From an uncultured Roseiarcus sp. (GTDB lineage: Bacteria > Pseudomonadota > Alphaproteobacteria > Rhizobiales > Beijerinckiaceae), in NCBI GenBank assembly GCA_945957375.1, contig CAMFKX010000022.1, positions 1 through 32,904 on the forward strand: a stretch of 32,904 bases of DNA, written 5' to 3'. Positions 1 to 32,904 of this stretch are shown piece by piece. How positions within the stretch are numbered: position 1 is the stretch's first letter; every line of letters begins with the position of its first letter. Position numbers and translations under genes: made by a program. Below the pieces are notes generated by a model. That model ran no database searches, was not told the origin of the DNA, and saw only the letters and a list, made by a program, of their open reading frames with translations.

Positions 1-788
1 TTGCACATGATGTAGCTCAGGATCGCGCCCGAGGAGCCGACCAGCGCGCCGGTGATGATCAGCGCCAGGTTGCCGAGGGTGAAGCCGATGCCCGCCGCCG
101 CCCAGCCGGAATAGGAGTTGAGCATCGAGATCACGACCGGCATGTCGGCGCCGCCGATCGGGATGATCAGCAGCACGCCGAGCGCGAGCGAAACCAGCGC
201 GATCAGCCAGAACCACGCCGCCGACTGGCTGGCGTAGAACAGCACGATGGAGAACACCAGCAGCACGGCGAGGCCGATGTTGATGGCGTGGCGCTGCGGC
301 AGCATGATCGGCGCGCCCGACATGCGCCCGTCGAGCTTGAGGAAGGCGATGATCGAGCCGGTGAAGGTGATCGCGCCGATGGCGAGGCCGAGCGACATCT
401 CGATGATGCTCGCGGGATGGATGCCGGCGCCCTCCGAGATGCCGAAGGCCTCGGGCGCGTAGAGCGCGCCGGCGGCGACCAGCACCGCGGCGAGGCCGAC
501 CAGCGAGTGGAACATCGCCACCAGCTGCGGCATCGCGGTCATCTGCACGGTGCGGGCGCGCCAGGCGCCGATGCCGCCGCCGATGCCGAAGCCGAGCAGC
601 ACGAGAACCCAGGAGAGGAAGCTGGCCGGCGGCTTGAGCGCCAGCGTGGTCAGGACCGCGAGGCCCATGCCGATCATGCCGTAGCGGTTGCCCTGGCGGG
701 AGGTCGCGGGCGAGGACAGGCCGCGCAGCGCCAGAATGAACAGGATGCCGGCGACGAGGTAGAGGATGGCGGCGAAGTTGGCGTTCAT
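1..788 (-). CDS. pntB: NAD(P) transhydrogenase subunit beta, partial (C-terminus outside window)
   Basis: Open minus frame starting at cat 786-788, rich in hydrophobic segments, immediately downstream of both pntA parts in the usual alphaproteobacterial order. Confidence 0.85.
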   Translation of the reverse strand, partial: MNANFAAILYLVAGILFILALRGLSSPATSRQGNRYGMIGMGLAVLTTLALKPPASFLSWVLVLLGFGIGGGIGAWRARTVQMTAMPQLVAMFHSLVGLAAVLVAAGALYAPEAFGISEGAGIHPASIIEMSLGLAIGAITFTGSIIAFLKLDGRMSGAPIMLPQRHAINIGLAVLLVFSIVLFYASQSAAWFWLIALVSLALGVLLIIPIGGADMPVVISMLNSYSGWAAAGIGFTLGNLALIITGALVGSSGAILSYIMC

Positions 789-794
789 GGGGCG

Positions 795-1217
795 TCAGCC
801 CTTCTTCTTGTACATCGCGAGCATCCGCTCGGTGACGAGGAACCCGCCGAAGATGTTGACGGACGCGAGGATGAGGGCGAGGAAGCCGACGAACTTGGCG
901 AAATTCGAACCGCTGTCGACGCCGGCGACGCCGACCGAAAGCAGGGCGCCGACCACGATGACCGACGAGATCGCGTTGGTGACCGACATCAGCGGCGTGT
1001 GCAGCGCCGGCGTCACCGACCAGACCACGTAATAGCCGACGAACACCGCCAGCGCGAAGATCGCCAGGCGGAAGACGAACGGGTCGATCGCGCCGCCCGA
1101 GGCGGCGTGGCCGGCGGCGGCGAGCTGGTCGCCATAGGCGTGCGCCGATTGCGCCGCCTGCTGCGCGGCGTCGGTGGCGGCTCTGAGTTTGGCGATGGCG
1201 GCGTCGAGATTGTCCAT
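795..1217 (-). CDS. pntAB: NAD(P) transhydrogenase subunit alpha part 2 (membrane part)
   Basis: 140 aa with [46 protein letters not shown], typical of PntA-2. Confidence 0.92.
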
Positions 1218-1255
1218 CCGGCTCTCCGGTATTCAGGGGCTGCGGCGGGGCGCGC

Positions 1256-2383
1256 CTACTTGGGCAGGAAGTTGGGGTGGACGACCGCGCCGCCCCGGGT
1301 GAGGCAGGTGGCCTTGACCAGTTCGTCGTCCCAGTTGACCGCGAGCGCCTTGTTCGGCTTGTCGATCAGGGTCTCGACGAAGGCGAACAGGTTGCGGGCG
1401 TAGAGCGCCGAGGCGGTCGCGCCGAGGCGGATGACGCTGGACGAGCCGACGATCTTGACGCCGTTCGCGGTCGTCACGATCTCGCCCGCGCGGGCGCCCT
1501 CGACGTTGCCGCCGCGCTCGACCGCAAGGTCGACCAGCACCGATCCCGGGCGCATCGAGGCGACCATCGCCGCGGTGACGAGGCGGGGGGCCGGGCGGCC
1601 GGGGATCAGCGCGGTGGTGACGACGATGTCCTGCTTGGCGATGTGGGTCGCGATCAGCGCCGCCTGCTTGGCCTTGTAGGCGTCCGACATCTCCTTGGCG
1701 TAGCCGCCGGCGGTCTCGGCCTGCTTGAACTCCTCGTCCTCGACGGCGACGAACTTGGCCCCGAGCGATTCGACCTGCTCCTTGGTGGCCGGACGGACGT
1801 CGGTCGCGGTCACGATCGCGCCGAGGCGGCGCGCCGTCGCGATCGCCTGAAGTCCGGCGACGCCGACGCCCATGATGAACGACTTGGCCGCCGGGACGGT
1901 GCCCGCAGGCGTCATCATCATCGGAAACGCGCGGCCGTATTCCGCCGCGGCGTCGACCACCGCGCGATAGCCCGCGAGATTGGCCTGGCTGGAGAGAATG
2001 TCCATCACCTGAGCGCGGGTGATGCGCGGCATCAGCTCCATCGCGAAGGCGGAGGCGCCGGACCCGGCCAGCGCCTGGATCGCGTCGGTCGCGCCGTAGG
2101 GGTCCATCGCGGCGATCACGAGCGCGCCGGACTTGAGCGCGGCGATCTCGTTCGCCTGAGGTCTGCGCACCTTGAGCACGACGTCCGCGCCGAGGGCCTC
2201 CCCCTCGGACACGAGGCGCGCGCCGGCGGCCTGATAGTCGGCGTCCGGGACGCCCGCCTTGACGCCGGCGCCGTGCTCGACCGCCACTTCGGCGCCGAGG
2301 CCGATGAACTTCTTGACGGTTTCCGGGGTGGCCGCGACGCGGGTCTCCGCCGGGTCCTTCTCGGCGGGCACTCCAATCAACAT
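1256..2383 (-). CDS. pntAA: NAD(P) transhydrogenase subunit alpha part 1
   Basis: MLIGVPAEKDPAETRVAATPETVKKFIGLGAEV and MTPAGTVPAAKSFIMGVGVAGLQAIATARRLGAIVTATDVRP, alanine dehydrogenase/PNT domain; start set at the internal ATG rather than the longer ORF start. Confidence 0.92.
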   Translation of the reverse strand: MLIGVPAEKDPAETRVAATPETVKKFIGLGAEVAVEHGAGVKAGVPDADYQAAGARLVSEGEALGADVVLKVRRPQANEIAALKSGALVIAAMDPYGATDAIQALAGSGASAFAMELMPRITRAQVMDILSSQANLAGYRAVVDAAAEYGRAFPMMMTPAGTVPAAKSFIMGVGVAGLQAIATARRLGAIVTATDVRPATKEQVESLGAKFVAVEDEEFKQAETAGGYAKEMSDAYKAKQAALIATHIAKQDIVVTTALIPGRPAPRLVTAAMVASMRPGSVLVDLAVERGGNVEGARAGEIVTTANGVKIVGSSSVIRLGATASALYARNLFAFVETLIDKPNKALAVNWDDELVKATCLTRGGAVVHPNFLPK

Positions 2384-2540
2384 GTCATCCCCCGTCACCA
2401 ACCTGGAACGGCTGCCTAGCCCGTCTGCGCTTATGGGCCGCGGATCGGCGATGCGGCCAGCTCCGCAACGCCGCAGTTCCATAGATCATCGCCGCCTTCG
2501 CCGCAACGCGACGTCGGTATGAGCGGCGCGGTCTCGAAGC

Positions 2541-2909
2541 TCAGGCGCGCGCGGCGACGTCGGCCGGGCGATCGCCGCTCTTGTCCCGGCTTTCCAGCGC
2601 CTCCGCCTTGACGAGGTCGGCCTGCGCCGCGTCCTGCGCCGCCTTGGCGTCGTCGAGCTGCCCCGCCAGCTCGGCGATCGAGCTCTTCAGGTTGTCGCGC
2701 CGCGCGGAGGCGGCCCGGGCGTAGGTCGGATAGGCGAAATGGCGGGGATCGGCGATGCCGGCGCGCTTCTCCTCGTTGGCGATCTCGCGATCGAGCTCCC
2801 CCGACATGCGCCCGAACTCGGCGATCATCTGTTCGATCTGGCGGACCCTGCGCCGCCTCTCTTCGAGCTGAAAGCGCTTGAGACGGATCAGCGTGTCCCG
2901 CGACTTCAT
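2541..2909 (-). CDS. FliJ-like coiled-coil protein
   Basis: 122 aa charged coiled-coil (MKSRDTLIRLKRFQLEERRRRVRQIEQMIAEF...), divergent from ctrA, as in many Hyphomicrobiales. Confidence 0.65.
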   Translation of the reverse strand: MKSRDTLIRLKRFQLEERRRRVRQIEQMIAEFGRMSGELDREIANEEKRAGIADPRHFAYPTYARAASARRDNLKSSIAELAGQLDDAKAAQDAAQADLVKAEALESRDKSGDRPADVAARA

Positions 2910-3439
2910 TCCCGCTCGCTCCCTGCACCAGCCTCTCGTTCCGACGTCGAACTCTCATTCACGACCACGAGACAGAGCGATCTTGGCGCCGGAAGGTTTC
3001 GCTTTCCTTACCTGTTCGTTCGCCAGAGGCGTCCGCCTGGCGCAAGCGCGGCGCGTTAGCGTTTCGTTTACGCGCTTCGTTAACAATCCGGACCTGGCGC
3101 ACGCGCACGCGAAATAAATTCCTCGTCCGACGGCTGTCCGAAGCTCCGGCCGGAGCTTGGTGAATTCCGAGTCGCATGAATCGCTTGGGGCCATAAGCTG
3201 AAGTGAAACATTAAAAAGTGAAAATGAAATTCATTCGTTATGACAGAGGCTTATCCAAACGTTAGGGATATTGGTTAGGGGGTTGAAGGAAGGAATCATG
3301 TTTTGTTAACCAATGGCGGTCACTCTTCGTTTCGAATCAGTCTGGGCTGCAGGTCCGCCTGCGCGCCCCCGAGGGCTGGGCGTAAAGCGACGTACGGAAC
3401 CGCGGTCAAACAGCAAGAAGGCGAGGCGGGGAGCCTAAC

Positions 3440-4141
3440 ATGCGCGTTTTATTGATCGAGGACGACGCGGCGACCGCGCAGAGCATCGAACTCATGTTGA
3501 AGTCGGAAAACTTCAACGTCTACGCGACCGACCTCGGCGAGGAGGGGATCGATCTCGGCAAGCTGTACGACTACGACATCATCCTGCTCGACCTCAACCT
3601 GCCCGACATGTCCGGCTATGAAGTGCTGCGCTCGCTGAGGGTGACCAAGATCAAGACGCCGATCCTGATCCTGTCGGGCATGGCGGGGATCGAGGACAAG
3701 GTCAAAGGCCTCGGCCACGGCGCCGACGACTACCTGACCAAACCCTTCCACAAGGACGAACTGATCGCGCGCATCCACGCCATCGTCCGCCGCTCGAAGG
3801 GCCACGCCCAGTCGGTGATCATCACCGGCGATCTGACCGTCAATCTCGACCAGAAGACCGTCGACGTCGACGGCGCCCGGGTGCATCTGACCGGCAAGGA
3901 ATACCAGATGCTGGAGCTGCTTTCGCTCCGCAAGGGCACCACGCTGACGAAAGAGATGTTCCTCAACCACCTCTACGGCGGGATGGACGAGCCGGAGCTC
4001 AAGATCATCGACGTCTTCATCTGCAAGCTGCGCAAGAAGCTGGCGGTAGCCTCCGGCGGCCGCAACTACATCGAGACGGTCTGGGGCCGCGGCTACGTGC
4101 TTCGCGAGCCTTCGCCGAACGAGGAGCGGATCACCGCCTGA
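3440..4141 (+). CDS. ctrA: Cell cycle response regulator CtrA
   Basis: 233 aa OmpR-family regulator: [64 protein letters not shown]...; winged-helix C-terminus with [29 protein letters not shown]-like signature (here [29 protein letters not shown]). Confidence 0.97.
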
Positions 4142-4152
4142 GCGCCCGGCGG

Positions 4153-4170
4153 GCCAGACGCGGGTCTGGC
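4153..4170 (+). terminator. Candidate ctrA-downstream hairpin
   Basis: GCCAGAC-GCGG-GTCTGGC, perfect 7-bp stem just after the ctrA stop; no strong T-run. Confidence 0.35.
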
Positions 4171-4284
4171 GCCGCCCGTCTTGGCTCACCCGCCTCTCAC
4201 CCTCAGTGATTTTGCAGAACCCTCCGCACACTCTTGTGGATAGCCGGGCGCAGGCTGCGACGCTAGCGGCGGCGTTCGCGCGAG

Positions 4285-6423
4285 TCAGTGCGTCTTCAGC
4301 CAGGCGCGCAGGAACTGGTTCATCATCGCGTCGGCGACCGCGGCGTGGCCTTCGGCGGTGCGATGGAAGGCGCCGCCGTAGAGCGAGGCCATCACGAGCT
4401 GCAGGCGGTCGGCGATCGGCGGCAGCACGGTCAGGCCGGAGGCGCAGGAAAAGCCGAACGGGCAGTCGATCTGGGTGTTCGCCTTCAGGTAGGAATCGTT
4501 CATCGTGACGAACAACCGCCGGCGCGGCGCATAGGGCAGGAAGTCGGCGGGCGAGGTCGGGACGAAGCCGTCGCCGGCGGCGTCGGCGCGCGGCATCCGC
4601 CCCTCGGTCCGCTCCGCGGAATCGGCGAAAGCGCAGACGCCCCGTCCGGCGAACGGCTTCTGGGTGTCGACGAACTGGAACCGCGTCGGGTTGTCCCAGC
4701 CCGGCCCGCATGTCCAGTCGGGCCGGGTCGTGCAGCGCAGCACGTCGAAGAAGCCGATCTGGTGATGGTGGCTCGGAACGCCGAGCACGTAGTCGACGAC
4801 CTTCTGCAGGGCCTGCGGCTGGAAGCGGAACCGGCTCACCCCGTCGAGGCCGGCGGTCCCGGAGCAGCGCCGGCCGTTCTCGTCGACGGCGAGGTTCTCG
4901 TAATCGGTCTGAACCACCTGCGCGGCGTCGACGTCGAGCAGCGTCTCGATCGCGCCCGCCGCGATCTGAAGCCGCTCGCGCACCATCGTCAGATAGGCGC
5001 GCACCGGCGCGAACATGAATTTGCCGCCGCCGAGCCATTCGGAGATCTGGGCGACGGGGGCCGCGTCGCCGGCGGACTTCAGGATCCCCGACGCGACCAT
5101 CGGCGCGAAGCCGACGTCGTTGCCGCCGAGCGACAGGAACACCAGATCGGGCGCGCGCTTGAGATGGGCGCAGCGCTTCAGCGCCACGGCGTCGGACGAC
5201 ACGATCGTCTTCTCGCCCCATGTCTTCGGCTTCGGCAGGACATAGTCCTTCTCGATCGTCAGCGGTTCGTCGCAGAGAAGGTTCAGCGCCGCCTGGAGCT
5301 GCGAGGGCACCGCGCCGTCTGGCGCGGTCAGAAGCTCGCGCGCCTTCATCGGTCCGAACACGCCTTCGAGCGCGTCCGCGCCGGAGCAGGCGAGGTGGAT
5401 CAGCGTGACGGCGCGATGCGGATCCTCGAGGGCGAGTTCGAGCGCGGCCCGGAACTGATGGGAATATTGCGAGCGGTGGCAGTCGGGGCTCGTCCAGCCG
5501 GCCCGGGCGGCGTAATAGGCCTCGGCGTCGGCCTGGCTGGCGAAGCCGTCATTCGGCGCCGGCGCCGCGACGCCGCTCGCGGTCCAGCGCAACGGCCAGC
5601 CGCCGAGCGCCGGCCGGCTCGGATCGAACGAATCGCCATAGGTGATGTTGGTCGGCGGGGCGGCGAAGCGGATCGGGACGTCGGGGTTGCCCTCGCCCGA
5701 GCCGAAGGAATCGCCGAGCCCGAGGATGAGCGTGTCCTTGACGACGACGGTCTCGCGCGCAAGCTCCTGTCCGCCCGCGTCGCGCACGACGAGCACGCCG
5801 CCGTCGCCCGCCTCGCCCGGATGGTAGGGCACGTCGTGGATGAAGACGGATTGGGCGCAGGGGGCGCGCTCGGTCTCGGCCGCGCCCGAGGCGGGCGTCA
5901 GGGTCCATGCGCATTCGCCGGCGTGGGCCGCGGCCAGCGGCGGCGCGAGGCGCGCCTCGATCGCGTGGACGGCGGGTTTGACGTAGTCCTCGTCGCGGGA
6001 CTCGTGCGGTCCGCTGGCGCGCCGACAGGCGCGGGCGTAGCGGAAGGGCTTTCCCTGCGCCTGCGCGAAGCCGAGGTAGCAGGTCTCGCCCTCGCCGACG
6101 CTGTCGTGCGCCCAGCCGAGCCGATCGGTCTCGAAATTCCGCCCGCTCCAGGTCGCCCGGCACCGGTCCGGCGTCGACGGGTCGGCGCAGTTGCGCGCGT
6201 TGAGCGCGTTCTCGGTCGCTTGCACGAAAGCCGGCGGCGTCGCCCCCGCTTCGGCGGCGAGCCGGGCGAATTGCGCCCGATGGCGCTCGAACTGACGGTC
6301 GCTCTTGTAGAAGCGGAACGGATTGTAGACCGACCAGACGATTCCCGGCCCGTCGGCCTTGGCCGGGCCCCCCGCGCCCGACGCCAGCAGCAGCAGCGCA
6401 ACCAGAGTCGCGTGTCGCGTCAT
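4285..6423 (-). CDS. SGNH/GDSL-type hydrolase, secreted, about 712 aa
   Basis: Signal peptide (MTRHATLVALLLLASGAGGPAKA); GLGDSFGSGEGNP (block I), LSLGGNDVGF (block III) and C-terminal FHRTAEGHAA (block V-like H). Confidence 0.75.
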   Translation of the reverse strand: MTRHATLVALLLLASGAGGPAKADGPGIVWSVYNPFRFYKSDRQFERHRAQFARLAAEAGATPPAFVQATENALNARNCADPSTPDRCRATWSGRNFETDRLGWAHDSVGEGETCYLGFAQAQGKPFRYARACRRASGPHESRDEDYVKPAVHAIEARLAPPLAAAHAGECAWTLTPASGAAETERAPCAQSVFIHDVPYHPGEAGDGGVLVVRDAGGQELARETVVVKDTLILGLGDSFGSGEGNPDVPIRFAAPPTNITYGDSFDPSRPALGGWPLRWTASGVAAPAPNDGFASQADAEAYYAARAGWTSPDCHRSQYSHQFRAALELALEDPHRAVTLIHLACSGADALEGVFGPMKARELLTAPDGAVPSQLQAALNLLCDEPLTIEKDYVLPKPKTWGEKTIVSSDAVALKRCAHLKRAPDLVFLSLGGNDVGFAPMVASGILKSAGDAAPVAQISEWLGGGKFMFAPVRAYLTMVRERLQIAAGAIETLLDVDAAQVVQTDYENLAVDENGRRCSGTAGLDGVSRFRFQPQALQKVVDYVLGVPSHHHQIGFFDVLRCTTRPDWTCGPGWDNPTRFQFVDTQKPFAGRGVCAFADSAERTEGRMPRADAAGDGFVPTSPADFLPYAPRRRLFVTMNDSYLKANTQIDCPFGFSCASGLTVLPPIADRLQLVMASLYGGAFHRTAEGHAAVADAMMNQFLRAWLKTH

Positions 6424-6555
6424 GTCCGCCTCCGGCCACGCCGACCCCGCGGCGACAGTCGTTAACGCTTCATTTATGCGGCCGGCGTTCGGGCAAAGTC
6501 AAACGCGCCGCGGGTTCGGCAGGGCAATCGCTTTAAGCAACTTGCGCGCCGGCGG

Positions 6556-6601
6556 TGAGCGTCCCCGCCCCCTTGTGGGGGCGGGACAGGGTGGGGGGTC
6601 T
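6556..6601. repeat. GC-rich intergenic palindromic repeat, copy 1
   Basis: GAGCGTCCCCGCCCCCTTGTGGGGGCGGGACAGGGTGGGGGGTCTCGC; reverse-complement relative at 13121..13203. Confidence 0.75.
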
Positions 6602-6647
6602 CGCTGACCCTTCAATTTCGCGCTTTCTAACGCCAAACGGCGAGGCC

Positions 6648-6700
6648 GGCGCGACCCCCCTCCTCAATCCTCCCCCGCAAGGGGGGAGGAGGCGCCGCGC
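6648..6700. repeat. Related GC-rich palindromic element, opposite orientation
   Basis: GCGACCCCCCTCCTCAATCCTCCCCCGCAAGGGGGGAGGAGGCGCC, hairpin CCTCCCCC-GCAA-GGGGGGAGG. Confidence 0.65.
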
Positions 6701-6833
6701 CGGAGCTTCAAGCGATTGCCCTGGCGGGTTCGGAGCGGCGCGCGGGGGCCGGCCGGTTTGTCGTTCGGCTCGGTTTTGCTAGGGTCGGCGCGCTGCGCGC
6801 CGGGACGAGGCGGGCGAGTCGGGGGCTTCCGGG

Positions 6834-7661
6834 ATGCAGGGACGGTTTCGAGGACTTTTCGCCGCGGCGGCGCTGGCGGCGCTCGCCCTCGGCGCGCCGG
6901 CGCGCGCGGGCGAAGATTGCGGCCACGGGCCGGAAGGCTTCAGCCAGTGGCTCGCCGCCTTCAAGGGCGTGGCGGCGCGCGACGGCGTCTCGGCCGCCTC
7001 GTTCGAGGCCGCGCTCGGCGGGACCAGCTACGATTCGTCGGTCGGCGCGCACGATCGCGGCGTAGTGCGGCTTGGCTCCAATTTCGAGAGTTTTTCCGCG
7101 GCGCACGTGACCCCCGGCATCGTCGCGCGCGGCAAGTCCCTGATGGCGAAGAACGCCGCGACGCTCCAGGCGATCGAGCAGCGTTTCGGCGTGCCCGGCG
7201 CGATCCTGGTCGCGATCTGGGGGCTCGAGACCAGCTTCGGCGGCGACAACGGCGCCTATCCGACCTTCGCGGCGCTGGCGACGCTCGCCTGGGACTGTCG
7301 CCGCGCCGACCGCTTTCGCGCCGAGCTGATCGACGCGCTGACCCTCGTCGAGAAGGGCGTCTGGCCCAATCCCAAGGCGCTGCGCGGCGCCTGGGCGGGC
7401 GAGATCGGCCAGACCCAGCTCATGCCCTCGGCGGTGATGATGTACGCGACCACGCCCGACGGCGCCGGGACGCCGGACATCATCCACAATTCCGGCGACG
7501 CGCTCGCCTCGACCGCCGCCTTCCTCGCCGCGCACGGCTGGAAGCGCGGCGAGCCGTGGAACGAGGGCCAGCCGAACTTCCCGGCGATCCTCGAATGGAA
7601 CGCCGCGCCGATCTACGCCAAGACGATCGCGCTGTTCGCCGACCGGCTCGCCGGCCGATGA
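6834..7661 (+). CDS. Lytic murein transglycosylase, MltB family
   Basis: ILVAIWGLETSFGGDNGAYPTFAALATLAWDCRRADRFRAELIDAL and GEIGQTQLMPSAVMMYA, typical MltB-like catalytic region; signal peptide present. Confidence 0.92.
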   Translation: MQGRFRGLFAAAALAALALGAPARAGEDCGHGPEGFSQWLAAFKGVAARDGVSAASFEAALGGTSYDSSVGAHDRGVVRLGSNFESFSAAHVTPGIVARGKSLMAKNAATLQAIEQRFGVPGAILVAIWGLETSFGGDNGAYPTFAALATLAWDCRRADRFRAELIDALTLVEKGVWPNPKALRGAWAGEIGQTQLMPSAVMMYATTPDGAGTPDIIHNSGDALASTAAFLAAHGWKRGEPWNEGQPNFPAILEWNAAPIYAKTIALFADRLAGR

Positions 7662-7749
7662 CGCCGTCGCCGGCGCGTTGACTTGGCGCGTTTCGCGCCG
7701 ATATGACCGCGCGCGGCCGCAGCGGCGGCTCGCGCAAGCGGAGCGTTGA

Positions 7750-8649
7750 GTGACGGGTCCTTCCGATCATGCCCCCGGGCCGACCCCCGCCGTCTCGGTG
7801 ATCATTCCCCATTACAACGACCTCGACAATCTGAAGCGCTGCCTCGATCTGCTCGATCGCCAGACCCTGCCGCGCGAGCGTTTCGAGATCGTGGTGGCCG
7901 ACAACAACTCTGCCTGCGGCCTGGCCGCGGTCGCCGAGGTCTGCGGCGCCCGCGCCCGCGCCGTGCCGGCGCCGAAGCAGGGCGCGGGGGAAGCCCGCAA
8001 CGCCGGGGTCGCGGCGGCGCGCGGCGAAGTGCTCGCCTTCATCGATTCGGACTGCCGGCCCGAGCCCGCCTGGCTCGAGCGGGGGGTCGCGGCGCTCGCG
8101 GGGGCCGACTTCGCGGGCGGCGAGGTCGTGGTGGTGGTCGAGGACCGCGACCGCGCCACCGCGGTCGAGGCCTTCGAGCTCGCCTTCGGCTTCGAGGCGC
8201 GCCGCTACGTGCTGCGCCAGAACTATTGCGTGACCGCCAACATGTTCGTGCGGCGCGACGTGTTCGAGGCCGTCGGGCCGTTCCGCCAGCAGGTCGCCGA
8301 GGACGTCGACTGGGGCTGGCGCGCGATCGGCAAGGGCTACCGGCTGGCCTACGCGCCCGATTCCGTCGTGCTGCACCCGGCTCGCCACGACTGGGACGAC
8401 CTCCTGCGCAAATGGCGTCGCGTCTCGCGCGAAATGTTCCTGCTGAGAACCGAGCAGCCGGGCGGGCGTCTGCGCTGGTTCGTCCACACCACCGGCCTCT
8501 TCCTGTCGCCGGCGACCGGCCTCGTCTCGGTCATGCGGAACGACAACCTCCGCTCTCCGCGGGAGCGGGCGCTCGCCTATGTCGCGCTCTTGCGGCTCAG
8601 GGCCTGGCGCATCCGCGAAGGCTACCGGCTGCTGCTCGCCCGCGTGTAG
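7750..8649 (+). CDS. Glycosyltransferase family 2 protein
   Basis: VSVIIPHYNDLDNLKRCLDLLDRQTLPRERFEIVVADNNS, FIDSDCRPEPAW, ED.DWGWR; GTG start. Confidence 0.9.
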   Translation: MTGPSDHAPGPTPAVSVIIPHYNDLDNLKRCLDLLDRQTLPRERFEIVVADNNSACGLAAVAEVCGARARAVPAPKQGAGEARNAGVAAARGEVLAFIDSDCRPEPAWLERGVAALAGADFAGGEVVVVVEDRDRATAVEAFELAFGFEARRYVLRQNYCVTANMFVRRDVFEAVGPFRQQVAEDVDWGWRAIGKGYRLAYAPDSVVLHPARHDWDDLLRKWRRVSREMFLLRTEQPGGRLRWFVHTTGLFLSPATGLVSVMRNDNLRSPRERALAYVALLRLRAWRIREGYRLLLARV

Positions 8650-8672
8650 CCGCAATGGCCCGTTGATTTGGG

Positions 8673-8690
8673 CCGTACGGACCCGTACGG
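8673..8690. promoter_or_regulatory. Tandem palindromic operator candidate for the TA module
   Basis: CCGTACGG-AC-CCGTACGG, two identical 8-bp palindromes at 10-bp spacing just before the antitoxin ATG. Confidence 0.55.
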
Positions 8691-8697
8691 TGTCGGA

Positions 8698-8976
8698 ATG
8701 AGCAAGATTGACGACGCGAAGGCGAAAGGGGCGGAGGAAGCGCGCAACACGCTCCCTGCGCTCCTCGATCTCGCTGAGCGCGGCGAGTCCACAATTATCA
8801 GCAGGCATGGCCGGCCGATTGCGGCCATCGTTCCAATTGCCGCCTATGAGGCGATCCATGATGACAAGAAGCCCAGGCAGCGCTCGCTTCTTTCGCTTAG
8901 CGGATCCGGAGCTGGCCTGTGGGGGGAAGACAGCGCGAAGACGCTCCGCGGGATACGCGACGAATGGACCCGCTGA
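8698..8976 (+). CDS. Type II antitoxin, Phd/YefM family
   Basis: MSKIDDAKAKGAEEARNTLPALLDLAERGESTIISRHGRPIAAIVPIAAYEAI, Phd/YefM N-terminal fold signature; followed by PIN toxin. Confidence 0.88.
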   Translation: MSKIDDAKAKGAEEARNTLPALLDLAERGESTIISRHGRPIAAIVPIAAYEAIHDDKKPRQRSLLSLSGSGAGLWGEDSAKTLRGIRDEWTR

Positions 8977-9446
8977 ACCTTGACGGCCTACCCGATAACG
9001 CATTGATTTTGGTCGACACCGCCCCGATCATCTACGTGCTCGAAGGTCATCCTCATTTCGCTGATCGGTTCAGGCCGCTTTTCCAGGCCCATGAGGCAGG
9101 AGCGTTCCAACTGGCGATCACGACAATCACCATCGCCGAAGTCATGACCGGAGTCGAACAGGCCGGGGCGCCGACGGGCGCTGCGGGAAACCGAGATTGG
9201 GGCGCCGCCGTTCGATCCGAATTAGCCTTGCGATACACTGAGGTCTTTAATACCTGGCGGGTTGTTGACCTTGATTATAGCATCGCAGTTCGTGCGGCAG
9301 GATTGCGCGCCGTGTATCGGCTAAAGCTTCCCGACGCAGTGCAGGCCGCGAGCGCGCTCGCGATCAGCGCGGACGCGTTGGTGACGCATGACCGGGATTT
9401 CTCCCGTCTCAAAGCAAGCCTCGCGCCGATGCGGGTCCTTTCGTAA
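8964..9446 (+). CDS. PIN-domain (VapC-like) toxin
   Basis: ILVDTAPIIYVLEGHP, TTITIAEVMTGVEQAG, KLPDAVQAASALAISADALVTHDRDF, the conserved acidic PIN residues; overlaps antitoxin by 13 bp. Confidence 0.9.
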   Translation: MDPLNLDGLPDNALILVDTAPIIYVLEGHPHFADRFRPLFQAHEAGAFQLAITTITIAEVMTGVEQAGAPTGAAGNRDWGAAVRSELALRYTEVFNTWRVVDLDYSIAVRAAGLRAVYRLKLPDAVQAASALAISADALVTHDRDFSRLKASLAPMRVLS

Positions 9447-9479
9447 GTCTCCCCCGGAGCTCCGCTCCCGCGCCTTCCG

Positions 9480-9501
9480 GCCATCCGACTGATGGCGGTT
9501 T
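9480..9501 (+). terminator. Candidate terminator after TA operon
   Basis: GCCATC-CGACT-GATGGC followed by GGTTTT. Confidence 0.4.
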
Positions 9502-9684
9502 TCCGAGGTACAGCGCGCGTTACGGGCGCTGGGAACAGCGGCTCAGGGTCGATAGCGCGCATCGCCGCCGCCGCGCCGCGCGTCAAGTGTGAGCTTCGAT
9601 CCGCCCGTCGTTTCCGCATCCGGCATTGCCCTGCGGGCCGCGCTCGGCTATCCGGGCCGGCTTCTCCGTCCCCTGGATCCCCTT

Positions 9685-11151
9685 ATGTCCGCCCCGCCCC
9701 GATCGGACCCCCCGTCCGCCGTCCGTCGCCTGCTCGCGCGCGAGGTCGGGGCGACGCTCGCGCTCGCCGGGCCGCTGATCCTCGCCAATCTCGCCGTCAC
9801 GCTCATGACGACGACCGACTATGTGATGCTCGGACGCCTCTCGCCGGAGGCGCTGGCGGCGGCCGCGCTCGGCTTCAACCTGTACCAGCCGGCATTTCTG
9901 CTCGGCATCGGCGTGGTCGCGGCCGTCTCGCCGATCGCCGCGGCCAAGCTCGGCGCCGGCGATCCGATCGACGGCGTGCGCCGTTCCACCCATCAGGCGC
10001 TGCTCTCGGCCCTGCTGATCGCCGTCGTCACCTGGATCCCGCTGTCTCAGACCACGGCGATCCTGACCGCGATCGGCGAGCCGCCGGAACTCGCGCGCGA
10101 GGCCGGGCGCTACATGTGGGCGTTCCAGTGGGGGCTGGCGCCGAGCCTGATGTTCTTCGCCGGGCGCTCGGTGTTCGCGGCGTTCGAGCGGCCGCGCGCG
10201 CCGCTGCTCGCCGGCCTCATCGCGGTCGCCTTCAACGCTCTCGCCAATTACGCGCTGATCTTCGGCAAGCTCGGGGCGCCCGCGCTCGGGATCATCGGCT
10301 CGGGCCTCGCCACCACGCTGTCGCAGACCCTGATGCTCGGCCTGCTCGTCCTGTTCTCGTTCGTCGATCCGCGCATGCGCCGGCTCAGGCTCTTCCCCCT
10401 GCCCTGGCGGACCGACCGGAGCGAGATGGCCGCGCTGTGGCGGCTCGGACTGCCGATCGGCGGGACGATCGCCGCCGAGGTCGGCGTGTTCGCCGCCGCC
10501 ACCCTGCTCATGGGGCTCATCGGGCCGGCGACGCTCGGCGCCCACACGATCGCGCTGCAGATCGCCTCGCTCGCCTTCATGGTGCCGCTCGGCCTCGGCC
10601 AGGCCGCGACCGTCCGGATCGGCCGGGCGTTCGGCGCCCGCGACCGGGCCTCGATCGTCCGCGCCGGGATCGCCGCCTTCGGCGTGACGCTCGCTTTCGC
10701 CGTCCTGTCGGCGGCGGCGATGATCGCCGCCCCGCGCTTCCTGATCTCCTGGTTCCTGCCGATCGATGCGCCCGAGAACGCGGCGACGGTCGCGATCGCG
10801 ATCGCCCTGCTGCGCGTGGCGGCGATCTTCCAGGTGTTCGACGCGAGCCAGGCGACGCTCGCCAACATGCTGCGCGGCCTGCACGATTCGCGCTTGCCGC
10901 TGATCATCGCGATCGTCGGCTACTGGGGAATCGGCGCGCCGGTCGGGGCGGCGCTCGGGTTCGCGACGCCGCTCGCCGGCGTCGGCATCTGGATCGGGCT
11001 CGCCACCGGCCTCGCGATCGTGTCCGTCCTGCTCGGGATGCGCTGGCTCAACAAGGCGCGGCGCGGCTTCCTCGCGCCGGAGCCCGTTCAGGGCGCGAGC
11101 GCCGCGCTCATCGGCGAATCCAGATCGGACAGGTCGGCGATCACGTCATAA
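9685..11151 (+). CDS. MATE family efflux transporter
   Basis: TLALAGPLILANLAVTLMTTTDYVMLGRLSPEALAAAALGFNLYQP, 12-TM pattern, two MatE repeats; an upstream GTG at 9589 is an alternative start. Confidence 0.92.
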   Translation: MSAPPRSDPPSAVRRLLAREVGATLALAGPLILANLAVTLMTTTDYVMLGRLSPEALAAAALGFNLYQPAFLLGIGVVAAVSPIAAAKLGAGDPIDGVRRSTHQALLSALLIAVVTWIPLSQTTAILTAIGEPPELAREAGRYMWAFQWGLAPSLMFFAGRSVFAAFERPRAPLLAGLIAVAFNALANYALIFGKLGAPALGIIGSGLATTLSQTLMLGLLVLFSFVDPRMRRLRLFPLPWRTDRSEMAALWRLGLPIGGTIAAEVGVFAAATLLMGLIGPATLGAHTIALQIASLAFMVPLGLGQAATVRIGRAFGARDRASIVRAGIAAFGVTLAFAVLSAAAMIAAPRFLISWFLPIDAPENAATVAIAIALLRVAAIFQVFDASQATLANMLRGLHDSRLPLIIAIVGYWGIGAPVGAALGFATPLAGVGIWIGLATGLAIVSVLLGMRWLNKARRGFLAPEPVQGASAALIGESRSDRSAITS

Positions 11152-11903
11152 TGGTGCCGGCCCTCCTCGCGATGGCAGCGCGTCGCGGCGCCGAGGCCGG
11201 TCCAGATGTTGGCGATGAGCTCGCTCTGGCGCACGAACTCCGGGCGCTCGTCGGCGCCGACCCAGGCGGTGAGCGATAGTCCCGGCAGCGGGCGGAGCAG
11301 CGCCGGGCTCTCGGCGAGGGCCTCGGCCTCGTCGAGCCCGAGCGTCTCGTTCATCTTGGTCTTCATCAGCGGCCTGAGGTCGAACAGGCCGCTGATCGGC
11401 GCCACCCGGGCGAGCCGGCGGCGGACGAAGGCGGGCAGCGGACTGTCGAGGCAGGCCATGCGGGCGACGAGGTGGCCGCCAGCCGAATGGCCGGCGAGCG
11501 TGATCGGCCCGTCGACGCGGGCGGCGGCGCTCGTCACCGCCGCCGCGATCTCGCCGCCGATCTCGCGGATGCGCACGGCCGGCGCGAGCGTGTAGCTCGG
11601 CAGGGCGACCGCCCAGCCGCGCCGCATCGGGCCTTCCGCCAGATGCGACCAGAGCGACTTGTCGAACCGCATCCAGTAGCCGCCGTGGACGAACACGACG
11701 AGCCCCTTCGCCGCCCCGTCGGGCAGAAACAGGTCGAGGCGATGCCGCTCGCCCTCGCCATAGGCGACGTCGAACTGCGCCCGTCGCGCATTGCGACGGT
11801 CGGAGGCGAACTCGGCGGCGCGCGCCGCCCAGAGCGGCGGAAACATGTCGGCGTCGGCGATATGCGGCGCGTTGGCGTAGGCGTCGTCCCAGTCGGCGAT
11901 CAT
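11088..11903 (-). CDS. Alpha/beta hydrolase, arylformamidase-like
   Basis: GLVVFVHGGYWMRFDKSLWSHLAEG oxyanion motif and GHSAGGHL nucleophile elbow; HGGYW is typical of the kynurenine formamidase-like group. Confidence 0.82.
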   Translation of the reverse strand: MIADWDDAYANAPHIADADMFPPLWAARAAEFASDRRNARRAQFDVAYGEGERHRLDLFLPDGAAKGLVVFVHGGYWMRFDKSLWSHLAEGPMRRGWAVALPSYTLAPAVRIREIGGEIAAAVTSAAARVDGPITLAGHSAGGHLVARMACLDSPLPAFVRRRLARVAPISGLFDLRPLMKTKMNETLGLDEAEALAESPALLRPLPGLSLTAWVGADERPEFVRQSELIANIWTGLGAATRCHREEGRHHYDVIADLSDLDSPMSAALAP

Positions 11904-12129
11904 GCGCCCTCCCTTCCGGCCGGCCATTGTGACGAAGCCCGCGCCGTCGCGCATCCCTTTCCTTAGGACGTCTTCGGTCGAGACGCTCTTTCGCTCCGCG
12001 CCGCGGGTCGCCAGGCGGAACTGACGGTCCGGATCGCGACGATTGTCGAACGGGCCGGCATCGGTCCCCCTGTCCGCCGCGCCCCCGGCTCCCCATATCC
12101 TGCGCATGTTGATGCAGGACAGAGGACGG

Positions 12130-13053
12130 ATGCGCCGCGCGTCTTTGTTGTTCGCGGCGATAACTTCGTTGGGCCTGGCGCTCGCGCCCGGGATCGCCGA
12201 CGCGCGCGCAGGCTTCGGCAAATCCTTTGGCAGCCGCGGCGGCATGACATGGTCGGCGCCCCCGTCGACCAGCACCGCCCCTTTGGGCGCGCAGCCGATG
12301 CAGCGGAGCATCACCCCCAATGCGGCGTCGCCGGCCTACGGCGCCGGGTCGGCCGCCCGTGGTTTCGGAGCGCGCTCGGGCTTTGGGACCGGACTCATGG
12401 GCGGCCTCGTCGGCGCCGGGCTCGTCGGGCTGCTGTTGGGTCACGGGCTCTGGGGCGGTATGATGGGCTTCGGCGGCTTCCTCGGATTCCTGCTGCAAAT
12501 CGCGTTGCTCGTGTTTGCGGCGCGCTGGCTCATTCGCCTGTTTCGCAGTCCCTCGCCGAGCCTGGCCGGCGTCGGCGCGGGCATGTTCGCCCGCACGCAA
12601 CCGGCCGGCTTCGGTTCGGCGGGCTCGGCCGGCCGCGCGCCGCAACCGCCGCTTGCCCTGGCTCCGAGCGACTACCAGACATTCGAACAGTCGCTTCAGG
12701 ATATCCAGGCCGCCTGGACCGCACAGGACGTCAAGGCGCTGAGCGCGATGGTGACGCCGGAGATGCTGGACGTCTTCGCCGAACAGCTCGCGGATCAGAC
12801 TAGCCGCGGCGTCCGCAACGAAGTGCGGGACGTGCGATTGCTTCAGGGCGATCTCGCCCAGGCTTGGGCCGAATCCGGCCGCGAATACGCGACCCTCGCG
12901 ATGCGCTTCTCGATGATCGACGTCACCCGCGACCGTTCCGGCCGCGTCGTCGACGGCAGCCCGACCGAGCCTGTCAGCGCCACGGAGCTCTGGACCTTCG
13001 TCCGAGTCCCCGGCGGCCGGTGGATCCTCTCGGGCATCCAGCAGGCGAGGTAG
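12130..13053 (+). CDS. Tim44-like domain protein, membrane-anchored
   Basis: Signal/TM N-terminus, Gly-rich TM segment (GLMGGLVGAGLVGLLLGHGLWGG), C-terminal Tim44-like region (FEQSLQDIQAAWTAQDVKALSAMVTPEMLDVFAEQL). Confidence 0.82.
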   Translation: MRRASLLFAAITSLGLALAPGIADARAGFGKSFGSRGGMTWSAPPSTSTAPLGAQPMQRSITPNAASPAYGAGSAARGFGARSGFGTGLMGGLVGAGLVGLLLGHGLWGGMMGFGGFLGFLLQIALLVFAARWLIRLFRSPSPSLAGVGAGMFARTQPAGFGSAGSAGRAPQPPLALAPSDYQTFEQSLQDIQAAWTAQDVKALSAMVTPEMLDVFAEQLADQTSRGVRNEVRDVRLLQGDLAQAWAESGREYATLAMRFSMIDVTRDRSGRVVDGSPTEPVSATELWTFVRVPGGRWILSGIQQAR

Positions 13054-13120
13054 CGGGCGGGATCGCGGCGGACGGCGATCGCGCTCGGCGTCCTTCATGA
13101 CGTCAGGCCGATAGGTCGGC

Positions 13121-13203
13121 GCGACCCCCCACCCTGTCCCGCCCCCACAAGCCTGCGCCCGGGCGCGCGCAAGCGCGGCCCGGGTGGGGGCGGGGACGCT
13201 CGC
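13121..13203. repeat. GC-rich intergenic palindromic repeat, copy 2 with loop insertion
   Basis: Reverse complement of copy 1 arms; about 34-bp extra palindrome (CCTGCGCCCGGGCGCGCGCAAGCGCGGCCCGGGT) inserted at the loop. Confidence 0.7.
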
Positions 13204-13274
13204 GGCCGGGCGCTTTTGACGGCGGGGGACTGGGCGGCGCAAGATGGCCCGCGGTCCGAGCCGCCGAGGAGCCC

Positions 13275-14255
13275 ATGTCGCAGCAGCAGGATTGTCTCTT
13301 CCTCGACGTCGACACCGGCATCGACGACGCCTTCGCCCTGCTCTACGCCTGCGCGGCGCCGCAGGCGCGCCTCGTCGGCGTGTCGACCGTCGTGGGCAAC
13401 GTCAGCCTGGCCGCAGCGACGCGCAACACCCGCGCGGTGCTGGCGCTCGCGGGACGCGCCGAGGTCCCGGTGGCGCCCGGCGCCGCGGTTCCGCTTGGCG
13501 CCGACCCCAACGACGCGAGCGCGATCCACGGCGTGACCGGCCTTGGCCACGCCGTCCTTCCCGAACCGGCCGAGCCCGCCCATGCCGCCCACGCGGTCGA
13601 CGCGATCATCGCCGCCGCGCGCGCGCAGGCCGGCCGCCTCGTCCTGGTCGCCACCGGGCCGCTGACCAACGTCGCCCTCGCCGTCATGCGCGAGCCGGAA
13701 CTGCCGCGGCTCATCAAACGCTTCGTCATCATGGGCGGCGCCTATCGCGAGCACGGCAACGTGACGCCGAGCGCCGAGTTCAACATCTGGCACGACCCGG
13801 AGGCCGCGCGCATCGCCTTCCGCGCCTTCGGCGGACCGGGCGGGGCGCCGGTGGTCGCGATCGGCCTCGACGTCACCCGCCGGACCACGATCGACGGCGC
13901 CGATCTCGACGCCCTCGCGGCGCGCATCGGCGATCGGCCGCGGGAGGGCGCGCTGATGACGTTCCTGCGCGACTCGGCGCGCTTCTACTTCGAGCGGACC
14001 GAGCGCCAGAGCGGCCAGCGCTTCCTCGTCATGCACGATCCGCTCGCGGTCGCGGTTGCGCTCGATCCGACGCTGGTCGAGACCCGCCGAGCCGCGGTCG
14101 ACGTCGAGACCTCGGGGCGGCTCACCACCGGCGCGACCGTGGTCGACTGGGACGGCCGATGGGGACGCCTGCCGAACACGGACGTCGCGGTGACGGTCGA
14201 CGCCGAGCGGTTCCGCGCGGCGTTCTTCGCGGCGATGGTCCGGCTCGCGGACTGA
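13275..14255 (+). CDS. Inosine/uridine-preferring nucleoside hydrolase
   Basis: FLDVDTGIDDAFALLYA, VSTVVGNV, ATGPLTNVALA, FVIMGGAYREHGNVTPSAEFNIWHDPEAA. Confidence 0.95.
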   Translation: MSQQQDCLFLDVDTGIDDAFALLYACAAPQARLVGVSTVVGNVSLAAATRNTRAVLALAGRAEVPVAPGAAVPLGADPNDASAIHGVTGLGHAVLPEPAEPAHAAHAVDAIIAAARAQAGRLVLVATGPLTNVALAVMREPELPRLIKRFVIMGGAYREHGNVTPSAEFNIWHDPEAARIAFRAFGGPGGAPVVAIGLDVTRRTTIDGADLDALAARIGDRPREGALMTFLRDSARFYFERTERQSGQRFLVMHDPLAVAVALDPTLVETRRAAVDVETSGRLTTGATVVDWDGRWGRLPNTDVAVTVDAERFRAAFFAAMVRLAD

Positions 14256-14284
14256 TCCGCGACGGGAGCCGCCAGGCGACCGGG

Positions 14285-14452
14285 CTATTTTTTCGGCTTG
14301 GGCGGGTCGTCGCGGGCGGGCTTCGCTGGCCTATGCGGCGTGATCGCGGGCGGGTCGCTCGCGGGGAACGATTCCTCGATCGCCTCGTCAAGTTCGGCGT
14401 CCTCCGCCTTTTGCGACTTGTCTTCGTCAAACGTCTTGCGAGCCTTGCTCAT
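14285..14452 (-). CDS. Small hypothetical protein (55 aa) with EESFPASDPPA motif
   Basis: MSKARKTFDEDKSQKAEDAELDEAIEESFPASDPPAITPHRPAKPARDDPPKPKK; the LDEAIEESFPASDPPA motif recurs in alphaproteobacterial small proteins. Confidence 0.7.
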   Translation of the reverse strand: MSKARKTFDEDKSQKAEDAELDEAIEESFPASDPPAITPHRPAKPARDDPPKPKK

Positions 14453-14596
14453 GATGGACGCTCCGCCGCCATGCCCCGCCGGGCATCGTCGGCGCAAAGG
14501 ACGCACGAATTATGGCGCGCCCCGGATCGGCCTGCCGCCCTGCGCGCTGGAGAGCGCGGGCCCGTCCTCCGGGGACGAGCCCGGCGGAGGCAAGCG

Positions 14597-15139
14597 TCAG
14601 GAGGCCGCGCCGAGCGCCTCGACGATCTTGGCCGAGAACGCCGGCAGGTCGTTGGGGTTGCGGCTGGTGATCACGCGGCCATCCATCACCACCTCCTCGT
14701 CGACCCAGTCGGCGCCGGCGTTCTCCACATCCATGCGGATCGAGGCGTAGGAGGTCATCCGCCGGCCGTCGCAGGCGTCAGCCTGCACCAGCAGCCACGG
14801 CCCGTGGCAGACGGCGGCGACCAGCTTGTCGCTCTCGAGGAAATACTGGACGACGCCCATCGCGGTCTCGTCGAGCCTGAGCTTGTCGGGGTTAATCACG
14901 CCGCCCGGGATGACCAGCGCGGCATAGTCGTCGCAATTGACCTCGGCGATCTTGAGATCCGCGTCGATCCGGTCGCCCCAGTCGCTCATGTTCCAGCCGC
15001 GGATGGCCTCGCCGCTCGGGGTGGCGACATCGACCTTGGCGCCGGCCTTGCGCAGGTCGTCGCGCGGCCTGGTCAATTCGGCCTGTTCGACGCCGTCGGT
15101 CGCAATGATGAGCACGCGCGATTCGTGAATTCCGGGCAT
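14597..15139 (-). CDS. DJ-1/PfpI family protein (type 1 glutamine amidotransferase-like)
   Basis: LIIATDGVEQAEL, ALVIPGGVINPDKLR, VAAVCHGPWLLVQAD with nucleophile-elbow CHG. Confidence 0.93.
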   Translation of the reverse strand: MPGIHESRVLIIATDGVEQAELTRPRDDLRKAGAKVDVATPSGEAIRGWNMSDWGDRIDADLKIAEVNCDDYAALVIPGGVINPDKLRLDETAMGVVQYFLESDKLVAAVCHGPWLLVQADACDGRRMTSYASIRMDVENAGADWVDEEVVMDGRVITSRNPNDLPAFSAKIVEALGAAS

Positions 15140-15218
15140 GAGGGGCCTCCTGAACTGTCGTGGACGCCCCGCCAACCCTGCGCCCGCTCGCTTTGTTCCG
15201 TAGCGAGCGCGCCGGCCC

Positions 15219-15764
15219 TCAGGACGGCGGCGTCCATGGCTTCGCGAGGAGGCGCCGCACCATCGGCTCGAAGGTAGACAGCGGCTCGTTCGAATAGGCC
15301 GGATCGAACGACACCTCGTCGTAGCGGGCGCAGAACTCGACCGTGCGTTCATAGGCCGGATCGGATTTGTACTGGTCGCGGGCATTGGGATCGAGCCCGA
15401 GATGGCGCCCGTAGAAATAGGTCTGAAACAGACCGTGCTGGGTCAGCATCCACCAATTGTCGCGGGAGACGAATGGGCGCAGAATCGCAGCGATCACCTC
15501 GCCGTGGTTGAACGGGCCGAGCGATTCGCAGGCGTCGTGCAGCAAGGCGACCGCGACATATTCCTCGTCCTTTCCGTCGCGCAGCGCGCGCGTCGCCGTC
15601 TGCAGGCAATGGTCGTAGCGGGTGATATTGTAGGCGGTGTCGCTGGCCAGTTCCTGAAGCATGGCCAGGAGGCGGTCGGGCAGTTTGCGCAGCGTCTGTT
15701 CGTGGACCTGCTTGAGGATCTGGAAGTCGGCGTCGGTCCCCTCGTCCATGCGGGTGAAATGCAT
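15219..15764 (-). CDS. HD domain-containing protein
   Basis: YDHCLQTATRALRDGKDEEYVAVALLHDACESLGPFNHGEV, HD motif with upstream His. Confidence 0.78.
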   Translation of the reverse strand: MHFTRMDEGTDADFQILKQVHEQTLRKLPDRLLAMLQELASDTAYNITRYDHCLQTATRALRDGKDEEYVAVALLHDACESLGPFNHGEVIAAILRPFVSRDNWWMLTQHGLFQTYFYGRHLGLDPNARDQYKSDPAYERTVEFCARYDEVSFDPAYSNEPLSTFEPMVRRLLAKPWTPPS

Positions 15765-15904
15765 CTTGTCCAAGGCTCGCCTCCCTGAGACAACCGGGCG
15801 TCTCAACCGGGATTGTGACGCGAGCCGGGCGGACGAGCAAACGGACTTGCAACTCGCCTCGCCCGCTTCGGCCGCCAAGCCGGCGACGCGCGCGGCATAC
15901 GGGC

Positions 15905-16000
15905 GCCGACCTCATGCTGAGGTGTCGAAGCATGGTCCAGCGGGCTCCAACGTCAGCGCCCTCTGGAGCGTCCTTCGACAGGCTCAGGACGAGGGCGGCG
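15905..16000. repeat. Probable dispersed intergenic repeat element
   Basis: CCTCATGCTGAGGTGTCGAAGCATGG and CCTTCGACAGGCTCAGGACGAGG modules, which I recognise as recurring intergenic motifs in alphaproteobacterial genomes. Confidence 0.5.
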
Positions 16001-16051
16001 GCATGTGTCGGGAGCGAGGAGAGGATTGCTAAGGCCCCCCGGGAGGTTTGA

Positions 16052-16378
16052 ATGGCGCGCGACCGAGGCCTGGAAGATCTGATCCGCGGCGACCTGCCGG
16101 AGGGCCTCGGCTTGACGGAGAAGGCGATGTTCGGCGGCCTCGCCTGGCTTCTGAACGGCCATCTCGTCCTCGGCGCGCGCGGCGACGGCATGCTCGCGCG
16201 GCTCGGCGACAGCGCCTGGGCGCTGGCCCTGGCCGATGTCGTCCCGATGATCTCGCGCGGCCGGGTTATGCCGGGCTGGGTGCGCGCCGGTCCCGCGGCC
16301 TATGGCGAGGACGCGGCGCGGGCGCGGCTGATCGAGGCTGCGCTGGCCTTCGCGGCGAGCCTGCCGCCGAAGCCTTGA
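16052..16378 (+). CDS. TfoX/Sxy N-terminal domain protein
   Basis: EKAMFGGLAWLLNGHLVLGARGDGMLARLG, typical TfoX-N. Confidence 0.9.
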   Translation: MARDRGLEDLIRGDLPEGLGLTEKAMFGGLAWLLNGHLVLGARGDGMLARLGDSAWALALADVVPMISRGRVMPGWVRAGPAAYGEDAARARLIEAALAFAASLPPKP

Positions 16379-16408
16379 TCGCGCCGTCGCGCCCCGAGGC
16401 TGGTCGAC

Positions 16409-17563
16409 TCAGTCGTTTCGCGTCGCCCTGCCGAACCACTTTTCCCGGATCCGCTGATAGGCTCCGTTCTCGGTGAGCGTCAGCAACGCTGCGTTCACCG
16501 GCCGACGCAGCGGCGATTCCGGCGGGACGACAATTCCGTAATTCTCAGACCGGAACGGCCCGCCGACCAGGGCGAAACGGCCCTCGCCCTGGTTCTTGAC
16601 GAAATAGGCGACGATCGGAGCGTCGTAGACGAGCGCGACCGGACCGTTCGCGTCCCGCTGTTCCGACGCCCTGGCGAGCGCGCCGGCCGCCGCCTCGAAG
16701 GTCGGGTACAGCATGACGGACGCGTTGAGGTCATCGAGAGTCGTCGCCGCCGCCGAGCCGCGCACCGTCGCGACCCGCTTGCCGGAGAGATCATTGGGGC
16801 TGCGGACGTCGGTGCTGAGCACCGCGAGGGTGAACGAACTGGCCGCCAGCGCGGTGATCGAGGCGAAGGCGGCGAGACCGACCGACCCGAGGATGAAGTT
16901 GAAGATCCAACCCGCGGCGCCGCCGGGCTTTCCCTGCGAACTCGACAGGATCACCCGGTCGGCGCTCCAGGCGAAAGCCTGGGCGATTCCGGGCCAGTAC
17001 TCGCTTGCGACCTTCCAGTCGGACGACCGGGTCCGCCGGTGAATCAGCCAGCCGACATGCGCGATGGCGACGAGCCCGACCAGGATCAGCCCGATCGCGT
17101 AGAGGAGCCGCGGCGACAGAAGCGAACGCATCAGAGCGAACGGCCCGGGCCTCCCGGCGGGAACCATGATCTGCATCCCCGACCGATAGATCGGCTGGGA
17201 GAAATCGACCGTCTTCGCGCGCTCGGCGGTGATCGAAACGGCGGCGACCCCGACAGGATTTTCGCCGGTCCGCACCGCCTCGAGCAGCGCGCGCATCGTG
17301 CCGTAAACCTTGAAATGGCTGTCGAGGCCCGCCTCGGCGGCGATGGCGCGCCAGAGGTCCACGCTGAATCCGGAGAGCCGGCCGGATGCGTCCTCCATGA
17401 CGAACGGGGCGATCAAATGCGTGGCGACCGCCAGGTCCGTTGGCCCCGGGACGCTCCCGCCGGACGGCGGCGCGACGGTCTGGGCCGACGCCGACGCCAG
17501 AACCGCCCAAAAGAGAATCGCGATCGGCGGACGCGGAAGTCTGATTGTCGGCTTCAAGCTCAT
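16409..17563 (-). CDS. Periplasmic-binding-domain ion-channel-like protein (GluR0-type prokaryotic ionotropic receptor architecture)
   Basis: Signal peptide; SBP lobe 1 (GFSVDLWRAIAAEAG...AVSITAERAKTVDFSQPIYRSGMQIMV); TM (LLYAIGLILVGLVAIAHVGWLI); re-entrant-like loop; TM (FILGSVGLAAFASITALAA); SBP lobe 2 (DLSGKRVATVRGSAAATTL...NYGIVVPPESPLRRPVNAALLTLTENGAYQRIREKWFG). Confidence 0.85.
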   Translation of the reverse strand: MSLKPTIRLPRPPIAILFWAVLASASAQTVAPPSGGSVPGPTDLAVATHLIAPFVMEDASGRLSGFSVDLWRAIAAEAGLDSHFKVYGTMRALLEAVRTGENPVGVAAVSITAERAKTVDFSQPIYRSGMQIMVPAGRPGPFALMRSLLSPRLLYAIGLILVGLVAIAHVGWLIHRRTRSSDWKVASEYWPGIAQAFAWSADRVILSSSQGKPGGAAGWIFNFILGSVGLAAFASITALAASSFTLAVLSTDVRSPNDLSGKRVATVRGSAAATTLDDLNASVMLYPTFEAAAGALARASEQRDANGPVALVYDAPIVAYFVKNQGEGRFALVGGPFRSENYGIVVPPESPLRRPVNAALLTLTENGAYQRIREKWFGRATRND

Positions 17564-17641
17564 CGACGGCGGAGACTCATGATTCCCCGGCGATGGTAGC
17601 CTCGGACGACAACGCGCGCCAATCGCTTCGGCGGCGCGACG

Positions 17642-18871
17642 TCAGGACGCCCGAGGGCGCGGCTCCGAGAGCCATTCCGCGATCCGCGAGTAGACGTCGC
17701 GCCGGCTGAGCAGGTCGAGATGTCCGGTCTCGCAGGCGACCCATCGCCGGTCGGCGGGGAAATTCAGGGCGTGCGCGGAATCGTCGTGGCGTCCGAGCGC
17801 GCTCGCGATCGGGACGAGCCCGTCGCCGAGCAGGCGGTCCTTGAGGTCGCCGGGCGACGAAGCGGTGGTGGCCGCGACCGCGTAGCAGGCGACGCCTTCC
17901 GGCAATGGCGCCGGGCGGCGCGGATCGGGGTTGCGCACGAAGCGGTCGCGGCCCTGCCAGTCCTCGTCGGCGATCAGGCCGTAGCGGAGATCCGTCACGC
18001 CGGCGCTGCGCAGCTTGCCGAGCCAGGCGAAGGCGGCGGCGTAGGGCAGCTTGCCGAGGATCACGTCGACCCAATTGCCGATCCGCTCGAGCGGCGCGCC
18101 GTGGTGCGGCGCGCCGAGAAAGATGATCTTTGTCAGACGATTGCGCCAGGCGTGGCCCGCGGCCTCGGCGTGGCGGCAGGCGGCGCGGGCGACAAGCCCG
18201 CCCATGCTGTGGCCGACGATGGCCAGCTCGTCGACCGGCGCCGGCCACGCCGCGACCAGCGCCTCGAGCGCCTCGGCGAAGCCGCGGCCGTTGACGGAAA
18301 TATGGAGGCCGGAATTGTACGAGAGATAGACCGGCGTGAAGCCCAGATCGCGCGCCAGCGCCGCGCCGTGGTCGTGGTTCTGGCGCAACCATTGCAGGTC
18401 GCTCATGCACAGACCGTGCGCGAGCACGACGAGCTTGCCGCCCGCCCCGGGGAAAGCTGCGGCGAGCGCGCCCGGTTCGAGTGCGAGCGCCTGGCCGTCC
18501 TTGCGGAAGCGCATCGGCAGCGCGAGCGGGTTGCCGGTCTCGGCCAGATGGTCGCCGACGACGCCGTTGAGCGCCGCAAGCGCGATCTCCCGCCCGCGCG
18601 ACACCTCCCGGTCTCCGGGCTCCGCGCCGACGAGCGCGGCGCCGGCGCCGAGCCCCTTGCCGGTCAGCCGGAAGGCGCCGCCGACGCCGCGATAGACGAG
18701 CCGCGTCACGCCGCCGGTCAGCCCCTGAGCCAGGGGCGCCAGTCCCGGCGTGTCGAGGACGGCCATGTGCACCTCTTCGACCAGGCCGGTCACGCCGTGG
18801 GCGGCGTCGGCCGCAAGGCGACCGAGGCCGAGGACGTCGGCGAGCGAGAGGGCGGCGGGTTTGGCGGGCAT
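17642..18871 (-). CDS. Lipase/esterase, alpha/beta hydrolase (PGAP1-like)
   Basis: KLVVLAHGLCMSDLQW, ELAIVGHSMGGLVARAACRHAE, KIIFLGAPHHGAPLERIGN. Confidence 0.87.
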   Translation of the reverse strand: MPAKPAALSLADVLGLGRLAADAAHGVTGLVEEVHMAVLDTPGLAPLAQGLTGGVTRLVYRGVGGAFRLTGKGLGAGAALVGAEPGDREVSRGREIALAALNGVVGDHLAETGNPLALPMRFRKDGQALALEPGALAAAFPGAGGKLVVLAHGLCMSDLQWLRQNHDHGAALARDLGFTPVYLSYNSGLHISVNGRGFAEALEALVAAWPAPVDELAIVGHSMGGLVARAACRHAEAAGHAWRNRLTKIIFLGAPHHGAPLERIGNWVDVILGKLPYAAAFAWLGKLRSAGVTDLRYGLIADEDWQGRDRFVRNPDPRRPAPLPEGVACYAVAATTASSPGDLKDRLLGDGLVPIASALGRHDDSAHALNFPADRRWVACETGHLDLLSRRDVYSRIAEWLSEPRPRAS

Positions 18872-18997
18872 GGGGCTGACTTCGCGTCGGGCGCAAGGGG
18901 CTGCGCGGGGAGAGACTGATCCTGTTCGTCCTTCCCGGCAAGGACGACGGCTGCGCCGGCGATGGACGGGCGCCTTCGGGGCGCTTATCCTTTCGCC

Positions 18998-19438
18998 ATG
19001 TCGGTCAAGAGCCCGCTTTACGACAGCGACTTTTTCGCCTGGAGCCGCGAGCAGGCCGATCTGCTGCGGTCCGGCAAGCTTACCCAGGCGGATATCGAGA
19101 ACATCGCCGAGGAAATCGACAGCATGGGCCGGACGGAGAAGCGCGAGCTCGTCAGCCGCCTCGAAGTCCTCCTGCTGCATCTCCTCAAGTGGCGCCATCA
19201 ACCGGACAGGCGAGGTCCCAGCTGGCAAGCGAGCGTCCGCGTCCAGCGTGACCGCATCGAGGACCACCTCGGCGACAACCCGAGCCTGAGGCCCCTCCTG
19301 ACGCAGGCGATCGCGACCGCCTATCGGAGGGCCCGTCTTGAAGCGGTCGCGGAGACCGGGCTTCCCGAGACGACGTTCCCGCAGGCGTGTCCGTGGACGG
19401 AGGCCGAGGCGCTGGACGGCGGGTTCTGGCCGACATGA
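18998..19438 (+). CDS. DUF29 family protein
   Basis: LYDSDFFAWSREQADLLRSGKLTQADIENIAEEIDSMGRTEKRELVSRLEVLLLHLLKWRHQP. Confidence 0.93.
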   Translation: MSVKSPLYDSDFFAWSREQADLLRSGKLTQADIENIAEEIDSMGRTEKRELVSRLEVLLLHLLKWRHQPDRRGPSWQASVRVQRDRIEDHLGDNPSLRPLLTQAIATAYRRARLEAVAETGLPETTFPQACPWTEAEALDGGFWPT

Positions 19439-19456
19439 CCCGACAGGCGGGGTCGG

Positions 19457-19861
19457 TCAGACGGATTCGCGGGCCAGGCGCTCGAAGATCGCCACCGCCT
19501 CGGCCCCGGTCGCGCGCTCGATCGCGCCGGCGTTGACTTCGTCCTGGCTCCACATCCAGGATCGCGCCGGGTCGTTTCGCATCGCCCAGCCCGGGAACAG
19601 CCTTTCGGTGACGGGGCGGCGGCTCAAAAGCCTGACGTCGAGATGTCGGCGGTCCCTCTCGATCCGTTGATAGGCCGCGTCGACCAGCTCTTCCGGTCCT
19701 TCGAGCAACTGCAGAAACAGATCGCCGCGACAGATCAGCGCCCCGGTGATGCCGTCGCGCTCATTGCAGCCGCGCGAAACCGTCAGGATCGAGACGAGAG
19801 CTCCTTCGTGGAAATCGAATGGACTCGAGGCGTAGATCAGCTGGATCATCGGCATCGGCAT
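19457..19861 (-). CDS. BLUF-domain blue-light photoreceptor
   Basis: MIQLIYASSPFDF...CNERDGITGALICRGDLFLQLLEGPEELVDAAYQRIERDRRHLDVRLLSRRPVTERLFPGWAM; Tyr, Asn, Gln, Trp and Met key positions present. Start at 19849, 19855 or 19861. Confidence 0.92.
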   Translation of the reverse strand: MPMPMIQLIYASSPFDFHEGALVSILTVSRGCNERDGITGALICRGDLFLQLLEGPEELVDAAYQRIERDRRHLDVRLLSRRPVTERLFPGWAMRNDPARSWMWSQDEVNAGAIERATGAEAVAIFERLARESV

Positions 19862-20148
19862 GCTCCCTCGCCGGCCCCTTTGCTGCGCGAGCGCGGCGAG
19901 GCAATTTCCAAAGATTATCCGCGATAGCATCGAGCCGGCAAGGCTTATCGCTGCGTCATCCAGTCGATCGCGCTCAGACGAACGGACGGCCACGGCGAGC
20001 GCAAGCGCTCACGAGAGGGATCGCGCCGGCGCCGGCGATGGCTCCCGCGACGGCGGGATCTGGAGCGCACAGGGGCGCCGGCGCACAGGCCTCGCCGCAG
20101 CCGCCTGGCGCCCGATCGACCGGAAGCGGTTCGCCCAGCGGCGCCTCC

Positions 20149-21780
<1,632 letters not shown>

Positions 21781-22012
21781 TCACGGGCCTCCCGGGGCGC
21801 TGTCGCCATTCTAGAAGAACTCCGCTCCCGAGACGAGGTCGCCAGGCTTGATCCGGAAGTCGCAGTCGCGCCCCCGCGAGAGGGGCGTAAAGATGAACAT
21901 TATGTAAACTTTTGTGAACCGCTTAACGGTTTCTGAGGTCTAATATGGCAATATGACGTCTGTGAGCCGGGCCGCCGAGTCGGGCTCCTGGACTGACGGA
22001 GACGGCTGGGGC

Positions 22013-23356
22013 ATGGCGCGCAAGTATTTCGGCACGGACGGCATTCGCGGCAAGGCAAACAGCAAGATCACCGCGGAAATCGCGATGCGGGTCGGACAGG
22101 CGGCCGGCCTCGCCTTCCAGCGGGGCGAGCACCGGCACCGGGTGGTGATCGGCAAGGACACCCGGCTGTCCAGCTACATGATCGAATACGCCCTCGTGGC
22201 GGGATTCACCTCCGTCGGCGTTGACGTGCTTCTGCTCGGCCCGGTGCCGACGCCTGCCGTCGCCATGCTGACCCGGTCGATGCGCTGCGACCTCGGGGTG
22301 ATGATCTCGGCCTCGCACAATTCCTACGAAGACAACGGCATCAAGCTGTTCGGACCCGACGGGTTCAAGCTGTCCGACGAGGTCGAGACGCATATCGAAT
22401 CGCTGATGGACGGCGACATCGCGCCGATGCTCGCGCGCTCGCCCGACCTTGGCCGCGCCAAGCGTATCGAGGACGTGCAGGCGCGCTACATCGAGTTCGC
22501 CAAACGGACTTTGAGCCGCGACGTCTCGCTCGATGGCCTGAGGATCGTCATCGATTGCGCCAACGGCGCCGGCTACAAGGTCGCGCCCGAGGCACTGTGG
22601 GAACTCGGCGCTGAAGTCATCAAGATCGGCGTCGAGCCGAACGGCCTCAACATCAACGCCGACGTCGGCTCGACCGCCCCGGATGCGCTTTCGCGCAAGG
22701 TGCGCGAGATGCGCGCGGATATCGGCATCGCCCTCGACGGCGACGCCGACCGGCTGATCATCGTCGACGAAAAGGGCCATGTGGTCGACGGCGACCAGGT
22801 GATGGCGGTGATCGCCGCCAGCTGGCGCGAGGACGGCCGCCTCGCCAAGCCCGGCATTGTCGCCACCATCATGTCGAACCTCGGCCTCGAGCGCTATCTC
22901 GAAGGGCTCGGGCTCACGCTCGAGCGCACCTCGGTCGGCGACCGTTACGTAATCGAGCGAATGCTCGAGAAGGGCTACAACGTCGGCGGCGAGCAGTCCG
23001 GCCACATCATCTTTTCCGACCATTCGACCACCGGCGACGGGTTGGTCTCGGCGCTTCAGGTCCTCGCCGTGGTGCAAAAGGCCGGGCGGCCGGTGAGCGA
23101 GGTCTGCCACCGCTTCAACCCGTTCCCGCAAGTGCTGCGCAACGTACGCTTCAGCGGCGGCAAGCCGCTGGACAACCCCGGGGTCGCCAAGGCGATCGCG
23201 TCTGCGACCGCCCGGCTGGAGGGCCGGGGCCGCCTGGTGATCCGCCCCTCCGGCACCGAGCCGGTGATCCGGGTGATGGGCGAGGCGGACGACCGGGATC
23301 TGGTCGACGCGGCGGTGAAGGAAGTCTGCGACGCGGTCGCCCACGCCGCCGCCTGA
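22013..23356 (+). CDS. glmM: Phosphoglucosamine mutase
   Basis: [62 protein letters not shown]. Confidence 0.97.
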
Positions 23357-23371
23357 GCCGCCCGCGCGGGT

Positions 23372-23839
23372 TCAGTAGCCGCGCGCGATCCAGCCGGCGA
23401 ACACCCTCACCAGCGCCGAGACGCGGGCGTGGTTGGACGCTTCGATCATGACGTTGTCTTGCGGCGCCGGATAATACGAGCTGGTCGCCCGCAGGGGACG
23501 CGTGACGCCTCCGGACGTCACGTCCCCGACCATCTGGTCGGGAGACGATCCTGCCGGGCCGACGCCGCCGCTGTTCGGGCCGAGTTGGACAAGATCGACC
23601 CGTACCGAGATCGGCGCCGCCGGCGCCCCGGCTTCGGCCTGCGCGCGCGCGATCGCGCGCGGCAGTTCGCTTGCGACCCAGGCCGCCGTCGGCTCCCCGG
23701 AGCTCGCGAGAAGCGGACCGACGTCGACGCGCACCGCGGCGGACTTGCCCGCCAGAGCCGTCGACGCGCCCGGGGCAAAGGCTGCGACCGCGAGCGCCGC
23801 CGCAACGGCGGCTCGGAACGCGAAATTGGACTTGGCCAT
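23372..23839 (-). CDS. Secreted hypothetical protein
   Basis: 155 aa with Sec signal (MAKSNFAFRAAVAAALAVAAFAPGASTALA). Confidence 0.75.
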   Translation of the reverse strand: MAKSNFAFRAAVAAALAVAAFAPGASTALAGKSAAVRVDVGPLLASSGEPTAAWVASELPRAIARAQAEAGAPAAPISVRVDLVQLGPNSGGVGPAGSSPDQMVGDVTSGGVTRPLRATSSYYPAPQDNVMIEASNHARVSALVRVFAGWIARGY

Positions 23840-24064
23840 CGTCAGAACTCCTCTTGCGGCGCATCGGCGCCGGCAGCCCCCGGGGCGTTTAACGGAGAAA
23901 ACCGCGCTCCGGATGAATTCGGCCGCGACCTCATGTGGGTCCCGGACCGTCAGATGCAAAGCCCGGGCGGACGGGGGCGCAAGACTCCCCGAAATCGCAG
24001 CTGGCAAAGGGCGCGAATCATCGTAGCATGTCGGTGTCGTTAACAGCCGAAAGGAGGTGATCCA

Positions 24065-24139
24065 GTGTCTCATTGTCATCAGCCCCGTATGATCGACTGG
24101 GCCTGGGTTCATGCCCCCGCGAAGGATTTGCTTGCGTAG
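24065..24139 (+). CDS. Putative leader peptide (24 aa)
   Basis: GTG start 7 nt after AGGAGG within AAAGGAGGTGATCCAG; (M)SHCHQPRMIDWAWVHAPAKDLLA then TAG. Confidence 0.6.
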   Translation: MSHCHQPRMIDWAWVHAPAKDLLA

Positions 24140-24198
24140 CGTTCGCTGAAGGCACGTAATCGAGAGCCCCGGCGAACTCCGCGCGGGCCACGACAATG

Positions 24199-24235
24199 GA
24201 AGGGCCGTTTCCGAGAGGGGACGGTCCTTCTTTTT
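24199..24235 (+). terminator. Intrinsic terminator / attenuator
   Basis: GAAGGGCCGTTTCC-GAGA-GGGGACGGTCCTTC (14-bp stem with GU pairs) followed by TTTTT. Confidence 0.85.
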
Positions 24236-24317
24236 GGCGCGTTCGGCGCGCGGTCGCCGTTGACCCGGGCGACAAAACAACGGCACCATCCTTTTCATCC
24301 CGTCGTCGAGGACGCCC

Positions 24318-24632
24318 ATGTTCATCGCCATGAACCGCTTCAAGGTGTTGAAGGATTCGACCAAGGCGTTCGAAACCGTCTGGCTCTCCCGGGAAAGCCG
24401 TCTCGGCCGCGTGCCCGGCTTCGTCGAATTTCATCTCCTGCGCGGCCCCGAGCGCGACGACCACGTCCTCTACGCGTCGCACACCGTGTGGGAGAGCCAC
24501 GAGGCGTTCCTCGCCTGGACGCAGTCCGAGCCCTTCCGCGCCGCCCATCGCAACGCCGGCGACAACAAGCCGCTCTACCTCGGTCCGCCGGAGTTCGAGG
24601 GCTTTGAGGTGCTGCAGACCGTCGGGCGGTAG
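24318..24632 (+). CDS. Antibiotic biosynthesis monooxygenase / IsdG-HmuQ-like heme monooxygenase family protein
   Basis: MFIAMNRFKVLKDSTKAFETVWLSRESRLGRVPGFVEFHLLRG...HTVWESHEAFLAWTQSEPFRAAHRNA, ABM fold signature. Confidence 0.85.
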   Translation: MFIAMNRFKVLKDSTKAFETVWLSRESRLGRVPGFVEFHLLRGPERDDHVLYASHTVWESHEAFLAWTQSEPFRAAHRNAGDNKPLYLGPPEFEGFEVLQTVGR

Positions 24633-24733
24633 TTCGGGCCTACCATAGGGACGCAGCGTCGTGCGCGAGCGCCGACCAAATCCGAGCGGTCAACCACATT
24701 TGTCGATCGCGTAATTTGAAAAAGCATTTGTGT

Positions 24734-24772
24734 TCCGCGGCGCGGCGCAAGGACTTTGCGCCGCGCCGCGGA
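24734..24772. terminator. Perfect 17-bp hairpin, probable bidirectional terminator
   Basis: TCCGCGGCGCGGCGCAA-GGACT-TTGCGCCGCGCCGCGGA between convergent genes. Confidence 0.65.
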
Positions 24773-24788
24773 GGGATTGGGCGCGGAA

Positions 24789-24816
24789 GCGGACGGGAGG
24801 CTCGCCTCCCGTCCGC
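24789..24816. terminator. Perfect 13-bp hairpin
   Basis: GCGGACGGGAGGC-TC-GCCTCCCGTCCGC immediately downstream of the desaturase stop (minus strand). Confidence 0.65.
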
Positions 24817-24825
24817 AACCCGCGA

Positions 24826-26064
24826 CTATTCGAGGTTCTGACGCGCGACCGCCATCATCGCGCGAACGCCCCAGACTTCCCGGCGCGACATTCCGAAATG
24901 GTCGCCGCTGTCGCGGATCATTTCTCCGCGCCGGAACGGCTGGTTACGCCAGTCGTCGATCCACTGGTCGAGCGCCTTGGCCTCGAACACCAGCAGATAT
25001 TCCATGTGATGCGCGTCGTGCGCCTGAAGGTCGGGCGACAGCACGCCGACGCGGAACGGCAACTCCACCAAGGCGATCTCCGCCCACCAGAACGTCCACG
25101 CTTTGGCCCAGGCGAAGCCGGCGAGGCCGCGCTTCGGCAGGCGAACGCCGCTGAACCGCGCCCAGGTGCGCTCGGCGTATTCGTCGAGCGTCGCGACGCG
25201 CGGCAAGAGCCACGCGTGAAGCGAGACGATCTGCAACAGTGCGGCGAGCCGGAACAGGATGACCCAGGGCGCGACGACCGCCGCGAGCCAGGTCGCGAGC
25301 GGCAGAACCGCCGCGAGGCCGAGCAGCGAGGCGACCCAGATCGCGCCCATCACGCGCCGCCGCCAGCCCGGTTCGACCAGATTGGCGTGCAGTCGCTGAG
25401 CGAAGTCCCGCCCGTATTCGATCGGATTGAGGAGATGCCCGACGAAGCCCTTGCGGATCGAGCGCACGAGGGCCGCGTCCGGATCGTCGTCCGTCGTGTA
25501 GGTCTCGACCGCGTGGTGAAGATCATGGTCGCGACGGTAGGCGACCATGTTCTGCGACAGCGCGAAGGTCGTGGCGACTTCGCCGAGGAAGTCGTTGACC
25601 GTCATTCCGAAGAGGCGGCGCGCGCCGTCACGACGCGGGTCGCCCTGAAGAAAGAAGTTGCCGTGCGCGGCCTCGTGGCCCTCGAGCGTCTGCATCTTGC
25701 GCAGCCGCCCGACGATGACCATCCAGAGCGCGGGCACCATGACGAGGCTCGCCCACCATGGCGCCGTCAGCATCGACGCGACGACGCCGGCGACCCCGAG
25801 CAGGGCGAGGCCCATGTCGAGAGCGAGGTAGGCGAGCGGATCGAGCCGGTTCGGTCCGGATCGGCCGTCGAGGATCGGCTTGCCGGTGAACCAGTCCAGC
25901 AGCCAACGCGGCAGCGTGAGCCGGTTCTCCATGTCCTGGCGCGGATCGATCTCGTCTTCACGGGGGTAGCGCGCCCACAGCGTCATGCGGGCGCCGAGGC
26001 GCCGAAGCGCCTCAATGGTTCTCGCGACGGTCTTGCCGCCGCGCCGGTCTGTGTTCGTGTTCAT
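24826..26064 (-). CDS. Fatty acid desaturase-superfamily membrane protein
   Basis: Histidine boxes HEAAH, HDLHH and HDAHH with four or more TM segments. Confidence 0.85.
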   Translation of the reverse strand: MNTNTDRRGGKTVARTIEALRRLGARMTLWARYPREDEIDPRQDMENRLTLPRWLLDWFTGKPILDGRSGPNRLDPLAYLALDMGLALLGVAGVVASMLTAPWWASLVMVPALWMVIVGRLRKMQTLEGHEAAHGNFFLQGDPRRDGARRLFGMTVNDFLGEVATTFALSQNMVAYRRDHDLHHAVETYTTDDDPDAALVRSIRKGFVGHLLNPIEYGRDFAQRLHANLVEPGWRRRVMGAIWVASLLGLAAVLPLATWLAAVVAPWVILFRLAALLQIVSLHAWLLPRVATLDEYAERTWARFSGVRLPKRGLAGFAWAKAWTFWWAEIALVELPFRVGVLSPDLQAHDAHHMEYLLVFEAKALDQWIDDWRNQPFRRGEMIRDSGDHFGMSRREVWGVRAMMAVARQNLE

Positions 26065-26678
26065 TGTGGTTTGTTCCTGGGGTGTCTCGTTGGAGACGCG
26101 CGCCAGCGGCGGGCGCGGTCCGGGATGCCCGGACCCACAGGGACCTGTTGTTTCGATAGACGTTTTGCGCCATTCGGCCACCCAGGTCCTAAGAAGGGCC
26201 GGGCTGCGACGTAAAGGTCAGCGACGGATTGTCAGCATCGTCGCCGACTTGCCGCTTCGCAGTGCAATCGCGTCTCTAAGCCGGCGGGGCCGGTTGGACG
26301 CGACAAAGAAAGGGAGCAGGCTTCGCCGTGAACGCGGTCTGACGCATGCGCGGGAAGACGCTCGGCATCGCCCGTTTGGTCTTGATCGGGAGGCGCCAAA
26401 AGGGGCCGGCGGCCGCGCCATTGGCGTCGGTTCGCTGGAAGCCCCAATCTGGAGAAAGCCGCGGCTCGATGAGCAGCGGTCGCCGGGTTTCCGGTTCTCG
26501 GGCGAGGACTGTCGTCGTCGCGCCGAATGACCGGGCCGGACCGTCGCGCTTTGCGCGCGACGCGGCCGCGCCTTGCGGCTTCGGCCGGAGGGCGGTTGCG
26601 CCGTCCTCTTCATTGTGGGGGAATAGGGAGCAATGGTTCCGCTGCACGCGGACGGGCAATCGACCGGCGGAGATCCCG

Positions 26679-29402
26679 GTGCCGAGAATCGACAGGGTCC
26701 GGAAAACGGCGAACGCCCTCGGCCGCCTCGCCGGCCTCGGCGACGAGGCGCTCTTGCCGATGCCTCACGCCGCCGAAGCGCTGTCGCGCCCCGGCGCCAT
26801 TTCCACGGAATTGCGGATCGAGTACCGGGAGCGGCTGCGACGAACCTGCGTCGCCGATCCGCTCTATCTCGACCCGTTTCGCCGACCCTCGCCGGAGGCG
26901 ACCGACGCCGTCTTCGGCGTCCTGCGCGCGGCGCTGGCCGACAGGGCGGACATCGCCGCGAAGCTCGACCAAGCCGTGGCCGACCCGCGCGACGATCGCG
27001 ATCCTCCAGAGAACGGCGGCGAGGCGCGCGGCGGCCTGGCGTTGCTGATCGCGCTCGCGCTCGGACGGGACGACGCTCCCCGCCGCATCACCTTCAACGA
27101 CGTGTTCGACACGGTCGCGCGCGGCTACAGCGACCACTTCGTCGCCGGACCGGCGCGCCATTCGCGCGGCATGGCGCCCCTGCGCGCGAAGCGCGCGCAG
27201 CGCGACCTGCTGATCCAGTTCGTCCGCATCGACGCGCTTTGGCGGTTTCTCCGGATCGACTGGCCGGCGGCCGGCGCGGCCTGCCCTTACGCGATCGAGA
27301 GCCGCCCCGCCGGCGGAGCCGGGGGCTCCAAAGGGCCCAGGACGGAGACCTGGATCACGCCGCGGCTCTGCGCGCTGACGATGCGGCTTCGCGACGCCTG
27401 CGACGCCATCGATGTCCTGATGGACCGCGAGATCCTTCTCAGCCGGCCCTTGCTCCCGCCGCCGCCCCGGACGCCGTCGAAGCTCGGACGACCGGCGCCG
27501 GCCGCGCGCTTCGCCGCGGACGTGCCCTTCAACGCGGTCGCGCTCGGGCCGAGAACTCGCGAGATTCTCGCCCTGCAGTCGGCGGCGCGGCTGGTGTTCG
27601 ACAGGAGCGCGTTCCTGCGCGATTACGACGCCGCTTTCGCCGCGCGGCTGCGCCTGCGCGACATCCTGGACAGCCGCGGCCTCGACCCGACGCGATCCAA
27701 CATGGTTCGACGCTACGGCAAGGCCGGCGCGGCGGCCAAGGGCGCGGGCGGATCGCAGCCGCGCGAAGACCTGCAGGACTACTGGTCGGCGCGCGACGAG
27801 CAGGTCCATTACCGGTCGATGGAGCACGCCTTCGTCGAGCGGCGCCCGGCCGATGCGCGGCAGCAGCGACTGGTCGCGGAGAAACTGCAGGGCCCGGGGC
27901 GGCAAGAGGCGCTCGCGCGCCGCCGCGCCGGATTTCTGCAGCACATCGAGCGCCGGATCAAGAATGGGCATGGCGATCCGGGATGGGCGGAACGGGCTCG
28001 CGCGCTGTCCGTCGCGGAAGCCGCCTTGCTCGGCGTCCAGGGATTCGAATGGCGCAACGAAGTCAGGGCCTTGTTCTCCGAGCTCGACCGGGCGGACGCG
28101 CTCCTGCGCGCCTACCGACCGATCTGGCGACAATTGCTGTCCGACGACGGCGACCCGGACGTCGTGATCGACAGCGCCTTCCGGCGCACCGTCAACCGGC
28201 GCTTCCAGCCGCTGCACATGTGGCCGACCTACGTCAGCAACAAGGAGCGCGAGGACGCCTGGCCGGAGAGCGACGACGGACTGGAGGACGACGCCGACGA
28301 GCGCGCGCCGGCCGCCGAATCCGACGACGAGCGCGCCGGGTCATACCGCAAGCGCTGGTTTCGCGCGCCTGGGATCGACGGCGCCAGAGTTCCCCTGGTC
28401 GGCATCGACGTGTCGTCCTCGCAGACCCAGATCATCGCCTTCCTCATCGGCTGCGAGGCGCTCGAACGCGACGCGACCGCCTCGGGCGCCGACCGGGCGT
28501 TCAAGGCGGCGCTCGCCCGACGCGCGTTCGCGATGGATCAGGCGACCGCGGGCGGACTCCTGCGGCGCACCTCGGAGACGAGCGCGGTCGCGCCTTATTC
28601 CGGTCCCGACGACTCGAGGCTGCAGAACCTGTGCAAGGGCCTGTGGATGGCGATCTCCTACGGCGGATCGGCGCCGGGCGTCGTCCGGATCCAGGACAAC
28701 GACAAGGCGACCTACGGCCCGGGCTGGAGAATCGAAAATGCCCGCCGGTTCCTCAACGAACTCGACCGCGTCTATCCGGAGATGAAGGCGTTCCTCGCGG
28801 TCTGTCGCCTGGCGGCGCGGATCGCCGTCGAGGCCGATCCCGCCGAGGGATTCATCATGACCGATCCTTACGATGGCGCGACGATCCGCTGGAATCCGCT
28901 CGAGCTGGACGAGATCGTCGTCGAAGTCGGCGAGGGAAAACTCATGCTGTCAGTCCCGAAAGGGGTGGACGGCGTGAGCGAGCCGCAGCCCGGCGGCCGC
29001 TATCCGGTCAACCCGCAGCGGCTGCGGCGCATGCTGGCGCCGTGCCTGATCCACACGCTGGACGCCTTCTATTCCGCCCTGGTGATGGAGCGGCTCAAGG
29101 ACGCCGGCGTCGACGATTTCGTGTCGATTCACGATTGCTGGCTGGTTCCGGAGCGGTTTCGCGCCGACGGCGAGATCCGAGCCGGCCTGCCGGTGCTGGA
29201 AGAGGCCTTCCGCGGCGCGGCGCGCGACTGGTACGCCGGTCTCGAGCCGGTCTATCTCGCGCTGACGCGCTATCTCGAACGCGGAGACCCGGACAACCGG
29301 AGCGTGCGCCGCGGCCGCGCGTTCGTCGCCGCGGCTTACGAGACCTGGCGACGGCGCAACCAGGACGGTTTCGCGCCGAACTTCCTCTACCGACCGGACT
29401 GA
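26679..29402 (+). CDS. Divergent single-subunit (T7/mitochondrial-like) DNA-directed RNA polymerase homolog, about 907 aa
   Basis: GIDVSSSQTQ (motif A), LCKGLWMAISYGGSAPG (motif B, K+8=Y-G), LAPCLIHTLDAF and FVSIHDCW (motif C), plus TDPYDGATIRWNP resembling the T7 TPDGFPVW segment. GTG 26679 is preceded by GGAG; the longer ORF begins at 26346 and an ATG exists at 26760. Confidence 0.83.
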   Translation: MPRIDRVRKTANALGRLAGLGDEALLPMPHAAEALSRPGAISTELRIEYRERLRRTCVADPLYLDPFRRPSPEATDAVFGVLRAALADRADIAAKLDQAVADPRDDRDPPENGGEARGGLALLIALALGRDDAPRRITFNDVFDTVARGYSDHFVAGPARHSRGMAPLRAKRAQRDLLIQFVRIDALWRFLRIDWPAAGAACPYAIESRPAGGAGGSKGPRTETWITPRLCALTMRLRDACDAIDVLMDREILLSRPLLPPPPRTPSKLGRPAPAARFAADVPFNAVALGPRTREILALQSAARLVFDRSAFLRDYDAAFAARLRLRDILDSRGLDPTRSNMVRRYGKAGAAAKGAGGSQPREDLQDYWSARDEQVHYRSMEHAFVERRPADARQQRLVAEKLQGPGRQEALARRRAGFLQHIERRIKNGHGDPGWAERARALSVAEAALLGVQGFEWRNEVRALFSELDRADALLRAYRPIWRQLLSDDGDPDVVIDSAFRRTVNRRFQPLHMWPTYVSNKEREDAWPESDDGLEDDADERAPAAESDDERAGSYRKRWFRAPGIDGARVPLVGIDVSSSQTQIIAFLIGCEALERDATASGADRAFKAALARRAFAMDQATAGGLLRRTSETSAVAPYSGPDDSRLQNLCKGLWMAISYGGSAPGVVRIQDNDKATYGPGWRIENARRFLNELDRVYPEMKAFLAVCRLAARIAVEADPAEGFIMTDPYDGATIRWNPLELDEIVVEVGEGKLMLSVPKGVDGVSEPQPGGRYPVNPQRLRRMLAPCLIHTLDAFYSALVMERLKDAGVDDFVSIHDCWLVPERFRADGEIRAGLPVLEEAFRGAARDWYAGLEPVYLALTRYLERGDPDNRSVRRGRAFVAAAYETWRRRNQDGFAPNFLYRPD

Positions 29403-29426
29403 AGCGCGCTCTCAGAAATGCACGAC

Positions 29427-29450
29427 GGCCCGCCGGTTTCCCGGCGGGCC
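29427..29450. terminator. Bidirectional terminator hairpin
   Basis: GGCCCGCCGG-TTTC-CCGGCGGGCC, perfect 10-bp stem between the convergent polymerase-like gene and acnB. Confidence 0.75.
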
Positions 29451-29471
29451 GCCCGTATCCAACCTGATGCT

Positions 29472-32063
29472 TCAGGCGTCGACCGTCTCCGCCAGGTCGA
29501 CGAACTCCGGGATCTTGTCGAAGTTCATGTAGCGATAGACCTCGTCGGTCTTGCCCTTGAGCGTGCCGACCGCCGCCATGTACTCGTCGAAGGTCGGGAT
29601 CCGGCCGAGCAGCGCGCCAACCGCGGCGAGCTCCGCCGACGACAGATAGACGCGGGTGTCGATGCCGAGGCGGTTGGGGAAGTTGCGCGTCGAGGTCGAG
29701 AGCGCCGTCGACCCTTTCCGGATCTGCGCCTGGTTGCCCATGCACAGCGAGCAGCCCGGCATCTCCATGCGCGCGCCCGACTTGCCGAGTGTGGCGTAAT
29801 AGCCTTCCTCGGTCAGGATATGCGCGTCCATCTTGGTCGGCGGGGCGATCCACAGGCGGGTCGGGATGTCCGACTTGCCGGCGAGGATCTTTCCGGCGGC
29901 GCGGAAATGGCCGATGTTGGTCATGCACGAGCCGATGAACACCTCGTCGATTTTGTCGCCGGCGACGTCGGACAGCGTCTTGATGTCGTCCGGGTCGTTC
30001 GGGCAGGCGAGCAGCGGCTCCTTGATCGCGTTCATGTCGATCTCGAACACCGCCGCATATTCAGCGTCGGCGTCGGGGGCGAGCAGCTGCGGGTTGGCGA
30101 TCCAGGCCTCCATCGCGGCGATGCGGCGCTCGAGCGAGCGGCGATCCTGATACCCCTCCGCGATCATCCACTTCATCAGCGTGACGTTCGAGGTCATGTA
30201 TTCGAGGATCGGCTCCTTGTTGAGCCGCACCGTGCAACCGGCCGCCGAGCGCTCGGCGGAGGCGTCGGAGAGCTCGAACGCCTGCTCAACCTTGAGGTTC
30301 GGCAGGCCCTCGATCTCGAGGATGCGGCCGTTGAAGACGTTCTTCTTGCCCTTCTTCTCGATCGTCAGGTCGCCGGTCTTGATCGCCGCATAGGGGATGG
30401 CGTTGACAAGGTCGCGCAGCGTCACGCCCGGCTGCATCGTCCCCTTGAAGCGGACCAGGACCGATTCCGGCATGTCGAGCGGCATGACGCCGGTGGCGGC
30501 CGCGAAGGCGACCAAGCCGGAGCCGGCCGGGAACGAAATGCCGATCGGGAAGCGGGTGTGCGAGTCGCCGCCGGTGCCGACGGTGTCGGGCATCAGCAGG
30601 CGGTTCAGCCACGAGTGGATGACGCCGTCGCCCGGCCGCAGGGAAATGCCGCCGCGGTTCGAGATGAAGGTCGGCAGCTCGCGGTGGGTCTGGACGTCGA
30701 CCAGCTTGGGATAAGCCGCGGTGTGGCAGAAGGACTGCATCACCAGGTCGGCCGAGAAACCGAGGCAGGCGAGGTCCTTCAGCTCGTCGCGGGTCATCGG
30801 GCCGGTCGTGTCCTGCGAGCCGACCGTCGTCATCTTCGGCTCGCAATAGGTGCCCGGGCGCATCCCCTTGCCCTCGGGCAGGCCGCAGGCGCGGCCGACC
30901 ATCTTCTGGGCGAGGGTGTAGCCCTTGCCGGTGTCCTTCGGCACGGCCGGAAGGCGGAACAGGGTCGAGGGCGCAAGGCCGAGCGCCTCGCGCGCCTTGG
31001 CGGTGAGGCCGCGGCCGATGATCAGCGGAATGCGGCCGCCGGCGCGCACCTCGTCGAAGATCACGTCGGACTTGACCTTGAACGTGGCGATCACCGCGCC
31101 GTTCTTCAGCGCCTTGCCGTCATAGGGACGCAGCTCGACGACGTCGCCCATCTCCATCTGCGAGACGTCGAGTTCGATCGGCAGCGCGCCGGCGTCCTCC
31201 ATGGTGTTGTAGAAGATCGGCGCGATCTTCGAGCCGAGGCAGACGCCGCCGAAGCGCTTGTTCGGGACGAACGGGATGTCCTGGCCGGTGAACCAGAGCA
31301 CCGAATTGGTGGCGGACTTGCGCGACGAGCCGGTGCCGACCACGTCGCCGACATAGGCGACCGGATGGCCCTTGGCGATCAGCGCCGCGAGCTGCTTGGT
31401 CGGGCCGCGAGCGCCCGCCTCGTCCGGCTCGATGCCGGCGCGCGGATTCTTGAGCATGGCCAGCGCATGCAGCGGGATGTCGGGGCGGGTCGAGGCGTCG
31501 GGAGCCGGCGACAGGTCGTCGGTGTTGGTCTCGCCCGAAACCTTGAACACGGTGACGGTCAGGGACTCGGGAACCTCGGGCCGCGAGGTGAACCACTCGG
31601 CCTCGGCCCAGGAGTGCAGCACCGCCTTGGCGTTGGCGTCGCCCTTGTCGGCATGCTCCTTCACATCGTGGAAATAGTCGAAAATCAGCAGGGTCTTCTT
31701 CAACCCCTCGGCCGCGATGGTCCCGACGACGGGATCGGGCAGAAGGTCGATCAGCGACTTGATGTTGAAGCCGCCGAGCATCGTGCCGAGCAGCTTCGTC
31801 GCCAGCTCGCGCGACACGAGCGCGTTGGTCTCGTAGCCCTTGGCGACGCCGTCGAGGAAGCCGGCCTTGAGCCGGGCCGCGTCGTCCACGCCCGCCGGGA
31901 CGCGGTGAGTGAGAAGGTCGACCAGAAACGCCTCCTCGCCCTTCGGCGGATCGCGCAGCAGCGCGATCAGCGCCTCGGTCTGCTTGGCCGAAAGCGGCAG
32001 CGGCGGAATGCCGAGAGCGCCGCGTTCGGCGACATGGGCGCGGTAGGTTTCCAGAAACGACAT
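29472..32063 (-). CDS. acnB: Bifunctional aconitate hydratase 2 / 2-methylisocitrate dehydratase
   Basis: [106 protein letters not shown]. Confidence 0.98.
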
Positions 32064-32189
32064 GATGGCCTCGTGAGTGCGACGGAGACGCGGCTGTGTC
32101 CTGCAATGGCACGTGACGTGAATGGCGTCAGGAATCAAGATACGAATATGTTGAACAAGCAGGCTTCGTGCATCCGCGCCAGGCGCGGG

Positions 32190-32426
32190 TCACGAGCGAC
32201 GCAACGAAAAGATGTAGACGCCGCCTTCCTCGGACCGGCCTTCGAGCACGTCGCCGAGCGTGGCCGCGAGGTGGGGGATGTCGATCACCGACAGGGGATC
32301 GGTGCAGGCGACCCGCAGCCTGCCGCCGGGCGGCAGCCGGACGAGCGCCTTGCGCGTGCGCAGGACCGGCAGCGGGCACTTGAGCCCGCGCAGGTCGAGC
32401 AGGACGGGATCGGGCGGTTCGGCCAT
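32190..32426 (-). CDS. TusA-family sulfurtransferase
   Basis: LLDLRGLKCPLPVLRTRKALVRLPPGGRLRVACTDPLSVIDIPHL, CPxP motif. Confidence 0.92.
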   Translation of the reverse strand: MAEPPDPVLLDLRGLKCPLPVLRTRKALVRLPPGGRLRVACTDPLSVIDIPHLAATLGDVLEGRSEEGGVYIFSLRRS

Positions 32427-32503
32427 GGCGGCGCGCTCGGGCTGGGTCGCCGGGGCCGGCGACGGGCGCTCCTTCGCCGAGGCGTCGCGCGGTGTCAACG
32501 CGC

Positions 32504-32904
32504 TCAAGCCTGCGGATGAAGCGCCGCGAGCCGCTCCGCCTCGGCGATATCGTCGGGCGCGTTGGCGTTGAAGAACGGGTCGACCGGGGTCGTCGGCCAC
32601 GCGACGGCGGCGAGCGGATGGCGCGCGGTCCAGCTCTCCACCCGGCGCACGCCCTCCTCGACCAAGGCGCGGCGCAGGTCGGCGCGCAACGCGGTCGGCC
32701 AGAGGCCGATCACATGATGGCGCCGCCCGCCCGACTCGGCGCAGGCGAGCGCCGCGCCGGCGGCCGCGCGTCCGGCGTGCAGCCGCGCGACCAGATCGGT
32801 CGGGAGAAACGGCGCGTCGGCGGGGGCGCTCACGACCCAGCGCAGATCCGGCCGCCGCGCGGCCCAGTCGAGCGCGGCGAGGATTCCGGCGAGCGGACCG
32901 AGGA
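32504..32904 (-). CDS. mobA: Molybdenum cofactor guanylyltransferase, partial (N-terminus outside window)
   Basis: [38 protein letters not shown]...[14 protein letters not shown]; frame runs open to the window edge. Confidence 0.88.

Follow-up and report, generated by a model that had tools for sequence, protein, structure and literature searches.

A candidate deep lineage of single-subunit RNA polymerases encoded among ordinary bacterial genes in a Roseiarcus contig

For the transcription of their own chromosomes, bacteria are considered to use a multi-subunit enzyme only, and the single-subunit RNA polymerases found in bacterial genomes are normally phage genes. Mitochondrial RNA polymerase is in turn thought to derive from phage polymerases. 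What, then, is a gene with the catalytic landmarks of a T7-like polymerase doing between a desaturase gene and acnB in an uncultured Roseiarcus? The initial annotation, made by reading the DNA alone, had proposed a divergent and catalytically intact enzyme with no visible phage context, either domesticated or the remnant of an element. We examined this proposal in the window, the whole stretch of 32,904 nucleotides that makes up contig 22 of a 5.6-Mb genome assembled in 470 contigs.

The reading frame, its coordinates, the predicted length and the residue numbers given in the initial annotation were all recovered when re-derived from the sequence. The frame is open for 1018 aa (26346-29402, + strand), its upstream extension reaching an ATG at 26346. 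GTG 26679 is nevertheless favored as the start because a GGAG lies 6 nt upstream and because a homolog from a Methylomirabilota genome (G466) starts at the residue aligned to the first residue of the window protein (MPRxDR), on a GTG that likewise follows a GGAGG. Residues are numbered here with GTG 26679 as residue 1. The frame is coding, since its codon-position G+C (0.73/0.52/0.88) fits a G+C-rich genome and since it shares 33% identity over its whole length with the homolog from another phylum. The G+C content of the gene is host-like (0.707 versus 0.693 for the contig). The features of the gene and its immediate surroundings are:

26669-26672, + strand: GGAG, Shine-Dalgarno-like, 6 nt before GTG 26679
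26679-29402, + strand: predicted single-subunit RNA polymerase gene, 907 aa, GTG start (homolog, profile match, codon-position G+C)
29426-29451, no strand assigned: perfect 11-bp inverted repeat with a 4-nt loop, terminator-like, between the convergent polymerase and acnB genes
29472-32138, - strand: acnB, convergent with the polymerase gene

Membership in the single-subunit RNA polymerases was assessed by profile comparison. The Pfam search proposed in the initial annotation did retrieve RNA_pol (PF00940), but at 18.8-19.1 bits for the protein alone, under the gathering cut-off of 22; in a profile search of the genome, where neighbors in frame are counted together, the score was 24.2 bits, and the window gene was the only PF00940 match in the source genome. 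Among the PHROGs, the window protein matched phrog_414, annotated "RNA polymerase" (1.7e-4), which was also the best match of each of three longer family members scanned singly (1.4e-4, 6.5e-4 and 1.4e-5). RNA_pol and phrog_414 were the only families matched by the window protein; searches of the PDB with the single sequence, of NCBIfam and of PADLOC returned no match, and none of the profile scans placed it with confidence in another family, an outcome that had been named as refuting.

Comparison of profiles gave a sharper separation. With hhalign, the family aligned to T7-like polymerases (sets of 8-10 sequences) at 89-95% depending on the set, with E values of 2.2e-6 to 4.2e-8, while it reached 0.3-0.5% against bacterial DNA polymerase I (8 sequences) and 0.4-0.5% against T7 DNA polymerase together with one phage-type polymerase. 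Reversed-profile controls gave at most 0.5%. When the 43 long frames of the window were each compared singly with the T7-like profile, the polymerase frame reached 63.9% and the next best 0.6%. The match to T7-like polymerases is thus beyond chance, given the level of the reversed profiles and the single scoring frame of the window. In structure comparison, a model built from two sequences was of low confidence (pLDDT 33 for the whole, 42.7 for the core), and in Foldseek searches with this core, mitochondrial RNA polymerases ranked 1-3 in the PDB (E > 0.001, not significant) and phage RNA polymerases stood mostly at the top of the BFVD list, again without significance. As the two-sequence model is too poor to stand by itself, these lists are only consistent with an RNA polymerase. 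The Pfam and phrog_414 matches and the hhalign scores of 93.7-94.9% support the proposal that the window protein is a divergent single-subunit (T7/mitochondrial) RNA polymerase.

The alignment also places the catalytic residues. In T7 RNA polymerase (883 aa), the landmarks are DWRGR at 421-425, D537, K631, Y639-G, H784 and D812. In the hhalign register, D577, K653, M657, Y661, H792 and D819 of the window protein fall opposite T7 D537, K631, M635, Y639, H784 and D812, so that all five counterparts originally assigned by eye (D577, K653, Y661, H792 and D819) hold. The motifs, with the two that are particular to the family, are:

27087-27137, + strand: family-specific N-terminal motif ITFNDVFDTVARGYSDH, residues 137-153, without Pfam counterpart (family alignment)
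28194-28226, + strand: family motif NRRFQPLHMWP, residues 506-516, with invariant N-R-R-x-Q-x-x-H-x-W (family alignment)
28407-28430, + strand: motif A, D577-VSSSQTQ, against T7 D537-GSCSGIQ (hhalign)
28635-28664, + strand: motif B, K653-GLW-M657-AIS-Y661-G, against T7 K631, M635, Y639-G (hhalign)
29040-29063, + strand: P-C-L-I-H792-T-L-D795, against T7 P-N-F-V-H784-S-Q-D787, the RNA-polymerase-specific H..D motif (profile alignment)
29118-29150, + strand: motif C, FVSIH-D819-CWLVP, against T7 FALIH-D812-SFGTIP, the HD being kept in all members (profile alignment)

H792/D795 and H818/D819 are invariant across the polymerase family. Motif B of the G466 homolog reads K623, M627, Y631-G, and a broken copy from a Rokubacteria genome keeps Y-G with an M at the Lys position. 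At the position of T7 R627, the window protein has Q649, G466 has R619, and the Rokubacteria copy has an R at the same distance from Y-G. The correspondence drawn earlier between E457-W-R and T7 DWRGR fared less well: W-R does align, but the alignment of this region is below confidence, E457 is a K in G466, and T7 R425 falls on E461. Nearer motif A, the family carries the stronger signature N-R-R-x-Q-x-x-H-x-W (506-515), a segment with no confident T7 profile alignment; that NRRFQPLHMWP might stand in for the template-binding Arg hairpin of T7 DxxGR is a guess. From these residues, the metal-binding and nucleotide-binding core is likely to be catalytically intact, a statement that we qualify because of the Q at the R627 position and the lack of a clear DxxGR motif.

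Overall, the family resembles T7-like phage polymerases (PF00940, phrog_414) in that motifs A, B and C align in register, as does the H..D motif, within a single polypeptide of similar length (907 versus 883 aa). It differs from them in that the window protein has no detectable BLAST similarity to them, an unrecognizable DxxGR, a glutamine in place of R627, no neighboring phage genes, and an N-terminal half unrelated in sequence. This half (ITFNxxFDxxAxxYSDH; RAKRxxRDLL) had no match in any profile library scanned, and RPOL_N (PF14700) did not match the window protein at E up to 10. The N-terminal motif recurs as LVFDALAARWSDH in a second Rokubacteria copy.

When the family profile was compared with the PDB, the ten leading matches were all mitochondrial RNA polymerases (POLRMT, yeast Rpo41), individually weak (E 0.08-0.63). 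The family segment H-x-LD-A ... S-[IV]-HD-C is closest to theirs, yet the window gene is bacterial and the similarity covers no more than about 50 residues close to the C-terminus. Of the sequences compared singly by hhalign, the one that matched the family best (93.3%, E 2.8e-7) was L053 from genome G1042, a polymerase that shares LIHSLDA and IHDC with the family; no phage gene was seen on its contig. Unlike the window protein, L053 is a clear PF00940 member (5e-60) and adjoins a CARF/RtcR-like gene, absent in the window. On its 3046-bp contig (G1042:C64, loci L053/L055), the PF00940 polymerase lies directly upstream of the CARF/RtcR-like gene; this polymerase is possibly defense-linked.

We then considered how widely the family is distributed. 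Its core was scanned against 85,462 species genomes, and among the best two candidates per genome scored in these large searches, one relative emerged, in a Rokubacteria MAG (locus L003, 30% identity). The Methylomirabilota genome G466 encodes a full-length homolog of 871 aa (33% identity over 905 aa, 407 bits), and the family occurs in 3 of 95 Methylomirabilota genomes: G466, the Rokubacteria MAG and G491. The G491 locus (G491:C266, L034:19101-19712) retains the C-terminal ~80 residues only, and its frame reads on to where the contig stops, through unrelated sequence that resembles P450. The first Rokubacteria copy (L003) is split by an in-frame TAA into an N- and a C-terminal part, and it has the M at the T7 K631 position noted above. 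A second, N-terminal copy in the same genome (L082, G437:C122) was added by profile search; its contig closes with 111 nt that recur unchanged where the contig of the first copy ends (L003:15015-15125), next to a DDE transposase, so that this second copy appears interrupted. On these grounds the Rokubacteria copies appear to have decayed; the genes of the window and of G466 are intact.

Closer to the source, the gene was found in 1 of 11 genomes of the genus: it was absent from the 10 others, where the window gene has no DNA match, and from several hundred relatives searched at family, order, class and phylum level, the large searches scoring the best two candidates per genome. Other profile matches, in G1477 and G1042, are of the ordinary PF00940 type; G1477, an order-level relative, carries a T7-like phage-type gene with RPOL_N. 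Outside bacterial genomes, tblastn retrieved no match among 50,697 phage records with the window protein at E 0.01, none among phage records with the G466 homolog at E 0.1, and none among plasmids with either. Five scans of viral contigs with varied patterns found nothing related; three pattern matches in viral contigs were dropped as chance after a family-HMM check. In the open-access literature searched, we found no description of this polymerase family. The homologs, the phrog_414 matches and the T7-type profile match and register indicate that, at the level of sequence, the family is a deep lineage of single-subunit RNA polymerases, and apparently an undescribed one.

The genomic setting bears on how the gene arrived. 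The order along the window is pgm (-), glmM (+), an uncharacterized ORF (-), a CC2171-type small RNA (+), an ABM monooxygenase (+), a fatty acid desaturase (-), the polymerase (+) and acnB (-), so the flanking genes are those originally named. The small RNA is one further mapped feature:

24041-24228, + strand: CC2171-type small RNA (Rfam RF01867), immediately downstream of glmM, of a type that points to an alphaproteobacterium

Elsewhere on the contig the genes are ordinary and include those for an alanine dehydrogenase, a response regulator, a transglycosylase, a glycosyltransferase, a MatE protein and a nucleoside hydrolase. Profile scans of the contig's main genes returned ordinary bacterial families only, with no phage replication, structural or lysis genes, which extends the reported lack of phage context to the whole contig and leaves no adjacent T7-like prophage, another finding named as refuting. 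We found no tRNA or tmRNA site in the window. The polymerase locus showed neither an integrase nor an att site nor direct repeats, and it lacked genes for a D5 helicase, an SSB or a resolvase/recombinase. Repeats resembling promoters were sought both upstream of the gene and genome-wide, and the only matches were weak and G+C-rich.

The neighborhood comparison suggested in the initial annotation was made within the genus and between phyla. The glmM block (from 22010) is conserved in congeners, whereas their ABM gene occurs on different contigs and acnB, with long DNA matches in 2 of 10 congeners (29424-32158, 90%), is located elsewhere there. The region from ~24300 to 32138 is therefore variable. 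With long matches in two congeners only and 84% identity to acnB on large Azospirillum plasmids, acnB is itself accessory here. Between phyla, no gene other than the polymerase is common to the window, G466 and Rokubacteria loci. At the Rokubacteria locus, a tRNA 3'-half (no complete tRNA) and then a frameshifted tyrosine recombinase (PF00589, 1.8e-8 for one piece) lie just downstream of the polymerase (L003:10785-11330), in what sequence features mark as a predicted integration site. In G466, the intact homolog is set among ordinary genes, with an HTH remnant nearby and, upstream, a DUF499/HmaC-like AAA+ ATPase of an anti-phage system type (G466:C54, L008:1-2408). An ORF upstream of the G466 polymerase gene has a "Pup" match.

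We consider it probable that the gene encodes a single-subunit RNA polymerase of a deep lineage that has spread horizontally among soil bacteria as the orphan gene of a small mobile or integrative element. The evidence leans toward a mobile or horizontally acquired gene because of its presence in 1 of 11 genus genomes, its patchy relatives in another phylum and the one tRNA/integrase site; between domestication and an element remnant, the alternatives left standing by the initial annotation, this tips toward the element. An enzyme of a mobile element is also favored over an established host gene because the loci share no neighbor and because a tRNA fragment and a broken integrase accompany the Rokubacteria copy; the transposase at the end of the second Rokubacteria copy is a further sign of mobility. 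Against this, the window locus lacks integrase, att site and direct repeats, and the G+C of the gene is host-like; the missing promoter repeats, the Pfam score below the cut-off and the low confidence of the structure models also count against the reading as a whole. In this reading, D577 and D819 would hold two metal ions, K653, H792 and Y661 would hold and select the ribonucleotide, and RNA would be made from DNA by a two-metal mechanism. The family-specific N-terminal half would read the enzyme's own promoter or promoters, and the polymerase would transcribe a small private gene set, most simply its own gene and the element, without the host RNA polymerase.

Two other readings give the enzyme a function in the host. 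It could be a domesticated host enzyme that serves a dedicated regulon, for instance under stress or phage attack: the 907-aa frame is intact, its composition is that of the host, it lies between glmM and acnB without element genes, a defense-type ATPase gene stands upstream of the G466 homolog, and a CARF/RtcR-like gene next to L053, itself a chromosomal-looking single-subunit polymerase. We regard this role as doubtful; it is weakened by the lack of vertical conservation, the gene being absent from the 10 other genus genomes and all other relatives searched, and by loci that share nothing but the polymerase and include broken Rokubacteria copies. The broader proposal that the family is a third lineage, neither phage nor organellar, which branches outside the phage polymerases and constitutes a dedicated second transcription system of bacteria, seems unlikely; if true, it could mean, for example, a defense- or stress-linked regulon.

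The remaining alternatives question the assignment or the locus itself. The main mechanistic rival is a TV-Pol or family A primase-polymerase, or a DNA polymerase, that merely resembles RNA polymerases. TV-Pol and PolA-SSB primases are found in mobile elements of diverse bacteria (PMC2579912, PMC10061031), TV-Pols near integrases (PMC2579912), and with the window protein they would share the polymerase fold class and an occurrence in mobile regions; moreover, the motif A pattern D-x-S-x-x-Q-x-Q-I-x-A-x-L also resembles that of family A, and a weak family A profile alignment sits in the motif A to B register. The proposed check against pol A nonetheless rejected family A, with at most 0.5% against 94-95% for T7-like polymerases, in sets that held no TV-Pol sequence; the H..D motif before motif C and the Met at K+4 are of RNA polymerase type, the window has no operon of D5 helicase, SSB and recombinase, and the protein is larger than a TV-Pol (907 versus 400-600 aa; PMC2579912). 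This makes the rival improbable. That the gene is what remains of an inactivated, ordinary T7-like (Autographiviridae) prophage is quite improbable, even though single-subunit polymerases are best known from T7-like phages and G1477 carries an ordinary phage-type gene: the family falls well beyond the range spanned by the T7-like phages tested, the phage records and scanned viral contigs hold no match, the contig has no other phage gene and the N-terminal half no RPOL_N match. An assembly or binning artifact, in which a viral or foreign fragment was joined to a bacterial contig, would suit a genome in 470 contigs and a gene without DNA match in congeners, but is scarcely credible given same-genus DNA matches on both sides within one contig (the glmM block, and acnB at 90% in two congeners), a gene composition that matches that of the contig, and a full-length homolog between ordinary genes in a second genome.

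The chemistry of the superfamily is already known; what appears new is the lineage, its domain make-up and its genomic setting, none of them covered by the libraries scanned or the open-access papers searched. A conserved family that is full-length in two phyla, absent from the scanned phage and viral collections and so divergent that neither BLAST nor the Pfam cut-off catches it shows that this class of polymerases extends further than was known. As a distant lineage, it may bear on the origin of mitochondrial RNA polymerase, and the window enzyme is possibly a new orthogonal polymerase with its own promoter. Separately, one congener (G003:C180, L075) carries a phage-type family A DNA polymerase with the motif DYSGIQGAIAAWL and a weak PF00476 match.
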